DNA from: Clostridiales bacterium
GTDB lineage: Bacteria > Bacillota > Clostridia > Lachnospirales > Lachnospiraceae
Direction: 5' to 3'
Assembly: GCA_012839295.1 (NCBI GenBank)
Contig: DUNO01000061.1
Location: forward strand, 62,001-126,000
DNA length: 64,000 nt
The notes beneath the pieces are model-generated. The model was given only the letters and a program-made list of their open reading frames with translations, made no database searches and was not told where the DNA came from. Position numbers and translations under genes: made by a program. Positions 1 to 64,000 of this stretch are shown piece after piece (within the stretch, counting starts at the first letter, position 1; every line of letters starts with the position of its first letter).

Positions 1-1897
1 TAACTTCATATGTGTATGTACGTTCCATTTGCTTCCTATCGTAAATTGATATTTCCACAACATTATCTATATCAATCTTTTTTGTCACATCAAAACCACG
101 CTCTGCTAAAAAAGCTAAGGATTTTACAAAGGACGGATAAACATGATATCCATTATACCCGACATAATTATTCTTCCCAAAAAGATTCCTTTCAAAGGTC
201 AGAGTTGCTACAGGGGCCCCGGAAGCCATCTCATCCAAGGTCAGATTTTTTAATTCCTCCTTGTATATCTGTATGAATTCCTCCACACTATCCCCTACCA
301 GGCTAAAGCGGTAATCCTCCCTGGAATATCTATTGTTGGATATATAATTCAAAATATCCATTTCATACGCCACTGAAATCCGGTCAATACTTCCCTTCTT
401 CCATTGGTAAACCATATAATGGGTTTCCTTGTAGCCCTGGTCCGAATATACCTCATTCAGTAAATCCTTACAATCCTTTAATCTGATGCCATAGCAACGG
501 TAGGCTGTCTTTCCGCTCTTTAAGGTATATTTAACATAATAGCTGAAAGCCTCCTTATCTATCTCATGGGAGTAGTAGTCGCTTCTGCCTGCCCTGCCTA
601 TCCCACGCTTGGATCCAATTTTAGCTATTTCATAAGCTGCATGGAAATCCTTCAGCTCCATGTTGGCAAGTTCATATTCTGCCGTTCCCCAGTATTTCAT
701 TTCTCTTTCGCTTACATCATAGTAATTCATTCCCCCGTCAATCCCGGCAATAGCTACACTGATGCTCCGGATCTCATCCTTCTCCGGCAGATATCTGTCA
801 TAGCCAAATACATCAAGCTGTAAAGCCCCTGCGATTACGCCGACCAGCACTGCACATACAAGCATCTGCAGCTTATGCTGGAAGGCACGCTTGATATCAA
901 ACTCGTACAGGACCTGGATCAATCCATAGCTGATGATGAAGGCAAATACGGTGCCAAAGATAAACCATGCATTATGTCCGAGGGAAACCACATTTTTCAG
1001 GAATATTCCTCCGCCCAGGGACAGGGGAACCACCAGGAAAAATCTGATGATGGGCTTCGCTGCTGCGAAGGTCATTGATTTGCCCGCTGTCTCGGAAGGG
1101 CGTTTTCTGTATAACAGTATTGCCAGGCCAAATAAGACCAGGGTAATTGCACAGGTAATAACAATTCCATAGATGTACCTGGAGCCTTTCAGGGATCCAA
1201 ATGCTATATTGACATAATTTTCAATCGGTGAAAGGAAGGAACTGATGCCCATGGTTTCCCTCCGCGTAAAATAAGAGGAAAAAAAGCTTAAGCACAGGGC
1301 ATTTTTTAGTTCCCGTACAGCGGGGACATACACCAGGAATACCCCTGTCCCGCAAATACTGATGATTAAATTACCTGTAAGCATCACCGCTATAATTGTC
1401 ACGGTATAGATCAGGCAGAAGAATAGCAGGTTAATTCCTATGCCGGCCAATGCAGCCAGCACTATCTCCTGATTGATGTAATCGTTGGCTTTCAATACGA
1501 TCAGGCTTAAGCACAGGCTTATGACATAGGGAATAAAATAAATGAAGATTCCATTCAGATAGGAGGCCAGGAACAATACTTCCCTCCTTACGGGAATACT
1601 GTGGTAAAAATCCACCTTTTTTCTGGAATGGAGATAGTAGAAGCCGCTCAAACCGCATACAACTGCACATAGGATTACAACAAAAATTGTTATATCATTC
1701 CGGCTTCCGACCATGCCCGTCAGTTGGTCCAGCTCCCATTCCAATTCCAGGCTTGCTCCGCCCCGGAAATTGCTGACTTGGATGGCACATAGGATAGGAA
1801 ATAGTATGATAAAAGTCAGGGCAGAAAGCACAATACTCCATATCCTTCTTTTCCCATCCTCCTGCAATAATTTAATAAATGAGTTTTTTGATGTCAT
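1..1897 (-). CDS. ABC-2 type transporter permease (partial, runs off left edge)
   Basis: The frame opens at ATG 1897 and stays open to base 1 (about 632 residues), so the C-terminus lies outside the window. The start overlaps the 3' end of the ATPase gene by 26 nt, so the two are translationally coupled. The N-terminal half is strongly hydrophobic with about six or more membrane segments, and includes a KKVDFYHSIPVRRE stretch typical of ABC-2 export permeases of Clostridia. The later part (about residue 330 on) is largely soluble and charged, as in Lachnospiraceae permeases carrying a large extracytoplasmic or C-terminal domain. It should be the membrane partner of the ATPase encoded just upstream. 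The substrate is unknown; in Bacillus the related YtrABCDEF system responds to cell-wall antibiotics, but that role is only an analogy here. Confidence 0.8.
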   Translation of the reverse strand, partial: MTSKNSFIKLLQEDGKRRIWSIVLSALTFIILFPILCAIQVSNFRGGASLELEWELDQLTGMVGSRNDITIFVVILCAVVCGLSGFYYLHSRKKVDFYHSIPVRREVLFLASYLNGIFIYFIPYVISLCLSLIVLKANDYINQEIVLAALAGIGINLLFFCLIYTVTIIAVMLTGNLIISICGTGVFLVYVPAVRELKNALCLSFFSSYFTRRETMGISSFLSPIENYVNIAFGSLKGSRYIYGIVITCAITLVLFGLAILLYRKRPSETAGKSMTFAAAKPIIRFFLVVPLSLGGGIFLKNVVSLGHNAWFIFGTVFAFIISYGLIQVLYEFDIKRAFQHKLQMLVCAVLVGVIAGALQLDVFGYDRYLPEKDEIRSISVAIAGIDGGMNYYDVSEREMKYWGTAEYELANMELKDFHAAYEIAKIGSKRGIGRAGRSDYYSHEIDKEAFSYYVKYTLKSGKTAYRCYGIRLKDCKDLLNEVYSDQGYKETHYMVYQWKKGSIDRISVAYEMDILNYISNNRYSREDYRFSLVGDSVEEFIQIYKEELKNLTLDEMASGAPVATLTFERNLFGKNNYVGYNGYHVYPSFVKSLAFLAERGFDVTKKIDIDNVVEISIYDRKQMERTYTYEV

Positions 1898-2774
1898 AAC
1901 CGACTACCTCCGTTTCACTAACAAAGATTTCTTCCAGCGATAATGGGATAACTTCCGAGAAAACCGGAGCCGCCTTTTCCATACGCTTTTCCACTTCTTC
2001 TGCTGTTCCCCTGACAGTAATGGTATAAAGGGATCCCCTCGTCTCCGTCTTCAGTACCTCCATGCCTTGGAAAATCCGTCCCACATCGGCTTCGGCCCCA
2101 AATACGCATTGTACCTTATGGATATTCAGCTTCATATCAAATAACTCCTTGGACAGCAGGATACCCCCCTTGTGCATAAGGCCCACATGGTCGCAGATAT
2201 CCTCCAGCTCCCTCAGGTTATGGGATGCAATAATTACCGTCATGTTCCGTTCCGCAATTTCCTTTGCAAAAATGCTCTTAACCGCCTGACGGATCACCGG
2301 GTCAAGACCGTCAAAGGTCTCATCACAAAATAAATATTTGGTATTCGCACAAATTCCGCACAGGATGGACAGCTGCTTCTTCATTCCCTTTGAAAAGGTG
2401 CTGATCTTCCGGTTTGCATCCAGTTCAAACTGCCCCAGCAGCTGGCCAAAGCGGCCCACGTCAAAGCCAGGATATACTACCTGGTAGAATTGCCTGAGCT
2501 CCTTTGGAGTAGAATTACTGAAATAATACTGTTCATCCGAGATATAAAATAACTGCCTTTTGGTCTCCACATTTTCATAGACCTTCTGTCCGTCGAAGGT
2601 GATGCTTCCGCTGTCCGGTCTGATGATTCCGCAAAGCATCCTGATAAATGAGCTTTTTCCTGCACCGTTGGTTCCGATCAGCCCAAAGACATTGCCTTCC
2701 TTTACCGTAACGGATACCTGGTCCACCGCCTGTATGGTATCAAACCTCTTGCTTACCTTTACCGCCTCAATCAT
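1872..2774 (-). CDS. ABC transporter ATP-binding protein (YtrB-like)
   Basis: 300-residue ATPase that powers the neighbouring permease. Visible motifs: Walker A GLIGTNGAGKSS (about residues 31-42), signature FSKGMKKQ (about 129-136), Walker B KYLFCDE (about 146-152) followed by a D-loop GLDP, and the H-loop histidine in IIASHNLRE. The signature is FSKGM rather than LSGGQ, a variant common in this subfamily. The C-terminal 90 residues form the accessory domain of export-type ABC ATPases. Its start overlaps the stop of the GntR gene by 8 nt and its end overlaps the permease start, giving a tight regulator-ATPase-permease operon. Confidence 0.93.
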   Translation of the reverse strand: MIEAVKVSKRFDTIQAVDQVSVTVKEGNVFGLIGTNGAGKSSFIRMLCGIIRPDSGSITFDGQKVYENVETKRQLFYISDEQYYFSNSTPKELRQFYQVVYPGFDVGRFGQLLGQFELDANRKISTFSKGMKKQLSILCGICANTKYLFCDETFDGLDPVIRQAVKSIFAKEIAERNMTVIIASHNLRELEDICDHVGLMHKGGILLSKELFDMKLNIHKVQCVFGAEADVGRIFQGMEVLKTETRGSLYTITVRGTAEEVEKRMEKAAPVFSEVIPLSLEEIFVSETEVVGYDIKKLIY

Positions 2775-3144
2775 TGCCGCTGTCCCCCCTAAATATTTGT
2801 TTCACTATTAGAATTATCTGATCCTCTGTAATTCCAAGCTTCCTTGCCTCCTGCACCATCTGCTTCAAGGCCTGGAGCACTTCACTGTTTTTCTTCTGTA
2901 AGAGAAGTCCGGCGGATGCAATATAGCTGCCCTTCCCCTTAACCGAATAGATAAAGCCCTGGTGCTCCAGCTCCGCATAAGCTCTTTGAATCGTATTCGG
3001 ATTGATCGAAAGCTCCATTGCCAAGGCCCGTACGGAAGGCAGCTGGCTGTCCGGTTCAAGGGCTCCTCCCAGGATAAGCTCCTTAAAACGTTCCACAACC
3101 TGCTCATAGATCGGCCTTCTGTCTTTATAATTGATTATAATCAT
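2767..3144 (-). CDS. GntR family regulator, YtrA subfamily
   Basis: Short GntR repressor (125 residues). The winged helix occupies about residues 5-75 (PIYEQVVERFKELI, LPSVRALAMELSINPNTIQRAYAELE), followed by a short helical tail of about 45 residues rather than a large effector domain, which is the YtrA subfamily layout. I chose the ATG at 3144 because an AGGAAAAG ribosome binding site precedes it; a start seven codons earlier would include that site in the coding region. It is the first gene of an operon with an ABC ATPase and permease, the usual partners of YtrA regulators. Probable autoregulation: a perfect consensus promoter and a five-unit repeat lie directly upstream. Confidence 0.9.
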   Translation of the reverse strand: MIIINYKDRRPIYEQVVERFKELILGGALEPDSQLPSVRALAMELSINPNTIQRAYAELEHQGFIYSVKGKGSYIASAGLLLQKKNSEVLQALKQMVQEARKLGITEDQIILIVKQIFRGDSGND

Positions 3145-3164
3145 AGCTTTTCCTTTCTGACACA

Positions 3165-3209
3165 AATCAACTGCATTAACTGTATCAACTGTACTAATAC
3201 CATTAATAC
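3165..3209 (-). repeat. Five tandem 9-bp repeats downstream of the ytrA-like promoter
   Basis: Reading the minus strand from 3209 to 3165, five consecutive 9-mers follow each other without gaps: two of type GTATTARTR and then three of type CAGTTRATK. They begin 4 nt after the -10 box, so they cover the likely transcription start and the 5' UTR of the GntR gene. Placement suggests an operator array for the GntR product or a structured leader. The binding role is inferred. Confidence 0.7.
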
Positions 3210-3213
3210 GGTT

Positions 3214-3242
3214 ATTATATTTTAGAAATAATACTTTGTCAA
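3214..3242 (-). promoter_or_regulatory. Consensus sigma-A promoter of the GntR-ABC operon
   Basis: TTGACA (3242-3237), a 17-nt spacer and TATAAT (3219-3214) on the minus strand: both hexamers match the sigma-A consensus exactly. Such a strong promoter normally needs a repressor, which fits the GntR gene it drives. Confidence 0.9.
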
Positions 3243-3257
3243 TCCATATTTTGGAGT

Positions 3258-3782
3258 TTGGGCCAAAAACAAAAAATAGCTGATACCATTAGCTCAGCCG
3301 GCAGAACAATTTCTATTAATACTGTGGATAAATACCTCCGGGCTCTGTGCGGCAGTTATCTGTTTTATCAGGTAAACCGTTATGACATCCGAGGAAGGCA
3401 GCATTTGAAAACGCAAGGAAAATACTATTCCGTTGACAGTGGCTTAAGGGAGTGCCGTCTTGCATCCTCCTCTTCAGACATCGGCCATATCCTTGAAAAC
3501 ATTGTTTATCTCGAACTACTTCGGCGTGGTTATAAGGTAAATATAGGAAAGCTCGCAGAAAAGGAAGTGGATTTTGTAGCTGAGAACGCAGATGGCATAA
3601 CCTACTATCAGGTCTCCGCAAGTGTTTTAGATGAAAATACACGAAGGCGTGAGCTTGAACCTTTGCAAAAGATTCCCGACCACCATCCCAAGCTTCTTCT
3701 TACTTTGGATGAGATCCCGCGTTCTGCAAACTTTGACGGTATACGCCAAATCCACGTCGTTGATTGGTTGCTTTCGCAGTAA
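3258..3782 (+). pseudogene. 5'-truncated DUF4143-family ATPase remnant
   Basis: The 174-residue frame resembles only the C-terminal half of the AAA_14/DUF4143 ATPases common in Clostridia: NTVDKYLRALCGSYLFYQVNRYD, KYYSVDSGLR, GHILENIVYLELLRRGYKVNIGK, EVDFVAE and a closing DEIPRSANFDGIRQIHVVDWLL. Full-length members are roughly 400 residues and start with an AAA+ P-loop domain, which is absent here. The frame opens with a TTG without a ribosome binding site and its first bases abut the divergent GntR promoter, so the 5' half has been deleted. A short DUF4143-only protein is possible but less likely. Confidence 0.75.
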
Positions 3783-3842
3783 AGCCTTAGAACACTGTTG
3801 AACCGCTTAGTAAGTTATGGATTTAATATATACACCTACTTA

Positions 3843-3943
3843 AAAAGGGTATCACAAAAAGAATCTCATATACCATATACCCCGGATTATCAGCCGATAT
3901 CCGCCGTATATGGTATATTCCTTTCATCCTGCAATACCCTTTT
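3843..3943. repeat. 101-bp nested palindromic element
   Basis: Outer arms AAAAGGGTAT (3843-3852) and ATACCCTTTT (3934-3943) are perfect inverted copies. Inner arms ATATACCATATAC (3868-3880) and GTATATGGTATAT (3906-3918) are a perfect 13-bp inverted repeat, and the 25-bp centre is itself a near palindrome (GGATTATC/GATATCC). It lies between the DUF4143 remnant and the convergent pgcA gene. It may be a MITE-like element or a bidirectional terminator; no canonical T-run follows either arm. Confidence 0.7.
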
Positions 3944-3969
3944 ATCTACCTAAAACAGCAAGGCTCCGT

Positions 3970-5685
3970 CTAGCTCATCTGAAACACTTTATCTTCCATC
4001 ATCTTCTTAAGCCTCGCATCTGCATCCTCCGCACTGCTTCCTTTCACTCCAAAGTATACCTTGATCTTTGGTTCCGTGCCGGAGGGTCTGATTGCACACC
4101 AAGCGTTGTCATTTAAGTCAAAGTAGAGCACATCAGATTTTGGCAGACCCGTAGGAGCAACAGCTCCTGTTGCCATATCCTTAATGTTGCCCTCTTTATA
4201 ATCCCTGAACTTCTCTACGGTATAGTCCCCGATCACCTTCGGAGGATTTTCCCGGTAGCTTGCCATAATTTCCTTAATCTTAGCCATTCCTTCAATTCCA
4301 CTTAAAGTCACGGACAGCAGATCCTCTTTAAAATAACCGTACTTCCCATACATCTGCTGCATCTGCTCATACAGTGTAATGCCCTTGGATTTATAGTATG
4401 CTGCTGCTTCACAAAGGCACATAACTGCTACAATGGCATCCTTATCCCTCGCATGGGTGCCAACAAGGCAGCCGTAGCTCTCCTCATAGCCGAAAATATA
4501 TTCATTAGAGCCGGTCTCCTCAAACAGCTTGATCTGCTCCCCGATATATTTAAAGCCGGTCAGAACCTCAATTAGCCTTGCATTATAATATTCTGCAATC
4601 ATATCAGACATATTGCCCGTAACAATGGTCTTAATCAAGGCAGCATTCTTTGGCAGGATGCCTTTCTCCGCTTTTTGTGAAAATTCATATTCTGCAATTA
4701 AAGCTCCTGACATATTACCGTTGAATAATACGAATTCACCCTTCTCGTTGCGGACCATGATTCCCAAGCGGTCCGCATCCGGATCCGTCGCAAGAATTAA
4801 GTCTGCCCCAACCTCATTGGCCAGTTTCTCAGCAAGTGCAAAAACCTTGGGATTTTCCGGGTTCGGATAACCGACTGTGGAAAACTCGGAATCCGGAAGC
4901 TCCTGCTCCGGAACAACATATACATTTTCAAAGCCAATTTCCTTCAGGATTCTGCGGGCAGGAAGGTTTCCTGTGCCATGAAGGGGGGTATATACAATTT
5001 TAAGCTTCTTCCCTTCCTCATCCGGGGAATTGAGTACCAGCTTTTTCAGGGTTGCAATGTACTTCTCATCGATTTCCTCACCGATGATGGTGAGAAACCC
5101 TCCCGCCAATGCTTCCTCCTTGCCCATGGTCTTTGCCGAGGCGAAATCCTGGATGGAGTTTACCTCCTGAATGATCTGCTCATCCTTAGGATATGTAACC
5201 TGCGCACCATCCTCCCAATACACCTTATATCCATTATATTCAGCCGGATTATGGCTTGCCGTAATTACAATACCTGCGATACAGCCCAGCTCCCTTACTG
5301 CAAAGGAAAGCTCAGGTGTAGGCCGGAGGGAATCAAACAAATAGGCATGGATCCCGTTTGCCGCCAGGCATAATGCGCTGTCCATGGCAAATTCCGGTGA
5401 CATCCTCCTGGAGTCATAAGCGATCGCAACCCCCTTTTTCTCTCCTCCGTTTTTAATGATTGTATTTGCCAGCCCCTGGGTAGCACGGCGCACCGTATAT
5501 AGGTTCATGCGGTTTACCCCTGCACCAAGAATTCCACGGAGACCCGCAGTACCAAATTCAAGATCCATATAAAAGCGCTCTTTTATCTCATGATCATTTT
5601 CCCTAAGCGCTGCAAGCTCTGCCCTGGTAGCTTCATCAAAATATGGATTCGTCAACCACTCTTCGTACTTTTTTAAGTATTCCAT
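3970..5685 (-). CDS. pgcA: Phosphoglucomutase/phosphomannomutase
   Basis: 571-residue alpha-D-phosphohexomutase that interconverts glucose 1-phosphate and glucose 6-phosphate, linking glycolysis with glycogen and cell-envelope sugars. Visible: the catalytic phosphoserine loop ITASHNPAEYNGYK (Ser about 144), the metal loop DPDADRLG, the sugar-specificity loop GYEESYGCLVG and the phosphate-binding RPSGTEPKIKVYFG near the C-terminus. The length matches the PgcA/Pgm2 group of Firmicutes rather than the shorter GlmM enzymes. It stands alone on the minus strand, with about 220 nt of apparently empty sequence upstream. Its substrate fits the pullulanase and fructose genes also in this window. Confidence 0.95.
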   Translation of the reverse strand: MEYLKKYEEWLTNPYFDEATRAELAALRENDHEIKERFYMDLEFGTAGLRGILGAGVNRMNLYTVRRATQGLANTIIKNGGEKKGVAIAYDSRRMSPEFAMDSALCLAANGIHAYLFDSLRPTPELSFAVRELGCIAGIVITASHNPAEYNGYKVYWEDGAQVTYPKDEQIIQEVNSIQDFASAKTMGKEEALAGGFLTIIGEEIDEKYIATLKKLVLNSPDEEGKKLKIVYTPLHGTGNLPARRILKEIGFENVYVVPEQELPDSEFSTVGYPNPENPKVFALAEKLANEVGADLILATDPDADRLGIMVRNEKGEFVLFNGNMSGALIAEYEFSQKAEKGILPKNAALIKTIVTGNMSDMIAEYYNARLIEVLTGFKYIGEQIKLFEETGSNEYIFGYEESYGCLVGTHARDKDAIVAVMCLCEAAAYYKSKGITLYEQMQQMYGKYGYFKEDLLSVTLSGIEGMAKIKEIMASYRENPPKVIGDYTVEKFRDYKEGNIKDMATGAVAPTGLPKSDVLYFDLNDNAWCAIRPSGTEPKIKVYFGVKGSSAEDADARLKKMMEDKVFQMS

Positions 5686-5904
5686 AAGCTCAACCTCGTC
5701 CCTTTAGATTTAGGTTTAAATTGGGAACCTATGACCCATATGCTGCTGTGGCAGCAATTGAAGTGTGCTTCCTTCACTTTCAAAAAACTTCATCTTTTTG
5801 CCCCAAAGCTTCAAAGGGCAATACCTCAAAACCACTATGGAATACTTTATATAATACCGTGCTTTATTTGGAAAATCAATGGTTTTTATATAAAACATAT
5901 CTTA
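5686..5904. other. Intergenic stretch between pgcA and the SdpI-like gene
   Basis: About 220 nt. A 60-codon minus-strand frame exists here but has no ribosome binding site and no recognisable content. I see no convincing promoter or terminator. Confidence 0.4.
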
Positions 5905-6231
5905 CTATTTCACAGCTGGTTTATTGTCTTTTAGCTTCTTTATTAGTACGTATGCTTCCGTAATAATAAATGCAAATAAGATATAAAGTAATACATATTT
6001 GTATAAATCGTACTTTTTGTTTATTACCCGCCCTATGACATCCACCAATAAAAACAGGGAAGAGCCTATGATCGACAGCATGCCAAAGCATCGGTTTGAC
6101 CACTTCCAGATATTTTTATGGCTCCTTAATTGTACAGACTTATAGCCCAACATATTTTCTTCCTTTGGAGAGTAAAAACAGATAAATATTGATAATAGCA
6201 AACATATAATTAAAATTGTTGTTTGGGACAT
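5905..6231 (-). CDS. Small SdpI-like membrane protein
   Basis: 108 residues with three hydrophobic segments (about residues 4-20, 46-66 and 78-97). The stretch LGYKSVQLRSHKNIWKWSNR followed by a membrane helix resembles the SdpI/YhfL family signature (a GYR/GYK turn, then W and N before the helix). SdpI of Bacillus gives immunity to the toxin SdpC, but many family members have no known role, so function here is open. A good GGAGGAG ribosome binding site precedes the ATG, and a sigma-A type promoter lies 30-60 nt upstream. It appears to be monocistronic. Confidence 0.65.
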   Translation of the reverse strand: MSQTTILIICLLLSIFICFYSPKEENMLGYKSVQLRSHKNIWKWSNRCFGMLSIIGSSLFLLVDVIGRVINKKYDLYKYVLLYILFAFIITEAYVLIKKLKDNKPAVK

Positions 6232-6264
6232 TTACTCCTCCTATAGATCCTGTAATATGCTTAT

Positions 6265-6294
6265 ATCATATCAAGTATATGCATCTATTGTCAA
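6265..6294 (-). promoter_or_regulatory. Promoter of the SdpI-like gene
   Basis: TTGACA at 6294-6289, an 18-nt spacer, and TATGAT at 6270-6265 on the minus strand. Confidence 0.7.
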
Positions 6295-6353
6295 CTTTTT
6301 CATATTATCTGTGCATGGCAAACGCCGAAAAGGCGAAAAGGACCTTTAACAGA

Positions 6354-6401
6354 GAAGGGTCATTGCCCTGGGGATTGAAATCTCCAGGGCAATGACCCTT
6401 C
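6354..6401 (-). terminator. Terminator-like hairpin after rpoC
   Basis: An 18-bp perfect inverted repeat, GAAGGGTCATTGCCCTGG (6354-6371) and its complement (6384-6401), with a 12-nt loop, 65 nt after the rpoC stop. The T-richness is better on the plus strand than the minus strand, so it may act in both directions. Confidence 0.75.
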
Positions 6402-6465
6402 TTTCTATCTTTATGGAATCCTTTTACGCCATAAACCTTTATATCCTTAACAATCGGCTCAGGCC

Positions 6466-9400
6466 TTATAGACCGTCGCTGTAATCGTCTTCTGAGATTC
6501 CCTTAAGGTTGAACTCTGCTTCTGTCCAGTTGCCTTCATTATCAGCATCTTCGCCGTCGTACTTCTCATCATGTACGATCTCTGCTACTCCGTCTTCACC
6601 TTCATAGAAGCCTTCCTCATCATACTCCGCTGCGAGATACCCCTCGTCATTATAGGAATCCTCAGAATACTCAAAATCATTGTATTCTCCAAGATAAGCG
6701 CCGTCGCCCTCGATGTCCTCAGAAAGCATATACTCTTCCTGGGTATCCGTATCCAGCTTCACGGAGCGGTATCTCTTCATACCGGTACCGGCGGGTATTA
6801 ACTTACCAATAATAACATTTTCCTTAAGGCCGATCAGCGGGTCAACCTTACCCTTGATGGCTGCTTCCGTAAGAACCTTAGTGGTCTCCTGGAAGGATGC
6901 TGCCGATAAGAAGGAATTGGTTGCAAGGGAGGCCTTCGTGATACCAAGCATTACCTGCTTGCCATCTGCAGTCTCCAAGCCTTCTGCCAGCATCCTCTCA
7001 TTCTCATCCTCGTACTCCAGGATATCTACCAAAGTACCCGGCAGGAAGCTGGTATCGCCATTGGTCTCAATGCGGACCTTCTTAAGCATCTGGCGAACGA
7101 TTACTTCAATATGCTTATCGTTAATTTCAACACCCTGCAGACGGTATACCCTCTGTACCTCCTGGATCATATAATCCTGTACAGCACGGATTCCCTTGAT
7201 CTTTAAGATGTCGTGGGGATTTACGCTACCCTCCGTCAGCTCATCGCCGGCTTCAATGATATCGTTATCCGCTACCTTTATTCTGGAGCCGTATGGAATT
7301 AAGTAAGCCTTGGATTCCATAGTCTCATTATTTGTTACAATAACTTCACGCTTCTTCTTCGTATCCTTGATTGTGACCACGCCGCCGAACTCTGCAATAA
7401 TTGCAAGACCCTTCGGTTTTCTGGCCTCAAAAAGCTCCTCGACACGGGGAAGACCCTGTGTGATATCATCACCAGCAACACCACCCGTATGGAAGGTACG
7501 CATGGTAAGCTGTGTTCCAGGCTCACCGATTGACTGGGCCGCAATAATACCGACCGCTTCACCAACCTGTACAGCCTCGCCCGTAGCCATGTTGGCGCCA
7601 TAGCACTTGGCACATACACCAATGTGGGATTTACAGGTCAATACGGTACGGATTTTCACCTTGTCTACGCCTGTTGCCATAATTCTGGCAGCACGCTTCG
7701 GTGTAATCATGTGGTTTGCCTTTACAATTATTTCACCGTCGGCATCCTTGATCGTTTCGCAGGAATATCTTCCTGTGATTCTCTCCTCTAAGCCCTCGAT
7801 TACTTCCTTACCATCTTCAAATGCCTTAATCCACATACCCGGAGCTTCCTGGCCTTCGCAGCAGTCAACCTCACGGATAATCAAATCCTGTGATACGTCA
7901 ACCAGACGGCGGGTTAAGTAACCGGAGTCCGCTGTACGCAGAGCCGTATCGGAAAGACCCTTACGTGCACCATGGGCAGAGATAAAGTATTCCAATACGT
8001 CCAGACCTTCACGGAGATTGGACTTAATCGGTAATTCGATGGTACGGCCTGAGGTATCCGCCATAAGTCCACGCATACCAGCCAGCTGCTTGATCTGCTT
8101 ATCGGAACCACGGGCACCGGAGTCGGACATCATCTTGATGTTGTTGAACTTATCAAGGCCGCTTAACAGCTTATCTGTTAAGACCTTATCCGCCTCTTTC
8201 CAGGTCTCGATAACGGTATTATATCTTTCATCCTCTGTCATCCTACCGCGTCTGTATTCTTTCGCGATATTCTCGATAGTCGCTTCCGCCTCTTTCAAGA
8301 TCGTCTGCTTCTCCTCCGGCACTTCCATATCGGAGATGGAAACGGTCATTGCGGCGCGTGTGGAATATTTATAACCCAGGGACTTGACAGCATCAAGGAT
8401 TTCCGCTGTCTTTGTAGCACCATGGATGTTAATGCATTTTTCAAGGATTGGTTTCAACTGCTTCTTACCAACCAGGAAGTTAATCTCCAGTGTCAGGAAA
8501 TTCTCATCTTTGGAACGGTCAACAAAACCAAGATCCTGAGGAATAATTTCATTGAAAATGAAACGTCCGAGGGTCGATTCGATCGTCCTTGACTCTTCCA
8601 TACCATCCTTATTAAGACCTGTTCTTCTAACCCGGATCATCTCATGGAGAATAATTGCACCATTCTCATAAGCAAGGATTGCTTCGTTCAGGCTCTTAAA
8701 GCAGGGATGGGGTTTATTCGGCATCTCCCTCTCAATCGTCAGATAGTAGATACCAAGTACCATATCCTGGGAAGGAACAGTTACCGGTGCACCATCGGAG
8801 GGCTTTAACAGGTTGTTCGGTGAAAGCAATAAGAAACGGCATTCTGCCTGGGCTTCTACGGACAAGGGCAAATGCACCGCCATCTGGTCACCGTCGAAGT
8901 CCGCATTATAAGCGGTACATACCAGGGGATGGAGCTTAATCGCCTTACCTTCTACCAATACCGGTTCGAAAGCCTGGATACCAAGTCTGTGAAGGGTTGG
9001 GGCACGGTTTAACATAACCGGATGCTCTTTAATAACCTCCTCGAGAACGTCCCAAACCTCAGTCTGGAGCCTTTCCACCATTTTCTTGGCAGATTTAATA
9101 TTATGGGCAGTTCCTCTTGCCACTAATTCCTTCATAACGAAAGGCTTAAACAGCTCGATTGCCATTTCCTTTGGCAGACCGCACTGATATAGCTTGAGCT
9201 CAGGACCAACTACGATAACGGAACGTCCGGAGTAGTCAACACGCTTACCAAGCAGGTTCTGACGGAAACGGCCCTGCTTACCCTTTAGCATATCGGAGAG
9301 AGATTTGAGGGCACGGTTACCAGGTCCGGTTACCGGTCTGCCCCTTCTGCCATTATCAATCAACGCGTCAACTGCTTCCTGAAGCATTCTCTTCTCGTTA

Positions 9401-10269
9401 CGGACGATAATATCCGGAGCGCCAAGCTCAAGGAGCCTTTTCAGACGGTTGTTACGGTTGATAATTCTTCTGTATAAATCGTTCATATCGGAGGTAGCAA
9501 AACGTCCGCCATCCAACTGAACCATCGGCCTAAGATCCGGAGGAATTACCGGGATTACGGATAAGATCATCCATTCCGGCTTATTGCCGGACTCACGGAA
9601 GGCTTCCACAACCTCAAGGCGCTTAATAATTCTTGCGCGCTTTTGGCCGGTGGAGTCCTTCAGCCCCCTCTTTAAGTCCTTGGATTCCTTCTCAAGATCG
9701 ATTGCCTGCAATAATTCCTGGATTGACTCGGCACCCATGCCAAGGCGGAAGCTGTTATATCCGTATTTCTCTATTGCTTCCTGTCTTTCCTTCTCATTTA
9801 AGACCTGTTTGTACTGTAAATCTGTAGTACCTTTATCAAGTACGATATAGGATGCAAAATACAGCACCTTCTCCAGAGTTCTCGGAGAAAGATCCAGAAT
9901 CAGACCCATACGGCTTGGGATACCTTTGAAATACCAGATATGGGATACGGGTGCTGCCAGCTCAATATGCCCCATACGTTCACGTCGGACGCTGGCTTTT
10001 GTTACCTCAACACCACACCTGTCACAAACAACTCCCTTATATCTGATCTTCTTGTATTTACCGCAATGGCATTCCCAGTCCTTGCTGGGTCCAAAGATCC
10101 TCTCACAGAACAGGCCATCCTTTTCCGGCTTTAAGGTTCTATAGTTAATAGTCTCTGGCTTTCTTACTTCTCCCTTTGACCATTCTCTGATTTTTTCAGG
10201 TGAAGCTAAACCAATTTTTATCGCATCATAGGTTATCTCTTGAATACTGTTATTCATTACTTCAGACAT
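6466..10269 (-). CDS. rpoC: DNA-directed RNA polymerase subunit beta'
   Basis: About 1267 residues. N-terminal zinc site [20 protein letters not shown], catalytic loop [18 protein letters not shown] with the three Mg-binding aspartates, and the second zinc cluster ([13 protein letters not shown]) are all present. I placed the start at ATG 10269 (MSEVMNNS), preceded by AAGGAAGGGAG; an upstream frame-open ATG at 10323 would put that site inside the gene. The 100-nt gap to rpoB supports this. Residues about 1184-1267 are a highly acidic, Tyr- and Asp-rich tail that goes beyond the conserved core. Co-transcribed with rpoB; the rpsL-rpsG-fusA block that often follows rpoC is not here. Confidence 0.97.
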
Positions 10270-10369
10270 CCTTTGGCTCTCCCTTCCTTTGATCATGTCT
10301 ATGCCGATTCGGAAATTAAACACCGACTTCTCAAGTTAGCGTTAGTCCCAGGCGTGTGGCGGCTTGTTT

Positions 10370-13300
10370 TTAAAGCTCTTCTCCACATGCCTTGCAGCTC
10401 TTGCTTCCTTCCGGTACGATTGCCCCACAGTTTGGACAAATATCTTCTTCCGGTTCCAGCTCGTCTGCCGGTCCTAGGTCTTCCTCTTCTTCATAAATTC
10501 CGTCTTCCAGTATATCTTCGGATTCATCTTCATAAATATCGAAAATATCAGCATCGATATCTTCAACATTTCCTTGGGTGAAGCCGGCATCTTCATAGCC
10601 TTCATCATATCTGAAATTATTATCACCTTCAATTAATGGTGTCAGGTCAGAATCACCGTAATCAATGCTTTCTGTCATCTTCACCTCATCACCGTTCTCA
10701 TCGAGAACCGTAACGTCCAGGGCAAGGGACTGAAGCTCTTTTAAGAGAACCTTGAAGGACTCAGGAATACCAGGCTCTGATATATTCTCGCCCTTTATGA
10801 TTGCTTCATAAGTCTTAACACGGCCGGTAACATCATCGGATTTTACCGTCAGGATTTCCTGAAGGATATAAGCAGCACCGTAAGCCTCCAGCGCCCAAAC
10901 CTCCATCTCACCAAATCTCTGTCCGCCGAATTGTGCCTTACCGCCTAATGGCTGCTGTGTTACCAGTGAGTAAGGGCCTGTGGAACGGGCATGGATCTTA
11001 TCGTCTACCAGATGGTGGAGCTTTAAGTAGTGCATAAAGCCAACTGTAACGGAGCCGTCAAAATACTCACCAGTTCTTCCATCACGAAGTCTTACCTTAC
11101 CATCACGGTTGATCGGAACGCCCTTCCAGTCCTCCCTGTTCTCCGGATGCTTCTCGAGGTAATCCATCAGCTCAGGATGCAGGGAATCCTTATATTTTGC
11201 CTCAAATTCTTCCCATGAGGTATTCGCATAAGCATTTGCAATCTCCAGGGTATCCATAATGTCAAACTCGTTCGCTCCGTCAAATACCGATGTCGAGATA
11301 TCTATACCAAGTACCTTTGCAGCTAAGGACAGATGGATTTCAAGTACCTGTCCGATATTCATACGGGAAGGTACACCCAAAGGGTTAAGCACGATATCCA
11401 ATGCCCTTCCGTTTGGCAGGAACGGCATGTCTTCCACCGGCAATACACGGGAAACAACACCCTTGTTACCGTGACGTCCAGCCATCTTGTCACCAACCTG
11501 GATTTTTCTCTTCTGCGCGATATAGACACGCACTGTCTGGTTTACACCAGGGGACAGCTCATCGCCGTTCTCCCTCGTAAACACCTTTGCATCCACGATG
11601 ATACCGTACTCACCATGGGGAACACGCAGGGAGGTATCACGGACTTCCCTGGCCTTCTCACCAAAGATTGCCCTAAGAAGTCTTTCCTCAGCAGTAAGCT
11701 CTGTCTCACCCTTTGGTGTTACCTTGCCAACCAGGATATCTCCGGCACGGACCTCAGCACCGATGCGGATAATACCTCTTTCATCCAGATCCTTCAGCGC
11801 ATCATCACCGACACCTGGAACGTCCCTTGTGATTTCTTCGGGCCCCAGCTTAGTATCCCGGGATTCCGCTTCATATTCTTCAATATGCACGGAAGTATAT
11901 ACATCTTCCTGCACCAGTCTTTCACTCAATAATACGGCATCTTCATAGTTATAACCTTCCCAGGTCATGAATCCAATCAATGGATTCTTACCAAGGGCTA
12001 ACTCACCCTTAGAGGTAGAAGGACCGTCTGCAATTACCTGTCCGGCTGTAATCCTGTCACCGCGGGAAACAATGGGCCTCTGGTTAATACAGGTTCCCTG
12101 GTTGCTTCTTGCAAACTTGATTAAACGGTAAGAGGTCTTGGTATTATCATCATTTTTAACGATAACCTCCTTAGCCGTAACCCGTTCAACAACGCCGGAT
12201 TTCTTCGCAATTACGCATACACCGGAGTCGATTGCAGCCTTCGCTTCAATACCTGTTCCTACTGCCGGTGCTTCCGTGATTAACAACGGAACCGCCTGAC
12301 GCTGCATGTTGGCACCCATGAGGGCACGGTTCGCATCGTCATTTTCAAGGAAAGGAATTAATGCAGTAGCCACGGAAAATACCATCTTCGGAGATACGTC
12401 CATCAAATCGATTTTGTGCTTCTCGTACTGGGAGGTCTCCTCCATATAACGTCCGGAAATACTGTTATGAACGAAATAGCCGTCCTCATCGATCTCTTCA
12501 TTAGCCTGCGCAACAATATATTTATCTTCTTCATCTGCTGTTAAATAAACAACCTCATCAATTACCCTTGGATTCATCGGGTCTGTCCTGTCGCATTTGC
12601 GGTAAGGTGCCTCAATAAAACCATACTCATTAATCCTTGCATAGGTGGCAAGGGAGTTGATCAGACCGATGTTAGGACCTTCCGGCGTCTCAATCGGACA
12701 CATCCTGCCATAATGGGAATAGTGAACGTCCCTGACCTCGAAGCCAGCCCTGTCACGGGACAAACCGCCGGGACCAAGTGCGGATAAACGTCTCTTATGG
12801 GTCAGCTCACCAAGAGGATTGTGCTGATCCATAAACTGGGACAGCTGGGAGCTTCCGAAGAACTCCTTTACCGCTGCGGTAACCGGTTTAATATTGATTA
12901 GGGACTGGGGACTGATGCCCTCCAGATCCTGGGTTGTCATTCTTTCACGGACAACACGTTCCATTCTGGACAGACCGATACGGTACTGGTTCTGCAGCAA
13001 CTCGCCAACCGCCCTGATTCTTCTGTTGCCCAGATGGTCTATATCATCGTTATGGCCGACGCCATATTCCAAATGGATGTTATAGTTAATAGAAGCAATG
13101 ATGTCTTCCTTTGTAATATGTTTCGGGACTAATTCATTAATATTCTTCTTAATTGCATTCTTAATATCTTCGATATCCGTATGGTCTGCCAGGATATTTT
13201 TCAGAACCGGGTAATACACATCCTCTGTAATGCCCAGCTCCTTTCTGTCTATGTTCACATAATAAGCCAGGTCAACCATCATATTAGATAGAACCTTAAC

Positions 13301-14332
13301 ATTGCGCTCCTCCGCTTGTACCATAACAAAGGGCACTGCTGCATTCTGGATCTGTCTGGCAATCCGGTCTGTCACCTGGGTACCTGCAGCTGCAATAATC
13401 TCACCTGTAGATTCATCAACAACATCCTCAGCCAATAAAAAGCCGACAATCCTGTTGCGCATATGAAGCTTCTTATTAAATTTATATCTGCCCACCTTCG
13501 CGAGATCATATCTTCTCGCATCAAAGAACATACTATTTAATAAGGATTCCGCATTTTCAACTGCCAAAGGCTCGCCGGGACGGAGCTTTTTGTACAGCTC
13601 TAATAAACCGTCCTGGTAGCTGCCGGTCGGATCCTTGGAAGTACTTGGGTCTTTTGCCAGGGAAGCAAGAATCTTTGGCTCCTCACCAAACAACTGCTTG
13701 ATTTCCTCATTGGTACCATAACCAAGGGCTCTTACAAAGGTAGTAATCGGAACCTTTCTGTTACGGTCAACACGTACGTAAAAAACATCGTTGGAATCTG
13801 TCTCATACTCCAACCATGCACCTCTATTTGGGATAACGGTAGAGGAAAACAACCTCTTACCGATTTTGTCATGATCTATTGCATAATAAATACCAGGGGA
13901 ACGTACTAACTGACTTACAATAACTCTCTCTGCACCATTGATTACGAAGGTACCGGTCTCGGTCATTAACGGCAGATCTCCCATGAAAATATCGTGTTCA
14001 TTGATCTCGTTATTCTCTTTGTTATGAAGTCTTACTTTAACCTTCAAAGGAGCTGCATAGGTAGCATCTCTTTCTTTACATTCTTCTATTGTATATTTAA
14101 TATCATCTTCACACAATGTAAAGTCTACGAATTCCAAGCTCAAGTGTCCACTGTAATCGGCTATCGGAGAAATATCATCAAATACTTCCTTGAGTCCCTC
14201 GTCTAAAAACCACTGGTAGGAATCCTTTTGTACCTCAATAAGATTGGGCATCTCCAGGACTTCCTTCTGTTTGGAGTAACTCATTCTAACGTTATTACCA
14301 ACCTTGATTGGATGCATTCTGTTCTTGTCCAT
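10370..14332 (-). CDS. rpoB: DNA-directed RNA polymerase subunit beta, with zinc-ribbon tail
   Basis: About 1320 residues. Conserved landmarks include the rifampicin region ([31 protein letters not shown]), the [25 protein letters not shown] catalytic region and the C-terminal clamp motif [28 protein letters not shown]. The start is the ATG at 14332, preceded by AAGGGGTG; a GTG at 14344 is in frame but overlaps this site. The C-terminus is unusual: after an acidic linker ([21 protein letters not shown] region) it ends in CPNCG-x9-CKACGEEL, a small zinc ribbon. The rifampicin pocket residues look wild type. Driven by the promoter at 14638-14666. Confidence 0.97.
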
Positions 14333-14428
14333 TGACGTTTTCACCCCTTGAATTTTATAAGTTTAAATCTTGTACAAGATGAATCAGCAGACCAACTCAC
14401 CCTATTCTTACAAATAAATCAAAAACCC

Positions 14429-14515
14429 AATCCATTTGAAAATGGATTTGTCCGTTTGAATGGATTTGACCGTTTGGAAAAATGGATTTATTCATTTAGA
14501 AAAATGAATTATCCT
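14429..14515. repeat. Degenerate palindromic repeats in the rpoB leader
   Basis: The rpoB 5' UTR contains AATCCATTT-GA-AAATGGATT (14429-14448), then several ATGGATTT/CCGTTTG variants at about 20-nt spacing, then ATTCATTT/AAATGAAT. They would form small AT-rich hairpins in the leader RNA. Function unknown. Confidence 0.55.
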
Positions 14516-14589
14516 ATGCCAAAAATCGCCTTGGTAATCAATTCATTTATAAGGAATAAAAAACTCTTTTCTTTTAGAAACATATATGC

Positions 14590-14690
14590 TATAATATATT
14601 GGTGATAGGCATACAGCACCACAATAGTGCATCTTTCATACTAGCATACTTTTTTTCAACTGTCAACTCAATTTTTATTGAGTTTTTTTA
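14590..14690 (+). ncRNA. Candidate small RNA, antisense to the rpoB promoter region
   Basis: On the plus strand an extended -10 (TGCTATAAT, 14587-14595) lies about 70 nt before a hairpin CTCAAT-TTTT-ATTGAG followed by seven Ts (about 14667-14689). Between them is a small hairpin GCACCACAATAGTGC. No open reading frame fits. The predicted transcript of about 90 nt would run opposite to, and across, the rpoB promoter and start site. There is no good -35 box, so this is a candidate only. Confidence 0.35.
14638..14666 (-). promoter_or_regulatory. Promoter of rpoB-rpoC
   Basis: TTGACA (14666-14661), a 17-nt spacer containing an A-run, and TAGTAT (14643-14638). Predicted start about 300 nt before the rpoB ATG, leaving a long AT-rich leader. 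Confidence 0.8.
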
Positions 14691-14884
14691 TTTATGAAAA
14701 ATGAATCATTTTTCCGGTTCATTCGTATTATTGAAACAATTTACACAATATAGTGAAATGAAATCTACATATAATTTACCAAAAAACCCTATTTTTATTA
14801 TAAATTATTGTTTATTTAAAACATTGACTTCCCCGGCTCACAGTTTTATGATGTATAGGAATTCTTACTTCTTATATAAATAAT

Positions 14885-14945
14885 AAACCATATTTAATTC
14901 TTTCCAACTTTTAGCAGAAAAGACAATTAAATATGGTTTTTTATT
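14885..14945 (+). terminator. AT-rich hairpin with T-run (plus strand)
   Basis: AAACCATATTTAATT (14885-14899) and its exact complement (14925-14939) followed by a T-rich run on the plus strand. No plus-strand gene precedes it, so it may be a remnant or may terminate antisense transcription. Confidence 0.45.
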
Positions 14946-14988
14946 CTAATAAATAAGATTTCTCCGATTAGCATTTCCGGCCATAAGA

Positions 14989-15018
14989 AAATCCCGCTCA
15001 AAATCGAGCGGGATTTTT
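14989..15018 (-). terminator. Terminator after rplL
   Basis: AAATCCCGCTC (14989-14999) and GAGCGGGATTT (15006-15016) form a GC-rich stem five bases beyond the rplL stop. On the minus strand the stem ends in TTTTC. Confidence 0.85.
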
Positions 15019-15022
15019 ATTC

Positions 15023-15388
15023 TTACTTTAAAGCAACCTTAGCGCCTTCTGCTTCTAATTTAGCCTTAAGATCATCAGCTTCTGCCTTGCTTACGCCTTC
15101 CTTAACTACCTTAGGAGCGCCATCAACAAGATCCTTAGCTTCCTTTAAGCCTAAGCCTGTTACTTCACGTACAACCTTGATAACCTTAACCTTGTTAGGG
15201 CCAGCTTCAGTTAACTCTACGTTGAACTCTGTCTTCTCTTCTTCAGCTGCTGCTGCAGGGCCAGCTGCTGCTACTACAACACCTGCTGCTGCGGATACAC
15301 CGAATTCTTCTTCACATGCTTTTACTAATTCATTTAATTCTAATACGGTAAGGCCTTTAATTGCCTCGATAAACTCTTGAGTTGTCAT
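15023..15388 (-). CDS. rplL: Ribosomal protein L7/L12
   Basis: 121 residues. N-terminal dimerisation helix ([29 protein letters not shown]), an Ala-rich hinge ([19 protein letters not shown]) and a C-terminal factor-binding domain with [31 protein letters not shown]. It recruits translational GTPases to the ribosome as multiple copies on L10. A GGAGGTAAATTTAA ribosome binding site precedes the ATG. It follows rplJ in the same transcript, with a strong hairpin in the 126-nt gap. Confidence 0.97.
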
Positions 15389-15477
15389 TTAAATTTACCT
15401 CCATTATTATATTTTTTCATTTATGATCGGGTTAATTTCGTTCCCAATGATTTGTCACCCACCATTATGCTGCTTGT

Positions 15478-15513
15478 CTGCAGCCTCCCGGCAGGTTAAC
15501 CGGCCGCCTGCAG
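15478..15513 (-). promoter_or_regulatory. GC-rich hairpin between rplJ and rplL
   Basis: Starting right after the rplJ stop, CTGCAGGC-GCCGG pairs with CCGGC and GCCTGCAG type arms (15478-15513). There is no T-run, so it is more likely an mRNA stability or processing element than a terminator. L7/L12 is needed at several times the amount of L10, which such an element could help to set. Confidence 0.5.
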
Positions 15514-15514
15514 G

Positions 15515-16000
15515 TTATGCCTGCTTTTCTGCGATCTGGCTCAGTACACGAGCAAGGTTTGTAATTGGTGACTGTAAGCTTCCAAGCAACTTGGAAATAA
15601 GAACTTCCCTGGAAGGGATCGTTGCGATAACCTGGATTCCCTTTACATCATAGTAAGTTCCTTCAACAACACCTGCCTTGAACTCTAAGTTAGGCATTGT
15701 CTTTGCACATTCAGCTAAAACTCTGGCGGGAGCAGTTGCATCCTCCAAACCAAAAGCGATAGCAGAAGGTCCGTTCAAATCATTTGCCAATGATTCAAAT
15801 TCTGTTCCCTTGAATGCAAAGTTAAGCATCGTGTTCTTGTATACCTTGTATACTACACCAGCTTCCCTTAACTTTTTACGAAGCTCAGTATCCTGAGCAA
15901 CAGTTAATCCGCGGTAGTCAACTAAAACTGCAGCTTTGGCGTTTGTAGCGTAGCCTTTAATTTCCTCTACAATTGGCTGTTTTAATTCAACTTTTGCCAT
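15515..16000 (-). CDS. rplJ: Ribosomal protein L10
   Basis: 161 residues, the base of the ribosomal stalk. KAAVLVDYRGLTVAQDTELRKKLREAGVVYKVYKNTMLNFAF is the classic L10 N-terminal domain; the C-terminal helix (LLGSLQSPITNLARVLSQIAEKQA) carries L7/L12 dimers. RBS AAGGAGG upstream. First gene of the rplJ-rplL transcript, which starts at its own promoter and contains an L10 autoregulatory leader. Confidence 0.97.
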   Translation of the reverse strand: MAKVELKQPIVEEIKGYATNAKAAVLVDYRGLTVAQDTELRKKLREAGVVYKVYKNTMLNFAFKGTEFESLANDLNGPSAIAFGLEDATAPARVLAECAKTMPNLEFKAGVVEGTYYDVKGIQVIATIPSREVLISKLLGSLQSPITNLARVLSQIAEKQA

Positions 16001-16089
16001 TTACGTACACCTCCTTATATCTTTTATAGACTGACGTGTCACCGGCAATCTTTCTATCTTGTATCAGACAACCGACATCCGGTTCTGTA

Positions 16090-16220
16090 AGACACAAAAA
16101 AAGCCTCATCCTGCCAAAGCATGGAGAGGTCAATAAAATCAATACAGATTAAATTAACTTTCCTCGGTAGGCGGCTTCTCACCTTACGCCCTGCGGCACC
16201 TACTGTCTTCGGCAGTTTTA
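16090..16220 (-). promoter_or_regulatory. L10 leader (rplJ autoregulatory RNA)
   Basis: The minus-strand RNA runs from ACTGCCGAAGACAGTAGG through GCCGCAGGG and GGTGAGAAGCCGCCTACCGAGG to a final hairpin (CCTC...GAGGC, about 16096-16130) followed by TTTTTTT. This matches the known L10 leader, in which excess L10-L12 complex binds the kink-turn region and controls the operon. The terminal hairpin with its T-run suggests attenuation here. Confidence 0.85.
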
Positions 16221-16232
16221 TTCACAAGTTGC

Positions 16233-16262
16233 ATTATAGCATGACACGGAAAGACATGTCAA
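16233..16262 (-). promoter_or_regulatory. Promoter of rplJ-rplL
   Basis: TTGACA (16262-16257), an 18-nt spacer and TATAAT (16238-16233), with TGC before the -10 (extended -10). Confidence 0.9.
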
Positions 16263-16303
16263 CTATTTTCTCTTATGAACTTATCTTATGAACTTAAATT
16301 ATC

Positions 16304-16331
16304 CAAGTGAACCGGCAAGCCGGTCCACTTG
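16304..16331 (-). terminator. Terminator-like hairpin after rplA
   Basis: CAAGTGAACCGGC and GCCGGTCCACTTG form a 13-bp stem with one mismatch just after the rplA stop. The T-run is poor, so read-through into rplJ is possible. Confidence 0.65.
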
Positions 16332-16342
16332 TCATTATTATA

Positions 16343-17035
16343 CTAGCTTAATTTAGCTGTATTGAGCTTTACGCCAGGACCCATAGTGGATGCCAGGGTA
16401 ACGCTTTTTAAATACTGGCCCTTCGCTGCGGAGGGCTTAGCCTTGATAACAGCACCGATTAAGGTCTGGAAGTTATCCTTTAACATTTCCTCAGTAAAGG
16501 AAGCCTTGCCAAGGGGAACGTGGATAATGTTTGTCTTGTCCAGCCTGTATTCGATCTTACCAGCCTTGATATCAGCAACAGCCTTTGTAACATCCATAGT
16601 TACAGTGCCGGCCTTAGGATTTGGCATTAAGCCCTTAGGGCCGAGCACACGTCCCAAACGTCCAACAACACCCATCATATCCGGTGTAGCTACTACTACG
16701 TCGAATTCAAACCAGTTTTCATTCTGGATCTTAGGGATTAATTCATCTGCTCCAACGAAATCTGCGCCAGCTGCTAAAGCCTCATTTGCCTTGTCGCCCT
16801 TTGCAAATACAAGTACACGTACAGTCTTACCGGTTCCGTGAGGTAATACTACCGCACCACGAACCTGCTGGTCTGCATGACGTCCGTCAACACCAAGTCT
16901 GATGTGTGCTTCGATGGTTTCATCAAATTTCGCTACAGCTGTCTTCTTTACTAAGCTGATAGCTTCTGCTGCATCATATTGAGCAGACTTATCAACCGTC
17001 TTTGCAACGTCTGTATATTTCTTTCCTCTTTTCAT
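16343..17035 (-). CDS. rplA: Ribosomal protein L1
   Basis: 230 residues, binds 23S rRNA at the mobile L1 stalk. Landmarks are the N-terminal [32 protein letters not shown], the [23 protein letters not shown] stretch and the signature [33 protein letters not shown]. Bacterial L1 often represses its own rplK-rplA mRNA. Here the 300-nt rplK-rplA spacer is unusually long and holds duplicated hairpins and a motif shared with the rplK leader. Confidence 0.97.
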
Positions 17036-17141
17036 TCTATAAACCTCCTAGTGGTTTTACCGGGAGAAAACGAAATCCCATGAACTTCGTCAGCAAATAC
17101 AGTACCGTATCTGCCTGCCAAATGTGATTTCCCATCTGGCA

Positions 17142-17154
17142 TTCCCTCCCACGT
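17142..17154 (-). promoter_or_regulatory. ACGTGGGAGGGAA motif, copy 2 (before rplA)
   Basis: The 13-nt motif ACGTGGGAGGGAA occurs on the minus strand here, 107-119 nt before rplA, and again at 17802-17814 before rplK. Identical copies in front of both ribosomal genes suggest a shared regulatory or L1-binding role (inferred). Confidence 0.5.
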
Positions 17155-17206
17155 TATTAGATTCTAAATCGCATGATATCTTTCAACCATGCTGTCTCAT
17201 TCAAAT

Positions 17207-17337
17207 TAACAACCATTTAGCCGCCAGAGCCGTTAGGCCACGGGGTGTTGGATGTGAAATATTCTGTATTTCACACTAACGAACATTTGGCCGCGAGGCC
17301 ACTCCATGTCGAATGTGAAATGATCTTCATTTCACAC
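17207..17337. repeat. Two tandem 60-70-bp hairpin units between rplK and rplA
   Basis: Units at 17207-17276 and 17277-17337 share TAACnAnCATTTnGCCGC, a GGCCAC stretch and an 8-bp stem hairpin TGTGAAAT/ATTTCACA with different 7-nt loops (17253-17275 and 17314-17336). The second hairpin overlaps the rplK stop. Confidence 0.75.
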
Positions 17338-17762
17338 TAGTCAACTATACTAACGCCCATGCTTCTTGCAGTACCTGCAACCATGCTCATAGCTGCTTCA
17401 ACACTTGCTGCATTTAAGTCAGGCATCTTTAATTCTGCGATTTTTCTTAGCTGTGCCTGGGTAAGCTTAGCAACCTTTGTCTTGTTTGGTGCAGCAGAAC
17501 CAGACTTCAGGTTAAGTTCTTTTTTGATCAAAACTGCTGCCGGAGGAGTCTTTGTTACGAAGCTGAAGCTTCTGTCTGCGTATACGGTAATAACTACTGG
17601 TGTAATAATTCCGTCTTGATCTGCTGTTCTTGCGTTAAATTCCTTTGTAAACTGAACGATGTTTACGCCATGTTGTCCGAGTGCAGGTCCTACCGGTGGA
17701 GCCGGAGTAGCCTTACCAGCTGGGATCTGTAATTTAATATAACCTGTTACTTTTTTTGCCAT
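17337..17762 (-). CDS. rplK: Ribosomal protein L11
   Basis: 141 residues of the GTPase-associated centre. [41 protein letters not shown] is the N-terminal domain and the site of thiostrepton and micrococcin action; the C-terminal rRNA-binding domain ends [26 protein letters not shown]-like before ATG. Follows nusG with a 171-nt gap, probably in the rpmG-secE-nusG-rplK-rplA transcript. Confidence 0.97.
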
Positions 17763-17801
17763 GATAGCATACCTCCTGATAAATGTGGTGTTTGCGGGAA
17801 T

Positions 17802-17814
17802 TTCCCTCCCACGT
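17802..17814 (-). promoter_or_regulatory. ACGTGGGAGGGAA motif, copy 1 (before rplK)
   Basis: Same 13-nt motif as at 17142-17154, here 40-52 nt upstream of the rplK ATG. Confidence 0.5.
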
Positions 17815-17933
17815 AACTAACCGTAAGTTACATACTTTTTCCATTGCATGCACGGTGTCCTATACAAGATAATCTGATGATCCGCAGGATGAAGCCTTAT
17901 CTCTTCATTCTCTGTGAATTACCCTGCCTCGCA

Positions 17934-18455
17934 TTAATTGCGAACCTTGATTTCGCTAAAACCGATCTCAACCGGCGTTTCACGTCCAAACATGTCCACG
18001 CTGATTGTAACGATTTGCTTGTGTAAGTTGATTTGCTTGATAACACCTGTGGTATTCTCCCAAACTCCTGAGATAACCGTAACGGTATCACCAATTTCAA
18101 AACCAACAGAGACTTCATCATTTTTGATTCCCATGCTGTGCATCTCTGCATCAGTCAATGGAACCGGCTGTTTGGAATCGGGACCGACAAAGCCTGTTAC
18201 TCCCCTGGTATTGCGGACTACATACCATACGTCATCATTCATAACCATATGGAGCAGCACATAACCTGGGAACATCTTCTTCTGTACACGCTTCTTAACG
18301 CCGTTTTTCACTTCAATGACGTCCTGCATCGGAACAGATACTTCTAAGATCTGGTCTTGGAGCTTTCTGTTTTCGATTGTCTTTTCGATGTTCGCTTTTA
18401 CTTTGTTCTCATACCCAGAATAGGTGTGAACAACGTACCAATTTGCTTCTGACAT
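17934..18455 (-). CDS. nusG: Transcription termination/antitermination factor NusG
   Basis: 173 residues. The NGN domain (NWYVVHTYSGYENKVKANIEKTIENRK, then MFPGYVLLHMVMNDDVWYVVRNTRGVTGFVG) binds RNA polymerase; the C-terminal KOW domain (FEIGDTVTVISGVWENTTGVIKQINLHKQIVTISVDMFGRETPVEIGFSEI) binds S10 or Rho. Standard length. Sits 15 nt after secE in the classical secE-nusG pair. Confidence 0.97.
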   Translation of the reverse strand: MSEANWYVVHTYSGYENKVKANIEKTIENRKLQDQILEVSVPMQDVIEVKNGVKKRVQKKMFPGYVLLHMVMNDDVWYVVRNTRGVTGFVGPDSKQPVPLTDAEMHSMGIKNDEVSVGFEIGDTVTVISGVWENTTGVIKQINLHKQIVTISVDMFGRETPVEIGFSEIKVRN

Positions 18456-18470
18456 ATCCTCACCCTTATC

Positions 18471-18689
18471 CTATAATAAGAATCCTAAACCGAGTTCGAT
18501 TGCATAGTCCAGCACGTAAATAATTATTCCCAAAACAATGGTAACTGATAATACAGCAATTGCCTGTTTTCCAAGGTACTCCTTATCCGGCCAGATAATC
18601 TTCTTGAACTCAGACTTAATTCCCTTGAACCAGCTTTTCTTCGGAGCTTTTTCTGTTGTAGCATTAGTCGTATTAGTCGTTTCGCCCAT
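18471..18689 (-). CDS. secE: Preprotein translocase subunit SecE
   Basis: 72 residues. A short Thr-rich start (MGETTNTTNATTEK) leads to an amphipathic helix (WFKGIKSEFKKIIWPDKEYLGKQ, with the conserved KIIWP) and one transmembrane helix. Small single-span SecE is normal for Firmicutes. I chose ATG 18689 because AAAGGA sits 10 nt upstream; the in-frame TTG three codons earlier lacks a site. Confidence 0.93.
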   Translation of the reverse strand: MGETTNTTNATTEKAPKKSWFKGIKSEFKKIIWPDKEYLGKQAIAVLSVTIVLGIIIYVLDYAIELGLGFLL

Positions 18690-18713
18690 GTCTTCCAATT
18701 CCTTTCTGGATAA

Positions 18714-18863
18714 TTACTTCGTTTCTTTGTGCAATGTGTGGGATCTGCAGAACTTACAATACTTCTTTGTTTCCATCCTGTCCGGATGTGTCTTTTTTTC
18801 TTTTGTCATGTTGTAATTGCGTTGTTTGCAATCAGTACATGCCAGTGTGATTTTTACGCGCAC
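18714..18863 (-). CDS. rpmG: Ribosomal protein L33, zinc-binding form
   Basis: 49 residues from a GTG at 18863 with GGAGGTG six to ten bases upstream. The protein reads [19 protein letters not shown]... and ends [17 protein letters not shown]. The two CxxC pairs (CTDC, CKFC) mark the zinc-containing L33 paralogue. First gene of the rpmG-secE-nusG run. Confidence 0.95.
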
Positions 18864-19002
18864 AATATCCACCTCCGATTTCTTTGTTGCGCTAGACCGC
18901 GTTAACCGCTGCAGGCTTTTCCCTAAATATGAAGCCCGTAAGGAGATTCATATTATTCCCGTTTTTTAGGCATAAAAAAAAAGCCTCTTTTCTCGCTTCC
19001 TT

Positions 19003-19031
19003 AATATAACATAGACATGTAAATACGTCAA
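19003..19031 (-). promoter_or_regulatory. Promoter of rpmG-secE-nusG
   Basis: TTGACG (19031-19026), a 17-nt spacer and TATATT (19008-19003). Just upstream lies an AT-rich duplicated block that could act as an UP element. Confidence 0.8.
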
Positions 19032-19032
19032 T

Positions 19033-19080
19033 ATATTTTTTTATTTAACAGTTTCAATATTTTTTTATTTAACAGTTTCA
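19033..19080. repeat. Two exact 24-bp AT-rich repeats upstream of the rpmG promoter
   Basis: Identical 24-mers at 19033-19056 and 19057-19080, each with seven Ts followed by ATTTAACAGTTTCA. The first ends one base before the -35 box, so in the minus-strand sense they form A-tracts in the UP-element position. Confidence 0.85.
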
Positions 19081-19168
19081 AATGCTTTATCTTTAATGAC
19101 GAGCTTTGGTATGCTAAGCATAGCGTTACTCACATTTATTGTCGCTTTAATAAAAATGCACGATAAAA

Positions 19169-19209
19169 AATGATTATCCCTCCACTGTCCAAAGTAACGG
19201 ATAATCATT
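19169..19209 (-). terminator. Terminator of the subtilase gene
   Basis: AATGATTATCC (19169-19179) and GGATAATCATT (19199-19209); on the minus strand the stem is followed by TTTTTATCG. Confidence 0.8.
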
Positions 19210-19319
19210 CTTTATCTCATATTTTGGGCAAGCATAAGTTCTAATCTTATGCTTCCTGTTATGATAATATATCTTTGATGTCTTTATTATAACCTCTCCT
19301 GATTAAATTATAAAGAGGC

Positions 19320-21341
19320 TCAGGCCATATTATTAACTGTGATTAAACACTTTACCGTAAGTCCGCTGGAGGTCCTGGCTGTAATATAAGCCTTCCCGGT
19401 TCTTAAGGCGGTTATCTTCCCGCCCGGGGATACCGTGGCAACCTTTTTATTGGAGCTGACATAGGTTATCACATCAGTGCTTCCGGCCGGTGTTACCGCT
19501 GGCCGCAGGATAAAGGTATCTCCCGACCCCAGCGTCCTGCTCTTATAGTTCAGCTTTATGCCGGTTGCCTTTACAGTCTTGACCACTACTTTTTTTAACG
19601 CCATATTGCCCCGGTTGTCTACCGAAAAGATTGTATACACTCCATCTTTTTTTACTGTAAATTTACCTGTGCCTCCTGAAATTCCAAGTACTGTGGCCGC
19701 ATCAGCCGGGAGGAAGTCTTCTATCGTCCGGGTTCCTTCCATGAATTCTACCCGTTTAAGGCCGCTTTGGCTGTCACTGGCTGTTACCGTGACGGTTCTT
19801 GATTTATAATCAGCAGCTACCGTAAACCTTGCGGAGAGCTTGGGCTTTGTGGTATCCTCCGCCACCCCGTATACCTGTGCCGTCTCATTTCCGGCATAGT
19901 CCGCTGCGTAAAAGGTGTAGACTCCGGCTTTTGCAAAATCCACCCGGTTATTTACTACCGTAGTTCCTGCCGTACCTCTCCCAAAATCCTTAAGCTCCTT
20001 CTCGCCGATCATCCACTTTATTACACGGAGCTTTGAAGAACCTTCATCTGCCGCCTCCAGGGACACTGTTATTTCACCTGCATTATACCCAGTCTTAAAG
20101 GACAGGGTGGGCGGCTGGGTATCCTGGAGCAGGCTGCCCGCCTTTACAACTGCTTTATAAGCGCTCGGGATTCCACCGTATTGTGTAACCTCCTTAAGAC
20201 CCTTGATCTCCTTAAGGTTGTTGATAATGAGCTCCTTCACCTCAGAAGCATATAAATGGTCATTAAAGCTGTACACTAAAGCCGCTACTGCCGAAACCTG
20301 GGGCGCTGCCATGGAGGAACCGCTTGCCGTACCATAGTTTCCGACAATCGTACTGAAAACATCCTGTCCCGGAGCCGCAATATCCACGGAATACCTGCCA
20401 AAATTCGAATACCCGGTCAAATCCCCGTCCGCATCAATGAAGGTTGCCGAGATTAAATTATCCAGCTCCAGGCTGGCCGGGTATAGCGGAGTGCTATCAA
20501 TATCCGTTCCGCTATTTCCTGCTGCTGCCACAAACAGCATGTCGGATTCCTTTATTGCTGCTTCCAGCTCCGGATATACCTGGTTGGTGCCCCAGCTTAT
20601 ATTACAAATATCCGCTCCCATCAGGGTAGCATATTTAATTGCCTTTACCGCGTCTGCCACATCACCGGTACCATCTTTCCCGCCGTTGATTTTTAGAACC
20701 ATGATCTTCACATTTATATTGGAAGCTATTCCTGCAATGCCTATATTATTATTCATCGCTGCCGCTATGACACCGGCCACGTGGGTACCATGGTTGTCAT
20801 TGTCATTGGGATCTGCCAGGTTTTTACGGTATAGGTCGGAATATACATAATGGCAGACCGTATTATCGTTGTTGTAAAAATCCCAGCCATAGATATCATC
20901 AACATACCCGTTATTATCATTGTCTATATTATCACCAGGTATCTCACCCTCATTAACCCACATATGGTCTGCAAGCTCCGGGTGCTGGTAATCTACGCCT
21001 GTATCGATAATTGCTACGATTACTTCTCTTCCGCTCTCCTCCAGCCCTGCCTTCGCCATTTCTTCCCAGGCTTCTGCCACATCCATATCAATGTCCTGTG
21101 TAGCTTCTTTTTCCTGTACGGAGAGCTGTGCCAGCTTCGTATACCTTCCCGGATTATCAATATACCATTGGGTATCGGAATACTGGTCGTTGCTGAAGCC
21201 ATAGCTTGACACTTTACCGCTCTTCTGGGCGTATACTGCCTCTGCCTCCGATGAAAAGCCAAAGAGTGCCACTGCCGCTGCCATCACTAGAAACCGTGCC
21301 GCCATATGCAATTGTCGTGAATTTTTCTTTCGCTTCATCAT
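19320..21341 (-). CDS. Secreted S8 family serine peptidase (subtilase) with C-terminal Big2 domain
   Basis: 673 residues. A positively charged start and a hydrophobic stretch (about residues 13-36) form a Sec signal peptide. The catalytic triad is visible: Asp113 in IIDTGVDYQHPEL, His184 in NDNHGTHVAG and Ser343 in ASGSSMAAP, with oxyanion Asn276 in AAAGNSG. A Ca-binding-like insert (DNIDNDNNGYVDD) follows the Asp block. Residues about 400-590 contain two Ig-like or PKD-type segments, and residues about 592-673 are a Big2 Ig-like domain (ATGIKLNYKSRTLGSGDTF, ITYVSSNKKVATVSPGGKITALRTGKAYITA). It has no LPXTG anchor, so it is probably released or held by the Big2 domain. Likely extracellular protein degradation. 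RBS GGAGG seven bases before the ATG. Confidence 0.93.
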   Translation of the reverse strand: MMKRKKNSRQLHMAARFLVMAAAVALFGFSSEAEAVYAQKSGKVSSYGFSNDQYSDTQWYIDNPGRYTKLAQLSVQEKEATQDIDMDVAEAWEEMAKAGLEESGREVIVAIIDTGVDYQHPELADHMWVNEGEIPGDNIDNDNNGYVDDIYGWDFYNNDNTVCHYVYSDLYRKNLADPNDNDNHGTHVAGVIAAAMNNNIGIAGIASNINVKIMVLKINGGKDGTGDVADAVKAIKYATLMGADICNISWGTNQVYPELEAAIKESDMLFVAAAGNSGTDIDSTPLYPASLELDNLISATFIDADGDLTGYSNFGRYSVDIAAPGQDVFSTIVGNYGTASGSSMAAPQVSAVAALVYSFNDHLYASEVKELIINNLKEIKGLKEVTQYGGIPSAYKAVVKAGSLLQDTQPPTLSFKTGYNAGEITVSLEAADEGSSKLRVIKWMIGEKELKDFGRGTAGTTVVNNRVDFAKAGVYTFYAADYAGNETAQVYGVAEDTTKPKLSARFTVAADYKSRTVTVTASDSQSGLKRVEFMEGTRTIEDFLPADAATVLGISGGTGKFTVKKDGVYTIFSVDNRGNMALKKVVVKTVKATGIKLNYKSRTLGSGDTFILRPAVTPAGSTDVITYVSSNKKVATVSPGGKITALRTGKAYITARTSSGLTVKCLITVNNMA

Positions 21342-21538
21342 TTGGAACCTCCGCTGCTACGCCGTTTACCTTATGTAATTTATGGTAGCCTCCGGTATTG
21401 GCAAATTTGTGGCAATAATATTACGAAATAAAAAAACTTTATTACTGACATATTACAGAAAGCAAGATCATCAGCTTTTCATAACCCATATTACATAGAA
21501 CCCCAAAATTTGGTGGTGCATTTTTTGTCAGAATATGT

Positions 21539-21635
21539 TATAATGAATCGTAGCTATTCAAAGGCCCTAGGGTACCTCTGAAAACTACAATAACCTTTCA
21601 GGCACACGCCAACAAGGCGTCTGCATTACAGACAA
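21539..21635 (+). promoter_or_regulatory. Extended -10 promoter and structured leader of the AraC gene
   Basis: TGTTATAAT (21536-21544) is a good extended -10 without a clear -35. The leader then holds two small overlapping hairpins, ACGCC-AACAA-GGCGT and GTCTG-CATTA-CAGAC, just before the GGAGGTTGCT ribosome binding site. They share bases and so would exclude each other. Confidence 0.5.
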
Positions 21636-21647
21636 ATGGAGGTTGCT

Positions 21648-22916
21648 ATGATGAACCCGAATGACATTCAGAAAATTTCTTTAGAACAACGGGATTTCTG
21701 GGATAGCCTGCAGTTGGATATCCTTGCCTCTAACCAGGGCGTTACGGCAGAGCTTTTTCAGGCTTTCATCGAAAGAAATCTCATTTTTTCCCTAATATCC
21801 CGCGGAGCTTCCGTAATTGAAATGTCTGCCCTCCAGAGATTGTTCCATTCGAAGGATTACGGTTATCTCGTTCTTTTTGAACTGGCTGAGCCAAAGAAAA
21901 CGGGTCTTGGGAATTTTATAATTGACGAATTTGAGTTGCATTATTTCATAAAGGAGCATCTGCCGGACTATGACTGCTTTCTTAGTCCATTCTTGAATAA
22001 CCGGATCGCCGTCCTGGTCAGCTTGGACGCTTCCATGTCCGAGGACTTGCACAGGGAGCATGGCCTGTCTCTTTGCCATGGGCTGATTCCATTAACTGAA
22101 GCCCATTTCCATGTAAAGGTGACAGCTGGAATCGGCAGCATCTACCACCTGCCTTCCGTTCATTCTTCCTACGCCAGTGCTCTTGCCTGCCTGCCCTACA
22201 GCAACTTTGACCCTGTCATTTTTTATGCTGATCTTAAAAACTACGACCCAAATCTCCAATTTGATTATCTGGTTACCCAAAAACGCTTGATGGAAGCCCT
22301 CCAGCTGCGTAAAACCCGGGCCTACAATTATTTTAGCATCTTAATCGACTATATCCGCCCCATGAATGATGTTATGAAACGCAATAAGATTCTGGAGCTC
22401 TTGGTCCTGGTAAACAATGCCATGGATACAGATAACCAGGAGGGTGCCAGATCCTTTGATTATATGGATATTTCCAGGAAGCTTATGGACTTTTCCGGGG
22501 AGCAGTTAATTGATTATGCCTACCAGACCTTTGTATTCCTGTCCAGCTATACCAGACCCCAGAACTCCATCGACTACTCCAACCATATCGTGAAGGCTAC
22601 CCGTGAATACCTGGAAAGCCATTATGCGGATGATATCTCCTTAGAAGCCATGGCTGAGCATGTAAATATCAGCCCGCAGTATTTTAGCAAGCTGATCAAG
22701 AAGACGACGGGCTTTAATTTCATCGACTGGCTCTCCATGCTGCGGGTAAAAAAGGCAAAGGAGCTGTTGACGAATTCCAGCCTGACGGTAAAGGAAGTTT
22801 GCTTTATGGTGGGATATAAGGATCCGAACTATTTCAGCAGGATATTTAAAAAAAGAATCGGCCTAACACCCAGTGAGTATGTTAAGGCCAATTCATTTCT
22901 CAACAATAAGAATTAA
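21648..22916 (+). CDS. AraC family transcriptional regulator
   Basis: 422 residues from ATG 21648, chosen because GGAGGTTGCT lies directly before it. The C-terminal 100 residues hold the double HTH: DDISLEAMAEHVNISPQYFSKLIKKTTGFNFIDWLSMLRVKKAKELL and SLTVKEVCFMVGYKDPNYFSRIFKKRIGLTPSEYVK. The middle (VTAGIGSIYHLPSVHSSYASALACLPY) resembles the degenerate GGDEF-like module of YesN/PucR-type regulators. There is no receiver domain, so it is not a response regulator. Its 3' end overlaps the convergent FliD-like gene by 17 nt. Regulon unknown. Confidence 0.9.
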   Translation: MMNPNDIQKISLEQRDFWDSLQLDILASNQGVTAELFQAFIERNLIFSLISRGASVIEMSALQRLFHSKDYGYLVLFELAEPKKTGLGNFIIDEFELHYFIKEHLPDYDCFLSPFLNNRIAVLVSLDASMSEDLHREHGLSLCHGLIPLTEAHFHVKVTAGIGSIYHLPSVHSSYASALACLPYSNFDPVIFYADLKNYDPNLQFDYLVTQKRLMEALQLRKTRAYNYFSILIDYIRPMNDVMKRNKILELLVLVNNAMDTDNQEGARSFDYMDISRKLMDFSGEQLIDYAYQTFVFLSSYTRPQNSIDYSNHIVKATREYLESHYADDISLEAMAEHVNISPQYFSKLIKKTTGFNFIDWLSMLRVKKAKELLTNSSLTVKEVCFMVGYKDPNYFSRIFKKRIGLTPSEYVKANSFLNNKN

Positions 22917-24177
22917 ATAATAATCCACTGTACATGGAGGTTACATACGGATTACGAAATCCGGCTTTACTGTTATCCGGATAGGTAACAATAGTTTTTT
23001 CTATGTATTCCAACGGATTTATTGCAATCGCCTCCGCTTTGTCAAGGAGCCTTGCAACAAATCCGTTTTCCCTTGTGAACAGGCTCTCCATGCCACCATC
23101 CCTGGCGGCCTGTGTTGCCAATGGTTCTTCCAGGAAAAGGCGTCCATCCTCTGCTGCCTTAATTCCACAGGCAGAAAGCTCTTCCCCATACAGCTCCTCC
23201 AGGGTCTGCAGCTCCTTGATCAGCTTTGCCGCTTTATAGCTCTCCTTATTATCCAGGATGCGATCCCTGGCAAGCCGGATTAAGTCGTTGTAGGAATCCA
23301 GCACCTCTCCCACCGCACCCAATATTCTCTCACTATCCGGGACTATCTTCAGGGTAACAGTCTGCCCGCCGCCGGAATATAGGTTAATGCGCAGGCTATT
23401 CTCTAAGGTAAAGGAATTCGTAGCCGTCTGCTTGCTTACACCATTCAGTTCAAACCGGGCAAGAGCCGGAGCCTGCTCCATCCTGTCCATGCCGAAAAAA
23501 TCTGCGATGCCTGTCGGGTAGGTATCCAAATCCTCGAAAGAGAAGCCCTTCTCCCCAAATCTGCTTGACAGCTCGGAAGTAATCACAAGACGGCTGTAAT
23601 CCTTCTTGCTCCCCTGCTCTACTGAGGCATGGATTCCTGGAATGGAGTTATTCAGAAAAGCTGCGAAGCCTTCCAGGGTTTCCTCGTTTTCCCTTCTATT
23701 CTCATTTACATAAGTTAAGGAATAGGTCTCATTACCGATATTTGCTTTAAACCTATACCTTCCCTCCGGCAAACCCCTGGAGGTCAGGGATAAATCCCTG
23801 CCCTTATTCACCTGTACCCCGGCCAGGGAATTTATTTTAAACTGGATCACCTGGGGTAGCGCATCCGTATTTTCACTGAGCAGCTGTGCTGACAGCACCT
23901 GTTCATTGCTGACGGACACCGCTTTACTCTGAAAACCGGAAAACTCCGGATCTGACATGTCATTTATTTTTGCCTTCAATGCCAGGGCACCTTCCTTGAC
24001 ACCTATGGTATATATTTGGTTATCCCTCGACAGGTTAACCTTATAGAGGGGCGACCGTTTACTAAGGTCTATAATTTCATCATAGACCCTTCTCAGTTCA
24101 CTTTTCCTGCCAACAAGATATCTTGCACTTCTTTTTACAGGCAGGCTTTCCAACATATAATTATAGGCCTGTATCAT
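22900..24177 (-). CDS. FliD-like (flagellar cap-related) protein outside a flagellar locus
   Basis: 425 residues from ATG 24177 (GGAAGGGGG upstream). Similarities to FliD: ETLEGFAAFLNNSIPGIHASVEQGSKKDYSRLVITSE matches the FliD D2/D3 pattern (a ...IN...GV.A... run followed by RLVLTS), and VLDSYNDLIRLARDRILDN matches the C-terminal helical segment. It lacks the long N- and C-terminal coiled coils and the SLL..V..I start typical of a true cap protein, and it ends PYVTSMYSGLLFNSYC. No flagellin, FliS or other flagellar gene is near. It could be a filament- or spore-related structural protein; function unknown. Confidence 0.6.
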   Translation of the reverse strand: MIQAYNYMLESLPVKRSARYLVGRKSELRRVYDEIIDLSKRSPLYKVNLSRDNQIYTIGVKEGALALKAKINDMSDPEFSGFQSKAVSVSNEQVLSAQLLSENTDALPQVIQFKINSLAGVQVNKGRDLSLTSRGLPEGRYRFKANIGNETYSLTYVNENRRENEETLEGFAAFLNNSIPGIHASVEQGSKKDYSRLVITSELSSRFGEKGFSFEDLDTYPTGIADFFGMDRMEQAPALARFELNGVSKQTATNSFTLENSLRINLYSGGGQTVTLKIVPDSERILGAVGEVLDSYNDLIRLARDRILDNKESYKAAKLIKELQTLEELYGEELSACGIKAAEDGRLFLEEPLATQAARDGGMESLFTRENGFVARLLDKAEAIAINPLEYIEKTIVTYPDNSKAGFRNPYVTSMYSGLLFNSYC

Positions 24178-24379
24178 GAAGGGTCCCCCTTCCATAGAAT
24201 TATGCATCCCATCATCCGTGATTTTTTATTCTGTCAGTTTCTTTTACAGCCTCCCAAGGTTATCCTGATTTACTTACTGGATTTACTTATTGGATTTTCT
24301 TATAATCGTCTTTACATAATACTTAATTCTATTTTAATGGATGAAACAGGAATATTCAAGCACAACTCCGGCTTTGGAC

Positions 24380-25252
24380 TTAGGACATTGGTTGGATTTT
24401 AATGACCTTAACCGGGCATACAGCTGCACATTTGCCACAGTTGGTGCATTTTCCGTAGTCAATGAAAGCCAGGTTATTTTCTACGTGGATGGCATCATCC
24501 CCGCAGGCCTTGACGCAGAGCTTACAGCCGATACAGCCGGCAGTGCAGGCTGCCTTGACGTCCTTTCCCTTCTCAGGTGAGCTGCAACCGACCAGGTGTC
24601 TTGCACTGTAAGGCACCATCTCAATCAGGTTGTTCGGACACTGGAGGGTACAGCTGCTGCAGCCCGTACATTTTTCCTTATCCACATAGGCAATGCCATC
24701 CACGATATGGATTGCATCAAAGGCACAGGCCCTGACACAGGAGCCAAAGCCCATACAGCCATAGCTGCACTTTTTATTTCCTTTACCGGGTATGAGCGCT
24801 ACCTTGTTGCAATCGGGAACGCCGTAATACTCATATTTTACCTGGGTTTTGTCACAGGTACCGACACATTTTACGAATGCAACCTTTTTCTCCGTCTCTT
24901 CCAGGGCGATTCCCATGATTTCCGCTATCTTTGCATGGTCTTTCTTGCCTGCAACGGGACAGGCATTTGCCGGTGCCTGGCCTTCGGCAATGGCATGAGC
25001 CAGACCGTCACAGCCCGGATACCCGCAGCCGCCGCAATTTGCCCCCGGCAGGTTCTCCCTGACCATAAGCTCCCTTTCATCTACCTTGACTTCAAAGGTC
25101 TTTGCCGCAAAGCCCAGAAATAATCCAATGAACAGCCCAACTCCCGCTACAATTGCCGTTGCTACAGCAACTCCACTGGCACTGACTGCTGCAACCGGAC
25201 TGGCCAGATTAGCAAGGAAGCTATTCGCTGACATAATCTCCAAAAACAACAT
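24380..25252 (-). CDS. rnfB: Rnf complex subunit RnfB
   Basis: 290 residues; electron entry subunit of the ferredoxin:NAD+ oxidoreductase. One N-terminal membrane helix (about residues 20-45), then the CGGCGYPGC...C cluster domain and a run of ferredoxin motifs (KCTGCSSCTLQCP, GCIGCKLCVKACG, KCTNCGKCAAVCP), enough for several [4Fe-4S] clusters. GGAGG ribosome binding site follows the rnfA stop. Last gene of rnfCDGEAB, the order seen in Clostridia and Acetobacterium. Confidence 0.96.
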   Translation of the reverse strand: MLFLEIMSANSFLANLASPVAAVSASGVAVATAIVAGVGLFIGLFLGFAAKTFEVKVDERELMVRENLPGANCGGCGYPGCDGLAHAIAEGQAPANACPVAGKKDHAKIAEIMGIALEETEKKVAFVKCVGTCDKTQVKYEYYGVPDCNKVALIPGKGNKKCSYGCMGFGSCVRACAFDAIHIVDGIAYVDKEKCTGCSSCTLQCPNNLIEMVPYSARHLVGCSSPEKGKDVKAACTAGCIGCKLCVKACGDDAIHVENNLAFIDYGKCTNCGKCAAVCPVKVIKIQPMS

Positions 25253-25263
25253 ATACTACCTCC

Positions 25264-25842
25264 TTATAAGCTTAGTCCGGCAAACCCAAAGAAGGCAATT
25301 GCCATGAGACTGGCCGTAACCAGCACAATCGGGGAGCCTTGGAAGGCCTTTGGAACGTCATTAAATTCAATACGTTCCCGGATACCGGCCATGATGATAA
25401 TCGCAATGGTAAAGCCTGTGGCCGTACCAAAGCCGTTGATGACACTGGGCAGTAATCCGTACTCCTTCGTAATGTTGATCAGTGCCACACCGAGCACCGC
25501 ACAGTTGGTCGTAATTAAGGGCAGGTATACGCCTAGGGCATTATAAAGGGAACGGCTATATTTCTTTAGGATCAGCTCCACGAATTGGACCAGACATGCA
25601 ATCACCAGGATGAAAACAATGGTCTGGAGATATCCCATTCCAAAACGTACCAGTATCTGTTCATAAATGATACTGCATAACGCAGAGGCAACCGTAATAA
25701 CAAAAATTACTGCTGCTCCCATGCCTGCCGCAGTGTTGGTCCTTTTGGAAACGCCAAGGAATGGACATAAGCCAAGGAACTGACTTAGGACTACGTTATT
25801 TACAAGGGCCGAACCGACAATGATCATAATAAGCTCTTTCAT
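25264..25842 (-). CDS. rnfA: Rnf complex subunit RnfA
   Basis: 192 residues with six transmembrane helices and the family signatures NNVVLSQFLGLCPFLGVSK near the start and PLITTNCAVLGVAL in the middle. The conserved cysteines (LGLCPF and TTNCAVLG) bind the membrane iron-sulfur cluster shared with RnfE. Co-transcribed between rnfE and rnfB. Confidence 0.97.
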   Translation of the reverse strand: MKELIMIIVGSALVNNVVLSQFLGLCPFLGVSKRTNTAAGMGAAVIFVITVASALCSIIYEQILVRFGMGYLQTIVFILVIACLVQFVELILKKYSRSLYNALGVYLPLITTNCAVLGVALINITKEYGLLPSVINGFGTATGFTIAIIIMAGIRERIEFNDVPKAFQGSPIVLVTASLMAIAFFGFAGLSL

Positions 25843-25857
25843 CTAAATCACTCCTCC

Positions 25858-26616
25858 TTATTTGTTATTTTCTTTATCAGAAGCTGTTTTTGCAGTTGTA
25901 TCCTCCTGCGCTGTCCCCTTCTCCCTGGAGGAGATCAGCTCCCGGTTCTCCGCACTGGTGCTTCCTCCGCAATGGGCACAGTCTCCGCTACAGCCGATGT
26001 TGCTGCCGCCGGAACCGTTGGTTGCGGAAGGCAGCTTTAATTTGTTTTGGACCGCCGTTAATAAGGCCATTGCAAGCAGCGCACCCGGCGCAAGGATGAA
26101 CATGGTAACCGGCTCAAAGGAAGCCGGAGTTATCTTAAACCCAAAGATTGTTCCCGCACCCAGGATCTCCCGGAAGGAACCGATAATAGTCAAGGCTATG
26201 GTAAAGCCAAGTCCCATGCCAATGCCGTCCAATAAGGATAACCCAACGGAACTCTTGGCAGCATAAGCCTCTGCACGGGCCATTATAATACAGTTTACAA
26301 CAATCAAGGGAATGTAGATGCCAAGCAGTTCATTTACAATGGGAAGATAAGCCTCCAGCAGCAGCTGGACAATGGTAACCAGGGAGGCAATCACTACGAT
26401 ATAGGCGGGAATACGAACCTTATCCGGTATGGCCTTGCGCAGTGCTGCGATCAAAAAATTGGATGCAGCCAGTACTGCCGTCGTCGTAAGCCCCATATAG
26501 AGGCCGTTGTTACCGGAGGTCGTGACCGCCAAAGTAGGACACATACCCAGCATCATGATAAAGGTGGGGTTTTCTTTAATAATACCGTTATAGATACGTT
26601 CCATATATTTATTCAT
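25858..26616 (-). CDS. rnfE: Rnf complex subunit RnfE with Cys-rich C-terminal extension
   Basis: 252 residues. Residues 1-195 are the canonical six-helix RnfE (NPTFIMMLGMCPTLAVTTSGNNGL, PLIVVNCIIMARAEAYA with the cluster cysteines). Residues about 200-252 are a hydrophilic extension containing CSGDCAHCGG and a low-complexity charged end. The start is a clean ATG overlapping the rnfG stop. The extension may bind a metal on the cytoplasmic face. Confidence 0.95.
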   Translation of the reverse strand: MNKYMERIYNGIIKENPTFIMMLGMCPTLAVTTSGNNGLYMGLTTTAVLAASNFLIAALRKAIPDKVRIPAYIVVIASLVTIVQLLLEAYLPIVNELLGIYIPLIVVNCIIMARAEAYAAKSSVGLSLLDGIGMGLGFTIALTIIGSFREILGAGTIFGFKITPASFEPVTMFILAPGALLAMALLTAVQNKLKLPSATNGSGGSNIGCSGDCAHCGGSTSAENRELISSREKGTAQEDTTAKTASDKENNK

Positions 26617-27248
26617 TACCTGCCACCTCCAAATTCTTCGCTATATTCCGTCACAAAGCTGATGCCCGCATTAACCGCGTTCGCCACGGCCCTGGAGGTT
26701 ATGGTCGCTCCGCTGATTGCGTCAATCTGATCCTCCGAAGCTGCACCCGTCTTTGTTACGTTGAATTTCCTGACATCCTTATTAAGAAATTGCCCTATGA
26801 ACGCCGGATCTGCCGCCTTCATACCAAGACCGGCGGTTTCCGTCAGGGAGGTAAATGCAATCCCTTGGATGACCCCGGCTTTGGAATAGCCAAATACCAG
26901 GCTTAAGGAATCATCATAGCTCTGCTTCGTTGTAATCGAGACATTATAGCCCAGGAGCTCTCCTTCGCTATTAAGGGCTTTGCTGACCTCATCAATTGTT
27001 ATTCCCTCGTAATCCCCATCCAGCGTGCCAAGCTCCAGGCCGGAGACCTTGGCCATAAGCCCTTCATCCGTCTCAAAGCTGTCTGCCGTTACAAAGACGG
27101 CCTGATTCGCTTTTTGCAGCTTGAGAGCCTTTTGTTCCGCAATCGGAGCCTTCGTAATCTCAAACACGAAGCTAAGGGCAAGGCCGGAGATTAGTGTGAT
27201 TAAAAACAGCATAATTGCATCCTTGATCAAGGAATCCTTACTTTTCAC
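26616..27248 (-). CDS. rnfG: Rnf complex subunit RnfG (covalent FMN)
   Basis: About 210 residues from a GTG at 27248. I chose it because GGAGCG lies about 10 nt upstream and it overlaps the rnfD stop by 11 nt; earlier in-frame starts lie deep in rnfD. One N-terminal membrane helix (IMLFLITLISGLALSFVFEI) and the flavinylation motif SGATITS near residue 180, whose Thr carries FMN. Transfers electrons from RnfB toward RnfD/RnfC. Confidence 0.94.
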   Translation of the reverse strand: MKSKDSLIKDAIMLFLITLISGLALSFVFEITKAPIAEQKALKLQKANQAVFVTADSFETDEGLMAKVSGLELGTLDGDYEGITIDEVSKALNSEGELLGYNVSITTKQSYDDSLSLVFGYSKAGVIQGIAFTSLTETAGLGMKAADPAFIGQFLNKDVRKFNVTKTGAASEDQIDAISGATITSRAVANAVNAGISFVTEYSEEFGGGR

Positions 27249-28236
27249 TGACAACACGCTCCTTTCCAAAGGATCTTTGACGCGTTGCCTTGTCAATCAG
27301 AGGCACCAGCAGATTGCAGAATATAATTGCGTAGGAAACGCCTTCAGCCGTACCGCTAAGTAAGCGGAACAGCCCTGTGAGCAACCCGCAGCAGATACCA
27401 AAGATTATCTGGCCGGAGGCAGTAATCGGGCTGGTCACATAATCCGTTGCCATGAAAAAGGCACCAAGTAAAAGGCCGCCCCCTAAAACATGGGCCAGCA
27501 TATAGGTGGTGTCAAAGCCCTGGCCGCCAAAAATCATTACAAATACAGCTACCGTTATAATATAAGCCAATGGAATTCTTAAAGAAATTACTTTACGTAC
27601 CACAAGATAAGCAGCTCCGATTAAAATTGCGATTGCGCTTGTCTCACCAATGGTTCCGCCGGTCTGTCCAATAAACATTTTCAACAGATCAACAGCTTCA
27701 CCGGCTTTCAGCGCCGCCAGCGGAGTTGCACCAGAGATACCATCAATCGCTACCGATCCTTTTTGTATGTAGTCCGCGGTCTGGGTCACCTTCCCAACTG
27801 CAAAGTCAGTCATCCTTACGGGAAAGCTGATGAGCAGGAATGCACGGGCCGCAAGGGCCGGATTCATAAAATTCTGGCCAATACCCCCAAAAAGCATTTT
27901 CACGATCAGGATAGCAAATATACCGCCAAGGGCTGCCATCCATAACGGAAGGCTTGCCGGTACATTAAAGGCCAGCAAAATCCCCGTAACAACCGCACTA
28001 TAATCACCTACTGTGGACGGCTTTTTCATCATCCTGCAGAAAAAATATTCTGTTAACACACATGCAAGAACAGTTACTGCCATTACCATTAATGCATGGA
28101 TACCGAAATTAAATATTCCAAATAATCCAGCCGGAAGCAATGCTATCATTACATCCCGCATGATACCCTTTGTCGTTACTGTGCTCCGGTTATGCGGAGC
28201 TGCCGACACATGAAACAAATCGCTCAAAACTGACAC
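27238..28236 (-). CDS. rnfD: Rnf complex subunit RnfD (covalent FMN)
   Basis: 332 residues, mostly membrane helices. The flavinylation motif SGATPLAALK lies at about residues 168-177, and GGIGQNFMNPALAARAFLLISFP is the family signature shared with NqrB. It probably forms the ion-translocating channel (Na+ or H+; the sequence alone does not decide). Confidence 0.96.
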   Translation of the reverse strand: MSVLSDLFHVSAAPHNRSTVTTKGIMRDVMIALLPAGLFGIFNFGIHALMVMAVTVLACVLTEYFFCRMMKKPSTVGDYSAVVTGILLAFNVPASLPLWMAALGGIFAILIVKMLFGGIGQNFMNPALAARAFLLISFPVRMTDFAVGKVTQTADYIQKGSVAIDGISGATPLAALKAGEAVDLLKMFIGQTGGTIGETSAIAILIGAAYLVVRKVISLRIPLAYIITVAVFVMIFGGQGFDTTYMLAHVLGGGLLLGAFFMATDYVTSPITASGQIIFGICCGLLTGLFRLLSGTAEGVSYAIIFCNLLVPLIDKATRQRSFGKERVVSEK

Positions 28237-28286
28237 CTCTTTCTGAATTTATAGTGTGAATCGCCTTGCACAAAGCCTGCGAGCCA

Positions 28287-29606
28287 TTATGCTTTTTTCT
28301 TTTTGGCCAAAACACTTGCCCTTGCCTGCATAATAGACTGGGACAGGCTCCGCTTTGCCGGACATATATAGGAGCAGCAACCACAGCCGCAGCATTCCAT
28401 ACCATCACGTCTGATAAATTCCTCCTCCGCATTGCGGTTGCTGAGTGCCGCAAGCTCAAAGGGCATCAGCTGTAGCGGACAGACCCGGATACATTTTCCG
28501 CAGCGGATGCAGGGTGCTTCCTCCACGGCTGCCTTATCCTTCAGGATACCCAGAAAAGCCGAGGAAACCTTAGTCACAGGTACGCTTGTATTATACATTG
28601 CAACACCCATCATCGGCCCACCCGATATCATTTTCTCCGGCCTGTCTACAAAGCCTCCTGCTGCTTCCAGGAGCTCCCCATAGCAGGTACCGATTGCCAC
28701 ATTATAATTCTGGGGCACCTTCACCGCGTCTCCTGATACGGTTATGATCCTGCGGATCAGGGGCGTGCTTTTTGCAACTGCCATATAAATAGAAATCACG
28801 GTATCCACATTATCTACCACACATCCTACATCGGCAGGCAGTTTTTTTGAATTTAATTTTCTGCCGGTCGTCGCATATACTAATTGACGCTCACCGCCCT
28901 GTGGGTATTTTGTTTTTAAGGCCACAACCTCTATCCCGGGCTCCCCTGCCGTAAGCTCCCTTAATTTTTGGATTGCGGCAGGCTTATTGTCTTCAATTGC
29001 AATAATGCCCTTTGCCTGTTCAAATAACTTCAATATAATTTTCAAGCCGCCAACGATCTTCTCCGGTTCCTCCAGCATCATACGGTAATCAGAGGTCAGA
29101 TACGGCTCACACTCCGCGCCGTTTACAATTACATAATCAATCTTACTGTCATCCTTCGGCGACAGCTTAACGTGGGTGGGAAAGCCTGCCCCTCCAAGCC
29201 CCACAATTCCGGCTTCCTTTACGAAATTACGGATTTCTTCCTTCGTAAGCTTTCCGACGTCCCGGTCGTCTCCAAAGCCGTCTATGGTACGGTATTCGTT
29301 ATCATTTTCAACAACGACGGATTCCACCAGGTTGCCCTGCACCGTCAATCTTTTCCCTATCTCCTTCACAGTACCGGAAACAGAGCTGATAATATGCGCC
29401 GAAACAAAGCCTGTTGCTTCGCCAAGCTTTTGCCCCACCAACACCTGATCCCCTTTCGCTACCACCACTTTTGCCGGGGCACCAATATGCTGGGATAAAG
29501 GGAATACCAGATCTCCTTTCGGTAAAAGGACTACTGTAGGCTTGTCCATCGACAGTTCTTTGCCGTCGTAGGTATGGATACCGCCTGGAAATGTTAACCT
29601 ACCCAT
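28287..29606 (-). CDS. rnfC: Rnf complex subunit RnfC (NADH site)
   Basis: 439 residues, soluble. GLGGAGFPTHVKL is the NADH/FMN-binding loop shared with Nqo1, and two ferredoxin motifs follow near the C-terminus (CIRCGKCIRVCP and CCGCGCCSYICP). N-terminal FPGGIH is the usual RnfC start. First gene of the operon. Compact relative to the proteobacterial RnfC, which has a long Ala-rich tail. Confidence 0.96.
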   Translation of the reverse strand: MGRLTFPGGIHTYDGKELSMDKPTVVLLPKGDLVFPLSQHIGAPAKVVVAKGDQVLVGQKLGEATGFVSAHIISSVSGTVKEIGKRLTVQGNLVESVVVENDNEYRTIDGFGDDRDVGKLTKEEIRNFVKEAGIVGLGGAGFPTHVKLSPKDDSKIDYVIVNGAECEPYLTSDYRMMLEEPEKIVGGLKIILKLFEQAKGIIAIEDNKPAAIQKLRELTAGEPGIEVVALKTKYPQGGERQLVYATTGRKLNSKKLPADVGCVVDNVDTVISIYMAVAKSTPLIRRIITVSGDAVKVPQNYNVAIGTCYGELLEAAGGFVDRPEKMISGGPMMGVAMYNTSVPVTKVSSAFLGILKDKAAVEEAPCIRCGKCIRVCPLQLMPFELAALSNRNAEEEFIRRDGMECCGCGCCSYICPAKRSLSQSIMQARASVLAKKKKA

Positions 29607-29654
29607 AATTCATTTGCCTTCTTTCTTGATTGATTTCTTTGTAATGTAGATATT

Positions 29655-29700
29655 ATTCACACAATTTTTGATTTTGTGAATTTTTTTACATTCTTTGTGA
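29655..29700. promoter_or_regulatory. Palindrome upstream of rnfC
   Basis: ATTCACACAAT and ATTTTGTGAAT (29655-29681) form a near-perfect inverted repeat around a 5-nt centre, and a further TTTGTGAA lies at 29693-29700. About 60-95 nt before the rnfC ATG, so an operator for the rnf operon is plausible. Confidence 0.45.
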
Positions 29701-29814
29701 AATATAAAACGATATTGTCTTATCTAGACATACAATTTAGATTATATCATAGATTAACAGTTAATCATACTACTTTTTTACTTCCACAATAGAAAGCAAC
29801 TGGTAAACGAGAAA

Positions 29815-29855
29815 AGAGATTATTCCTCGATCCTCTATTGACCGGAATAACCTCT
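29815..29855 (-). terminator. Terminator after spoIIID
   Basis: AGAGATTATTCC and GGAATAACCTCT arms with one mismatch; on the minus strand the stem ends in TTTTCTC. Confidence 0.7.
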
Positions 29856-29936
29856 TCTTCAATCCATCTTATTCGTCTTCCTTCCCTTTCAGACAAGGCC
29901 TGCCTTGCAGCCAAGGGTTAAGGGTAATGGAAATAT

Positions 29937-30197
29937 CTAGTTGTATCTTGTTTTATGAAGGTATTTTTCCTTAGTGGCAAGACCTCCTCGAATATGCCGT
30001 TCTGACTTATTGAGGTCCAAGACTACCCGCGCACGTTCAGCAAGACCGGGGTTGATCTGCGTAAGACGTTCTGTCACGTCCTTATGTACGGTTGATTTCG
30101 ATATACCGAACTGCTTTGCGGTCTGCCTCACAGTAGCGTTATTATCGATAATAAAATTTGCGATCTCAACCGCCCGTTCCTCTATATAGCCTTTCAT
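29937..30197 (-). CDS. spoIIID: Sporulation transcriptional regulator SpoIIID
   Basis: 86 residues. MKGYIEERAVEIANFIIDNNATVRQTAKQFGISKSTVHKDVTERLTQINPGLAERARVVLDLNKSERHIRGGLATKEKYL is near-identical to the family. It has a single HTH (residues about 20-43) plus a basic C-terminal helix, and works in the mother cell after engulfment to switch sigma-E genes on and off. It shows that this organism forms endospores. Monocistronic, with its own terminator. Confidence 0.97.
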   Translation of the reverse strand: MKGYIEERAVEIANFIIDNNATVRQTAKQFGISKSTVHKDVTERLTQINPGLAERARVVLDLNKSERHIRGGLATKEKYLHKTRYN

Positions 30198-30477
30198 AGT
30201 GTCTGCGTTCCGACGTTAGGACAGAACGCATTCCCCCTTATTGTCGTTGTTGTTACATTGTATGCAGATATTATTAATATAATAACAAAAGATATCCATC
30301 TAATTTTCAATCTTTTAAGATAATTGAAACTTTACCAGTCAATTTTCCTGCCCTAAACAAATCCATAAGTTTCTTTTGCAAATATGTCAAGAAAATTACT
30401 ATTTCTTATGATTTTTCTTGACATAAAAATCACATTTAAAAATAAAAGCCAAGTTTTTTTATTTTTGGCATAAAAAC
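30198..30477. other. Intergenic region upstream of spoIIID
   Basis: AT-rich and without a gene. It should hold the spoIIID promoter (sigma-E type expected), but I cannot assign -10/-35 boxes with confidence. A GCCAA/TTGGC hairpin lies at about 30447-30470. Confidence 0.35.
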
Positions 30478-30525
30478 GGAGCGCTGCTCCATAGATGGCT
30501 ATCCACACCTATTTTACAACGCTCC
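30478..30525 (-). terminator. Terminator of the Gfo/Idh operon
   Basis: GGAGCG (30520-30525 complement) pairs with CGCTCC (30478-30483 complement) after a longer structured loop; GTTTTTATG follows on the minus strand. Confidence 0.55.
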
Positions 30526-30557
30526 TTATAATTTTTTATATTATTTCAGCAATGGGA

Positions 30558-31613
30558 TCACTGAAAGTGTACCACACAATTTTGCTCCGCTGATTGGAAG
30601 ATGGCCTCCATGATATGCATAACCTCTGTCACCTCATCCGGACCTATGAGGGGCTGTGCCCCTTCGTGGATGCAGGCACGGATATTGCGGTAAAAATCCC
30701 GGATATCGGAATGCACTTCGGGCAATGGATACTTCTGTACCGTTTCCTCAGTGCGGGGAGCCATGGTCTTTGTCAGGCCGGCTGCTGTTACCACCGGTAC
30801 GGCATCACGCTTTTCCCAGTCTGAAACCATGACGATTTCGCCATTTCCTTTCCAGTCATGTACGATTGCCGTACCGTTTTCCCCCTGTATATACCAGCGG
30901 GGCAGGGAGATAAAGTTGCTGGTACCCACCTCCACCAAAAAGGTCAGCTGGTCCTCAAACTGGAAAAAAGCACGGAAGCCGTCGTCCACCGCTTCATTGG
31001 TAACATTCGTCAGCTGTGCGAAAACACTCAGGGGCTTGCGTCTGCCAAGCATCATATTCATCTGGTCCAGCAGATGTACTCCCCAGTCCAATACCATACC
31101 GCCGCCATGCTGCTTCTGGTTGCGCCAGTCACCAGGTATACCCCGGGATCCATGCACACGGCTCTCGATATGGAATACCCTACCCATGGTTTTTTCGTCA
31201 AATATTTTTTTGATGGTCAGATAATCCTCATCCCAACGGCGGTTTTGGTGTACCGTGAACAGCACCCCCATCTCCCTGGAGCAATGAACCATCTGCGCCA
31301 ATTCATTGCTATTAAGGGCTACCGGCTTTTCACAGACCACATGCTTGCCGGCACCCATAGCTGCAAGGGCAATTGGCAAATGGGTATCATTTGGAGTGGC
31401 TATGGTCACCGCCTCTACCTCTGCATCCTCCAGCAGCTCCTGCTGTGATGCGTAAACGTGTAAACCATCTGCCTGAGCGGCCTCCCTGCGCAGGGGATCG
31501 ATATCCCAGATACCGCAGAGGTCGGCCTCCGGGATACCGGAAAGCGTCTGGACATGCCAGCTGCCCATGCCCCCATAACCAATCAGTCCAATTTTAAGTT
31601 TTTTCTCATCCAT
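30558..31613 (-). CDS. Gfo/Idh/MocA family oxidoreductase (second of operon)
   Basis: 351 residues from ATG 31613 (AGGAGC upstream). Rossmann start LKIGLIGYGGMGSWHVQTL, the family EKP motif (GKHVVCEKPVALNS) and the GGGMVLDWGVHLLDQM block with the conserved D...H pair. Uses NAD(P) to oxidise or reduce a sugar or cyclitol hydroxyl. Third gene of an operon with a TIM-barrel isomerase and another family member. The combination suggests conversion of a sugar through a keto intermediate. The substrate cannot be read from the sequence. Confidence 0.9.
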   Translation of the reverse strand: MDEKKLKIGLIGYGGMGSWHVQTLSGIPEADLCGIWDIDPLRREAAQADGLHVYASQQELLEDAEVEAVTIATPNDTHLPIALAAMGAGKHVVCEKPVALNSNELAQMVHCSREMGVLFTVHQNRRWDEDYLTIKKIFDEKTMGRVFHIESRVHGSRGIPGDWRNQKQHGGGMVLDWGVHLLDQMNMMLGRRKPLSVFAQLTNVTNEAVDDGFRAFFQFEDQLTFLVEVGTSNFISLPRWYIQGENGTAIVHDWKGNGEIVMVSDWEKRDAVPVVTAAGLTKTMAPRTEETVQKYPLPEVHSDIRDFYRNIRACIHEGAQPLIGPDEVTEVMHIMEAIFQSAEQNCVVHFQ

Positions 31614-31633
31614 ACTATATAAGCTCCTGCCTT

Positions 31634-32599
31634 TTAATTCCACCAAGCCTGTACGGGCTGGTCACAAATAACGATATCCTTTAAGAACGTAATAGCTTTT
31701 TTCAGTCCCTCTTCCACTGACATGAAAGCGTCCTCATGCTCAATGCTGATGGCTCCATCATATCCGCTCAGACGCAGGGCAGTCATAATTTCCTTCCATT
31801 CACCGGCATCATGACCCCAGCCCACGGAACGGAACAGCCAGCTGCGGTCTGATAGACCTCCATAGCTTCCGGTATCTAATACACCGTTGATCTGTGTGTT
31901 GGTGGTATTTATCTTAGTATCCTTTGCGTGGAAATGGTAAATCGCCCCCTTCAGCGCCTTAATAGCCTCCGCCGGACGAATCCCCTGCCAGAACAAATGA
32001 CTGGGATCAAAGTTCGCGCCGATGGCATTGCCAACCTCTTTTCTTAGGCGCAGCAGGCTGGACGTATTGTATACACAAAAGCCGGGATGTAATTCCAGTG
32101 CAATCTTATTAACCCCATAATTCGCTGCTTCGGCGGCTGCCCCCTTCCAAAAGGGAATCAGTACCTCGTTCCACTGATAGTCCAGCACCTTCTGGTAATC
32201 TGCGGGCCAGGCACAGGTCACCCAGTTAGGGTACTTTGCACCCTCATGGTCACCGGGACACCCGGAAAAACTGACCACCGTATCGACACCTAATTTTTCT
32301 GCTAAACGCAAGGTCTGGGTAAAATCACGGGCGGCCTCCCCACGGACATCCGCACTCGGATGTACATGGTTGGAATGGCAGCTAAGTGCACTGATTTCCA
32401 AATTATATTTCTTCAGCATGTCCTTATAAGCCACCAGCTTGCTCTCACTCGAAAGTAACTCCTGTGGATTGGAATGCTTGCTGCCCGGGGAACCGCCGGT
32501 ACCTATCTCCACCGCCTGTACGCCCAGGCCGCTCAGGTACTTAAACGCTTCCTCCGCGCTGCGGTCATATAACGGAACTGTTAATACTCCCAATTTCAT
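31634..32599 (-). CDS. Sugar phosphate isomerase/epimerase (AP endonuclease 2-like TIM barrel)
   Basis: 321 residues. The start MKLGVLTVPLYDRSAEEAFKYLSGLGVQAVEIGTGG and metal-ligand blocks (VNKIALELHPGFCVYN, GANFDPSHLFWQG, IYHFHAKDTKIN, GAISIEHEDAF) fit the xylose isomerase-like TIM barrel with Glu, Asp, His and Glu ligands. Members act as sugar epimerases, inosose dehydratases, or keto-glycoside lyases. Sits between two Gfo/Idh/MocA genes, 20 nt and 99 nt away, so it probably acts on their keto-sugar product. Confidence 0.9.
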   Translation of the reverse strand: MKLGVLTVPLYDRSAEEAFKYLSGLGVQAVEIGTGGSPGSKHSNPQELLSSESKLVAYKDMLKKYNLEISALSCHSNHVHPSADVRGEAARDFTQTLRLAEKLGVDTVVSFSGCPGDHEGAKYPNWVTCAWPADYQKVLDYQWNEVLIPFWKGAAAEAANYGVNKIALELHPGFCVYNTSSLLRLRKEVGNAIGANFDPSHLFWQGIRPAEAIKALKGAIYHFHAKDTKINTTNTQINGVLDTGSYGGLSDRSWLFRSVGWGHDAGEWKEIMTALRLSGYDGAISIEHEDAFMSVEEGLKKAITFLKDIVICDQPVQAWWN

Positions 32600-32698
32600 A
32601 ATATCACTCTTCCTTCCAAATATGATAAGCTCATTATGTGCTTATGACCTTTTTCTATGCTTTGATACGGCAATGCCGCGAGCCTTCTCTTACTTATG

Positions 32699-33772
32699 TT
32701 AAAAAACAATCTGTCTTCCTTCCCTGGCAGATTGATAAACCGCATCCAGAATCTGGGTAACCACCGCCGCCTGCTCCGGCAGCACTACTAATTCCCCTTC
32801 ACCGCGAACAGCCTTAAAAAAGGTTTGCTGTTCCATCACCTCGGGAGAAAGGGCACCTCCTTCATAAAAAGCAACCCCGCCTGCCCCCAGGTTAGGCTTT
32901 AACTCATACTGACGGTCATTCTTTGTCCCATTGATTGTCAGTCCATTGAGCATATCCGCACCGGCCTTGGTACCGCACAGCACAGTTTTGGCCTCATGGA
33001 CATCCAGGGTGTTAAGCGCCCAGCTGGCTTCCAGGGTAATCGTGGCCCCATCCTCCATAACGATAAATGCAAAGGCACTGTCCTCCACCGTAAACTCCTC
33101 CGGCTTCCAGGGTCCAAAGGCATTGGCAGGCTTCGTCTCGCCGTTAAGCTTGTGGTAGATCGTGCCTACCACGCTTTTAGGCTTGTAGTTGTCCATTGTC
33201 CACAGTGTCAGGTCAAGGGCATGGGTTCCAATATCAATTAACGGGCCTCCTCCCTGCTCGAATTCATTTAAAAATACGCCCCAGGTGGGCACCGCACGGC
33301 GGCGGATGGCTTTTGCCTTCGCATAATAGATATCGCCCAGCTCCCCGTTCTCACATTCCTGCTTAAGATAAACGCTGTCAGCCCGGTAGCGGTTCTGGTA
33401 GCCAATGGTCAGCAGCTTGCCCGTCCTTTTCGCGGCATCAACCATCTCCATAGCCTGCGCATGGTTAATGGCCATGGGCTTTTCACACATTACATGCTTA
33501 CCGGCATCCAGTGCAGCCAATGTAATCTCACAATGGGAGCGGTTAGGCGTGCAAACATAAACAGCATCCAAGTCCAGCTTAACCAGCTCATGGTAATCAG
33601 TAAATATTTTTGCATCCTCAGTGCCAAATTTTTTTGCAGCATCTTCGGCGCGTTGCAGGATAATATCACAAAAGGCTACCACCTCTGCACTGCCCTCTTT
33701 TTGTATGGCAGGCAGGTGCTTTCCATTTGCAATGCCTCCACACCCTACAATTCCTAGTCTTAATGGTTTCAT
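32699..33772 (-). CDS. Gfo/Idh/MocA family oxidoreductase (first of operon)
   Basis: 357 residues. LRLGIVGCGGIANGKHLPAI is the NAD(P)-binding loop, GKHVMCEKPMAINHAQAMEM the catalytic-lysine motif, and GGGPLIDIGTHALDLTLWTM the substrate-site block (D...H). Clearly different from the downstream paralogue, so the two probably act at different steps. First gene of the operon, divergent from an AraC regulator. Confidence 0.92.
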   Translation of the reverse strand: MKPLRLGIVGCGGIANGKHLPAIQKEGSAEVVAFCDIILQRAEDAAKKFGTEDAKIFTDYHELVKLDLDAVYVCTPNRSHCEITLAALDAGKHVMCEKPMAINHAQAMEMVDAAKRTGKLLTIGYQNRYRADSVYLKQECENGELGDIYYAKAKAIRRRAVPTWGVFLNEFEQGGGPLIDIGTHALDLTLWTMDNYKPKSVVGTIYHKLNGETKPANAFGPWKPEEFTVEDSAFAFIVMEDGATITLEASWALNTLDVHEAKTVLCGTKAGADMLNGLTINGTKNDRQYELKPNLGAGGVAFYEGGALSPEVMEQQTFFKAVRGEGELVVLPEQAAVVTQILDAVYQSAREGRQIVF

Positions 33773-33928
33773 ACGTATGCGTCCTTTCTTTGGTCAAGTT
33801 AAAAATCCAAACACTTGTAATCTTTTATAAATCAATTATAATAGAATAGAGCCGTATATGCTTGCCGTAACAAATATATTTTGTGCCATAATTAGCTATC
33901 ATATATTTACATAAAAAGGAGAATTCTA

Positions 33929-34780
33929 ATGTCCACCCAACTGTATGATTACGAAATATTCCGCGACAGCCAGGCTGTTCCCGCTTTTTGGTATTCGCCA
34001 AATAATAATTGTATGCCCCATTTCCATAGCGCGCTGGAGCTCGTATACGTACATAGTGGAGTTATGGAGGCGACTTTAAACGGTAAACTTTACCGTATAC
34101 AAGGCAGAGAACTGCTGCTGGTGCCAAGCTACACCGTACATCGGTATTCCACTCCCGTGCAATCAGACACCATAGTGATGATTATACCCCTTTCCTATAT
34201 TCCTGCCTTTCAAAGGATACTTGGAGGAAGAATTTTTTCCTTAAGCCATATTCCTGATAATTCTCTTACCAAGGAAGTGGCCCGCTGCATGCAATGCTGC
34301 TGTGGCGTAAAACAAAATACGCCTGATTCCATGGCTATCAGAGGGTATATTCATGTAATTCTGGCCTTGCTGACAGAAAGCATACCGCTGGAGGATATGT
34401 GTCCGGGAGATGATAACGCTTTGGTACGCAATATTCTCAGCTATCTTCATAGCAACTATAAGCGTTCCCTTTCCCTGAATTCGGTTGCCGATGAATTCGG
34501 TTACAGCGCCAGCCGGTTTTCTCATATTTTTAACAAACATGTAGGGTGCAGCATCAGTGAGTATGTTAATACCTTACGCTGCAAACAGGTCGCCGGTCTG
34601 CTGTTAGATGGCGAAGAATCCATTACACAGGCTGCCATGAGTGCAGGCTTTAACAGCATGCGCACCTTCTACCGCGCCTTTATGCAGGTTTTTGGCGTCA
34701 GTCCAAGCAAATATGTCTCTGCCTTTAAGGAAAACGATGGAATGAGACACCTCCCTGCCGGGTTGTCTTCCCCGGAATGA
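33929..34780 (+). CDS. AraC family regulator with cupin sensor (divergent to the Gfo/Idh operon)
   Basis: 283 residues. The N-terminus is a cupin sugar-sensing domain (MPHFHSALELVYVHSGVMEATLNGKLYRIQGRELLLVPSYTVHRY, residues about 30-75). The C-terminus has the AraC double HTH (RSLSLNSVADEFGYSASRFSHIFNKHVGCSISEYVNTLRCKQVAGLL and SITQAAMSAGFNSMRTFYRAFMQVFGVSPSKYV). AAAAGGAG ribosome binding site. Transcribed away from the oxidoreductase operon with a 156-nt shared upstream region, so it most likely controls that operon. Confidence 0.92.
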   Translation: MSTQLYDYEIFRDSQAVPAFWYSPNNNCMPHFHSALELVYVHSGVMEATLNGKLYRIQGRELLLVPSYTVHRYSTPVQSDTIVMIIPLSYIPAFQRILGGRIFSLSHIPDNSLTKEVARCMQCCCGVKQNTPDSMAIRGYIHVILALLTESIPLEDMCPGDDNALVRNILSYLHSNYKRSLSLNSVADEFGYSASRFSHIFNKHVGCSISEYVNTLRCKQVAGLLLDGEESITQAAMSAGFNSMRTFYRAFMQVFGVSPSKYVSAFKENDGMRHLPAGLSSPE

Positions 34781-34868
34781 TAAGTATGGTGTAATTCCAG
34801 GAAAATAACCAAATGCCAAGTTTATAAACAATGCAGGTTTCATAATTTTAAAAAAACTGAAGCTAATG

Positions 34869-34919
34869 ACAAAACACGCCCTGAAATAACTTTGACAGTC
34901 AAATCAAGGCGTGTTTTGT
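34869..34919. terminator. Bidirectional terminator between AraC gene and lctD
   Basis: ACAAAACACGCC (34869-34880) and GGCGTGTTTTGT (34908-34919) form a 12-bp stem with A-rich and T-rich outer arms. It lies between convergent genes. Confidence 0.75.
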
Positions 34920-34972
34920 GTACTATTTTTGGATGGTTTGCCACAGCACCGTTAATTAAATGCTATAATACC

Positions 34973-36376
34973 CTACAGCTGGCATACCTTATGGGGATTT
35001 AAGATATTCTTAGGATCGAAGGCCTTTTTAATTCCGCACATAATCTCTACCGTAACAGGATCCATGGACTCGAATAAATAGGACTTCTTTGCAAAGCCGA
35101 TACCATGCTCACCGGATACCTGTCCCTTTAATTCCCTTGCCTTTCCATAGATTTTGTCCATGGCCGCCGTCATCCTCTTTTCCCATTCTTCTTCGCTTAA
35201 GTCATCCTTTAATACATAGGCATGAAGATTGCCGTCACCGGCATGTCCAAAGCTCTTAATACGGATATTTACTTCTTTATATAAGCCGTGGATATATTCC
35301 ACCATGTCATTGACACAGCTTCTCGGTACTACGACGTCGACTTCATCCATATAGGTTGTGGAGCCCTTGATTGCTTCCAGGAATGCCCCTCTTGCCTTCC
35401 ATATGGATTCCTCCCTTTCCGCCGTATCAGAGATCAGGATATCCAGTGCCCCCTGCTCAAGGCAGATCTTTGCGGCACTTTCATAGGCTCCTTCCACTTC
35501 CCCGGTGGAATTGCCGTCAAATTTTAATAACAGATATGCGTCCGCACTGTTATCCGGGAATTTCTTTCCGAGATATTTTTCAGCATCTATGATTACTTCC
35601 CTCTGCATGAACTCAATGGCTGTCGGTGCAGATTTTGATTTAATAATCATAGGTACGGTACGGATTGCTTTTTCCAGACTTGGAAATGGTATCAATAAGC
35701 TGATTGCCTTCTTCGGCAGAGGTATCAGCTTTAAGATCGCTTTTGTTATGATTCCGAGTGTGCCCTCTGAGCCTACCATCAAATCCTTCATTGCATAGCC
35801 GGTACTGTTTTTTACAACCTTACCTCCGAATTCAACCACGGTTCCATTTGGCAATACAACCTCCAGTCCCCGGACATAATCCCTGGTAACACCATATTTT
35901 ACAGCTCTCATTCCGCCCGCGTTGGTACTGATATTACCGCCGATGGTAGCTGATTTCTCGCCCGGGTCCGGGGGATAGAATAAATCCCTCTCCTGCACAT
36001 AGGCTGACAGCTCCATTAACAACACACCCGGCTCCACGGTAACCGTAAGATTATCCTCATCCAGCTCAAGTACATGGTTCATTAAGGTTGTATCCAGCAT
36101 GATACCATGCTCCATAGCCACAGAGGAGCCAACAAGGCCGGTTCCTGATCCACGGGGGGTGACCGGAATATTGTTCTCATAGGCATATTTCATAATCAGG
36201 GATACCTCTTTGGTAGAGACCACCTTAATCACTACATCCGGGAAACTAACTGTATCACTTAATTCGTCATGGCTGTACTCTTCATTGATATCCTCACCAT
36301 AGAGAATCCGCTCAGGATCACTTATGATACTTTTTAAATAATCTAAATCCTTTTGATCTAATTTCTTATAGTTCAT
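34973..36376 (-). CDS. lctD: FAD-binding lactate dehydrogenase subunit (LctD-type)
   Basis: 467 residues of the GlcD/vanillyl-alcohol oxidase family. [27 protein letters not shown] and [44 protein letters not shown] form the FAD-binding domain; the C-terminal domain has [13 protein letters not shown] and [17 protein letters not shown] with the catalytic histidine region. It oxidises a 2-hydroxyacid to the keto acid. Following etfB-etfA in the same operon, it matches the lactate dehydrogenase/Etf complex of Acetobacterium (LctBCD), in which lactate oxidation by NAD+ is driven by reduced ferredoxin. Confidence 0.88.
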
Positions 36377-36388
36377 GGAATTAACCTC

Positions 36389-37579
36389 CTATACAGCTTT
36401 GCTCAGTTTAATCTTGTTAATTAATTCTGGTACGATTTCATACAAATCGCCTACCAGACCATAATGTGCCACCTTAAAGATAGGCGCATTTTCATCCTTA
36501 TTAATGGCTATGATCTGCTCGGAATTATTCATGCCTGCAGCGAACTGTACAGAGCCGGACACACCTACGGTTATGATCAGCTTCGGACGGACCGTCCTGC
36601 CGCTTAGGCCTACCTGCCTCTTTGCCTCCAGCCAGCCGGCTTCCATGATTGGTCTGGTGCAGGCGATCTGTCCGCCAAGTAAGTCTGCCAGCTCTGTTAC
36701 CAGATTTAAATCCTCTTCTTTCCTGATTCCTCTTCCGGCTACTACAAGTACTTCTGAGGCTTCAATGAACTGTTCTTTTTCTTTTGCAATAATGTCAAGC
36801 ACCTGGATTTTACTTTGAAGCTTATCCGCTGCTATTTCACACTGGATGATTTCACCGGACTTATCCGTATTTCTCTCCGGCGCATCCATTACCTTATAAC
36901 GGACCGTTGCCATCTGGGGCCTATGGTTCGGGGTAAGAATCTGTGCCATGATGTTTCCGCCGAAGGCCGGACGAATCTGAACCAGATCCGTATTCTCATT
37001 AATATCCAGTATGGTACAGTCTGCCGTAAGACCTGTCCCGACTCTGGCTGCCAGACGCGGTGCCAGCTGACGCCCTACCGGAGTTGCTCCCATCAATATG
37101 GCAGTGGGCTTAATTTTCTGCACAAAGTCTTCAAATACCGCTGTATAAGGCTCGATCTTAAAGCGGTCCAACTGCTTCTTATCATATGCAAATACCTTAT
37201 CCACATTGTAGTGGAGGAGCTCCTGACATTGCGCCGATATTTCGCTCCCCATCATGATGGCATATACCGGATGGTTTATTTTGAGGGCAAGCTCTCTTGC
37301 TTTCCCGATTAACTCATAGGTTACCGGATGGATTACTCCATCAATATGGTCCACATAGACTGCGATGCCCTTCCACTGACTTTTGTCTATGGTTTTCACT
37401 TCCTCTTCCATGTATTCAACGGCACCCTTCGGCCCCTTTTTCACGCATAACTTACACACCTTGCAGGCTGCATTGATTACAAGCTCACCATTCCTATCCT
37501 CCATCGCATTGAAAGGACAGATACTGATCAGCTGCTTGATATCTCCGACGAGTGCCTGATTAACTACTAACTTTGCCAT
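36389..37579 (-). CDS. lctC: Electron transfer flavoprotein alpha subunit with N-terminal ferredoxin domain (LctC-type)
   Basis: 396 residues. The first 60 carry a [4Fe-4S] motif with cysteines 21, 39, 42 and 45 (CPFNAM and CKVCKLCVKKGPKGAV). The rest is EtfA, with the FAD-binding C-terminal region (SGRTVRPKLIITVGVSGSVQFAAGMNNSEQIIAINKDENAPIFKVAHYGLVGD). The extra cluster domain is typical of bifurcating Etf partners of lactate dehydrogenase. 15 nt from etfB and 13 nt from lctD, so the complex is made from one transcript. Confidence 0.9.
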   Translation of the reverse strand: MAKLVVNQALVGDIKQLISICPFNAMEDRNGELVINAACKVCKLCVKKGPKGAVEYMEEEVKTIDKSQWKGIAVYVDHIDGVIHPVTYELIGKARELALKINHPVYAIMMGSEISAQCQELLHYNVDKVFAYDKKQLDRFKIEPYTAVFEDFVQKIKPTAILMGATPVGRQLAPRLAARVGTGLTADCTILDINENTDLVQIRPAFGGNIMAQILTPNHRPQMATVRYKVMDAPERNTDKSGEIIQCEIAADKLQSKIQVLDIIAKEKEQFIEASEVLVVAGRGIRKEEDLNLVTELADLLGGQIACTRPIMEAGWLEAKRQVGLSGRTVRPKLIITVGVSGSVQFAAGMNNSEQIIAINKDENAPIFKVAHYGLVGDLYEIVPELINKIKLSKAV

Positions 37580-37593
37580 GTTCCTGATCCTCC

Positions 37594-38382
37594 TTATGCA
37601 AATTTTAAATCCTTAAGTTTTTGAAATAACTGCTCTGTTAATTCCATACCATTTCCGTTCCAAAGTTCCCTGCGTGCATTGACCTCCGGGGGGAAAATCC
37701 GTTCCACCTGGGTCGGCGATCCATTTAACCCATAATGCCTTTCATCCTGGTCCTCCAGGTCCGCCAAGGTTATTACTGTGATCTCACGATCCTTTGTCTC
37801 TAATTTCTTGACATAGGAAGGAAGTCTTGGCATGAAGATATCTTTATCTACTGCAAGCAGACAGGGAAACTGCACTTTTGTAATCTCAAGCTCATGGGTC
37901 ATATCCATCTCAACGGTAATGTCCCTGTCACCTATTTCGAGGATATTGGATACATTGGAAACGGAAGGGATGTTCAGCCATTCCGCCACTTCTGGCCCTA
38001 CCTGGGCTGTATCACCGTCTGTTGTCTGCTTACCGCAAAGGATTAAATCAAATTCCCCTGCCATCTTAATTCCCTGGGAAATGGTGTAGCTGGTTGCCAG
38101 CACATCGGCACCGCCGAACTTACGGTCGGAAATCAGTACCCCTTGATCAGCGCCCATGGCATAAGCCTCCCGGATGATTCCTGCAGCCTGTCCCGGCCCC
38201 ATGGTAAGGACATGGATGCTTCCGCCTTTCTGTTCCTTAATTCTGAGTGCTGTTTCCAGCGCATACAGGTCATATGGATTCATCTTTGATTCCACACCAT
38301 TTCTTTTTAATACTCCTGTGACCGGATCTACTTCAACCTTATTGCTGTCCGGAACCTGCTTGATGCATACTAAAATGTTCAT
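37594..38382 (-). CDS. lctB: Electron transfer flavoprotein beta subunit (LctB-type)
   Basis: 262 residues from ATG 38382 (GGAGG seven bases upstream). MNILVCIKQVPDSNKVEVDPVTGVLKRNG is the classical EtfB start; GKQTTDGDTAQVGPEVAEWL and the AMP/FAD-binding ATDTAQ-type region identify the family. In bifurcating Etfs this subunit holds the bifurcating FAD and binds NADH. First gene of the lct operon, 220 nt downstream of a consensus promoter flanked by paired operators. Confidence 0.93.
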   Translation of the reverse strand: MNILVCIKQVPDSNKVEVDPVTGVLKRNGVESKMNPYDLYALETALRIKEQKGGSIHVLTMGPGQAAGIIREAYAMGADQGVLISDRKFGGADVLATSYTISQGIKMAGEFDLILCGKQTTDGDTAQVGPEVAEWLNIPSVSNVSNILEIGDRDITVEMDMTHELEITKVQFPCLLAVDKDIFMPRLPSYVKKLETKDREITVITLADLEDQDERHYGLNGSPTQVERIFPPEVNARRELWNGNGMELTEQLFQKLKDLKFA

Positions 38383-38491
38383 ATTTACCTCCATTAATCT
38401 TATTTATTAACCTAATATCCGTGCACCGGTAAATGTTACAATGCCGACAATAATTAGGAATAGCACAAAAAATTATGTAACTTATTTCCAT

Positions 38492-38590
38492 GTGGTACTA
38501 CCAATTACAAGCCTTAGAAAAATGAGGTGTTGCAAACGGTAAGCTTAGCAATACCTCATTTTTTCTAGGGTTTGTAATTGGTAGTACCAC
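38492..38590. promoter_or_regulatory. 99-nt inverted repeat with two FadR-type operators flanking a hairpin
   Basis: GTGGTACTACCAATTACAA (38492-38510) and its exact complement (38572-38590) form 19-bp arms. Each arm contains a palindrome of the FadR/LldR type: TGGTACTACCA (38493-38503) and TGGTAGTACCA (38579-38589). Between them a second hairpin (AATGAGGT with ACCTCATT, and TTGC with GCAA) has T-runs on both sides, like a bidirectional terminator. The right operator starts a few bases after the predicted lct transcription start. Confidence 0.8.
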
Positions 38591-38601
38591 TTTGTAATCC
38601 C

Positions 38602-38630
38602 ATTATACCGCCCATAGGTTAATGTGTCAA
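38602..38630 (-). promoter_or_regulatory. Consensus promoter of the lct operon
   Basis: TTGACA (38630-38625), a 17-nt spacer and TATAAT (38607-38602): exact consensus at both boxes. The start point would be near 38595, directly before the first operator. Confidence 0.9.
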
Positions 38631-38691
38631 CAAATGTCATTTCTTTAACATTCTTTTTGTACAATATAACTACAGCCTCTGGTTTTTCCCC

Positions 38692-39396
38692 TTAAAACCC
38701 CTTGGTTTCCTTTAGTTTTATGTCTACAATGTCAAAGTGCTTATTAATTGCCGTATATGCCAAATTCTTATCCTTTGTGATTAAGCTCTTCAGCATTTCA
38801 TTATGTGCCTCATTCAAAATCTTTCTGCTGTCCTCCGTGCTTAAGATATCTCTTCTCAAATCGTAAATGAATTGGTCAATCAAATTCGACAGTGCATTCA
38901 GAATACCGATAATTAAAGTGTTATTGGAAGCTTTAGCGATACCATAATGAAGCTGCTTATCAAGAATAACATTGATTTCTTCCACTTCATTCTCCAGCTG
39001 TGCCAGTGTTCTCTCCAGCTGTTCTATTTCCGGCTCTGTAATATGGTCAATGGCCAGGAGCAATGCCTGCATTTCCAAAGCACGCCGCAGCTGGCTGATC
39101 TGCTGATAATCAATCTGGTTAAGGTAAAACATCATGGACATGGTTTCTACCAGATTATGTTCAAAATTACCGGACAGATAATTACCTGCACCGTGCTGGC
39201 TTACTATGACTCCCATATTATCCAGGGTGCGGATTGCTTCTCTGACGGAATTGCGGCTGATTCCCAGAAGATTTGACAGCTCCCGTTCCGCAGGCAGCTT
39301 TCCCCCCATCTCAAGCTTCCCCTCCCGTATCTGTTCCTTAATATAGTCAATTACCTTCCGGTAAGATTTTTGTTGAACGTTTTTATCTTCTTCCAT
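38692..39396 (-). CDS. lctA: FadR/LldR-type GntR regulator of the lactate operon
   Basis: 234 residues. N-terminal winged helix (YRKVIDYIKEQIREGKLEMGGKLPAERELSNLLGISRNSVREAIRTLDNMGVIVSQHGAGNYL), then a helical FCD effector domain. In its FCD region, the metal-binding His/Asp pattern can be partly seen (HYGIAKASNN, HNEML). It lies directly upstream of lctBCD on the same strand, like LctA in Acetobacterium. The paired TGGTnnnACCA operators at the lct promoter fit its family's recognition. Symbol by analogy. Confidence 0.88.
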   Translation of the reverse strand: MEEDKNVQQKSYRKVIDYIKEQIREGKLEMGGKLPAERELSNLLGISRNSVREAIRTLDNMGVIVSQHGAGNYLSGNFEHNLVETMSMMFYLNQIDYQQISQLRRALEMQALLLAIDHITEPEIEQLERTLAQLENEVEEINVILDKQLHYGIAKASNNTLIIGILNALSNLIDQFIYDLRRDILSTEDSRKILNEAHNEMLKSLITKDKNLAYTAINKHFDIVDIKLKETKGF

Positions 39397-39666
39397 TTAT
39401 CTTTCTCCTTGTGCCAATATCATATCTTTTATTTTACAGGGAGATACTAGAAATTGCAATTTATAACTTTACAAATGGAAGCCTCGTTTTCTCTGCAATA
39501 GAATACCTTTTTCTGTTCTTGGTCTAATGATTCATTTTGATTGATTTTGATCGATTGCAAATGATTGACTTAGAAAGTTTTTCACACTTTAATTGTATAT
39601 TATGCACTATTATCTTATATTATAAATGTACAAAATGCCGATTTTTACAAACACCAATAATTACTG

Positions 39667-39709
39667 TTGATTTATTTTGATTGATATCGTATAATCAAAT
39701 CAATCAAAA
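39667..39709 (+). promoter_or_regulatory. Promoter and operator of the fructose PTS operon
   Basis: TTGATT (39667-39672), a 17-nt spacer and TATAAT (39690-39695). A perfect 10-bp inverted repeat, TTTTGATTGA (39675-39684) and TCAATCAAAA (39700-39709), brackets the -10 box. More TGATTGA/TGATCGA copies occur at 39527-39575. The likely repressor is the DeoR-family protein encoded third in the operon. Confidence 0.75.
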
Positions 39710-39740
39710 AACGATATTTCAGAAAGATGGGTGATCGAAA

Positions 39741-41465
39741 ATGATTGAATTATCTGGAATTCCTGTTTATAAAGGAATCGAGATCGCTCCTGTGCTTCTT
39801 CACCAGGAGGTCGAACTAATCATAAATACTACTCCAATTGAGAAACAACAAATCGATGATACACTTCATAGATTCGAATCGATTCATAATAAAGCAATCA
39901 GGGAGCTTGAGGCATTAAAGGATAAAGCAGAAGCAGCCGGACAGGGCGAGGCAGCAGAAATATTTGGTGCACATCTAATGATGGCGGATGACCCCATGCT
40001 AAACGGCAAGATCAGGGAACTTATAATGAAAAAGCTCTATTCCTTAGAACAGGCCATTGATGAGACGAAAAAGGAAATCATGGGAATGTTCTTAAGCATT
40101 GAGGACGATTACCTGAAGGCCAGAGTAGCGGATGTCGAGGATGTTGCCAACCGCTTCCTGAAACTGGCACTCGGAATTGAAACTAAAGGCTTTGAAGAGA
40201 TTAACGAGGAGGTTATCCTGGTTGCAAAGGACTTAAAGCCTTCGGAAGCTTCCGGTTTAACCAAATTCATTAAAGGTATCCTGTTAGAGGAAGGAAGCCA
40301 GACAAGCCATGTTGCAATTATGGCTAAGGCCAAAGGAATTCCCGCCATTGTAGGCTTGAGCGGAATTCTTGCCCAGGTTCAAAACGGGGATCAGATCATC
40401 TTGGATTCCATCCAGAACAAAGTGCTGGTACACCCCCCAGAGGATGAGCTGCTTCATTACAGGCAGCAGAGAGACCAATTGCTTGCAAAAAGGCAAAAGC
40501 TTGATGCAATCAAAGGGACAGAGGCCATTACAAAGGATGGCAGGCACATTAAGCTTTATGGAAATATCGGCACCTCCGCTGAGGCAGAATATGTGGCCAA
40601 CTACGGCGGAAAGGGTGTCGGACTCTTCCGGACCGAATTTCTCTATATGAACTCTAAGCACTTCCCTACCGAGGAAGAGCAGTTTAAGGAATATAAAAAG
40701 GCAGTAGAACAGGGTTTAGAGGATGTCATTATCCGAACCCTTGATATCGGAGGAGACAAACACCTTCCCTACTACGAATTCAAAGAAGAAGAAAATCCCT
40801 TCCTGGGATTTCGGGCATTACGCTTTACCTTGGCGAATACCCAGATTTTCAAGACACAGCTTCGGGCAATCCTAAGAGCCTCCGCTTTCGGTAAGGCTAG
40901 TATCATGTTTCCAATGGTGTCTTCCCTGGAAGAGGTCAGGAAAGCCAAAGAGCTATTAGAAATCTGTAAGGAAGAACTTAGGAAGGAACAGCTCGGATTT
41001 GACCCGGGTCTTTGCACTGGTATCATGATTGAGATCCCATCTGCCGTAATTATCGCGGACCTCTTGATCGAAGAGGTTGATTTCTTCAGCATCGGAACCA
41101 ATGACCTGTGCCAATATACCTTAGCCGTTGACCGGATGAATAAGGATGTTGCCTACCTGTACCAACCGCTCCACCCCGGCATATTAAGGCTTATCAAACA
41201 GACCGTGGACGCTGCCCATGCCGTAAATAAGGAAGTGGGAATCTGCGGTGAGATGGCCGGCGACGCAGTAAATGCACTTGCCCTCATCGGCCTGGGAATT
41301 GATGAGCTTAGCATGAGCCCGGCGGTCATTCCCGAGATCAAGGCACTCATCCGCCAGACCTCCTATGAAGAGCTCAAGACCCTTGCAGACCGGATATTAA
41401 ACTGTAAAACAACTGACGATATTAAAACGATTTTAAACCAGGAGGTAGAAAAATATGATCATTAA
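39741..41465 (+). CDS. ptsI: PTS Enzyme I
   Basis: 574 residues, the general phosphotransferase that takes phosphate from PEP and gives it to HPr. Active-site His190 is visible in EEGSQTSHVAIMAKAKGIPAIVG. The C-terminal TIM barrel has the PEP-binding FRTEFLYM and TLDIGGDKHLPY, GIMIEIPSA, DFFSIGTNDLCQYT and GICGEMAGD motifs. First gene of a fructose operon instead of the usual ptsHI location; the stop overlaps the EIIA gene by 11 nt. Confidence 0.96.
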   Translation: MIELSGIPVYKGIEIAPVLLHQEVELIINTTPIEKQQIDDTLHRFESIHNKAIRELEALKDKAEAAGQGEAAEIFGAHLMMADDPMLNGKIRELIMKKLYSLEQAIDETKKEIMGMFLSIEDDYLKARVADVEDVANRFLKLALGIETKGFEEINEEVILVAKDLKPSEASGLTKFIKGILLEEGSQTSHVAIMAKAKGIPAIVGLSGILAQVQNGDQIILDSIQNKVLVHPPEDELLHYRQQRDQLLAKRQKLDAIKGTEAITKDGRHIKLYGNIGTSAEAEYVANYGGKGVGLFRTEFLYMNSKHFPTEEEQFKEYKKAVEQGLEDVIIRTLDIGGDKHLPYYEFKEEENPFLGFRALRFTLANTQIFKTQLRAILRASAFGKASIMFPMVSSLEEVRKAKELLEICKEELRKEQLGFDPGLCTGIMIEIPSAVIIADLLIEEVDFFSIGTNDLCQYTLAVDRMNKDVAYLYQPLHPGILRLIKQTVDAAHAVNKEVGICGEMAGDAVNALALIGLGIDELSMSPAVIPEIKALIRQTSYEELKTLADRILNCKTTDDIKTILNQEVEKYDH

Positions 41466-41901
41466 TGAAGCTTTAATCGACTTAAACACAGCACTGGATA
41501 CAAAGGAAGCCGTCATCCGCCACTTAGCCGGATTGGCCAAAAAGGAAGGCAGGATCAGTGATCTTGAAAAATATGTAGAGGCTGCCCTCCACCGTGAAAC
41601 AGAGTACAGCACCGCAATGGGCTTTGGCATCGCAATTCCCCACGGCAAGACCTCTGCCGTAACAGAGCCCTTCCTGTGCTTTGCCAAGGTGGACTCCGTT
41701 GACTGGAATGCCCTCGACGGGAATCCCGTTGATCTGGTCTTCATGATCGGCGTTCCGGAGGAAGCCGGAACTGCGCATTTAAAAATTCTTGCCAGCATTT
41801 CCAGAAAGCTCATGAAGCAGGACTTCCGTGACAGCCTCCGCAATGTAACCTCAAACTCCGAATTAATACAACTATTACAAAACAGCGATTTAGGAATATA
41901 A
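41455..41901 (+). CDS. fruA: PTS fructose-type EIIA
   Basis: 148 residues, EIIA of the fructose/mannitol family. His63 in FGIAIPHGKTSAV is the phosphorylated residue; NPVDLVFMIGVPEEAGTAHLKILASISRKL follows as usual. A stand-alone EIIA beside an EIIBC. Its ATG lies within the 3' end of ptsI. Passes phosphate from HPr to EIIB. Confidence 0.94.
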   Translation: MIINEALIDLNTALDTKEAVIRHLAGLAKKEGRISDLEKYVEAALHRETEYSTAMGFGIAIPHGKTSAVTEPFLCFAKVDSVDWNALDGNPVDLVFMIGVPEEAGTAHLKILASISRKLMKQDFRDSLRNVTSNSELIQLLQNSDLGI

Positions 41902-41910
41902 GGAGATACT

Positions 41911-42681
41911 ATGCTAGCTATCGACAGACACGAAAAGATAATGCAGTTATTAATGAAGAATAAAACCATCTCGGTAAAAGCCCTTTGCGATATCCTCCAG
42001 GTCTCCGAGGCCACCATCCGAAGGGACCTCACCCTGCTGGAAAATGAAAATAAGCTGGAACGGACCCACGGAGGTGCCAGCATCAGCGACAGCATCAAGC
42101 TGAATTATGAAGCCACCTTTGACCAAAAGGAGCTGATGGCCTCTGATGAAAAGCGCAGAATTGCCGCACGGGCATTCGGACTCCTAAAGCCACATGACAG
42201 CCTGGTCATCGACTCCGGAACGACTACCCTGGAGCTTGCCCGTCTGATCGGCGAATCCACAATGCCCCTGCTGGTAATTACAAATGCCACCACAATTTCA
42301 ACAATCATATCCAGGAACAAGCAGGTGGAGTTCTACGTACTCGGAGGACGGGTGCGCTTAAATACCCAGTCTACTGTGGGCACTATGGCAATTGATATGT
42401 TAAAACGCTTTAATACCAACAAGGCCTTCGTCGGTGTCAACGGGATTACCGTGGAAAACGGCCTGACTACCCCGGACCTGGAAGAAGCAGAAATCAAAAA
42501 AACCATGCTGTCCGTCGCAGAAGAAAGAATTGTCCTGACCGACAGCACAAAGTTCCAAAAGGTCGCCCGCTGCCAGATTGCCCCCCTCTCCATGGTTGAC
42601 AAGATCATTACCGACATGCAGCTAAGCAACCAGTATTATGACCAGTTCCTGCAGCATGATGTTTTAATAGACCGGGTGTAG
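41911..42681 (+). CDS. fruR: DeoR family regulator of the fructose operon
   Basis: 256 residues. N-terminal DeoR HTH (RHEKIMQLLMKNKTISVKALCDILQVSEATIRRDLTLLENENKLERTHGGAS) and a DeoRC sugar-phosphate sensor domain (DSLVIDSGTTTLELARLI, LTDSTKFQKVA). FruR/LacR relatives are released by fructose 1-phosphate or a similar phosphosugar. Nine bases after fruA. The TTTGATTGA palindromes at the operon promoter are its probable sites. Confidence 0.94.
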   Translation: MLAIDRHEKIMQLLMKNKTISVKALCDILQVSEATIRRDLTLLENENKLERTHGGASISDSIKLNYEATFDQKELMASDEKRRIAARAFGLLKPHDSLVIDSGTTTLELARLIGESTMPLLVITNATTISTIISRNKQVEFYVLGGRVRLNTQSTVGTMAIDMLKRFNTNKAFVGVNGITVENGLTTPDLEEAEIKKTMLSVAEERIVLTDSTKFQKVARCQIAPLSMVDKIITDMQLSNQYYDQFLQHDVLIDRV

Positions 42682-42696
42682 GGATATAACGAGGAA

Positions 42697-42752
42697 GGAG
42701 GCAAGGCCTCCAATAAGAAAGGAGGCAAAGCCTCCTAATTAAGAAAGGAGGC
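42697..42752 (+). promoter_or_regulatory. Two sequestered Shine-Dalgarno hairpins before the fruK ribosome binding site
   Basis: Three copies of AAGGAGGC occur at 24-nt spacing. The first two are each followed by their own complement (GGAGGC-AAG-GCCTCC, 42697-42711; GGAGGC-AAA-GCCTCC, 42721-42735), so they fold into hairpins. The third (42747-42752) is free and lies seven bases before the fruK ATG. Confidence 0.75.
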
Positions 42753-42759
42753 TTGTGAT

Positions 42760-43692
42760 ATGATAACAACGGTTTCACTAAATCCAGCCATTGATAAAAC
42801 CATATTGCTGACGGATTTTGAACGTGGAGGCGTTAACCGTATTACCAGCTACAGGGAGGATATCGGCGGAAAGGGCATCAACGTAGCCAAGATACTGAAC
42901 CGGCTTGAGGTTCCCTCCAGGGTTTGCGGCTTTATCGGAAGCCAGAACAGGACTCTGGTTGCAGACCTGCTTTCCCATGAATACCTGGATTATGATTTTA
43001 TTGAGGTAGATGGATTGACGAGGACAAACACGAAAATTGTTGAGCTTGACCGGAGTATCACCACAGATTTAAATGAACCAGGATTTTATATCAACGAAAA
43101 ACTAATGCCCCGCTTGAAAGAGAAGCTCCTGTTACTTGCCAGGCAGAGCGATTATGTAGTATTCAGCGGCAGCATACCCCAGGGGCTGTCAAACGAAACC
43201 TACAAGGATTTGATCACCACCATCAGCAATGCCTCGAAAGCAGTGCTGGATGCCGACGGCCCTCTGTTAGTCGAAGGGATGGAAGCCAGCCCTTATATGA
43301 TTAAGCCCAATATCCACGAACTTGAAGCCGCCTTTGACATAAGCCTGGACAGCGATACAAAGATCATTTCCTTTGGGAAGTCCCTAGCCAAACGGTACGG
43401 TATCCATCTGATTCTTGTATCAATGGGTGAAAAAGGCAGCCTATTGATTACTGAGAATGAATGCTTCCAGGCCGGACCAATTAAGGTGGAGGTAAAGAGT
43501 ACGGTCGGCGCAGGCGATTCCATGCTTGCTGGGATGCTATACGGCATCCATAGCGGATTATCCTTAGATAAATCACTGGCCTATGCCGCTGCCAGCGGAA
43601 CACTGGCTGTTACGAAGGAAGGAACACAATCCTTTTCCTTGGAAGAGGTAAGGAATATGCTGCTGAAGGTACATGTCACAAAGATAGGTTAG
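42760..43692 (+). CDS. fruK: 1-phosphofructokinase
   Basis: 310 residues, PfkB/ribokinase family. MITTVSLNPAIDKT at the start, GGKGINVAKILNRL for sugar binding and STVGAGDSMLAGMLYG as the ATP anion hole with the catalytic Asp. Phosphorylates fructose 1-phosphate to fructose 1,6-bisphosphate. Lies between fruR and the transporter, as in other fru operons. Confidence 0.95.
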   Translation: MITTVSLNPAIDKTILLTDFERGGVNRITSYREDIGGKGINVAKILNRLEVPSRVCGFIGSQNRTLVADLLSHEYLDYDFIEVDGLTRTNTKIVELDRSITTDLNEPGFYINEKLMPRLKEKLLLLARQSDYVVFSGSIPQGLSNETYKDLITTISNASKAVLDADGPLLVEGMEASPYMIKPNIHELEAAFDISLDSDTKIISFGKSLAKRYGIHLILVSMGEKGSLLITENECFQAGPIKVEVKSTVGAGDSMLAGMLYGIHSGLSLDKSLAYAAASGTLAVTKEGTQSFSLEEVRNMLLKVHVTKIG

Positions 43693-43805
43693 CTCCTTAG
43701 AGCTAAGGTTCAGAGCACAAGGCATTGGTAAACGCCTCGGCACTATTATGTGCCCCGGCCTTAGTAGATGCCTGGATATATTTTATTTTAAAAGGAGGAT
43801 TTTGT

Positions 43806-45167
43806 ATGAACATTTTGGCAGTTACAGCTTGCCCAACCGGTATTGCCCACACCTACATGGCCGCAGAGGCAATTGAAGATGCGGCAAAAGCAAAAGGCTA
43901 TCAAGTTAAGGTCGAAACCAGAGGCTCTGTTGGGGTTGAAAATGAGCTTACGGCAGAGGACATAAAAGCGGCGGATGCCATTATTCTTGCCTGCGACACG
44001 GCAGTTCCGATGGAACGCTTTGCAGGCAAAAAGCTAATCAGTGTCTCCGTCAGCGAGGCTTTAAAATCTCCAGAGCAATTACTTGAAAAAGCATTAAATG
44101 CAACTGTTTATGGCAGCAGCAATTTATCAGATGCGGTGTCCGCAATTAAGGAGCAGCGCTCCGCAGAACGCAAGGGCGTATACAAACACCTGATGAACGG
44201 TGTATCCTTTATGATTCCTTTCGTTGTTGCCGGTGGTATCCTTATCGCCATAAGCTTTCTCTTCGGCTATAAGGCCTTTGAAAACGAAGGCACCCTGGCA
44301 TCTTATTTAAAGAGCATCGGCGACAGCGCATTTGCCTTAATGGTTCCCATCCTGGCCGGCTATATCTCATATTCCATCGCAGACCGGGCAGGTCTGGCTC
44401 CCGGTATGGTTGGCGGCGCCATTGCAATCCTGTTAAACGCCGGTTTCCTCGGCGGCCTGGTAGCCGGTTTCCTGGCGGGCTACATTGTACTATTCATCAA
44501 AAAGGCTATTAAGCTTCCCAAGACCCTGCAGGGCATTATGCCTGTTCTAATTATTCCTGTGCTAGGCACCTTAGCCACCGGCTTGATTTTATTCTATGTA
44601 ATCGGCAAACCGGTAGCCTTTATCAATCAGTCCATGATTGATTTCCTGACAGGCATGTCCGGAACAAACGCAGTAATCCTCGGCTTAATCATCGGCTTGA
44701 TGATGGCCTTTGATATGGGCGGCCCGGTTAATAAAGCGGCCTATGCCTTTGGTACAGGTACCTTGGTTGCCGGGGCAGCATCTCCGGTCATGGCCGCTGT
44801 TATGGCTGCCGGCATGGTTCCCCCATTGGGCCTGGCTTTAGCAACTGTTTTATTCAAGAAGAAATTTACCGGGGCAGAAAGAGAAGCCGGAAAAGCGGCC
44901 TGGGTTCTGGGTGCAAGCTTCATTACGGAAGGCGCCATCCCCTTTGCAGCGGCAGATCCGCTCCGTGTAATCCCTTCCATCATGGTTGGCTCCGCTATTA
45001 CCGGTGCATTATCCATGGCCTTTAAGGCAACCTTATCCGTACCACATGGCGGTATCTTCGTATTCTTTGCAGTAGGCAACTGGCCGCTGTACATCCTGGC
45101 AATCCTTGTCGGAACTGTTGTTACCGCATTGCTGTTAGGTTTCCTGAAAAAGAATATGGAGCAATAA
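43806..45167 (+). CDS. fruB: PTS fructose-specific EIIBC
   Basis: 453 residues from ATG 43806 (AAAGGAGGATTTTGT upstream); the open frame extends further but has no site. EIIB domain with active Cys9 (NILAVTACPTGIAHTYMAAEAIEDAA), a linker, then the EIIC membrane domain from about residue 120 (GVSFMIPFVVAGGILIAISFLFG; FDMGGPVNKAAYAF; ASFITEGAIPFAAADPLRVIPSIMVGSAITG). It imports fructose as fructose 1-phosphate. The EIIA is a separate protein here. Confidence 0.95.
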   Translation: MNILAVTACPTGIAHTYMAAEAIEDAAKAKGYQVKVETRGSVGVENELTAEDIKAADAIILACDTAVPMERFAGKKLISVSVSEALKSPEQLLEKALNATVYGSSNLSDAVSAIKEQRSAERKGVYKHLMNGVSFMIPFVVAGGILIAISFLFGYKAFENEGTLASYLKSIGDSAFALMVPILAGYISYSIADRAGLAPGMVGGAIAILLNAGFLGGLVAGFLAGYIVLFIKKAIKLPKTLQGIMPVLIIPVLGTLATGLILFYVIGKPVAFINQSMIDFLTGMSGTNAVILGLIIGLMMAFDMGGPVNKAAYAFGTGTLVAGAASPVMAAVMAAGMVPPLGLALATVLFKKKFTGAEREAGKAAWVLGASFITEGAIPFAAADPLRVIPSIMVGSAITGALSMAFKATLSVPHGGIFVFFAVGNWPLYILAILVGTVVTALLLGFLKKNMEQ

Positions 45168-45230
45168 GGACGTTCATTAAAACAGCTTTTTAACTTATTC
45201 GCTGCCAACCGCAGCAGAACGGAGGTAGAT

Positions 45231-45482
45231 ATGATTACATCAGAGTTTACAATCGCATTCGCAGAAGGCTTACATGCCAGACCCGCATCCGACCTTGTCC
45301 GCATTTGCCAAAAAGCAAAAAGTGATATCAGGATCCTTAAGGACGAGATGACCGCCGACCCCAAAAGCATCCTGGGTATTATGGCTCTCGGCGCAGCAAA
45401 AGGCGATGTTGTAAAAGTCGAGGTAGAAGGTGAGGATGAGGAAGAGGTATTCGCAAATATCAAGAGCTTTTTTGAAGTATAA
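45231..45482 (+). CDS. ptsH: HPr phosphocarrier protein
   Basis: 83 residues. His15 in EGLHARPAS is phosphorylated by Enzyme I; Ser46 in PKSILGIMALGAAKGD is the HPr-kinase site, so this HPr can also signal in catabolite control. The last gene of the operon, followed by a strong terminator. Confidence 0.96.
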   Translation: MITSEFTIAFAEGLHARPASDLVRICQKAKSDIRILKDEMTADPKSILGIMALGAAKGDVVKVEVEGEDEEEVFANIKSFFEV

Positions 45483-45508
45483 CTCTTAACCGATTCCTAT
45501 AAAAGCTG

Positions 45509-45537
45509 CAGGAGAGGGTAACCCCCTCTCCTGTTTT
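45509..45537 (+). terminator. Terminator of the fructose PTS operon
   Basis: CAGGAGAGGG (45509-45518) and CCCTCTCCTG (45524-45533) followed by TTTTA. Confidence 0.9.
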
Positions 45538-45593
45538 ATGAAAGCTGCAGACGATTAGAAGCCTTTCCGCCTGTCCGGCAAGCACCGCACCCG

Positions 45594-46694
45594 CTACTTC
45601 CCATAGACCCTCTGCTTTAACTCTTCCCTGTTTTTATCAAAGTCAATTCCGATCACATCCATCCTGCGGATCTTAACCAGGGAATAGGATCCTTCCACCG
45701 GTATACTCCAGGGTTCCATGGTATAATTTTTATAAACAGGAAGGGCGAACAGCAGGGACATTATCCTGCCCTCCGATATGTTCGTGGTTATCTGGGGCAG
45801 GACTTCATCCAGCAAGGTTTTAATTTCTGCCAGCGAGGATTTTTTCACCTTCTCAAAGACCTTCTGCAGCACAATGCGCTGACGGTTAGTTCTCTCAAAA
45901 TCAGTACCGATATAGCGATTACGGACATAGCCTAAGGTCTGCTTTCCATTCAGGACATAGTTTCCCGGCTCCACCAGCAGTCCGTCACCCTCTTCCATAC
46001 CGTTCAAATAATTCATTTCCTTTATGTACTCATTTATAATCGGTATTTCCTCCTCCGATATGTCCAGCTCAATCCCTCCGATGGCATCCACCGCGTCAAT
46101 AAAGGCATAAAAATCAACAGCCACATAATTGTCAATATCCACCTTAAAGTTATCTTCTATTGTCCGGATTAAAAGCTCCTCCCCTCCGTAGGCATAGGCT
46201 GCATTCAACCGGTTATCCCCGTGGTCCGGGATGCCCAGGTAGATATCCCGCAAAAAGGAGGTCATGATAACCTTCCTCTTATTTTTGTTGACGGATATGA
46301 GGATCATGGTATCTGAACGTCCTGAGCCCAGAGCCTTTCTTGAGTCACACCCAATAACAAGAACATTATAAACCTCCTTGTCCTTTGCATACTCCAAATT
46401 TTTTTCATCCATAGCTTGTCCTGCATCCTCTTCCGGCTTACCCATGCTTTGCCGGGATGGAGCCGTATCCCCTGTATCCCCTGCTTTTCCTGTTATAGCC
46501 TCCCCATTCTCCGTAAGCCCGTCCTCCAGCCTCTGATTCCTCATTCCTCCTGCCGTCTGACTTCCTGCATCTCCTGGAACCAGGTTCATCTTATGGATAT
46601 AGGTCCGTACCATGACAATCCCTGAGATGCCGCACACGATAACAGCGGCCCCCAGCACCATCAGGGCATATTTTAAGATCCTGCGTCTTTTCAT
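45594..46694 (-). CDS. LytR-CpsA-Psr (LCP) family cell-wall protein
   Basis: 366 residues. A basic start and one membrane helix (about residues 8-30) anchor it. A Gly/Thr/Glu-rich linker leads to the LCP domain: NVLVIGCDSR, GRSDTMILISVNKNKRKVIMTSFLRDIYLGIPDHGDNRLNAAYAYGGEELLIRTIEDNFKVDIDNYVAVDF and YVRNRYIGTDFERTNRQRIVLQ. The conserved Arg and Asp residues that bind the lipid pyrophosphate are present. These enzymes attach teichoic acids or other glycopolymers to peptidoglycan. Monocistronic, GGAGGTGCC ribosome binding site. Confidence 0.92.
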   Translation of the reverse strand: MKRRRILKYALMVLGAAVIVCGISGIVMVRTYIHKMNLVPGDAGSQTAGGMRNQRLEDGLTENGEAITGKAGDTGDTAPSRQSMGKPEEDAGQAMDEKNLEYAKDKEVYNVLVIGCDSRKALGSGRSDTMILISVNKNKRKVIMTSFLRDIYLGIPDHGDNRLNAAYAYGGEELLIRTIEDNFKVDIDNYVAVDFYAFIDAVDAIGGIELDISEEEIPIINEYIKEMNYLNGMEEGDGLLVEPGNYVLNGKQTLGYVRNRYIGTDFERTNRQRIVLQKVFEKVKKSSLAEIKTLLDEVLPQITTNISEGRIMSLLFALPVYKNYTMEPWSIPVEGSYSLVKIRRMDVIGIDFDKNREELKQRVYGK

Positions 46695-46796
46695 CCGAAA
46701 CAGGCACCTCCTGAAATAAATTTCTTACATATCTTAGAGTAACAGAATATTTCCCTTTAGGAAAGACCATTTTACATTATTTGTAAACCATGGCAT

Positions 46797-46872
46797 AAAA
46801 AAATAGACCATCCCTTCAAGCATTATCCCAATGTCCTGTTACAAATGCCTGAGCGGTGATGGCCTATCCGCG
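46797..46872 (-). terminator. Terminator after the small conserved protein gene
   Basis: ATAGGCCATC and GATGGTCTAT arms on the minus strand, followed by TTTTTT. The loop of about 45 nt holds a second small hairpin. Confidence 0.7.
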
Positions 46873-46938
46873 CTAAGTTATTTCTACATTAAATTATTTC
46901 TGTTCTAAATTATTTCTAAACCAAGCTATTCCTACACC
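46873..46938. repeat. Degenerate tandem repeat (four 16-17-bp units)
   Basis: Four successive units resembling TAAATTATTTCTAnAC lie between the small conserved gene and its terminator. Confidence 0.55.
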
Positions 46939-46946
46939 AGATAATT

Positions 46947-47183
46947 CTATTCACCATTATACATGAAGGCAATAAGACGGTTAATATCTTCCGGCTCATA
47001 AGCAACGATTTCAAGCTCACCAATCTTTCCATCAGAAAATACATTTGCCAAAGCAACGTATTGGGATAGCTTGGATTTTAAGTTTAATCTGTCACCTTCT
47101 GTGGTTACCAGCTCAACCTTACCTGAGCACTCGTCTATTACCTTAAAAAATGCATTTACATTAGTGATGTTCATTACTTTCAT
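46947..47183 (-). CDS. Small conserved Lachnospiraceae protein, function unknown
   Basis: 78 residues from ATG 47183, with GAAAGGAGCG upstream. MKVMNITNVNAFFKVIDECSGKVELVTTEGDRLNLKSKLSQYVALANVFSDGKIGELEIVAYEPEDINRLIAFMYNGE resembles a small protein often found in Clostridiales and sometimes mis-annotated as polyA polymerase. It contains no catalytic motif, signal or membrane segment. The pattern (an alpha/beta fold with ELEIVA and EPED) could suit a small regulatory protein. The leader holds a duplicated ribosome binding site. Confidence 0.7.
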   Translation of the reverse strand: MKVMNITNVNAFFKVIDECSGKVELVTTEGDRLNLKSKLSQYVALANVFSDGKIGELEIVAYEPEDINRLIAFMYNGE

Positions 47184-47193
47184 ATGACTTAAC

Positions 47194-47250
47194 GCTCCTT
47201 TCAATTGTGGGAAAGGAGAGGTTTTCTCTCCTTTCGATTGTGGGAAGGGG
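47194..47250 (-). promoter_or_regulatory. Duplicated leader with a Shine-Dalgarno hairpin
   Basis: The unit CCCACAATYGAAAGGAG occurs twice upstream of the small gene. The upstream copy is followed by its complement, giving AAAGGAGAG-AAAAC-CTCTCCTTT (47234-47212). The downstream copy is free and serves the gene. Confidence 0.65.
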
Positions 47251-47392
47251 TGTATTTTTTCCCTTCTGCAATGTAATATTTTATTGGTACATTTTTGCGC
47301 CGGTTCCTATTTTTATGTTATTTTAATCCAGTCATTTTGTCAACACATATATGGCGGAAAAGCAGAAAAGTCAAAACTTAAGGCACTTAAAA

Positions 47393-48058
47393 TCAGCACC
47401 CTAACAGTTTTACGATATCCTCTACCTTCTCCGCAATGTACTCCGCCCCATATTCCTCAAGCTCAGCCCTGCTGCCATACCCATACAGAACCCCCATGGA
47501 ATCCAGTCCGGCCTTCTTTGCTCCAAGAATATCGTGCATCCTGTCCCCTATCATAAGACACCTGGAGGTATCATTGATCCCCATCCCGCTTAGGGCATGG
47601 CGGATTACCTCCACCTTATGGAGCCTGTCCCCGCTCAGCTCACTTCCGGCTACGAAGTCAAAATAGTCCAGCAGTCCAAAGTGCTCCAGTATCTTCCTTG
47701 CAAATACCTCCGGCTTCGAGGTCGCCAGAATAAGGACTTTTCCACAGGACTTCATTTTTTCCAGCATTTTATCCACGCCTTCGTACATATAATTCTCATA
47801 AAGCCCCGTTTCGCTATAATATTCACGGTACTTTTTCACGCAAAGTCCCGCCTTTTCCTCATTAAGGCCATAATATTTCTGAAAGGACTCTATCAGCGGC
47901 GGCCCGATGAATTTATCCACCAGCTCCAGCTTCTTTTCCTCTATCCCATAGTAATCCAATGCATGAAGGATGGCCTTTTCCGTCCCCAGCTTTGGGTCCG
48001 TTAAGGTTCCGTCCAAATCAAACAATAGATACTGATAATTCTGTGTTTTCATATCCAT
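47393..48058 (-). CDS. HAD family hydrolase (phosphoglycolate phosphatase-like)
   Basis: 221 residues from ATG 48058 (GAAAGG seven bases upstream). Motif I LLFDLDGTLTDPKLG with the nucleophile Asp, motif II as ILATSKPEVFARKIL, and motif IV CLMIGDRMHDILGAKKAGLDSMGVLYGYG. The helical cap (residues about 18-85) is typical of the Gph/5'-nucleotidase-like group; relatives act on phosphoglycolate, pyrophosphate or nucleotide monophosphates. Monocistronic. The exact substrate is open. Confidence 0.88.
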   Translation of the reverse strand: MDMKTQNYQYLLFDLDGTLTDPKLGTEKAILHALDYYGIEEKKLELVDKFIGPPLIESFQKYYGLNEEKAGLCVKKYREYYSETGLYENYMYEGVDKMLEKMKSCGKVLILATSKPEVFARKILEHFGLLDYFDFVAGSELSGDRLHKVEVIRHALSGMGINDTSRCLMIGDRMHDILGAKKAGLDSMGVLYGYGSRAELEEYGAEYIAEKVEDIVKLLGC

Positions 48059-48143
48059 ACCTGTGCCTTTCAAAATTATAATGATCTTTTAATGCCCAAT
48101 AAGCTTTTCCGCTTTTAGCTTTTCCATTCTATTTTAATTCAGA

Positions 48144-48172
48144 TTGACAAAGATTTCAATTTGCATTATATT
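48144..48172 (+). promoter_or_regulatory. Promoter of corA
   Basis: TTGACA (48144-48149), a 17-nt spacer and TATATT (48167-48172). Confidence 0.85.
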
Positions 48173-48267
48173 TTGCATATGATCCAGGCTTCTGCAGTAA
48201 GAAAAACGGGCGGTTGCGGAATCCAAAGAACCGCAGCCCCTACGGGGAAAATGGGGAAAGGAGATGT

Positions 48268-48321
48268 ATGGGCAGGAATCACCCCATACCAATAATATAT
48301 GTTCTATCAGCTATCCAATGA
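48268..48321 (+). CDS. Candidate 17-residue leader peptide overlapping corA
   Basis: ATG 48268, four bases after AAGGAG (48258-48263), opens MGRNHPIPIIYVLSAIQ and stops at TGA 48319-48321, inside the corA gene in another frame. A hairpin GTATGGG/CCCATAC (48266-48289) covers the start codon. CorA itself has no ribosome binding site in the usual position, so translation may depend on this leader. Inferred, not known in the family for Clostridia. Confidence 0.45.
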   Translation: MGRNHPIPIIYVLSAIQ

Positions 48322-49234
48322 GGTTAAAAAGATTCACCCAAATAATATAAATCCCGACTTTCTCACCGTCGGCATCATATCCTTGGAGGAGCTGGAGCAA
48401 TGCTATGTCCAGTTTGGCTTCTCCTATCTTACCGTGGAAGAATGCAAAAGCGATGCCCAGCACCTTCATGGCACTCTTGGCTCCTACCATGACTATCTGT
48501 TTGGGGTAATCGTCGGGGTAAATCCCGGCCAGATCATCAAAGTCCAGGACCGGATCGGTCTTTATATAAAACAGAACCTCTTATTAATTGTAGTGATTGA
48601 GGACAAGGATAACAGCACCCGGCTCAAGCTCCTCGGCCTGCTAGGTAACTTAAAGCTTGATAACCTCTCCCAGGAGCGTTTTATCTTTGTATTTTTAGAA
48701 CGGTTCATCAATGAGGATTACAGCCTTCTTGTGAACATCGAGAATGACATTAGCGAGCACGAGGATAGGATTATTGACCATAAGCTGGATAACAGCTTTA
48801 ATTATCAGATAACTGCAATCCGCAAGAAGCTGCTCCTGCTTGATAATTATTATCAGCAGTTTATTGCCATAGGGGAAGAGCTGGAAGAGAATTCTATCGA
48901 CATCTTCAAGGAGGGAAACCTGCATTACTTCCGGCTCCTCGCAGGCCGGGCGGCCCGCCTATGTGACAGCGTAAGGATGCTGCAGGAATACAGTGTCCAT
49001 GTAAGAGAATCCTACCATGCCCAGCTGGATAACGACATGAACCGTATCATGAAGACCTTCACAGTGGTCACTACAGTTTTTCTTCCTTTAACCTTAATCG
49101 TAGGCTGGTATGGGATGAACTTCACCTCCATGCCGGAATTAACCTGGCGCTACGGATATCTCTATGTTATCACTATCAGCATCCTGATTGCAGTCATCTG
49201 CTTTATTTATTTTAAGAAAAAGAAATTCATGTAG
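48299..49234 (+). CDS. corA: CorA family divalent metal (Mg2+) transporter
   Basis: 311 residues. A long soluble N-terminal funnel domain with an extended helix, then two C-terminal membrane helices, the first followed by the signature GWYGMNF (GMN motif, near residue 275). The C-terminal end KKKKF is basic. Carries Mg2+, or Co2+/Ni2+, into the cell. Only ATG 48299 fits the frame; the nearest good ribosome binding site is 35 nt upstream, before a hairpin and a leader peptide. Confidence 0.92.
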   Translation: MFYQLSNEVKKIHPNNINPDFLTVGIISLEELEQCYVQFGFSYLTVEECKSDAQHLHGTLGSYHDYLFGVIVGVNPGQIIKVQDRIGLYIKQNLLLIVVIEDKDNSTRLKLLGLLGNLKLDNLSQERFIFVFLERFINEDYSLLVNIENDISEHEDRIIDHKLDNSFNYQITAIRKKLLLLDNYYQQFIAIGEELEENSIDIFKEGNLHYFRLLAGRAARLCDSVRMLQEYSVHVRESYHAQLDNDMNRIMKTFTVVTTVFLPLTLIVGWYGMNFTSMPELTWRYGYLYVITISILIAVICFIYFKKKKFM

Positions 49235-49303
49235 CTTTCCCGGACGGTTAAGAGAGCCTGGCAGGTACCTGCTTTTCCCGATGGCTTAAGGCTTTGCAGA
49301 AAA

Positions 49304-49351
49304 GGGAGCGGGTACTAACCGGCCTTATGGGCCAGCTTCATACCCGCTCCC
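49304..49351. terminator. Terminator between corA and the PRTase-like gene
   Basis: GGGAGCGGGTA (49304-49314) and TACCCGCTCCC (49341-49351), perfect 11-bp arms, between convergent genes. Confidence 0.75.
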
Positions 49352-49374
49352 CTCTATGATGGATATCATCATGA

Positions 49375-49495
49375 TCAAGGAATCCGTTATAGATCCTTCT
49401 TCTCTTTCTTCTTAGTTCGATCTTCTATTCCACTTCAATTCCTAATTCTATTCTTAATCCTTCTTAACCATTCTTCATTTCTTAACTTTACCGGG
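49375..49495. other. Pyrimidine-rich low-complexity stretch
   Basis: Runs of TTCTT, ATTCT and CTTCTT follow each other for about 120 nt after the hairpin. No gene is seen. Confidence 0.5.
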
Positions 49496-50137
49496 TCACA
49501 TCTTCGTATACCCATAGCCGTTTACAATAGCCTCCAGCTTCCGGTTTTCCTTGCACATCGGGCATTCGCCTACATGGTAGCTCACATAATCAGGAAGATC
49601 CTTCGGCTTAAAGATAGAATAAACCGGAATATTATCCACCTTACTTACTGCACTAAAAATAGCACTGATTCCTTCGATCATGCCCCCATAATACTTGATG
49701 CATTCAATGCTTTTCCGGATCGTGTCGCCAGTTGTGGCAGAGCCTACCAACAAAAGAATGTGCTTCCCAAAAATCGCAGACTGGTTATTCTCCCGGAATA
49801 CCATCTGCCCATTCGTATTATAGACGGGACTCACAATATAAATCGTCTGATGGGCATTCATCGACATAATACCTGCACTGCTTAGCTCCTGAGCCAGATA
49901 TGCTCCGATAATGTCACATCCGTCCAGGCATACTATGGTATCCACAACGGTACTGGTAACATACTGCTTGCCAATTACTTTTGCTGCTTCGATGGCTTCG
50001 CTTTGTCTGGTCTTCATCGTAGTGAGGTCAATATACAGATTGATGTGGGAGTTACTGGTAGCAAAATGACCTGGCATGACCTTTAAAGCTAATTTCTTGT
50101 TCATAGGTGCATAAATCTTAATTGCTCTACTTTCCAT
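49496..50137 (-). CDS. Phosphoribosyltransferase-like protein (orotate PRTase-like)
   Basis: 213 residues. A PRTase-type PRPP loop can be read in KHILLLVGSATTGDTIRKSIECIKYYGG (about residues 124-151), and DTIVCLDGCDIIGAYLAQEL fits the N-terminal half of the fold. The acidic pair that normally precedes the PRPP loop is replaced by hydrophobics (LLLVGSATTGDT), so catalysis is uncertain. The C-terminus has CPMCKENRK, a possible half zinc site. It may be a nucleotide-binding regulator rather than an enzyme. Monocistronic. Confidence 0.65.
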   Translation of the reverse strand: MESRAIKIYAPMNKKLALKVMPGHFATSNSHINLYIDLTTMKTRQSEAIEAAKVIGKQYVTSTVVDTIVCLDGCDIIGAYLAQELSSAGIMSMNAHQTIYIVSPVYNTNGQMVFRENNQSAIFGKHILLLVGSATTGDTIRKSIECIKYYGGMIEGISAIFSAVSKVDNIPVYSIFKPKDLPDYVSYHVGECPMCKENRKLEAIVNGYGYTKM

Positions 50138-50434
50138 AGAATTACCCCCTTGGTAATGGTATTATGTGGAACAATGTGCGGCGCAAAGCAGCGCCCTTTA
50201 TCAGAAGCAGGAATTCCTTCCTATAACCCAATTATATCTCTATTCACAAATACAAGCAAGGAAATACTTAACAGAATTACTTTTACCATTTCATTTAATG
50301 ATGGTTGTTGCTCCTAACAAATACAGAGAAAACCTGCCGCTTTCGCATATCGGCCTGTAAATCCAAAAAAGGACTATTGATTTTTCTTTTCCTATATGTT
50401 ATAGTTCCAATAAATAAACGCAGAGGATGGTATA
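50138..50434. other. Intergenic region between divergent genes
   Basis: About 300 nt. A TATAGT -10-like box at 50398-50403 probably serves the DUF2294 gene; I see nothing else clear. Confidence 0.35.
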
Positions 50435-50797
50435 ATGACTAAGGGACAGGCTGAGGCTAAAATAAGTGAAGCTGTAAGTAAGTTTGAAATTGAATTTATG
50501 GGCAGAGGGCCAAAGCAAATAAGGACCCTGATTTTTCAAGATATGATTGTGATCAGACTCAAGGGTTTCTTAAGCCAGTCGGAGCAAAAACTGGCGGAGA
50601 ACAGCCAAGGAGTTGAATTACTGAAAAAAGTAAGGGTGACGCTTTTTGAAAGTGCAAGAAGCTGTTTGGAAGCTCTTATCAAAGAAGTTGTAGATATCGA
50701 CATTATTAGTACTTATTCTGATGTTAGTACTAAAACCGGAGAAAAAATCATTGTAATTACTGTAGGGGAAAATCTCGAAGATAGATTTGACAAATAG
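50435..50797 (+). CDS. DUF2294 family protein
   Basis: 120 residues. KISEAVSKFEIEFMGRGPKQIRTLIFQDMIVIRLKGFLSQSEQKLAENSQGVELLKKVRVTLFESARSCLEALIKEVVDIDIISTYSDVSTKTGEKIIVITV fits DUF2294, a small widespread Firmicutes family. The RGP, DMIVIRLKG and E-x-x-A-R-x-x-L blocks are conserved. The function is unknown. Upstream of a duplicated RNA element and the DUF4914 gene, but probably a separate transcript. Confidence 0.8.
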   Translation: MTKGQAEAKISEAVSKFEIEFMGRGPKQIRTLIFQDMIVIRLKGFLSQSEQKLAENSQGVELLKKVRVTLFESARSCLEALIKEVVDIDIISTYSDVSTKTGEKIIVITVGENLEDRFDK

Positions 50798-50810
50798 AAT
50801 AGTATAACTT

Positions 50811-50857
50811 GGAAGACCATGCAAAGGGTTTTAAACAACCAGTTGTAACGTAATCCA
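50811..50857 (+). promoter_or_regulatory. Aptamer-like RNA element, copy 1
   Basis: Shares with copy 2 the ordered blocks GGAAGACCA, AAGGGTTT, a short A-rich loop with ACC, CGTA-type residues and GTAATCC. Outer bases TGGA and TCCA can pair. Confidence 0.6.
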
Positions 50858-50915
50858 GCAATTACTTTCCCATAAAAGATATAGTTATTAGCTTTTGTTA
50901 TATCAAACGAAAATC

Positions 50916-50959
50916 GGAAGACCAGTCGAAGGGTTTAAAAACCAAACGTAGTGTAATCC
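50916..50959 (+). promoter_or_regulatory. Aptamer-like RNA element, copy 2
   Basis: Second copy of the element, about 105 nt after the first. GGTTT and AACC can form a hairpin (GGGTTTAAAAACC); GGA and TCC can close the element. Its final AATCC is also the start of the terminator stem that follows, the usual arrangement of a riboswitch expression platform. Confidence 0.6.
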
Positions 50960-51006
50960 AATATTTGTTGACTTTTTAATTAGGTCAATAAATATTGGAT
51001 TTTTTT
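50955..51006 (+). terminator. Terminator between the RNA element and the DUF4914 gene
   Basis: Arms at 50955-50972 (AATCCAATATTTGTTGAC) and 50984-51001 pair over 17 of 18 positions, with TTTTT after the stem. It lies 210 nt before the DUF4914 ATG, so it would act as a conditional terminator. Confidence 0.85.
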
Positions 51007-51215
51007 AATTATCCTTTATATATAAAAAGTCAGGAGGTGTGCTCGTATTAGCATAGCCTTATCATGTTGATGGGGATATTCTAAAGGATGGTAAATGAAT
51101 CGTATCGGAAACAAAAGCTAACCAATATATTGGGGAACATTATTATGGATGCCTGCAACAGAATTATTAAGGATTTCAAATCGTATAAAAATAACGGAAT
51201 AGGATGTGATGTTCA

Positions 51216-53093
51216 ATGGAAGAAATGATTGGTAAAATGATTTTGCCGGATGAATTAAAAAACATACTGGCAAGCGGAGTGAAGGTTACAGTACCTGAAA
51301 GCCGCAGTGAGCTTATTGACTTGGCACTAGGCGGTAATTGCAACAATATTTTTGAGGTGGCTTATGATGTGCCTGGAAAAGGACGTGTAGTTGAAGCTAC
51401 GGTTGCAAGATGTAAAAATGGTGCTGTTATTAATTATACCGACACTTATCTAAGAAGGCGTGACCCGGATTGCATGGTTATTGCCGATGAGGGAGAGTCC
51501 GATAAGCAGCGCTACAGAGACAGGTACGGGAGTGAATTTACTCCTCTGAGAAAAATGACCTTTGAGTGGTTGGCAGAACAAAACCTTATATTAATGCCAT
51601 TTATGGCAGGTGGAGAGGAACTGGGCTATCCGATTCTTCTTGTAGCCCCTGACAATGCAGGCTTTTTTGCAGGAGGACTTGCGGATTTGCAGGGCTTTAT
51701 ACCGGGCAGCAAGCTGGAGGAAGGCTTTAAGCCTAAGGCAATCATATATCTTGCGCCAACTTTCAGGCACACCCACTTCGATGGGAAGCAGATGGTTGTC
51801 CATAACAGGCTTGATGATGTATATGAGATGTTTTCATACAACCTATACCCTGGCCCAAGCGCAAAAAAAGGTGTTTATGGAGTGCTTTTGAAAATCGGTG
51901 AGGACGAGGGGTGGGTAACAGCCCACGGATCAACTGTCATGGTAATTACACCTTATGAAAATGTAATTACTATAATGCATGAAGGTGCAAGCGGCGGAGG
52001 CAAAAGCGAAATGACCGAACAGCTTCATAGGGAGCTTGACGGGAGAATACTCATCGGTAAAAATCTTGTCACATCAGAAAAAATACACCTCGAGCTCAAG
52101 GAAGCCTGCGATTTAAGGCCTGTGACCGATGACATGGCTTTATGCCACCCAAGGCTGCAGAATGGAAGCAAGAAACTGGTTGTCAAGGATGCGGAAAACG
52201 GTTGGTTTTTGAGGACAGACCATATAAAGAGATACGGAACCGACCCCTATCTTGAAGGCATGTGTACTCACCCGGAAGAGCCTTTGACTTTTCTGAATTA
52301 TGATGCAGTCCCTGGCTCTACATGCCTGCTCTGGGAGCATGCTATGGATGCCCCAGGAAAACCTTGCCCGAATCCAAGAGTAATAATGCCAAGGAGGTTT
52401 GTCCCCAATATCGTTGATGAGCCTGTCGAGGTCGATGTCAGAAGCTTTGGCGTACGCACTCCACCCTGCACAAGGGAGAAACCGACCTATGGTATTATAG
52501 GCCTTCTCCACATCCTTCCACCAGCACTCGCATGGCTTTGGAGACTAGTGGCTCCCCGTGGGCATGACAATCCGAGCATTACTGATACCGGGGGAATGAG
52601 TAGTGAAGGTGTCGGCTCCTACTGGCCCTTTGCCACCGGTAAAATGGTAAACCAGGCAAATATTTTATTAAAACAAATGGTGGAGACCTCCAACACAAGA
52701 TATATATTGGTTCCAAACCAGCATATCGGAGCTTACAAGGTTGGTTTCATGCCCCAGTGGATCGCAAGGGAATATCTTGCCCGCCGTGGCAGCGCAAAAT
52801 TCAACCAGCAGCAGTTGGTTGAATCAAGATGCTCCCTTTTGGGTTACGCTTTAAGCAGTATAAAAGTAGATGGTACATTCCTGCCTAAGGATTTATTGGA
52901 GACTAACAGGCAGCCGGAGGTTGGCAACGAGGCGTATGACGAAGGCGCAAAGATGCTTGCAAATTTCTTTAAGGAACAGCTGGCGGCCTTTGTAACTCCT
53001 GACCTTGATCCTCTGGGCAGGCAGATTATTGAATGCTGCATATCTAACGGCACCATTGATGAATATATGAAATTTATACCAATGAAGTTTTAA
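51216..53093 (+). CDS. DUF4914 family protein with PEPCK/HPr-kinase-like P-loop
   Basis: 625 residues. A P-loop HEGASGGGKSEMTEQL lies at about residues 258-273, and the following ...LVTSEKIHLELKEACDLRPVTDDM... and GRILIGKN stretch fit the phosphoenolpyruvate carboxykinase/HPr kinase fold. N-terminal segment VPESRSELIDLALGG, FEVAYDVPGKGRVVEATVARCKNGAVINYTDTYLRRRDPDCM and later HPRLQNGSKKLVVKDAENGWFLRTDHI are conserved in DUF4914. It does not carry the complete PEPCK catalytic set that I know, so the reaction is unknown. Its leader contains a tandem RNA element with a terminator. Confidence 0.85.
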   Translation: MEEMIGKMILPDELKNILASGVKVTVPESRSELIDLALGGNCNNIFEVAYDVPGKGRVVEATVARCKNGAVINYTDTYLRRRDPDCMVIADEGESDKQRYRDRYGSEFTPLRKMTFEWLAEQNLILMPFMAGGEELGYPILLVAPDNAGFFAGGLADLQGFIPGSKLEEGFKPKAIIYLAPTFRHTHFDGKQMVVHNRLDDVYEMFSYNLYPGPSAKKGVYGVLLKIGEDEGWVTAHGSTVMVITPYENVITIMHEGASGGGKSEMTEQLHRELDGRILIGKNLVTSEKIHLELKEACDLRPVTDDMALCHPRLQNGSKKLVVKDAENGWFLRTDHIKRYGTDPYLEGMCTHPEEPLTFLNYDAVPGSTCLLWEHAMDAPGKPCPNPRVIMPRRFVPNIVDEPVEVDVRSFGVRTPPCTREKPTYGIIGLLHILPPALAWLWRLVAPRGHDNPSITDTGGMSSEGVGSYWPFATGKMVNQANILLKQMVETSNTRYILVPNQHIGAYKVGFMPQWIAREYLARRGSAKFNQQQLVESRCSLLGYALSSIKVDGTFLPKDLLETNRQPEVGNEAYDEGAKMLANFFKEQLAAFVTPDLDPLGRQIIECCISNGTIDEYMKFIPMKF

Positions 53094-53176
53094 TTGGGAT
53101 AGGCTTGCTGAAGCCTGCGATGTTATAACATATGGATTTGAGTACATCGATGCTGATGCTTTGATTATTCCGGAGG

Positions 53177-53203
53177 CGGAGGGATAGGCTGTCTATCCCT
53201 CCG
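53177..53203. terminator. Hairpin between the DUF4914 and fbp genes
   Basis: CGGAGGGATAG (53177-53187) and CTATCCCTCCG (53193-53203), perfect 11-bp arms with a 5-nt loop, between convergent genes. Weak T-run. Confidence 0.6.
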
Positions 53204-53227
53204 GCAAGCCTTTAAAGTATATTCCAA

Positions 53228-55222
53228 CTATCTTTTTTCCTTAATCAACCCCTTCCGGTAAGCCTCCAGCAGCTTCTCAAGATCCCTGATCTGGATCTTT
53301 AATTCTTCTCCGATATCAGTATCTCCCACCCTTTTACGGATTACCTCCTGCTCCAGCACAACTGTGGTGGAATGGATGTCTCTTTCCTCTTCAATAGCCT
53401 TCTGGGTGGATTCAAAGGGTTCATGGGATACCAAAAGCAGACCATAGGAATTATAGATTAAGGTATAGCCTGCAATTCCAGTCTGTGCCTGGTACGCCCT
53501 GGAGAAGCCGCCATCGATTACCAGCAGCTTTCCATTGGCCCTTATGGGGCTTTCCCCTTTTTTAATTTCTACCGGAACATGGCCGTTAATGATATGGGAG
53601 GTTCTTGGATCCAAGCCAAACTCCTGGAAGATCATGTTACAGATCCCCTCATCATTTTGCAGCTTAAAGTATGGATCCCTTTTTTCCATATGGGTTTCCT
53701 TTTCTTTTATAAAGTAGCGCTCAAAGGTGGTCATTCTCTCTTTTCCAAAGAGGGGGGAATCAGGACCGCACCAGAGATACCACATCATATCCATGGCGTA
53801 TTGCTTTGCCTGGGGATTCTTCGTATTAAAATACCCTTCCCTTGCCAGGATATCCAGCCGGTCTAAATAGGCTTTGCCGCTATATTCCCTTCCTGAGGCA
53901 TCAAGCCTGATCCCCTTAAAGCTTCCATCCGGATTTAGCGGGATGCACCCATGGTACAAAAGATTGGAATTATTCTTCAAATACATGCTTCCATTGGAAT
54001 ATAGGAAGCTGATATGCTTTTGCAGCTTTTCGCTGTTTATGAAGGAGGATTTTAATTTATCAATCAGCTCCTGCTCCTCGGGGATCAGCTCATAAGGCCG
54101 CTCCAGGTCGACGGTAGGAAAATGAGTATCCTTTAACAGATAGTTTTTTCCATCCACCTCTACTTCCCCGCTGTCAGGGCGGATATTCCCCAGGAGCAGC
54201 CGGTCCTCCATATGATAATCCGGGTGGCGCAGGATGGTCCTCCCCTCCAGCTTAAGCTGGAGAATCGTAATTGCCTTATGCATCTGGGCAATCAACTGGA
54301 CCTCACTGCTGTTGACCCCCTCCTTACCATCCAGCTTGGGCTGGAAGCATTTGCATTCGTCCCTGCCATAGTATTTCATGGCAAAGGTGGCCAGGGGAAG
54401 CAGATTGATGCCATACCCGTCCTCGATGGTCTGCAGGTTGGCATATTTTGTGCTGATCCTGAGCACAGTTGCAATGCAGGCTTCATTTCCCGAAGCCGCT
54501 CCCATCCACAGCATGTCGTGGTTCCCCCACTGGATATCCACGCTATGGTAGTTTATCAACGTATCCATGACAATATCCGCACCGGGACCGCGGTCAAAGA
54601 TGTCCCCTATAATATGTAGCCTGTCAACCACAAGCCTCTGGATCAATTTTGATATGGCAATGATAAATTCCCTGGCACGGTCAATCCGGATAATAGTCTG
54701 GATGATCTCACTATAATACTCTTCCTTATCCCGTTCATCCGCTTCCTCATGCAGGAGCTCCTCAATGATATAGGCAAAATCCTTTGGTAACGCCTTTCTT
54801 ACCTTGGACCTGGTGTACTTGGAGGATGCATACCGGCAGATCTCAACTAACCGGTATAGGGTGACCCGGTACCAATCCTCCAGGTTCTCTTCTTTCCTTT
54901 GCACTATCTCAAGCTTTTGCTCCGGGTAATAAATCAGGGTTGCCAGACTCTTGATATCATTTTCCCCCAGGGACTTTCCGAACAGGTCTTTGATTTTACG
55001 CTTAATGGCGCCGGAGGCATTTTTTAAAACATGATCGAAGGATTCATTCTCCCCGTGGATGTCTGATAAAAAATGCTCCGTACCCTTTGGTAAATTCAAA
55101 ATCGCCTGGAGGTTGATTACTTCAGTACAGGCCGCTGCAATGGTAGGGTACTGGCTCGATAAGAGCTTAAGGTATCTTAGCTCATTTTCCAGCTCCCTGC
55201 TTTGAAATTCTTCTTTATTCAT
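53228..55222 (-). CDS. fbp: Fructose-1,6-bisphosphatase, class III
   Basis: 664 residues, the Firmicutes class III enzyme. The metallophosphatase blocks are present: [54 protein letters not shown], and later [15 protein letters not shown] and [10 protein letters not shown]. Removes the C1 phosphate of fructose 1,6-bisphosphate in gluconeogenesis. Standard length. Alone on its strand, with a good ribosome binding site. Fits growth on lactate or other small acids. Confidence 0.96.
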
Positions 55223-55386
55223 TCATAGCTCCTTTAATAACAGCAGCCCAAGCAGTGCACCGGTTGTATCCCAATGGCCCTGCTTAGGCTGCCTTTTTGC
55301 ACGTTCGACTGGAGATTACTGGTATAACGTGCCTTTATTATACTACGGAGCTATGGATAAATCCACCCCAAATTGTAAAACTAATA

Positions 55387-56232
55387 TCAGAGCCTTTCGT
55401 CAACTGCAAGCCCCTTCAAGTCCTCCTCCGTCGCCTTCTTCTTTTCAACCAGCGCCTGGGGATTGGACAGAAGCAGCTCCTCTTCATCTACGCCAAGGTT
55501 TTCCTTTACCCTGTCCGCCACTTCCTGGGCAAGAGCCTTCTTAATCTCGTCATCAACCTCTTTTAGCAGATCCGCCGCCTCCTTATTGGCCTTTGCCATG
55601 GGGTCGCTCTTTAACCGTTCCTGCTTTATTGCAGATATGGTCTGGTTCGCACGGATGGAGCCTTCCACTGCCTCCTCTGCCCTTTTTTGGTAGGTATGTA
55701 TCATCCGGCTATATTCTAAGGATGCCTCCTGGTACTGCGTCATGGGTTCCATATTACGAAGCAGCTCCCTTTCTTCATCTGTTAACATCTGTCCCGACAT
55801 TTGCTTTTTCTGGAGCCCTTCCCGGATCAGCAGGTCCTTCTGTTCCTGGCTATCGTCATCAATGCCAAGGGACTCCTTTAGCTCTGCCTTTAACCCGCTC
55901 AGTCTCTTTACCTCGTTCTGGTTCTCCCCCGCTTCCTCTAACAGGCTCTCCCGCTTATCCGCGTAGCCCTGGACCACATCATCCAGCTCTAATTCCTTCT
56001 CAAATTGCTTCAATTGGATTTGTAATGCCGCCTTCTGCCCCAGAAGCCTTTTCAGCTCCGTATCCTGTGAGCCTGCCAGGTTTAAGTCACTTGCCTGTAT
56101 GGTATCGGAATTTCCCCCATTCTCCTTTGCTCCCTGCTTTAATTTCGCCTTTTCCTCAGCATTGCCCCCTGCCTTCACTGTATCCGTAGAACGTGGATCC
56201 GCTCCACTCCTTTGTATTGTAGTTACTCCCAT
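55387..56232 (-). CDS. Coiled-coil protein of unknown function
   Basis: 281 residues from ATG 56232 (AGAAAGGA upstream). Hydrophilic and Glu/Lys/Gln-rich throughout, with long heptad-like helices (LKRLLGQKAALQIQLKQFEKELELDDVVQGYADKRESLLEEAGENQNEVKRL). No signal peptide, membrane helix or enzyme motif. A YSRMIHTYQKRAEEAVEGSIRANQTISAIKQERLKSDPM part could be a second helical hairpin. The Pro/Ser-rich N-terminus looks disordered. I do not recognise the family. Confidence 0.7.
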   Translation of the reverse strand: MGVTTIQRSGADPRSTDTVKAGGNAEEKAKLKQGAKENGGNSDTIQASDLNLAGSQDTELKRLLGQKAALQIQLKQFEKELELDDVVQGYADKRESLLEEAGENQNEVKRLSGLKAELKESLGIDDDSQEQKDLLIREGLQKKQMSGQMLTDEERELLRNMEPMTQYQEASLEYSRMIHTYQKRAEEAVEGSIRANQTISAIKQERLKSDPMAKANKEAADLLKEVDDEIKKALAQEVADRVKENLGVDEEELLLSNPQALVEKKKATEEDLKGLAVDERL

Positions 56233-56402
56233 CACTTCCATCCTTTCTGAATAATCCAGTGATTAAACCTGAATATATTTAGTTCCCTTATATGTCTATC
56301 GACATTATTCTGCCATAGCTATAGGTCTAATTCAGTAGAATTTCATCATTTCCCAATATTTTTCCAGAATTATTGCAGGTTCATAACCTTCCATATATAA
56401 AA

Positions 56403-56433
56403 TGAGACTATGCGGATATTGCGCAAAGTCTCA
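56403..56433 (-). terminator. Terminator of the GlsB-like gene
   Basis: TGAGACT and AGTCTCA arms (56403-56409, 56427-56433), with TTTTATAT beyond the stem on the minus strand. Confidence 0.7.
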
Positions 56434-56440
56434 CTTTGAT

Positions 56441-56707
56441 TTACGATTTTCTTCTAACTAAGTTAACGATTCCTAATAGAATAACTGCTCCAACGATGGA
56501 TACGACAAAACTCCATATATTAAGTCCCGTTGCCGGACCCCATCCAAAAATACCTGCTAACCAGCCTCCGATAAATGCGCCGACAATACCAACAACAATA
56601 TTCCAACCCATACCCATTTTTTCATTGTTGCCAGTAATCATACTAGCAATCCATCCAGAGACACCTCCAAGAATTAACCATACTATTAAGTTACTAATTT
56701 CTGGCAT
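56441..56707 (-). CDS. GlsB/YeaQ/YmgE family membrane protein
   Basis: 88 residues from ATG 56707 (AAAGGAG upstream). Three short Gly-rich membrane segments: IVWLILGGVSGWIASMITG, MGWNIVVGIVGAFIGGWLAGIFG and NIWSFVVSIVGAVILLGIVNLVRR. These match the transglycosylase-associated/GlsB stress family. Often stress induced; the molecular role is not known. Confidence 0.9.
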   Translation of the reverse strand: MPEISNLIVWLILGGVSGWIASMITGNNEKMGMGWNIVVGIVGAFIGGWLAGIFGWGPATGLNIWSFVVSIVGAVILLGIVNLVRRKS

Positions 56708-56910
56708 ATTGTAATCTCCTTTCACTTAGAAAATTCATTGCTTTTCTATTACCCTTTATTATCTGACATTATTCAAATTTTATGCAGACCCATAATAAAA
56801 AAGCAGTCGAGAGCTTCTGAAAGGCAGGTTACAGCTTTTACGGAAATTAGCTTATGTTAAATCCGGTAGGAAGATTTTTTATTTTATGTTGTTCTTATTA
56901 TTTTGCAATT

Positions 56911-57729
56911 TTATATATTCAGGGCAGCATCCGGCAATGTATCATTCATGCTTCCCATGCGGTAACCGCCAATATCTACGGTTATGTAGCTAAAGCCTAT
57001 CTTCTTAAGGCTTTTTTCGACCACCCCCTGTATCTCAGCCTCAAAAAGCCTGGTTATCTTTTCCTTATCCACTTCAATTCTCGCCAGCCTTCCATGGATT
57101 CTTACCCTGACCTGGCGAAAGCCCAAATCCAGTAGGAGCTGCTCCGCTTCATCCACCATACGCAGCTTTTCTTCAGTGATCTCTTCCCCGTATACAAACC
57201 TGGAGGAAAGGCAGGCAAAGGACTGCTTGTTCCAGGTGGAAAGCCCAAGCTCCTTTGACAGCAGCCGTATCTCATTCTTGTTTAAGCCGGCAGCCCTCAG
57301 GGGACTTAGAACCCCCTGCTCCCGTACGGCCATTAAGCCCGGCCTGTAGTCTCCTTCATCATCTATATTCGATGCTTCTGCCACATAGGGTATCTGGTGC
57401 TCATCGGCAAGCTGCCAGATCTTGTGGAAAAGCTCTGTTTTACAGAGATAGCAGCGGTTCTCCGGGTTATGGGAAAAGCCATCGATCTGAAGCTCCTCTG
57501 ATTCACAGATATAATGCCTGATGTTCTCTTTCCTGCAAAAAGCCTTAGCCTCTTCCAGCTCCCTCTTTGGAAAAGAGCAGGAGGTTGCAGTTATTGCGAT
57601 GACCCCGTTCCCAAGCACATCATGCGCTACCTTTAGCAGGAAGGTAGAATCAACTCCACCGGAAAATGCAATTGCTATTTTCCCTTTTTCCAACAGCTCC
57701 GCCCGTAATTGTTCAAATTTATGCTTCAT
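56911..57729 (-). CDS. larE: ATP-dependent sacrificial sulfur transferase LarE
   Basis: 272 residues, PP-loop family. The PP-loop IAFSGGVDSTFLLK lies at residues 20-33, and the sulfur donor Cys173 in KQSFACLSSRFVYG corresponds to Cys176 of the Lactobacillus enzyme. Adenylates the nickel-pincer precursor and gives up its Cys sulfur. LarB, LarC and the racemase LarA are not in the window, but the enzyme fits the lactate dehydrogenase operon above. Confidence 0.93.
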   Translation of the reverse strand: MKHKFEQLRAELLEKGKIAIAFSGGVDSTFLLKVAHDVLGNGVIAITATSCSFPKRELEEAKAFCRKENIRHYICESEELQIDGFSHNPENRCYLCKTELFHKIWQLADEHQIPYVAEASNIDDEGDYRPGLMAVREQGVLSPLRAAGLNKNEIRLLSKELGLSTWNKQSFACLSSRFVYGEEITEEKLRMVDEAEQLLLDLGFRQVRVRIHGRLARIEVDKEKITRLFEAEIQGVVEKSLKKIGFSYITVDIGGYRMGSMNDTLPDAALNI

Positions 57730-57800
57730 ATCATGTACTCCTTCGTTTATGTTAGTCGTCTGGTTGTCCGGTATCCAATTCCTTACTCATATCCTAAGCT

Positions 57801-58745
57801 TTAAATATTCAGACAATAATATTTTTCCTTTAATTCCTCTACCATCCGGGTATACTGCTCTTCACACGCACAATAGTTTTTTTCTTCAATGGCCTTTAAG
57901 CAAGGCTGCAAATACTGTGTCCATATCCCTTGGTAGGTTTGCCCTGCCTGGGGCTCCATATTGATTGAGGTCACAATAACAGGAGCCACCCTGTAATACT
58001 CCTCCACCAACTCCCTGCCCTCCGGCTTCTCCAGCATATAGGTATCCCGGAAATGGCGGAAAGCCATAAGCTCATAGCAGTCATCTTCCTTTTGCAGGGT
58101 ATCACAGACTGCCGTCGTAATAAAGCAAAAGCCAAAAGCCTTACGCCTAAAGCCTGCCAAAAGCCGGTCAAATTCACTCTTTTGGAACGGATATTTGGGA
58201 TAAGCCCGGATCCAGGCAGCGATCAACGCATCTGCAAAGGGTTCGCTGATCTCGTAATTCAAATGGCGGACCATTGGCACCAGATATACCGTGAAGAAAA
58301 ACCGGTATTGGTCTATCTGGGTAGATTTTGGCGTCTTTTTCTTATTACTTTTTGTAGCTAGTCCCTCCGTAATCCAATTTACTAAAAAGCCTGCCAGCTC
58401 CTCTGCGACCTGTCTGCAATTTTCTTCCGACAAGGAGGCGTACTGCTCCGCAGGAAGCAGTAAGGGCGTGCACTTTCTCTCATACTCATAAAAGCAATCG
58501 CTGTATTTATTGATTGCAAACCGGGGCAGCATCTGCTCCATATCGCCAAGAAGCTGGGGTATATCCGCAAGGGATTCCCTATAATTTGCCTCCACCTTTT
58601 GAACCGGAACACCGGTCAGATCCACCTTTTTCTTTACGTCCAGCTGGATGGCTTCCCCGCAATACATACAAATACAATTCTCTAAATTTACCGGAACCTG
58701 AAGCTCACCATTACATTTCGGACAATTATGTTTTACATATTCCAT
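57801..58745 (-). CDS. Zinc-ribbon protein with CFI-box C-terminal domain
   Basis: 314 residues from ATG 58745 (GGAGATATATC upstream). The N-terminus has a zinc ribbon, HNCPKCNGELQVPVNLENCICMYCGEAI (CPKC/CMYC). The C-terminal part contains GFCFITTAVCDTLQKEDDCYELMAFRHFRDTYMLEKPEGRELVEEYYRVAPVIV, the CFI-box motif found at the ends of diverse proteins. The middle is helical with no known domain. No membrane helix. The function is unknown; a nucleic-acid or protein-binding role is only a guess. Confidence 0.75.
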   Translation of the reverse strand: MEYVKHNCPKCNGELQVPVNLENCICMYCGEAIQLDVKKKVDLTGVPVQKVEANYRESLADIPQLLGDMEQMLPRFAINKYSDCFYEYERKCTPLLLPAEQYASLSEENCRQVAEELAGFLVNWITEGLATKSNKKKTPKSTQIDQYRFFFTVYLVPMVRHLNYEISEPFADALIAAWIRAYPKYPFQKSEFDRLLAGFRRKAFGFCFITTAVCDTLQKEDDCYELMAFRHFRDTYMLEKPEGRELVEEYYRVAPVIVTSINMEPQAGQTYQGIWTQYLQPCLKAIEEKNYCACEEQYTRMVEELKEKYYCLNI

Positions 58746-58985
58746 GATATATCTCCATTCCACCGTTTTCACGGTATTCACTTTTTCCAATATAAACTGT
58801 CAACAAAATAATTGCGCAATGTTATTGATGCTTTAATTATCTAATCACGTATCCTTTCCTATTATTCTATCTTTATTTTTATACGAAGTAAAGCGATATT
58901 TCCACCCTTATGAATAACTTATGAATAACATACCCCAAAAACACTCCAAAATTCCGGCATGGTATAGGACATGATAATTTTATAC

Positions 58986-59015
58986 TTGTTAGCAGGCTGC
59001 TACAACGGGTATAAT
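58986..59015 (+). promoter_or_regulatory. Promoter of the vsr-restriction gene pair
   Basis: TTGTTA (58986-58991), an 18-nt spacer and TATAAT (59010-59015), about 77 nt before the vsr ATG. Confidence 0.7.
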
Positions 59016-59091
59016 ATACTTATATTAATATAAAAAAGCCTTTGGTGGCGAATCATTCATATTGATATTGTATGAAAAGGGTGTGTAAGTC

Positions 59092-59550
59092 ATGGATAAA
59101 CTAACCAAGGAACAACGCCATAAGAATATGAGCCGTATCCGAAGTAAGGATACCTCCATCGAGCTTAAGCTGCGGAAAGCCCTCTGGCATGCAGGATACC
59201 GCTACCGCAAGAATTACAAAGCGCTCCCCGGCTCCCCGGATATCGCATTGACCAAATACCGGATCGCTATTTTTTGCGACAGTGAGTTCTGGCACGGCAA
59301 GGACTGGGAGGTTCTTAACGCACGCCTGTGCAAAGGAAGCAACAGTGACTTCTGGATCAAGAAAATCACACGTAACCGGGCGCGGGATGAAGAAACCAAC
59401 AAAAAGCTACTGTATATGGACTGGACTGTAATCCGGTTCTGGGGCAAGGATATCCTGGATGACACAGACCAGTGCCTGAAGGTAATACAGGAAACCATCT
59501 TTGATCTCATGACCGCCGACACTCTGTCATTAGATGAAGAACAGGTATGA
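59092..59550 (+). CDS. vsr: Very short patch repair endonuclease Vsr
   Basis: 152 residues. MDKLTKEQRHKNMSRIRSKDTSIELKLRKALWHAGYRYRKNYKALPGSPDIALTKYRIAIFCDSEFWHGKDW shows the family: the catalytic Asp in PGSPDIAL, the FWHG motif and the zinc-site residues. It cuts next to T:G mismatches caused by deamination of 5-methylcytosine. It belongs to the adjacent C5-methyltransferase system, protecting its recognition sites from mutation. First gene of a pair with the restriction nuclease, 75 nt apart. Confidence 0.95.
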   Translation: MDKLTKEQRHKNMSRIRSKDTSIELKLRKALWHAGYRYRKNYKALPGSPDIALTKYRIAIFCDSEFWHGKDWEVLNARLCKGSNSDFWIKKITRNRARDEETNKKLLYMDWTVIRFWGKDILDDTDQCLKVIQETIFDLMTADTLSLDEEQV

Positions 59551-59625
59551 AAAATATATTTTTCCTAAAAACAAATAATAAAGAGAAAAACGGTATTAAG
59601 ATTTACCACAGATAAGGAGGCAGTT

Positions 59626-60429
59626 ATGGAGCACATTACTCCAATTGAATTATATATAAACAGACAAAACCAGACAGCCACATCACTAAATCCCATTCCT
59701 TCGGCATTAACGGAGACAATTGATGAACAAAAGCAACAGATCATTGAAAATGCAAAGGCTTTCTTTCGTGAGGAGATTGCAGAAAGCCATAAGCAGAACA
59801 CAGAGAAATTAAGGCATCTGAAGGAATTTAATTTAAATCCTTTTCTGGATAAATATAAGGCGAATTTTTTAACCGGTGACAATTCTGCAATCAGCATGGC
59901 GAAAGCCTTAGTTTATCCCCGAATATTGGGTACCTCCATCAACACTACCTTCGGAACGAAATTGCAGAAGTTTTGCAGCTCCGTACTGGAGGGCTATGCC
60001 TCCACGACAACCGGAATTGACATTGAATTTATTGATTCCATTGACGGCAGACGTAAATATTGCCAGATCAAAGCAGGCCCCAACACTATTAACAAGGATG
60101 ACGTAAAAACCATCGACGACCATTTCCAGGGAATCAAGAAGCTCGCAAGAACCAATAACCTCAGCATCAGCCTTAACGACCTGGTAGTAGGCGTTTTCTA
60201 CGGCCAGCCGGAGGAATTAAGCACCCATTACAAAAGAATTGAACAGACCTATCCCGTATATGCCGGCAAGGAATTCTGGCACCGCCTCACAGGAGACGAG
60301 AACTTTTACACAGTCCTAACCGATGCCATTGGCGATGTTGCCTCAGAATATGATGGCAGCAAACTCATCGAATCAGTAATTATAGATCTCGCAGCCGAAA
60401 TCAGCCAGGAATTCGGAATCGATCTATAA
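59626..60429 (+). CDS. Type II restriction endonuclease, EcoO109I-like
   Basis: 267 residues. YPRILGTSINTTFGTKLQKFCSSVLEGYASTTTGIDIEFIDSIDGRRKYCQIKAGPNTINKDDVKTIDDHFQGIKKLA resembles the EcoO109I family. The D...(E)-x-K catalytic core can be read as DIEFID with YCQIKAG. GKEFWHRLTGDENFYTVL near the C-terminus is another shared block. EcoO109I cuts RGGNCCY; whether this enzyme has the same site is inference. GGAGGCAGTT ribosome binding site. Next to vsr and convergent to the methyltransferase. Confidence 0.8.
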   Translation: MEHITPIELYINRQNQTATSLNPIPSALTETIDEQKQQIIENAKAFFREEIAESHKQNTEKLRHLKEFNLNPFLDKYKANFLTGDNSAISMAKALVYPRILGTSINTTFGTKLQKFCSSVLEGYASTTTGIDIEFIDSIDGRRKYCQIKAGPNTINKDDVKTIDDHFQGIKKLARTNNLSISLNDLVVGVFYGQPEELSTHYKRIEQTYPVYAGKEFWHRLTGDENFYTVLTDAIGDVASEYDGSKLIESVIIDLAAEISQEFGIDL

Positions 60430-60455
60430 TACCATTAAAACCGCTACAGTACAAT

Positions 60456-60568
60456 CCGCCCAACAAGAGGCATCCCCATACTATCAAAACCGACAAAAAT
60501 GGGTATTCAAATATTCAAAAGCACACCACAACCCGCCCGGCAAAAAGCATCTCCATACTATCAAGGCC
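60456..60568. repeat. Two diverged 36-bp repeats after the restriction gene
   Basis: CCGCCC...CATCnCCATACTATCAAnnCC occurs at 60456-60491 and 60533-60568, about 77 nt apart. A further CCATACTATAATCC at 60588 is a partial third copy. Confidence 0.6.
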
Positions 60569-60638
60569 ACTCAAAAAATATCCAAAATCCATACTATAAT
60601 CCACCTGACAAAGCCCTCTTTATCCTAAATACTAACGC

Positions 60639-60760
60639 GGTGAATATGGGTGCAGATATATTCACTGGGCGCAGACCGGGCTTCCCATGGTTGCCTGCAC
60701 TTGGCAATCATGGGAGGTTAAAGGCAAGCCCAGGTGGATATATCTGCACCCATATTCACC
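60639..60760. terminator. 122-nt nested hairpin between the restriction gene and the methyltransferase gene
   Basis: Perfect 23-bp arms (60639-60661 and 60738-60760; the left one reads GGTGAATATGGGTGCAGATA at its start). An inner hairpin CCCATG-TTGCC/GGCAA-CATGGG lies in the loop. Between convergent genes, so likely a bidirectional terminator, but far larger than needed. Confidence 0.7.
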
Positions 60761-60805
60761 TCACAGCCTAAACCCTCACACCCTAAATCCGGCCCATCTA
60801 ACACT

Positions 60806-62092
60806 CTAATCCATCTGATTCAACACATGAACCAAAGACAGCCCAATCGCCTTGGCAAGCTCCACCGGAACCGCGTTCCCAATCTGCTTATACTGCTGCC
60901 CCATAGACCCGGCAAACTCCCATTCATCTGGAAAGCTCTGTATTCTGGCGTATTCCCTGACAGTAAAGGGCCTTACCTCCTCCGGATGGCAGCGTTCCGT
61001 CTGCTTTTGAGCCGGACTGCAGGTTAAGGTCAGGCATGGCTCCTCCCAGGAAATACGTCTGGCCATACCGGTCCTTCCCCCACCGGAATAATAGCTTTTC
61101 CCCATATATTCCTTCGCAAGCTCTTCCGGCAGATCCCTCCAATAGCCGCCCGGGGGCACCAAGGCCAGGATTTCCCTTTTACGGGGCGGGTATTTCTCCC
61201 CGATGGATTCGGGGACATCCTTAAGTGCGTCACGGAGTACAGGTTTATAATCATAGGGCTTCGGCAGCTGATAGGTGAGCTTATAATCATTGCGGATGCC
61301 CACAATAATAATCCGCTCCCTTTTCTGCGCCACATTATAATCATTCGCCTTTAACAAATGCCAGGATACCTGGTAGTCTAAGCTTTCATAGATATCAATC
61401 ATTGTCTGCAGGGTCTTGCCGCCGTCATCAGCCGCCAACCCCTTCACGTTCTCAGCCAGGAACATCCTCGGCTTCAGTTCAGCTACGATCTGGGCAAAAT
61501 AGAAAAACATGGTTCCCCTGACATCATCCAGCCCAAGCTTACGCCCTGCATAGCTGAAGGCCTGGCAAGGGTAGCCACCGGATACCAGGTCAATATCTTC
61601 CCCTTCGGGTATGTAGTTGCGGATTCCCTCTCCCGCAATCTTCACAATATCGGCTTCAATCACATTCCACTGAGGGCGGTTTGTCCTCAAGGTTTCCGCT
61701 GCATACTTATCAATTTCAACCAAGCCCTTAGCATGGAAGCCTGCCTGCTCCAGCCCAAGGGCAAGCCCTCCGGCTCCTGCAAACAATTCAACACAGCTAT
61801 AAGCCCTCTTTGGCCTTACCTGCCCTACCTCTACAAATTCAGCCAGCTGGGAATTCATATTGCCCCTTTTTACATCGTCCTCCTGCCTGGGAGATAATAT
61901 ATCAACAGGCGTCACATCAAGGGTGGCGCAAAGCTTTTGAAAATTACTTTTGAAAGGATTCGCATTGGGCGATAACATAACGGACAGCTGATTTTTCGTG
62001 ACCCCAAGCCGCTGCGCCAGCTCATTCTGGGTGCCTATCTTTTTCTGCCTCATTATATTACGTATCTTTTCCTTATCTATCACGTAGTCCAT
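60806..62092 (-). CDS. DNA (cytosine-5-)-methyltransferase with N-terminal HTH domain
   Basis: 428 residues. Residues about 1-65 are an Xre-type HTH (IRNIMRQKKIGTQNELAQRLGVTKNQLSVMLSPNANPFKSNFQKLCATLDVTPVDIL). After a linker come the C5 motifs: I SCVELFAGAGGLALGLEQAG, IV SGGYPCQAFSYAG with the catalytic Cys, VI FLAENVKGL, VIII QKRERIIIVG, the target region, and IX-X with QYKQIGNAVPVELAKAI. The HTH probably represses its own or its partner's promoter, as in M.SsoII-type enzymes. It should protect sites cut by the nuclease beside it. RBS AGGAGGGG. Confidence 0.95.
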   Translation of the reverse strand: MDYVIDKEKIRNIMRQKKIGTQNELAQRLGVTKNQLSVMLSPNANPFKSNFQKLCATLDVTPVDILSPRQEDDVKRGNMNSQLAEFVEVGQVRPKRAYSCVELFAGAGGLALGLEQAGFHAKGLVEIDKYAAETLRTNRPQWNVIEADIVKIAGEGIRNYIPEGEDIDLVSGGYPCQAFSYAGRKLGLDDVRGTMFFYFAQIVAELKPRMFLAENVKGLAADDGGKTLQTMIDIYESLDYQVSWHLLKANDYNVAQKRERIIIVGIRNDYKLTYQLPKPYDYKPVLRDALKDVPESIGEKYPPRKREILALVPPGGYWRDLPEELAKEYMGKSYYSGGGRTGMARRISWEEPCLTLTCSPAQKQTERCHPEEVRPFTVREYARIQSFPDEWEFAGSMGQQYKQIGNAVPVELAKAIGLSLVHVLNQMD

Positions 62093-62284
62093 GAAACCCC
62101 TCCTGCATGTTATGAAAATATATTAACACAATCTATGGGTTTATTGCAAATATTTTTTCGAACTTATTTTCGGTTTATGCAGCTTTATCCCTCCATCCGC
62201 AATGATATCCAGAGCCTTTCCAAAGGAAAATGCCTCTTTATAAGGACGCTTGCCGGTCAGGGCATCCAGCACATTGCCTTTGAT

Positions 62285-64000
62285 TTATCTAACCATAATC
62301 ATAGCGGAGATTGGCTCTATATTCACGACACCGCCCGTGTTAGTGTCCAGAACCTGATTCCCGGCACGTTTACCCTTTGCGTAGACCTTCCACTCACCCT
62401 CCGGTATATGAACCGGCTGCCAGCTTTTATTGGCATTATAAATAACGCATACCTCGCCCTCTTTGGGATGCGTCAGGATAAATGCAATCAGATTGGTATC
62501 CAGCCATTTCAGGAAATGCAGGTGTGCTTCCAGCTCTGCTGTTTTTGTCATCCGCAGGACACTGTACTTCTTGCGGAATTCAATTAGGCCACGGTAATAA
62601 TCTACCACTTCCCTGTTCTCTGTCACCAGCTCCCATTTTAAGCTGTTGACCCTATCCGGTGAGGCATAGCTGTTCCCGTCAAACCAGGTTTTCTCCTCAT
62701 TCAACGGCTTACTTCTTAAAAATTCCTCTCCTGCCTGCCAGAAGGGGATTCCCTGGCTCGTCAGTATGATTGCCGCCGACAGCAGGTTCATCCTGACCCT
62801 GTCCTCCCGGCTGTCATACGGTGTGGAAAGGGCTATTTTATCCCATAGGGTATGGTTATCATGGGCAGAGGCATAATTAACTGCCTGTGTCGGCTCCAGA
62901 GCCCAGGGATAATCCGCACCCAGAACCTTGGAATAATCCACCCAGTCGTGCTGGGTTGCCGCTACGACACCGTATTTGATCGTATCCTCCATTCCCGGCT
63001 TCCCGCTGATATATCCCGGTTCCTCCTGATGGAAGACACTTCCCTTGATCCCATCCCGGATATTATCATTAAAGGCTGCAATGCCCCCGCCCATGCTGCG
63101 GATATTCGACTTCATTGCACGCTCATGGTCAGGAAGGGGTGAGAGGCCCCCCGTCCAGCCCTCCCCATATAAAAGAATACCCGCTTCTGCTTCATCCAGG
63201 GCTTTTCTGACCTCCTTCATGGTTCTGATGTCATGGATGCCCATCAAATCAAAGCGGAAACCATCAATATGGTACTCCCGGTTCCAATAAAGCAGGGAAT
63301 CTATGATGAATTTTCTCATCATGACCCGCTCAGAAGCGGTCTCATTGCCACATCCCGAGGCATTGGAAAAATCCCCTTCCGGAGTCAGCCTATAATAATA
63401 TCCCGGTACAATACAATTAAAATTAGAATTCCCGCTCTCCAGCGTGTGGTTGTATACCACATCCATGACGACCCGGATACCCTGACTGTGCAGTGCCTGT
63501 ACCATCTGCTTAAATTCCCTGATCCTTACCTCTCCACGATAGGGATCCGTTGAATAGGAGCCTTCCGGGACATTATAATTCACCGGATCATAGCCCCAGT
63601 TAAACTGGGGTGTCTGAAGACGTGCTTCATCAACGGTTCCATAATCGAAGGCCGGCAATAGATGGACATGGGTAATACCAAGCTGCTTTAGGTAGTCAAT
63701 ACCCGTCGCATCCCCATAGGAATTCTTCGTCCCAGTCTCCGTAAAGGCCAGATATTTTCCCCGATGGACCATACCGGAGGAGGGATCGATGGAGAAATCC
63801 CTGATATGAAGCTCATATAGAATGGCATCCGTATCATTAATGAACTCCGGCTTCGTCTCTGAGGTAAAGCCCGGTGGGTTGGTGGAGGACAAATCAATTA
63901 TCATCCCCCGTTTTCCGTTCACTCCCACCGCCTTTGCATATGGATCAACGGCTTCCTTCGTTTCCTGCTCAACCGTCACTAAATAGGTATAATAGATACC
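62285..64000 (-). CDS. pulA: Type I pullulanase (partial, runs off right edge)
   Basis: About 572 residues of the C-terminal part are visible; the frame is still open at base 64000 and a GTG at 63979 is not a real start because ...GIYYTYLV, the end of the N-terminal domain, precedes it in frame. GH13_14 features: PQFNWGYDPVNYNVPEGSYSTDP (the pullulanase YNWGYDP type motif), region I DVVYNHT, region II GFRFDLMGIHD with the nucleophile Asp, region III YGEGW with the acid Glu, region IV SAHDNHTLWDK. Hydrolyses alpha-1,6 links in pullulan, glycogen or limit dextrins. No signal can be seen because the N-terminus is missing; it may be the cytoplasmic debranching enzyme. Confidence 0.93.
   Translation of the reverse strand, partial: GIYYTYLVTVEQETKEAVDPYAKAVGVNGKRGMIIDLSSTNPPGFTSETKPEFINDTDAILYELHIRDFSIDPSSGMVHRGKYLAFTETGTKNSYGDATGIDYLKQLGITHVHLLPAFDYGTVDEARLQTPQFNWGYDPVNYNVPEGSYSTDPYRGEVRIREFKQMVQALHSQGIRVVMDVVYNHTLESGNSNFNCIVPGYYYRLTPEGDFSNASGCGNETASERVMMRKFIIDSLLYWNREYHIDGFRFDLMGIHDIRTMKEVRKALDEAEAGILLYGEGWTGGLSPLPDHERAMKSNIRSMGGGIAAFNDNIRDGIKGSVFHQEEPGYISGKPGMEDTIKYGVVAATQHDWVDYSKVLGADYPWALEPTQAVNYASAHDNHTLWDKIALSTPYDSREDRVRMNLLSAAIILTSQGIPFWQAGEEFLRSKPLNEEKTWFDGNSYASPDRVNSLKWELVTENREVVDYYRGLIEFRKKYSVLRMTKTAELEAHLHFLKWLDTNLIAFILTHPKEGEVCVIYNANKSWQPVHIPEGEWKVYAKGKRAGNQVLDTNTGGVVNIEPISAMIMVR

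What the first reader, a model, noticed from the sequence alone, without database searches (positions are those of the whole stretch)
50811..51006. Tandem aptamer-like RNA with overlapping terminator before the DUF4914 gene
Two copies (50811-50857, 50916-50959) share the ordered blocks GGAAGACCA, AAGGGTTT, ACC and GTAATCC. The last block of copy 2 is also the 5' arm of a long intrinsic terminator (50955-51006). If the closing pairs GGA/TCC form, the terminator cannot, which would be an ON switch. I cannot match the motif to a riboswitch class I know. Tandem copies suggest cooperative or two-input control of the PEPCK-like DUF4914 gene.
Basis: partly seen in the sequence, partly recalled or inferred. 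Interest (0 to 1): 0.75.

Follow-up and report, generated by a model that had tools for sequence, protein, structure and literature searches.

The report
Antiterminator RNA for carbon dioxide genes
A small RNA switch that is in no RNA catalogue I searched sits just after the gene of a mystery protein (MpsC) in many Bacillota and probably decides whether genes that use or supply carbon dioxide and bicarbonate are read, which would be a new way for bacteria to control an essential nutrient.

Summary
In detail: two ~46-nt copies (50809-50859, 50914-50962) lie between mpsC (PF10057) and a DUF4914 gene; copy 2 shares its last strand with an intrinsic terminator. No Rfam family matches. Forty-six aligned instances give one hairpin (P1, AAG/AAG loop, 2 bp, P2, purine loop, P3) with strong covariation; 72 of 75 distinct instances overlap a terminator, so the conserved fold is an antiterminator (ON switch). 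Of 15 related DUF4914 genomes, 7 of 7 with mpsC have the RNA and 0 of 8 without. Frequent targets are carbon dioxide/bicarbonate genes: DUF4914 (PEPCK fold), PEP carboxylase, PurK/PurE, biotin carboxylase, SbtA bicarbonate transporters, carbonic anhydrase; MFS transporters are also common. Best reading: MpsC is an RNA-binding antiterminator (hutP/pyrR-like layout) for an inorganic-carbon regulon. RNA structure and terminator overlap are shown computationally; MpsC binding and the signal are inferred. A small-molecule riboswitch remains possible: two genomes of one genus keep an intact RNA without mpsC. Most mpsC-bearing genomes have no detectable copy of this RNA. Tandem copies are rare.

The parts
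50435..50797 (+). mpsC (MpsC / DUF2294 family, 120 aa), proposed RNA-binding antiterminator
   Evidence: PF10057 E 9.1e-36; AlphaFold2 mean pLDDT 95.6; RNA found right behind this gene in many Bacillota
50809..50859 (+). RNA copy 1, no terminator of its own; begins 12 positions after the last base of mpsC
   Evidence: R1, built without window sequences, 24.8 bits; R3 56.8 bits, E 1e-10 in own genome (R3 training included it)
50914..50962 (+). RNA copy 2 (antiterminator); P1 GGA 50916-50918 / UCC 50957-50959
   Evidence: R1 18.2 bits; R3 48.6 bits (in training); growing-transcript fold pairs G50916-C50959 for ends 50960-50996
50955..51008 (+). Intrinsic terminator; its 5' arm shares 50955-50962 with copy 2
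   Evidence: 20 pairs, T-tract; arms 50955-50972 / 50984-51001; -23.2 kcal/mol against -8.1 for the copy 2 fold
51216..53093 (+). DUF4914 gene (625 aa, PEPCK fold), proposed target
   Evidence: PF16260 1085 bits; model (mean pLDDT 81, some stretches under 50) matches PEPCK chains, Foldseek E 1.3e-19

Best explanation
The element is a transcription antiterminator RNA. After RNA polymerase passes mpsC, the nascent RNA can fold into a hairpin whose closing helix P1 uses nucleotides that are also the 5' arm of an intrinsic terminator. Alone the hairpin is weak and loses to the terminator, so downstream genes are off. When MpsC (usually encoded just upstream) binds and stabilises the hairpin, probably at its two purine-rich internal loops, the terminator cannot form and the downstream genes are read. 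MpsC responds directly or indirectly to CO2/bicarbonate, because most identified targets are inorganic-carbon genes. Shown by computation: conserved structure, mutual exclusion with the terminator, linkage to mpsC, nature of the targets. Inferred: that MpsC binds the RNA, that binding means ON, that CO2/HCO3- is the signal, and whether ON is at low or high CO2 (PurK and SbtA as targets suggest low).
For: Structure: 46 instances (45 distinct), 94.3% of pair cells standard, 106 double-changed cells against 35.6 in shuffles, slid structures at most 40.1% paired; RNAalifold predicts the same helices on the alignment. Switch: 72 of 75 distinct instances have the end of the motif paired to an arm before a T-tract, 6.7% of 1500 shuffles. 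mpsC linkage: of 15 DUF4914 genomes, RNA in 7 of 7 with mpsC and 0 of 8 without; R1 hits 11 of 15 at the mpsC end; motif-only DNA scan, 20 of 26 strong hits 3-117 positions after an mpsC stop, 0 of 18 weak ones. RNA type follows the MpsC tree: 6 changes against 35.8 shuffled. Targets by Pfam: DUF4914, PEPcase_2, PurK, AIRC, Biotin_carb, POR_N, Sbt_1, Pro_CA. Copies not adjacent to mpsC but in mpsC-bearing genomes (L069, L140, L141, L213, L214) fit a trans-acting protein.
Against: No experiment. MpsC has no recognised RNA-binding fold: best Foldseek E 0.01, TM at most 0.48 among the 50 rows shown, no PDB sequence relative. G290 and G385 keep an intact RNA (47.9 bits) with no PF10057 match; G733 (63% complete) has the RNA and no PF10057 match. 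72 of 90 mpsC-bearing phylum genomes have no R3 hit under the stricter filters used, and 20 of the 30 best mpsC loci no R2 hit at E 0.01 or less. Some targets are not obvious CO2 genes: 7 MFS transporters among the 26 strong scan hits, an AbiEi-like gene (L165), a Cache-domain gene (L038). S. aureus delta-mpsC had no growth phenotype (PMC6689103, passages read).
Confidence: 0.6

Rival explanations
1. A true riboswitch: the hairpin itself binds a small ligand (bicarbonate, or a metabolite of the PEP/oxaloacetate or purine-carboxylation node) and blocks the terminator; mpsC is merely a co-located member of the regulon.
For: Highly conserved purine loops (A6); uniform terminator overlap; G290 and G385 keep an intact RNA without mpsC.
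Against: A riboswitch for the DUF4914 pathway should stay where DUF4914 stays, but 0 of 8 DUF4914 genomes without mpsC have it (a joint deletion could also do this). mpsC lies upstream of the switch in most loci, so the switch does not control it there. MpsC subfamilies go with different RNAs.
Confidence: 0.22
2. Translation-coupled attenuation: the ribosome finishing mpsC covers the 5' strand of P1, so mpsC translation forces termination and low translation gives read-through.
For: Tight spacing: 34 of 36 linked copies in three sets begin 1-29 positions after the mpsC stop (L171 and L196 repeat L019 and L035).
Against: Copies away from any mpsC end keep the same fold (L140 purK leader, L069 second copy, L213, L214, L044 leader); L197 and L172 are 93 and 117 positions away.
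Confidence: 0.08
3. Only an ordinary terminator after mpsC, the conserved hairpin being a 3' end stabiliser without regulation.
For: Position directly after mpsC and before a terminator.
Against: The conserved fold competes with the terminator; copies occur in leaders away from mpsC and before carbon genes; in L017 the terminator is followed at once by the DUF4914 gene.
Confidence: 0.05

Closest known systems
HutP / hut operon of Bacillus subtilis (and PyrR attenuators)
   Same: Small regulator gene first, then an attenuator, then target genes; RNA-bound regulator prevents the terminator (layout recalled; HutP's role seen in passages of PMC8934654).
   Different: HutP binds sequence repeats of the terminator itself (same passages); here a structured hairpin ahead of it. 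No sequence relation of MpsC to any PDB chain and no clear fold match. Target pathway differs.
BglG/SacY/LicT RAT and ANTAR dual-hexaloop antiterminators
   Same: A protein-stabilised RNA hairpin that excludes an intrinsic terminator; PMC8934654 (passages read) describes this for ANTAR, with four terminators in one operon.
   Different: No A1/G4 hexaloops by eye on A6: one hairpin per unit, P3 loop variable. All 89 proteins of A5 match PF10057 and no other Pfam family at E 0.001.
MpsABC / MpsAB bicarbonate transporter of Staphylococcus aureus
   Same: MpsC family named after it; bicarbonate/CO2 physiology; mpsA mRNA 1.7- to 2.5-fold lower at 5% CO2, significant in one of three strains (PMC6689103 section 10, read).
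   Different: There mpsC was dispensable for MpsAB function and not collocated with mpsAB outside staphylococci (passages), which fits a regulatory rather than a transport role but does not show it.
Riboswitches of Rfam 15
   Same: Size, terminator overlap, tandem copies here.
   Different: No family matched the window copies or those of 18 other loci at gathering, nor meaningfully at E up to 10 (window only).

Membership tests
Intrinsic-terminator antiterminator RNA | Conserved fold sequesters the 5' arm of a terminator | tested here: met
   72 of 75 distinct instances; growing-transcript fold of window copy 2
Intrinsic-terminator antiterminator RNA | Regulated read-through | not testable with these tools
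   Needs a transcription assay
Protein-dependent antitermination (hutP/pyrR-like) | Cognate regulator gene co-occurs with the RNA | tested here: met
   7 of 7 against 0 of 8 DUF4914 genomes; 18 of 19 motif genomes in the phylum sample (R3 partly trained on them); exceptions G290, G385, G733
Protein-dependent antitermination (hutP/pyrR-like) | Regulator binds the RNA | not testable with these tools
   Fold search inconclusive
ANTAR dual-hexaloop target | Two hexaloops with A at position 1 and G at position 4 | tested here: not met
   By eye on A6 and its fold: single hairpin per unit, variable P3 loop; definition from passages of PMC8934654
BglG/LicT RAT | RAT consensus hairpin and a CAT/PRD protein | not tested
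   Consensus recalled only; the linked protein is PF10057
Known Rfam class | Match above gathering score | tested here: not met
   (only L10 leader, rRNA and tRNA elsewhere)
Riboswitch (new class) | Direct small-ligand binding | not testable with these tools
   Co-occurrence with mpsC argues against, G290/G385 for
DUF4914 as PEPCK | PEPCK fold | tested here: met
   Foldseek E 1.3e-19 to 1aq2, TM 0.60 / 0.69; catalysis not tested

The most novel reading that the evidence does not exclude
MpsC (DUF2294) proteins are a large unrecognised class of RNA-binding antiterminators, each subfamily with its own leader RNA, and the main one forms the first RNA-level control circuit that senses CO2 or bicarbonate and runs a cell's inorganic-carbon regulon across Bacillota.
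Probability: 0.45. Interest if true: 0.92.

Novelty: new variant of a known kind. Interest (0 to 1): 0.8.

Why it matters
CO2 and bicarbonate are substrates of essential reactions, yet I know of no RNA-level sensor for them and none turned up in my searches. If true, this gives a function to a widespread mystery family (PF10057 in 90 of 299 phylum genomes), would fit mpsC being dispensable for bicarbonate transport in S. aureus (PMC6689103), places the uncharacterised DUF4914 (PEPCK fold) in a carbon-node regulon, and supplies a compact, testable switch.

Tried and rejected
Rfam at gathering and, for the window region, at E up to 10: nothing. Exact window pattern in 200 family genomes: only the window; fuzzy matching of DUF4914 upstream regions then showed relatives. 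Purine-ligand riboswitch (purE, purC, purK, purD neighbours): dropped as the sole theme once PEPC, SbtA, biotin carboxylase, POR and carbonic anhydrase appeared. Tandem cooperativity as a rule: rejected, rare. MpsC fold by Foldseek: weak matches, several to ribosomal uL23-like proteins, not used as evidence. R1 hit at L031:1969 (16.7 bits) judged spurious. R2 hit in G795 lies inside a 1146-aa reading frame, judged false. Promoter scan not above shuffles. Paper PMC12456014 (RNA-binding proteome of B. subtilis): no mention of YbcI in the main text (supplements not searched). Counts made with R3 are partly circular because it was trained on mpsC neighbours; I rely on R1, on the DUF4914 genome table and on the motif-only DNA scan. 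Tree labels: 34 canonical rows, 17 of them brought in by the motif or DUF4914 search and 17 by mpsC sampling; L048 was labelled by eye, L047 on a weak hit (17.1 bits). The 11 alcohol-dehydrogenase rows were labelled by locus; the script found the variant RNA for 8 of these 11 rows (11 of 15 frames examined), the rest by eye. The variant's consensus fold rests on 8 sequences, two nearly identical, and a small covariation term (-0.5).

Full report
WHAT IS IN THE WINDOW. Reading 5' to 3' on the + strand: mpsC (50435-50797, PF10057, 9.1e-36), RNA copy 1 (50809-50859), RNA copy 2 (50914-50962), an intrinsic terminator whose 5' arm starts inside copy 2 (stem 50955-51001), about 215 nt of leader, and the DUF4914 gene (51216-53093). 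The genome holds no third convincing copy (next hit 19.7 bits, E 0.87). Rfam 15 has no match for the region; in 18 fetched loci that hold motif copies it matched only rRNA and tRNA.

CONSERVATION. DUF4914 occurs in 15 of 200 genomes of the family sample. Fuzzy matching of their upstream DNA showed a related element in 7 of the 15: L003, L005, L007, L009, L010, L017 and the window. A covariance model from those six without the window (R1) recovered both window copies (24.8 and 18.2 bits; with default filters only copy 2, E 0.12) and found 15 sites in 13 of 295 order genomes. R2 at E 0.01 or less found it in 10 of the 30 best mpsC loci of the phylum sample: 9 right behind mpsC and 1 (L044) ahead of mpsC; 20 of 30 had none at that threshold. 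In 60 further loci R2 gave 9 hits up to E 10: 7 right behind mpsC (two of these places, L124 and L097, repeat L060 and L049), a second copy in L069, and one weak hit at 11.5 bits. The resulting alignment A6 holds 46 instances.

STRUCTURE. Consensus read from A6: YGG-AAG-AC ... P2 ... (A)AAG ... P3 ... AG ... GU-AAG-CCR. P1 encloses an AAG/AAG internal loop, two pairs (AC/GU), P2, a second purine-rich internal loop and P3 with a variable loop. 94.3% of 583 cells form standard pairs; 10 of 13 pairs show changes on both sides (19 of 500 shuffles as high); 106 double-changed cells against 35.6 (sd 4.3) in shuffles (0 of 500); sliding by 1-3 columns drops pairing to at most 40.1%. One measure does not exceed shuffles: the number of further pair types (145 of 500 as high). 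A6 was fitted to the structure, but RNAalifold predicts the same helices from its columns, and the smaller A3 gave a like result.

SWITCH. In 72 of 75 distinct instances the last 7 nt of the motif plus 4 more pair (at least 9 of 11, G-U allowed) with an arm before a T-tract; shuffled downstream DNA does so in 6.7% of 1500 trials. The three exceptions are window copy 1, the second tandem copy in L141 and L054; instances with under 60 nt of downstream DNA would have been left out. For window copy 2, minimum-energy folds of the growing transcript keep P1 (G50916-C50959) from end 50960 to 50996 and change to the terminator at 51000. The hairpin alone is -8.1 kcal/mol, the terminator -23.2, so something must stabilise the hairpin for read-through.

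THE PARTNER IS mpsC. (a) The cleanest test: of the 15 DUF4914 genomes, the 7 with PF10057 (G000, G099, G127, G082, G045, G054, G110) all have the RNA; the 8 without (G024, G055, G144, G033, G166, G087, G132, G003) have none, apart from a 24.4-bit partial hit in G087, E 0.023. Fisher's exact chance is 1 in 6435 (my arithmetic), ignoring relatedness; joint loss by one deletion could also give this pattern. (b) R1 hits in the order: 10 of 15 begin within 130 positions after an mpsC stop and one (L025) overlaps the mpsC end; three (L029, L030, L036) come from one genus whose three genomes have no PF10057 match, a remnant having been read only in L030; one (L038) is unlinked in a genome with two mpsC genes elsewhere. 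(c) A DNA pattern scan of the genome collection (84,980 species, by its description), blind to genes, gave 44 loci; R3 splits them into 26 at 37 bits or more and 18 under 30; 20 of 26 are 3-117 positions behind an mpsC stop, 0 of 18 of the others. Among the 18 weak ones, L187, L193, L205 and L210 still show an overlapping terminator, so some are probably real. (d) In the phylum sample R3 rings in 19 of 299 genomes, 18 of which are among the 90 with PF10057; this count is partly circular. (e) On a tree of 89 MpsC proteins the RNA label needs 6 changes (shuffled mean 35.8, as low in 0 of 200); a 25-row clade (98*) is all canonical, and an 11-row clade (99*) before alcohol dehydrogenase genes has a variant RNA with the same P1/terminator logic (how labels were set is told under Tried and rejected). 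Against: G290 and G385 keep an intact RNA (47.9 bits) without mpsC; in their relative G450 the RNA has lost conserved bases and R3 no longer finds it.

TARGETS. Next genes behind the 26 strong scan hits: 23 could be read, 3 (L184, L200, L209) are cut off. DUF4914 9 (three of them, L172, L186 and L203, behind a small ORF), PurK-type ATP-grasp 4 (one, L175, cut before its PurK_C domain), archaeal-type PEP carboxylase 2, MFS transporter 7, and one small ORF followed by a PPDK-domain gene (L197). Elsewhere: Na+-dependent bicarbonate transporter Sbt_1 in L045 and L161, and in L052 where the RNA hit is doubtful (12.8 bits); a P-II gene downstream in L069; AIRC (PurE) in L049, L213, and a weaker one in L166; biotin carboxylase in L042 (RNA ahead of the operon, L163); 2-oxoacid:ferredoxin oxidoreductase in L047 (weak RNA hit, 17.1 bits) and, by eye, behind the second copy of L069 and in L151; carbonic anhydrase Pro_CA behind a decayed purE and purC in L214; PEP carboxylase in L059 and L215; a cation P-type ATPase, nearest the Ca2+ type but under its cut-off, in L141. 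MFS genes of like appearance stand beside purK-purE (L213 by Pfam, L141 by eye) or PEPC (L124 by eye). DUF4914 has a PEPCK fold. Carboxylation, decarboxylation or supply of inorganic carbon is the common thread; the MFS genes (best NCBIfam match an L-lactate transporter, over its cut-off in 1 of 3 tested), the AbiEi-like gene of L165 and the Cache-domain gene of L038 do not obviously fit.

MECHANISM. Layout regulator - attenuator - target is that of hutP and pyrR (recalled). Copies away from mpsC in mpsC-bearing genomes, and leader copies ahead of mpsC-accC (L042, L044), argue for a trans-acting factor. MpsC is predicted with high confidence as a small alpha/beta protein (pLDDT 95.6) with no clear structural relative. 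Published work: S. aureus mpsC is dispensable for MpsAB, not collocated with mpsAB outside staphylococci, and mpsA mRNA falls at 5% CO2 (PMC6689103; passages and section 10 read). Library searches for DUF2294, DUF4914, bicarbonate or CO2 riboswitch, and two term combinations returned nothing on this system (of only 20 of 50 titles were listed); the library lacks most subscription journals.

VERDICT. Observation confirmed. A new structured antiterminator RNA class is well supported (about 0.93). That MpsC is its ligand is the best inference (about 0.65), and an inorganic-carbon signal is likely (about 0.65).

Noticed in passing
L089-L095, L098-L102, L112: A separate MpsC clade before alcohol dehydrogenase-like genes is followed by a variant RNA (GG..CC P1, different internal loops) that also overlaps a terminator.
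   Followed up: partly
L056, L067, L072, L065, L078: MpsC paralogs before DASS or amino-acid-permease type transporters have other stem-loops plus terminators by eye; possibly further cognate RNAs.
   Followed up: no
L109, L118, L120, L121: MpsC proteins of about 230-270 aa, some with a second weak MpsC match (L109, L120); response-regulator-like genes or regions nearby by eye.
   Followed up: no
L105, L116: Stretches resembling c-di-GMP-I riboswitches (by eye, from memory) follow some MpsC paralogs; not checked against Rfam.
   Followed up: no
L058:907-1332, L140:10781-11269, L141:12047-12556, L142, L172, L203: A conserved-looking ORF of about 140-170 aa sits between the RNA and DUF4914 or its neighbours; the one tested (L058) has no Pfam match.
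   Followed up: partly
L141:12663-12711 (-): Second tandem copy lacks a terminator; its P1 3' strand could pair with a GGGGGGAC ribosome-binding-like stretch, hinting at translational control.
   Followed up: no
L165 / L193: Motif copy with an overlapping terminator before an AbiEi-like gene (by eye) in a Fusobacteria MAG.
   Followed up: no
window 53228-55222 (-): Firmicute-type fructose-1,6-bisphosphatase convergent with the DUF4914 gene: gluconeogenesis neighbour.
   Followed up: no
window 16088-16230 (-): L10 ribosomal protein leader, the only Rfam hit of the window at gathering.
   Followed up: no
L214, reverse strand about 1385-1430: A decayed purE remnant lies between an RNA copy and purC-carbonic anhydrase.
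   Followed up: no
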